The translations under genes and the position numbers were made by a program. From positions 1 through 5,314 of the forward strand of contig JAUXFG010000224.1 in the NCBI GenBank assembly GCA_030620115.1: 5,314 nucleotides of DNA, in the 5' to 3' direction. The notes under the pieces were generated by a model. The model was not told where the DNA came from. It did not search any database and saw only the letters and a list, made by a program, of their open reading frames with translations. The DNA comes from Candidatus Fermentibacterota bacterium (GTDB lineage: Bacteria; JAFGKV01). Numbering within the stretch: the first letter of the stretch is position 1; every line of letters begins with the position of its first letter. Positions 1-5,314 of the stretch are shown in pieces.

Positions 1-594
1 CCATCTCAGCGTGTATTTCCAATCGGATACATCCAGCGTGTCTAATCCGAACTCCACCTCCTGCTTGACGGTGACCTCTTCTCCGCCTCCTTCGGGCTCA
101 TACGTCACATAATGCCAGTACTTCACTTCATCTGCTGCCGCACTTTGCACAAACGAACACTCCGACGATAACGAATCCGGAAGTATCCTGAACACTGTCT
201 TCGATGGCACTTCCGCTTCATCATTCTCATCCACCGGCACATCCAGAATCTGATCCGACAGCTCCTCATCCACCTCCACCTTCACCACCCAGATACTCAA
301 CGATTCTTCCTCACTCAGGTACCAGATCGGATCATTCTGTGATCCTGGTGGATACGGACCAAATACCTCTGGCATGAACTTGTACTTGTTCGGCTCATAG
401 TCCCTCGTCTTGAAATAGTAGGTGTCCGGTCCCAAGACCATCAATGACTCCTCGCCATCAATCTCCATCCAGATGCTGTCTATCCGGGTATACGGAACTT
501 CCTCCCCCATGCCCAGATCGAACTGTCGGCTGGGGAGGTTATCGTTGCCCTCGAATAGAGCCAGTCGCACGGAAGCGGACTCATCGGATCAAAT
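1..594 (-). pseudogene. Truncated, frameshifted partial copy of the middle region of the upstream giant gene; continues off the left edge
   Basis: Read on the minus strand, this region matches codons ~367-563 of the giant gene (3581-4172). It opens with the shared SPLPCDWLYS and ends at the left edge in TLDVSDWKYTLRW. The best conserved block, ELSDQILDVPVDENDEAEVP, differs from the parent by one residue (Q for R). The copy has no 5' part: similarity stops at 594, and an in-frame TGA (599-597) lies in the adjoining palindrome. Neither ATG 584 nor ATG 510 has a ribosome binding site. A single-base deletion relative to the parent, at about 508-512, shifts the frame: frame one ends at TAG 482-480, and the parental frame is then open for all 170 codons from 510 to the edge. 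The only other length change I found is one extra in-frame codon near 80-85. This looks like a silent duplicate or orphan cassette; whether a functional 3' end follows off window is unknown. The deletion could be a sequencing error. Confidence 0.75.
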
Positions 595-596
595 GC

Positions 597-640
597 TCAG
601 GGCTCCTGATATGTTGAGCTCAACATATCAGGAGCCCTGA
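597..640. repeat. Perfect 44-bp palindrome with no central spacer
   Basis: The 22 bases of each arm are exact reverse complements. The symmetry centre lies between 618 and 619 inside GAGCTC (616-621), and the inner arm is CTCCTGATATGTTGAG. Symmetry ends at 597 and 640 because c596 cannot pair with a641, so the flanks are unrelated and this is not the edge of a longer fold-back. It begins two bases after similarity between the partial copy and its parent ends. RNA from either strand could form a strong hairpin, but no T-run follows on either side, so it is not a standard intrinsic terminator. It may be a recombination or integration scar, an operator, an RNA 3'-end stabiliser, or an assembly join. 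Confidence 0.93.
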
Positions 641-887
641 ATCTGAGAATAGTTGTCGCTTGACAAAAGCAAAGGTCGCGGCGCTCTAGGTCAGAAATGG
701 TTTCCAGCCGGCCCACAGGCATCGCCAGCGGTGTGCACTGCGTTCTCGCCCTTGGCAGAATTCCGGCGCGCCGAATCCCCAATGTGATAGTCCACTACGC
801 CCCCGTTCGCCCATAATGGCGTGAAGGTCACAATGCAAGGCTTATCCGGTGACGCTCACGAGCGCGGTGCCGGCCCCGCTGGCGGTC
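641..887. other. Non-coding stretch between the 388-residue gene and the palindrome
   Basis: About 250 bases in which I see no convincing gene. The longest minus-strand open frame with a start (782-597) uses the palindrome for its last 15 codons, has no ribosome binding site and reads as low-information sequence. Just downstream of the stop at 888, a GC-rich imperfect inverted repeat (about 846-874, with CGCTC and GAGCG as its core) could slow transcription, but no T-run follows. No promoter with a good -35/-10 pair was found on either strand. It may hold decayed remnants of an older gene. Confidence 0.5.
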
Positions 888-2054
888 CTACTCTTCCAGG
901 CGCCCTTCCGCTATCCCCCAGTACACGTCCTCGATGATCGGATCTTGCGCAAGCACACGCTGGTCGACTACCGACTCGCCCGCGATCCGCCCCTCGATGA
1001 GCTCCTGCCCCTTGCGATACAAGATATGCTCATCCCATATTTCGAGTATCTCGCATCCTACGCCCATTCCTTCCTCGGTCCAATCCCGCCCATCCTTCCA
1101 GTTAACAAACCTGTAGGGTCCGCTACGAACCCCATAGCCCGTTTGGTGGATCCCCCGGCGGTCCTCCAAGGTCATGTACGTGAATACCACCCACTCAGAG
1201 AACGCTTGGGCCACCGTCCCTCCTCCTGGCGAGAGGAATACCTCCCAGTCATCCTTGCCCCGGAGATGCATGGCATGGAAGCGCTGATCCTTCCCTTCTT
1301 CTTTTCCGTTGAGCCTGAATGCGAACAGAATCACTGAATCCGTCTGGGCGGATACCCCTCCACCGAGCACATCCCCCTTCCATCGGGTTCCGGGGAGCAT
1401 CCGAACGACGCTATCAGGCATGGCCACCGCCAGCGGGCGTGGTTCTGTACGCACGTTGTACCAGTAAGAAAGCTGACCACTCTTCGATACGTTGACCGCG
1501 AGAGGCCCATAGAACTTGCGACTCGGTATCGAGCCGTTGTACCTGACCAGATCCAGACGTCCCATCATTTCTGAAGTAGTGATCTCTCCAAGGCCGCCAT
1601 CCGCTGTAGTCGCCGTGTAGACGTCCACGCCGTCGGCCACGTGGCCGCGCAGGCCATGAGTCAACACGCCCACCGTAGAGTCATTTTCCGCAAGGAGATG
1701 CCCTCCGAAAACGGGATCAGAGTCTATCACCGACCTCAGATGGTCTTCCAAGTTGCGCAGATCGACAAGCGACACACGGCATTTCTTCGCCCTTAATCCC
1801 AAATCCTTTCCATTTTCCCAGCGACACCAGGTTGCTAGAACACCTCGCTCCCTCCAAAGCTCTACCTTGCGCACATTTCCACCATCCAGTGGAACTTCGC
1901 TTACCAAAGACATGCCGGCATCATGGTCAACTTTCCAGATCTGCGGATTCTCTGGAGGCACCCCTTCCTCTAAAGCAGAAACCACAAGATATCCTGCCAT
2001 CGCAAACCCAGGCAGTAGACTGCCGAATAATATGGCCCAAGTAAGATTTCTCAT
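888..2054 (-). CDS. Exported protein of unknown family, translationally coupled to the SLT-domain gene; candidate partner or immunity protein
   Basis: This 388-residue protein was not recognised. The start is well supported: ATG at 2054 overlaps the upstream stop as ATGA, with AGGAGGT six bases upstream. Residues 4-28 are hydrophobic after Arg2, and AMA at 18-20 before Gly21 is a plausible signal peptidase I site. An uncleaved membrane anchor is also possible because hydrophobicity continues through YLVVSAL. There is no Cys lipobox. The mature part has repeated short strand-like segments with aromatic and Val/Ile clusters (LSYWYNV, SVILFAFRL, EWVVFTYMTL, EHILYRKG) separated by polar turns, which suggests a beta-propeller or similar all-beta fold. 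I see no catalytic motif. The tight coupling implies production in fixed proportion to the upstream protein. A periplasmic inhibitor or immunity protein for the SLT domain fits the location and context, but substrate-binding or surface-assembly roles fit too. The gene is real; its function is unknown. Confidence 0.8.
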   Translation of the reverse strand: MRNLTWAILFGSLLPGFAMAGYLVVSALEEGVPPENPQIWKVDHDAGMSLVSEVPLDGGNVRKVELWRERGVLATWCRWENGKDLGLRAKKCRVSLVDLRNLEDHLRSVIDSDPVFGGHLLAENDSTVGVLTHGLRGHVADGVDVYTATTADGGLGEITTSEMMGRLDLVRYNGSIPSRKFYGPLAVNVSKSGQLSYWYNVRTEPRPLAVAMPDSVVRMLPGTRWKGDVLGGGVSAQTDSVILFAFRLNGKEEGKDQRFHAMHLRGKDDWEVFLSPGGGTVAQAFSEWVVFTYMTLEDRRGIHQTGYGVRSGPYRFVNWKDGRDWTEEGMGVGCEILEIWDEHILYRKGQELIEGRIAGESVVDQRVLAQDPIIEDVYWGIAEGRLEE

Positions 2055-5000
2055 TGATTCACCTCCTGCATCACCCTATTGAGATACCAGTCATTGTGAT
2101 CCCAATCCCAATGGCGGTCCGCAACCTCTTCCTCCCAGTCTACCCACCAGATTGGCCAATCACCTCCCTGACCGTTGTACCTCCACATGGCACAAGCGTC
2201 TGTGGGTGTCCGACCAGTGCCCTCTTGGAATGTGACTCCCGCCCACGTGAAGACCTCGTTCTGCAACGGCAAGTCAGGCCTGTCGTTGATCTGCTGTTCT
2301 ATCTGTCTCTGAATCCAATCCGCAGCCTCTCCACGATGGTCCTCCATCCTCGCCAATCCCTCATCAACATTTGCCGTCCAACTCCAAAGCTCCTGGGCTC
2401 CTGGAGTCGGCGTATCAAGTTGCATGATGCCCCAGCCCTCCACGGGTCCTCCCCAGTTTGGGCACCCCCGGATGTCTCCCCACCCCGGGCCCCATGCGCC
2501 AACCTCGTTGAACTGGGCATAGTAGCGGCCCTGCGTCGGGTGATCGCTCTCATGCCGGGCGATGTAGTGTGCATACCAAATCCCAGATGCCATGATCCTG
2601 GCCTCCACTTCGTCCACCGGGGGATTCACCCCTCTGATGTGGAACACATAGTCCTGATAGACTGTCACGCCCGCCACGCTCCACCTTAGCCTTGCCTTGC
2701 CGCCACGTCGGTCCTCGCCGAATTCATTTCTCATTACCCACTGTTCACCGGCACCGCACCACTCCCCATACGTATCGTAGTCCTGCCTCGCGTTTCGACG
2801 GTATTCGAGCACCAAATCCCAGTGTACAAAACCCTGCAGTTGCGGAGGAAGCATCTGCGCCCGCAGGTCCGGCATTTGGTCGTTACTGATGAAGGCGAAT
2901 TTGTCCAACCCGATCTCCAGCGTGGGAGTGACGTCCGGGTGTATGACTGTGAACTCCGCACGATCCAACTCTATCTCGCTCGATTGACCGTCCGATACTA
3001 CCAGAACGAGTGGTGCATCATGAGTAACCAAGCTCTTTTTCCACCCCTCAACCCACAAGTCCGTGAAGTCAGCCTGTGTCTCCTCTGTGAGCGAGTACCA
3101 GCATTCGCTGGTAGTGGCAGGATCTACGACGAGGTTCTCGAAACCACCAGTGCACCCCCTCCACACTCTCAGTCTGTCGCTCATCGAACGTAATCCTACC
3201 TTGAAACCATTAAGGTAGAACCAATCCGTCCACGGTTCCAATTGGATCTCGATCTTAACCAGGTCATTCTCGACGTCCACGAAATCTCCATACAGCAATT
3301 CTTCGGAATCAGGTATGTACTGATCACCGTTATCGTGGTCTGAGTTCAAGGGCACGTACACTCCCCTGCCCGGAAGTTGCTCCTCTACTTCGGGCACTGC
3401 ATTCCCGTTGGGAAGGTAGACTACTAGCCCGAACCCAGCAGCCAACGCCTCAATGTGGCCATCCGAATGGCCGGCTCCGGTCTCACGCGAACCACCCGTT
3501 TCCCCCCATCTCATCGAAATATGACTCGTGTATGGATTGTGGGCTGGATCGAACCATTGGTCGCCATCATCCTTCTGTTCCCAATGCAGCGTGTATCGCC
3601 AGTCTGATACATCCAGTGAGTCCAGTCCGAACTCAACCTCCTGCTTGACGGTGATCTCTTCGCCTCCTTCGGGCTGATACGTCACATAGTGGTAGAATTT
3701 CACTTCCTCTGCTGCCGCACTATGCACAAACGAACACTCCGCAGACAACGAATCCGGAAGTATCCTGAACACTGTTCTCGATGGCACCTCCGCTTCATCA
3801 TTCTCGTCCACCGGCACATCCAGAATCCTATCCGACAACTCCTCATCAACCTTAACTTGCACTACCCAGAAGCTGACTGAATCTTCTTCGCTCAGATACC
3901 ACAACGTATCCGTCGGCGCGTCAGGGGGATACGGACCATATATCTCGGGCCGGTAGGTGTACAAATTCGGCTCCCAGTCACTCGTGTCGATATAGAGCTT
4001 GTCATCCTCCATCACCAACAATGACTCCTCCCCATCTATCATCATCCAGATGCTGTCTATCTGCACAAAATGTATCTGCTCCCCCTTCGCCCAGATCGAA
4101 CTGTCAGTCGGAGATACTATGTGAGACGTCGAATACAGCCAGTCGCACGGCAGCGGACTCATCGGATCAAATTCTACCTCAGGATAGTACTCCTGCCACT
4201 CATCAGTCATACACCCATACACAATGCGCAACTGACCCCATCTGTACCAATCACCCCCGGGCGTGGTCATGCCTCCATTCAATGAACCCTGTATGATGTA
4301 TCCTCCTCCACCCATGGCATCCCAGCATACATACCCTACTCCCTCCCACTCCTCATCGCTCACCAGCTCTCCAGGTACCTTCACCTCATATCCCGCATGC
4401 ACATACGACCAGATTTGCCATAGCGCCCAGGCCGGCAGATCCATCAGCCCCATCTGTTCCTCTGCATTCGTGCTGTCCACATCATAGATCGCTATCCCCT
4501 GCTCAACCGCGCGAACCAATACCTTCACCGCGCTCACCGCATTCACCCCACATCGCTCAGCAAACACTTCATGCTCCATCCACGACGCCGAGCCTCCTCC
4601 CACAAACGTCCGCCCCTCCACAACCTTGTCGCGATCGCTCACTACTTTCCCTAACTCTACCAGATCGTTCGCACAATATATGTTCACGTACAATCCATTC
4701 CATGATACCCCCACCGCCTGCCCAAACACATCCGCACGCTTCAGCTCCGTGGACGCCACCGACATATCAGGCTCCTGTATTACCCACGTCCACCACAATT
4801 CGCCAAATCGGTCCCACATCCGTCCCACATGTTCCCAATATCGCATCACCATCCCGTGCAGCTCGCGACCCTGAGCCCCTTCTCCGTCGCCAGTACCGCG
4901 CCGCTCCCGCCACAGCAGCCCCGGAACACGCCACCCCATGGCGCCTGCACCCCACACCATCCCAGCCGTCATCTCCATCTCTCGATCGAACAGTTCTCCC

Positions 5001-5314
5001 TTGGGACTCGTCATCCGCCACCGAACCAGATACTTCTTCCCCAATCCGATCCCACCTTCGCCATGTGCTACTGTCTCTCCCTGTAGACGCATCACCGGCG
5101 TTAGCCTCACCAAGTACGCCGGCACCTCGAACAGCCCCCCATACGAAACTATTGTCACCGCGTCCTCGAGTGTCTCAGGTTTGAACCCTAACACCAACCG
5201 CCGCGTACCAACTTCCGCCATGGCAAGCTCCGCAGACAGCAATGTATCTGATCCACTGTACGCCTTCACTTCCAGCTTGTACCGCCAGCTTTCCGGGCAC
5301 TCATCATACTCCCC
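2051..5314 (-). CDS. Large transglutaminase-like-family protein ending in a lytic transglycosylase (SLT/lysozyme-like) domain; 5' end off window
   Basis: The frame is open to the right edge. A GTG at 5269 is not the likely start: it has no ribosome binding site, and the 15 codons before it (GEYDECPESWRYKLE) continue the family similarity. Residues below count from that GTG (1072 to the stop). Residues 1-340 resemble, from memory of the family, the part that follows the Cys-His-Asp core in large transglutaminase-like proteins: SYGGLFEVPAYLVRLTPV (42-59), AVSAVKVLVRAVEQGIAIY (244-262), EWEGVGYVCWDAMGGGGYII (307-326), then QGSLNGG. Any catalytic core would lie off window. Residues 360-885 are beta-rich and acidic, with an Asp-rich VPLNSDHDNGDQYIPD segment (639-654). 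Residues ~893-1050 form an SLT-like domain: putative catalytic Glu907 in IARHES, GWGIMQL (945-951), ANVDEG (966-971) and YNG (1031-1033). It should cleave the glycan strand of peptidoglycan, so it probably acts in the periplasm or outside the cell. The stop overlaps the next gene. The lysozyme-like call is firm; a toxin role is inferred. Confidence 0.86.
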   Translation of the reverse strand, partial: GEYDECPESWRYKLEVKAYSGSDTLLSAELAMAEVGTRRLVLGFKPETLEDAVTIVSYGGLFEVPAYLVRLTPVMRLQGETVAHGEGGIGLGKKYLVRWRMTSPKGELFDREMEMTAGMVWGAGAMGWRVPGLLWRERRGTGDGEGAQGRELHGMVMRYWEHVGRMWDRFGELWWTWVIQEPDMSVASTELKRADVFGQAVGVSWNGLYVNIYCANDLVELGKVVSDRDKVVEGRTFVGGGSASWMEHEVFAERCGVNAVSAVKVLVRAVEQGIAIYDVDSTNAEEQMGLMDLPAWALWQIWSYVHAGYEVKVPGELVSDEEWEGVGYVCWDAMGGGGYIIQGSLNGGMTTPGGDWYRWGQLRIVYGCMTDEWQEYYPEVEFDPMSPLPCDWLYSTSHIVSPTDSSIWAKGEQIHFVQIDSIWMMIDGEESLLVMEDDKLYIDTSDWEPNLYTYRPEIYGPYPPDAPTDTLWYLSEEDSVSFWVVQVKVDEELSDRILDVPVDENDEAEVPSRTVFRILPDSLSAECSFVHSAAAEEVKFYHYVTYQPEGGEEITVKQEVEFGLDSLDVSDWRYTLHWEQKDDGDQWFDPAHNPYTSHISMRWGETGGSRETGAGHSDGHIEALAAGFGLVVYLPNGNAVPEVEEQLPGRGVYVPLNSDHDNGDQYIPDSEELLYGDFVDVENDLVKIEIQLEPWTDWFYLNGFKVGLRSMSDRLRVWRGCTGGFENLVVDPATTSECWYSLTEETQADFTDLWVEGWKKSLVTHDAPLVLVVSDGQSSEIELDRAEFTVIHPDVTPTLEIGLDKFAFISNDQMPDLRAQMLPPQLQGFVHWDLVLEYRRNARQDYDTYGEWCGAGEQWVMRNEFGEDRRGGKARLRWSVAGVTVYQDYVFHIRGVNPPVDEVEARIMASGIWYAHYIARHESDHPTQGRYYAQFNEVGAWGPGWGDIRGCPNWGGPVEGWGIMQLDTPTPGAQELWSWTANVDEGLARMEDHRGEAADWIQRQIEQQINDRPDLPLQNEVFTWAGVTFQEGTGRTPTDACAMWRYNGQGGDWPIWWVDWEEEVADRHWDWDHNDWYLNRVMQEVNQ
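2061..2067 (-). promoter_or_regulatory. Ribosome binding site of the 388-residue gene
   Basis: AGGAGGT on the minus strand, with a six-base spacer before ATG 2054. It lies within the last codons of the giant gene (the QEVNQ end), so ribosomes finishing the upstream gene end on top of it. This fixes the start of the downstream gene and supports coupled translation. Confidence 0.9.
3581..4172 (-). repeat. Parent half of a ~0.59-kb direct repeat shared with 1-594
   Basis: This segment lies inside the giant gene (residues ~367-563) and has a second, diverged copy at 1-594 in the same orientation, about 3.6 kb away. Identity varies along its length. It is very high around the codons for ILDVPVDENDEAEVP and SPLPCDWLYS, and low around residues 381-403 and 421-455. 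The lengths, 592 and 594 bases, agree with one extra codon and one lost base in the copy. Direct repeats of this kind can recombine, which here would delete the SLT domain and the 388-residue gene together. Confidence 0.8.

Follow-up and report, generated by a model that had tools for sequence, protein, structure and literature searches.

A putative polymorphic toxin-immunity locus with a transglutaminase-like carrier in Candidatus Fermentibacterota

Rhs and CDI-type loci consist of an effector with a toxic C-terminus, an immunity gene, and truncated orphan cassettes that share a segment of the carrier. The locus described here resembles the Rhs and CDI (CdiA) loci in its constant carrier, putative C-terminal toxin, candidate immunity gene downstream, and orphans sharing a carrier stretch, but the RHS, FHA, and TPS domains and the CdiB partner of those loci were not seen. 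Zhang et al. (2012, PMC3482391) described polymorphic toxins in which an N-terminal transglutaminase domain is inactive and 'always' has RHS repeats after it. The present family shares with them a signal peptide or transmembrane segment, a transglutaminase with a lost catalytic residue, variable C-terminal (here putative) toxins, and the toxin-immunity gene order; it differs in that a post-transglutaminase region of about 350 residues and a conserved module lead straight to the C-terminal tip, with no RHS. In the window's own family, unlike in other carriers, the tip is reached via a bridge segment. NlpC/P60 polymorphic toxin heads have been reported in Haliangium (PMC3482391) and are similar in placing a peptidoglycan-directed peptidase at the C-terminal tip; here, however, the carrier is a different one and the candidate immunity proteins are an exported beta-propeller, DUF4424, and small exported proteins. 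The original prediction took the carrier to be undescribed, which is too broad, as toxins with an inactive transglutaminase have been known since 2012 (PMC3482391); what stands is that no description of a transglutaminase-like carrier without RHS was found in the open-licence literature. Earlier surveys give this part of the carrier brief mention only, and the toxin system looks to be widespread and little noticed.

The stretch of DNA analysed (the window) spans the whole of contig C36, 5314 bp in length, from a genome of 296 contigs (G000); the genomes of this family are fragmented MAGs. A large open reading frame of 1087 residues runs from 5314 to 2051 on the minus strand; its 5' end is open, as the contig stops there. 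Its stop codon overlaps the ATG of a 388-aa reading frame by 4 nt, and a start-less copy of part of the large gene follows; positions and alignments thus bear out the predicted three-part layout of large gene, overlapping exported gene, and start-less copy, all on the minus strand. Residues 2-351 of the large gene (4262..5311, minus strand) form the carrier region, whose conserved module ends in GGGGYIIQGSLNGG; the 5' part of the gene lies off the contig. No transglutaminase was found within the window, and the predicted transglutaminase-like nature of the carrier was supported through relatives only: residues 2-351 are collinear with positions 512-878 of a carrier profile (E=4e-49) that contains Transglut_core in its N-terminal part. 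The next segment, the bridge (approximately residues 352-677; 3285..4261, minus strand), is lineage-specific, common to the copies in G000 and in the sister genome G001, and delimited, with an approximate boundary, by a drop in identity to the copies on contigs C145 and C196. Searches of the window against PHROGs, NCBIfam, and PADLOC gave no useful match.

The variable C-terminal region (approximately residues 678-1087; 2051..3284, minus strand) ends in a putative lysozyme-like head of the goose lysozyme/SLT-like type, assigned at the motif level. A candidate catalytic Glu922 is followed by GWGIMQL at residues 960-966, such that Glu-Ser and then G-W-G-I-M-Q-L occur in the right order, as in goose-type lysozymes and SLT lytic transglycosylases. 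The tip of a relative on contig C302 of G001 is 53% identical, with E-S and GWGIMQL invariant, and goose lysozyme was the best solved-structure match to the window C-terminus (E=0.04). Unlike those enzymes, the tip is not recognised by Pfam, and its scores in SLT-profile and hhalign tests were not above those of shuffled controls. The lysozyme-like C-terminus of the original prediction therefore survives as a set of motifs and not as a profile match, and these motifs hint weakly at a lysozyme fold. AlphaFold models of the tip and of the 388-aa protein had pLDDT values of 33 and 36, respectively. No relatives of the tip were found among the plasmids, phages, and viral contigs searched.

The 388-aa protein (888..2054, minus strand) begins with a signal-peptide-like stretch, MRNLTWAILFGSLLPGFAMA, and is a candidate immunity protein. 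It had no Pfam match and no homolog in three family genomes. The gene that follows the similar lysozyme-like tip on C302 encodes 182 residues and has no similarity to the 388-aa gene; differing next genes after similar tips are unexpected for cognate immunity. The mismatch is tempered by the state of the C302 copy, which is itself start-less and adjoins a transposase.

The start-less copy (1..597, minus strand) corresponds to residues 382-578 of the bridge and runs off the contig. Its similarity to the parent, 82% nucleotide identity over 300 bp and 72% amino acid identity (E=4e-80), is far beyond chance, and a dN/dS of 0.30 implies that most of the divergence between the two arose under purifying selection. 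The reading frame shifts at a G run close to position 500. Homology begins immediately past a stop codon that lies within a 44-bp perfect palindrome (597..640); contigs C43 and C102 also contain the 24-bp core of this palindrome. The 18% of positions at which copy and parent disagree, together with the dN/dS already given, led us to reject a pure assembly duplication.

It had been predicted that relatives would share a segment and then differ in their C-termini, each with a small gene linked to it; this was observed in the copies on C196, C302, and C145 and in 23 loci of other phyla. The same-genome paralog on C196 shares residues 26 to ~790 of the window protein, with identity falling from ~60% to 10-30% near residue 690; it ends in an NlpC/P60-like motif (assigned at the motif level, with no significant hhalign score against an NlpC alignment) and is followed by a gene for an exported HEAT-repeat protein. 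Identity to the C145 copy in G001 drops from ~60-80% to ~20% near residue 660. The C145 tip is caspase-like at the motif level (DUF6345 matched weakly, E=0.087; hhalign against the caspase-like tips of loci L058 and L059 was not significant) and precedes two exported paralogs. Another contig of the window's own genome (C264) carries a gene in which a signal peptide or transmembrane segment precedes a transglutaminase, and which also has the module. Transposase and recombinase genes were observed near relatives of the window locus.

A scan of named genomes with the window protein over its whole length returned nothing, and the conserved module was needed as the query. Carriers matching residues 2-351 occur in Geobacter, Geothermobacter, Nitrospirota, and other MAGs, in the order Sec signal, coiled coil, transglutaminase without the catalytic Cys, conserved module, and variable tip. 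In full-length relatives, a signal sequence is present and Transglut_core scored E=7e-14 to 7e-17; at the position of the catalytic Cys, assigned by eye, they have A, D, or S in QGNAFDTA- or QCNDFDTA-type motifs, with His and Asp retained. No RHS, FHA, or TPS domains were detected in the full-length relatives or in the window. The 23 loci in named genomes have the module in common and differ in their tips, with a border between carrier and tip marked by the motif GxGYxxxDPxTGAGAYMISGGLxGG. Tip types include membrane-pore-like, NlpC/P60, and caspase-like; many are short hydrophobic segments followed by small polytopic genes, and NLPC_P60 was confirmed by Pfam in L052 (6e-13), L051 (2e-6), and L028/L062 (4e-5). 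Within single loci, modules are 94% (L054), 91% (L050), or 67-79% (L048) identical and the tips there are no closer than shuffled sequence. Seven carrier copies lie within 25 kb of one contig (G065:C54), with a membrane gene after each. A toroid (SQHop/TED) gene, sometimes with CARDB repeats, comes after many full-length relatives.

The linkage of carrier and next gene is tight. Of 29 carrier ORFs, 27 had a same-strand reading frame close behind them, compared with 43 of 101 controls (p=5e-7). The type of next gene also followed the tip: when tips were sorted by hand into pore-like and NlpC classes, a polytopic gene came after 14 of the 15 pore-like tips and none of the nine NlpC tips (p=8e-6). 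The genes after NlpC tips are exported, and in two genomes (L047, L064) one and the same NlpC subtype has a DUF4424-type exported gene after it. Orphan cassettes that repeat a stretch of the carrier were found at window positions 1-597 and at L042, L043, L048, L050, L051, L054, L062, L064, and G065:C54. Orphans start at carrier profile positions 591-836, inside the conserved module. Read from sequence, then, the family has a constant carrier, variable tips, a tightly linked next gene matched in type to the tip, and orphans that start within the module.

We consider it probable that the window locus belongs to a polymorphic toxin-immunity system whose carrier is Sec-exported and has a catalytically degenerate transglutaminase domain. 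The large gene would combine the carrier, its N-terminal part off the contig, with an exchangeable tip, which in the window is a putative peptidoglycan hydrolase of the lysozyme-like type. Once exported, the carrier may remain on the cell surface or be shed from it, allowing the tip to reach neighbouring cells, whose walls it would then cleave; the exported product of the next gene would shield the producer's own periplasm. The start-less downstream copy may be the end of an orphan cassette, and homologous recombination within the shared segment could fit the carrier with another tip-immunity pair. We infer from the genes and their arrangement that the protein is secreted to neighbours, that the tip is toxic, that the next gene protects, and that recombination is active.

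The same architecture could belong to ordinary secreted enzymes or surface proteins with shuffled domains, which the cell would use to remodel its own wall or for nutrition, with next genes for accessory secreted proteins and an orphan that is a decaying duplicate. Peptidoglycan hydrolases and caspase-like domains are common among secreted housekeeping proteins, an exported HEAT or beta-propeller protein does not by itself indicate immunity, and the two copies with lysozyme-like tips have different next genes. We nevertheless regard own use as quite unlikely, given that side-by-side, near-identical modules bear unrelated tips, that tip type predicts the type of next gene, and that the many short hydrophobic tips with small polytopic genes fit pore-type toxins with membrane immunity better than they fit enzymes. 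Strict assignment to an Rhs/YD or CDI system is highly improbable. The gene order and the orphan logic are alike, and the known inactive-transglutaminase toxins bear RHS arrays (PMC3482391), but we rejected the assignment, as neither the full-length relatives nor the window showed an RHS, FHA, or TPS domain.

The cassette layout of the window could also be accidental, even with the large gene a member of a toxin family, the copy and palindrome then being an assembly artefact or the debris of a mobile element. The copy lacks a start, changes frame, lies at a contig end, and breaks off at a perfect palindrome, the core of which is also present near the ends of two other contigs; relatives, moreover, have transposase and recombinase genes nearby. 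Against this reading, the nucleotide identity and dN/dS of the copy indicate old, formerly coding divergence and not a duplicated read, and other genomes, too, have start-less partial copies, on long contigs and with genes linked to them. An accidental layout is, in our judgement, unlikely.

More tentatively, and with slightly more doubt than belief, we propose that the toxin-immunity system represents a distinct class of polymorphic toxins, in which a degenerate-transglutaminase carrier without RHS occurs in several phyla, tip-immunity cassettes have conserved DNA at either border (the carrier module upstream, the 5' end of the toroid gene downstream) and could be exchanged whole by double crossover, and wall-cutting tips are paired with exported immunity proteins of the beta-propeller type. 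If the toxin reading is right, polymorphic toxins would gain an extra carrier class, in lineages whose interbacterial weapons have been little studied (Nitrospirota, Nitrospinota, Desulfuromonadota, and others). Whatever lies beyond the border motif would then be a candidate toxin, and the gene after it would encode a candidate immunity protein, such that many proteins become directly testable. Geobacter argillaceus and Geothermobacter hydrogeniphilus are listed as named strains and not as MAGs; tests in culture may therefore be possible.

The architecture of a constant carrier ending in a variable C-terminal tip, and a non-random pairing of tips with the genes that follow them, were observed and support the class assignment of the original prediction; the locus is best read as a polymorphic toxin system. 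The window is a complete contig (5314 bp) of a 4.1 Mb genome in 296 contigs, and a Pfam search of its whole length recognised no family. On its minus strand, a large ORF (5314 to 2051; 1087 aa, 5′ end beyond the contig edge) is followed by a 388-aa ORF (2054 to 888) that begins like a signal peptide; its ATG and the stop of the large gene overlap by 4 nt. Next on the same strand (approximately 597 to 1), aa 382-578 of the large gene recur as a copy without a start, with 82% DNA identity across 300 bp and 72% protein identity (E = 4e-80). Both the coupled exported gene and the partial copy had already been noted. Near position 500 the copy changes frame. Its dN/dS against the parent, 0.30, indicates that most of the divergence took place while the sequence was coding. 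Its homology starts at a perfect palindrome of 44 bp. A perfect palindrome with the core TGATATGTTGAGCTCAACATATCA was located here (597-640 in the window) and at 115-142 and 115-138 of contigs C43 and C102 of the same genome, on three otherwise unrelated contigs; two of the three occurrences lie some 115 bp in from the end of the contig. It may be the end of a dispersed element or a fold-back of the assembly.

Residues 158-350 of the large protein matched proteins of an unrelated genome, G022, in which partial carriers with NlpC/P60 tips (PF00877, 4e-5) alternate with small exported genes. With the module alignment (the conserved stretch just before the tip) as query, 23 loci were retrieved from named genomes, with hosts including Geobacter argillaceus, Geothermobacter hydrogeniphilus, Pelotomaculum, 'Ca. 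Magnetocorallium', Nitrospinota, and many Nitrospirota MAGs. Full-length carriers (approximately 1000-1230 aa) run from a Sec-type N-terminus through a coiled coil and Transglut_core (7e-14 to 7e-17) to a conserved region that closes with the module GVGYIIxDPxTGAGAYMISGGLxGG, directly before the tip. At the position of the catalytic Cys, assigned by eye, the transglutaminase has Ala, Asp, or Ser; its His and Asp are retained. Because carrier profile positions 512-878 align to aa 2-351 of the window protein (E = 4e-49), the transglutaminase region is expected in the off-contig 5′ part of the gene.

Tips following the module were short, hydrophobic, and pore-like, of several NlpC/P60 subtypes (PF00877: 6e-13 in L052, 1.7e-6 in L051), caspase-like (L058, L059), or of other types. 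Over 465 pairs, the modules had a median identity of 47% and the tips one of 16%. Between neighbouring copies within a locus, the module's final 130 residues were 94% (L054), 91% (L050), and 67-79% (L048) identical, and the similarity of their tips was no greater than that of shuffled sequence; L062 contained one neighbouring pair with related tips. A close next ORF (same strand, at least 80 aa, start within about 40 nt of the preceding stop) followed 27 of 29 carrier ORFs, as compared with 43 of 101 other ORFs in those loci (p = 5e-7). With tip classes sorted by hand, and L049 entered as pore-like with its tip below threshold, a polytopic membrane protein came next after pore-like tips in 14/15 cases and a protein with a single N-terminal hydrophobic segment after NlpC tips in 9/9; next-gene type follows tip type (p = 8e-6). 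Exported partners of NlpC tips included PD40 beta-propellers (L054, L060, L061), DUF4424 proteins (L047, L064, both tips being of one NlpC subtype), and small exported proteins (L062). The recurrence of PD40 or NHL-like exported beta-propeller proteins after NlpC/P60 tips, at the first three of these loci and at L063, suggests a periplasmic immunity family.

Complete carriers start at positions 2-8 of the carrier profile and orphans at 591-836; the orphans retain the module end, tip, and next gene. In a carrier island of another genome (G065:C54:74001-102000; L131, L132), seven carrier copies share one strand over 25 kb. After every copy comes a polytopic gene, and after most of these genes a full or truncated copy of a toroid gene's 5′ end (...NGLSWLSNNQNPDGSWG...). 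In its complete form, found in other genomes, the toroid gene encodes an SQHop/TED toroid and CARDB protein 1500-1800 aa long. Tip-immunity cassettes thus have conserved sequence on either side, the carrier module before and the toroid 5′ end after, so exchange by double crossover would be possible. The carrier-side homology is present in the window's own family; no toroid fragment was found in the window. On contig C264 of the window's own genome (L084, 6395-11373), a transglutaminase and module gene (PF01841, 1.6e-8) precedes a gene whose product combines a toroid-like region with a VWA domain; these two genes are diverged relatives of the carrier/toroid pair.

C-terminal swapping after the shared segment, as anticipated, was seen in the window's own genome and in its sister genome, G001. 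In the window's genome, a paralog on contig C196 shares aa 26 to ~790 with the large gene (~44-47% identity), ends in what at motif level appears to be an NlpC/P60-type domain (YEWGG..., QCGALICC, RPGDLLIWPGGHVVAVV), and is followed by an exported HEAT-repeat protein of 710 aa. On G001 contig C145, 60-80% identity to the large gene continues until about aa 660, followed by a different, caspase-like tip (weakly matching DUF6345, E = 0.087) and two exported genes paralogous to each other. G001 contig C302 encodes a lysozyme-like tip as in the window but another exported next gene (182 aa), with no similarity to the 388-aa gene. More start-less stubs of the shared segment were found in G001 (C145, C302, C262, C122).

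Mobile and other genes were also observed around these loci. Three tyrosine-recombinase genes in a row (a RIT-like trio; L007, 6782-10046) lie downstream of the C196 paralog. On C302 (L024, 6102-7652), an IS66-like transposase is immediately upstream of a start-less carrier copy, and an AAA-ATPase gene (1374-2801) interrupts another carrier fragment. Short stubs of the shared segment (~aa 385-470) in G001 (L025, 1-1000; L026, 1-1900; L027, 5500-6057), apparently cut at both ends, adjoin VapBC/Phd-type toxin-antitoxin genes; these sites may be an insertion hot spot.

An SLT, lysozyme-like end had been noted for the large gene. Its final 207 aa contain ARHES (Glu922), GWGIMQL (960-966), and then a helix-like stretch, all kept in a 53%-identical copy in G001, and goose lysozyme was the top solved-structure match (E = 0.04). 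The SLT-domain profile scored this C-terminus no higher than shuffled controls, and AlphaFold, given two sequences of the tip, returned no usable model; because of these results the label lysozyme-like is kept at the level of motifs.

The predicted transglutaminase-like carrier stood, in that relatives carry Transglut_core and the window aligns with them, but it is not wholly undescribed: Zhang et al. 2012 (PMC3482391) name 'inactive transglutaminase' among the N-terminal domains of Sec/T2SS polymorphic toxins, where it always precedes RHS arrays, and propose that it anchors the toxin at the surface. Like those toxins, the carriers described here have a signal sequence and a degenerate transglutaminase; unlike them, they are without RHS repeats. 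The toxin type was already known; no paper on its RHS-free form was found in the open-licence literature, and that form is therefore taken to be new.

At the window's locus, this reading is weakest on immunity by the 388-aa gene, since on C302 a homologous tip is followed by an unrelated gene. From the architecture of the system as a whole, we infer toxicity, delivery, and immunity: the carrier would leave the cell by Sec export and be displayed on the surface or released, the tip would be delivered to neighbouring cells, the next gene would protect the producer itself, and recombination with orphan cassettes would diversify the tips.

Follow-up and report, generated by a model that had tools for sequence, protein, structure and literature searches.

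The closest described systems to the locus analyzed here are the RIT elements, in which recombinase genes are arranged in a trio, and the dif site of the XerCD system. The reason why RIT uses three tyrosine recombinases and the way in which it moves have been called "difficult to understand", the features of its ends fit the usual sites poorly, and an inverted repeat with an overlapping palindromic sequence at RIT ends has been recorded and left unexplained (PMC3414803). The dif site reads ACTTCGCATAA-TGTATA-TTATGTTAAAT (PMC2731167). The window studied here, that is, the whole stretch of DNA that was analyzed, is a complete contig (C36, 5314 bp) of a 4.1-Mb genome in 296 contigs, and it contains a palindrome that is probably the solo footprint of a RIT element. 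The core of this palindrome is, with still greater confidence, a back-to-back pair of recombinase half-sites (D.D) of a RIT attachment site, standing here without the RIT itself.

The palindrome (Table 1) is perfect over 44 bp, with 22-nt arms and neither spacer nor loop, as the preliminary description had stated, and it is the only inverted repeat of its kind in the window. Perfect arms of 22 nt are expected about 3e-7 times by chance in a genome of 4.1 Mb. Its inner 20 bp read ATATGTTGAGCTCAACATAT. No RIT genes were found in the window, where three adjacent overlapping tyrosine recombinase genes were sought, nor was a RIT terminal inverted repeat of about 34 bp found around 597-640. The predicted hairpin is strong (-38 kcal/mol, z -7.4) and would be expected of a terminator, an operator or a REP-like element, but a regulatory role of this kind is very improbable, as no terminator-like site (hairpin with T run) or promoter-like site was detected in 400-900, no Rfam match was obtained, and only a handful of copies exist in the 4.1 Mb.

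Table 1. Features of the window around the palindrome and of the duplicated gene, with the basis of each assignment.
Feature	Position	Strand	Basis
Frame-changed partial copy of a segment of the large gene (2051-5314)	1..597	-	Alignment to paralogue
Paralogous comparison stretch inside the large gene	3581..4188	-	Alignment
Probable continuation of the copy past the palindrome, ATCTGAGAATAGT	641..653	-	10/13 identities, ungapped once 598-640 is removed
Whole palindrome, TCAGGGCTCCTGATATGTTGAG.CTCAACATATCAGGAGCCCTGA	597..640		Direct reading of the window
Outer arm TCAGGG	597..602	+	Together with the hexamer, identical to the two ends of the IS-like element at C77, TCAGGGCTCCTGACATG
Left hexamer CTCCTG, putative central spacer of a dif-like site	603..608	+	Position equals the 6-bp spacer of RIT ends
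Core D.D, two putative back-to-back recombinase half-sites, ATATGTTGAG.CTCAACATAT	609..628		Type standing 6 bp outside RIT ends
Right hexamer CTCCTG (CAGGAG on plus)	629..634	-	Mirror of the left hexamer
Outer arm TCAGGG (CCCTGA on plus)	635..640	-	Match to the C77 element ends

The core occurs elsewhere in the same genome. The search for further copies that the preliminary description had proposed found the 24-mer TGATATGTTGAGCTCAACATATCA exactly at C36 (the window), C43 and C102, with no other site within two mismatches, and the pattern WTATGNNGAGCTCNNCATAW added a fourth copy at C196 (TTATGTTGAGCTCAACATAA), giving four close-form copies of the 20-bp core, while a reversed control pattern gave zero. 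The window and C102 cores are identical in 20/20 positions. Read towards the core, the flanks are CTCCTG on both sides in the window, CTCCTG and CCTTTG at C43, and CCCGTG and CCTTTG at C102, the left hexamer of the palindrome thus recurring beside the C43 core. A wide occurrence at gene ends, which the preliminary description had named as evidence against its reading, was not seen: the exact 24-mer is absent from the GTDB species contigs (84,980 species genomes) and from IMG/VR, a scan outside which the window's own or near-identical records may fall. No copy of the core was present in the two other genomes of the phylum compared, G001 and G002, where near matches to TCAGGGCTCCTGANATG were set aside as not palindromic; the full 20-bp palindrome was likewise lacking in Vibrio (L089), where 19 nt of the core match, and in Pantoea (L090), where half of it does. 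At C43:1-129 (L022), the palindrome interrupts what appears to be the beginning of a tyrosine recombinase gene, and no second copy of this stretch was found in the genome. Sequence rich in TTGAACC / GGTTCAA stands in several RIT or palindrome flanks (C102, C43, C290) and is perhaps a preferred non-coding target.

Two of the four core copies (C196 and C102) lie exactly 6 bp outside a RIT terminal repeat, leaving C43 and the window as the solo copies of this genome. The RIT at C196 is complete: its three tyrosine recombinase genes overlap or adjoin one another and encode PF00589 proteins of 421, 302 and 343 aa, a layout that matches the published description (PMC3414803), and its terminal repeats are perfect over 34 bp, the palindrome standing outside the ritC-side repeat. 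Beside this palindrome, a 63-aa fragment (L020, 1317-1508) reads as the putative start of a Y1/REP-associated transposase and gave no profile match. The RIT end at C102 was recognized by the repeat CTCCACATAACGTGGCGCTTCACATAA, whose other matches are at C127, C269, C290 and the far end of C196; of these, C127, C269 and C290 are RIT ends without the palindrome, and the C196 end runs off its contig. The genome thus shows six RIT ends, both with and without D.D. A reading of the core as coding sequence (MLSSTYQ on both strands) was dropped after the RIT ends had been recognized. C102:1-116 and the end of C127 (L094, L095) have some 116 bp of RIT end in common but diverge just past the hexamer CCCGTG, where one contig enters the palindrome and the other a different sequence, representing two RIT copies or two states.

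RIT ends were also surveyed in other organisms, using 17 RitA relatives from GTDB contigs together with RITs in complete plasmids and E. coli genomes. In a RIT end, the outer box C (CTTCACATAA) is separated by a 6-bp hexamer from what comes next, which is the target half D' or else the 20-bp D.D (TTATGTTGAG.CTCAACATAA) with the other target half C' behind it; the end in L031, for instance, reads CTTCACATAA-CACGCT-TTATGTTGAG. The D.D palindrome was present at 10 of the 31 RIT ends tabulated (six with at least 8/10 arm pairs, three from E. coli with 7/10, and one interrupted where its contig stops), and its distance from the outer box was exactly 6 bp in every case. In the eight elements whose two ends were visible, it stood at one end in six, at neither in two and at both in none. 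A second type of RIT in L032 has different boxes (CTCGGCATAG) and a matching different palindrome (TTATGCCGAG.CTCGGCATAA), and palindrome and box therefore change together. Looser 20-bp palindromes were seen by inspection at the same place in RITs of Marinobacter (L074) and Mesorhizobium (L080). In an Enterobacter plasmid (L076), the 20-mer is identical to that of C196, and the order is the 5' half of a DNA methylase gene, GACCCC, TTATGTTGAGCTCAACATAA, CGGGTC and the RIT, with GACCCC and the methylase 3' half at the other end. The RIT in the E. coli chromosomal gene yhdJ has the same form, with a 6-bp direct repeat, and 5339 of 5426 genomes contain a match to at least 80 percent of the empty yhdJ target with its single GACCCG. 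The orientation of the element in L085 is opposite to that in L083, L084 and L086, yet the palindrome remains on the methylase 5' half in all four.

The recurrence of one architecture in complete plasmids and chromosomes bears on whether the palindrome could be an artefact of assembly or library preparation, such as a foldback, a chimeric join or linker sequence. The genome is a short-contig MAG, and the two other exact copies of the core lie about 115 bp from contig ends, as such an origin might produce; however, the spacing between core and RIT end is invariably 6 bp, and C102 and C127 end where the RIT end is repeated, with about 116 bp in common. An artefact is therefore highly unlikely.

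The targets of these elements are conserved motifs, mostly of mobile-element enzymes. RITs of several phyla (L030, L031, L033-L041) sit at the catalytic HxH codons of Y1/REP-associated transposases, and all downstream halves for which a profile matches begin at position 52 (Pfam) or 58 (NCBIfam). Other sites include yhdJ-type methylases, recombinase genes and istA of IS21 (L075, by reading). In L083-L086 (E. coli WP4-S18-ESBL-07 and strain 550), near-identical RITs occupy the chromosome and plasmids of one strain, suggesting recent activity, and those copies that were read are all in DNA methylase genes. Two RITs without D.D have a different context: in L038, both flanks are the downstream, same-side halves of two different Y1-type genes, with NCBIfam support for both, and the flanks in L040 read likewise, being too short for a profile match.

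Solo copies of D.D are not restricted to the genome of the window. In the complete E. coli plasmid pUTAK-1-pO45, a solo D.D joins the 5' half of a methylase gene to the 5' half of IS3 orfB (CTCGACCCG-TTATG...), where an IS3 copy without insertion continues GACCTG-TTCGC. Similar matches were found in four more E. coli records, and none of these genomes with a solo D.D is one in which this RIT was detected.

These observations can be accommodated in a model in which C-6bp-D, by its resemblance to a dif site, acts as a recombination site and the palindrome represents two D boxes placed back to back. The excised RIT circle would then have the form C-6-D.D-6-C, in which a single palindrome serves two recombination sites. 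Use of one site in a single crossover would produce D'-6-C-RIT-C-6-D.D-6-C', with D.D at a single end and in either orientation, which agrees with the RIT insertions observed. Use of both sites with two targets would place the RIT between two D' halves and leave D.D alone between two C' halves, a prediction that the two elements without D.D and with same-side halves of two genes (L038, L040) fit. The proposition that RITs carry such a twin attachment site, two dif-like sites with a shared D.D, and that their simultaneous use produces two junctions, one holding the RIT and the other a solo 20-bp palindrome, is given an even chance of being correct.

Applied to the window, the model would make both C' halves TCAGGG-CTCCTG, corresponding to the ends of an IS-like element, and the palindrome would be perfect over 44 bp because two identical C' halves surround D.D (6+6+20+6+6 bp). 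The element in question lies at C77, encodes a PF21804 transposase, and has TCAGGGCTCCTGACATG at both ends. This sequence may be the terminal repeat of the C77 element itself, a reading that must stay inferential because the element is single-copy and without a usable relative; relatives of its transposase, sought in plasmid and viral collections to define the element ends, yielded none that could be used. In the simplest course, the interior of one IS copy residing in the duplicated gene would have been exchanged for D.D, with its two ends serving as targets. Such an exchange fits the uninterrupted flanks of the window, but it is the weakest part of the model, and we consider it just as likely to be wrong as right. 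None of the six RIT ends in the assembly corresponds to the reciprocal product, in which CTCCTG-ACATGG would adjoin a RIT end.

The outer arms also lend themselves to another explanation, in which the 44 bp would be a minimal MITE: the terminal inverted repeats of the C77-type IS, fused to each other around an accidental centre and mobilized by its PF21804 transposase. The two ends of the C77 element match the outer 17 nt of the palindrome (TCAGGGCTCCTGAYATG), the palindrome looks like a clean insertion in the duplicate, and C206 contains a degenerate relative of the whole 44 bp (77 percent identical), all of which would suit a MITE. However, the centre was not found in the C77 element, yet its 20/20 bases recur at C43 and C102 with other flanks, at C102 beside a RIT end; core-only copies beside RIT ends are seen in further genomes (Enterobacter and E. 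coli); and no clear target-site duplication is present at the palindrome, whose flanks read AAATGC and ATCTG. The MITE reading is thus unlikely. The C206 relative (C206:4935-4987, L009) is possibly the product of an older event, although it could also indicate that the 44-bp unit is itself a family, which would count against the RIT footprint. Close to it, at approximately 5000-5035, another inverted repeat is found (GAGAAGTCCGGGC...GCCCGAACTTCTC).

A further possibility is that the symmetry is secondary, an imperfect palindrome like that of C206 having been made perfect by a template switch in the course of replication. The correction of quasi-palindromes is well established, and C206 does offer an imperfect relative; however, the step is not needed, as the two hexamers are identical, as are the two C' arms, and this is enough for perfect symmetry, and the D.D copies in E. 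coli are still imperfect. Secondary symmetry is therefore slightly less plausible than the already improbable MITE.

The position of the palindrome was also reconsidered. Residues 1-597 of the window are a diverged partial match to 3581-4175 within the large minus-strand gene, and the fragment differs in frame from its paralogue, so that it is not a plain truncated gene. The preliminary description had placed the palindrome exactly at the truncation point of the duplicate. The match to the paralogue does reach the palindrome, but this is probably not where homology ends: removal of 598-640 (43 bp) restores the register of the paralogue without duplication, and the ungapped alignment extends for 13 more bases (ATCTGAGAATAGT against ACCTCAGGATAGT, 10/13). 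Over 17 bp, the extension gives 12/17 matches, a value reached by 2 of the 5059 other window 17-mers at the same offsets. Because the alignment resumes in this way, the palindrome is probably an insertion inside the duplicated fragment, near its end, on evidence that is modest. No DNA-level alignment across the breakpoint was obtained with the G001 homologues of the duplicated gene. The large gene has no Pfam or NCBIfam match, and relatives were observed in the sister genome G001 and at C196:1144-1617. The preliminary description had suggested a role in rearrangement or a cassette boundary. Such a role is upheld as far as recombination is concerned, given that the core is very likely a RIT attachment half-site pair and that, in a complete plasmid of E. 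coli, a solo D.D links halves of two unrelated genes; nevertheless, it need not have caused the duplication. Insertion into an existing copy is more likely, since the duplicate seems to run on past the palindrome.

If the model is true, RITs would be inversion and gene-fusion machines, and solo D.D copies would record earlier events, as legible scars, in genomes from which the element has since been lost. The arrangement of box C, hexamer and shared palindrome constitutes a concrete model with separate predictions for the circle junction, orientation and solo scars, testable in laboratory E. coli. In addition, it supplies a short signature by which former RIT activity can be recognized where rit genes are absent.

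For the D.D, hexamer and C geometry and for the solo copies, no description was found in the RIT literature covered, the main earlier survey (Ricker 2013) lying outside that scope, and part of the findings on RIT ends may already be in print. Compared with the complete RIT at C196 and its 34-bp terminal repeats, the copy in the window has neither rit genes nor a terminal repeat. SE, GInt and Tn554 resemble RIT in using several tyrosine recombinases and integrating at specific target sites, and SE and Tn554 also in a 6-bp footprint or spacer (PMC10214605, PMC5385486), but their gene sets differ; the word "palindrome" is absent from both of these papers. Like REP sequences and MITEs, the palindrome is short, palindromic, non-coding DNA. 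However, REP sequences have many intergenic copies, whereas here there are three exact core copies, that of C196 and one degenerate 44-bp relative, and, unlike REP or MITE, the insertion has no target duplication and the core is tied to RIT ends and not to a transposase of its own. The likeness to dif/XerCD lies in the order of box, 6-bp centre and box at RIT ends, with CTTCACATAA and TTATGTTGAG akin to the two dif boxes (PMC2731167). An interpretation of the core itself as a dif site was discarded: in contrast to dif, of which there is one per chromosome, the two boxes of the palindrome face outward with no centre between them, and the core is present in several copies and on plasmids as well.
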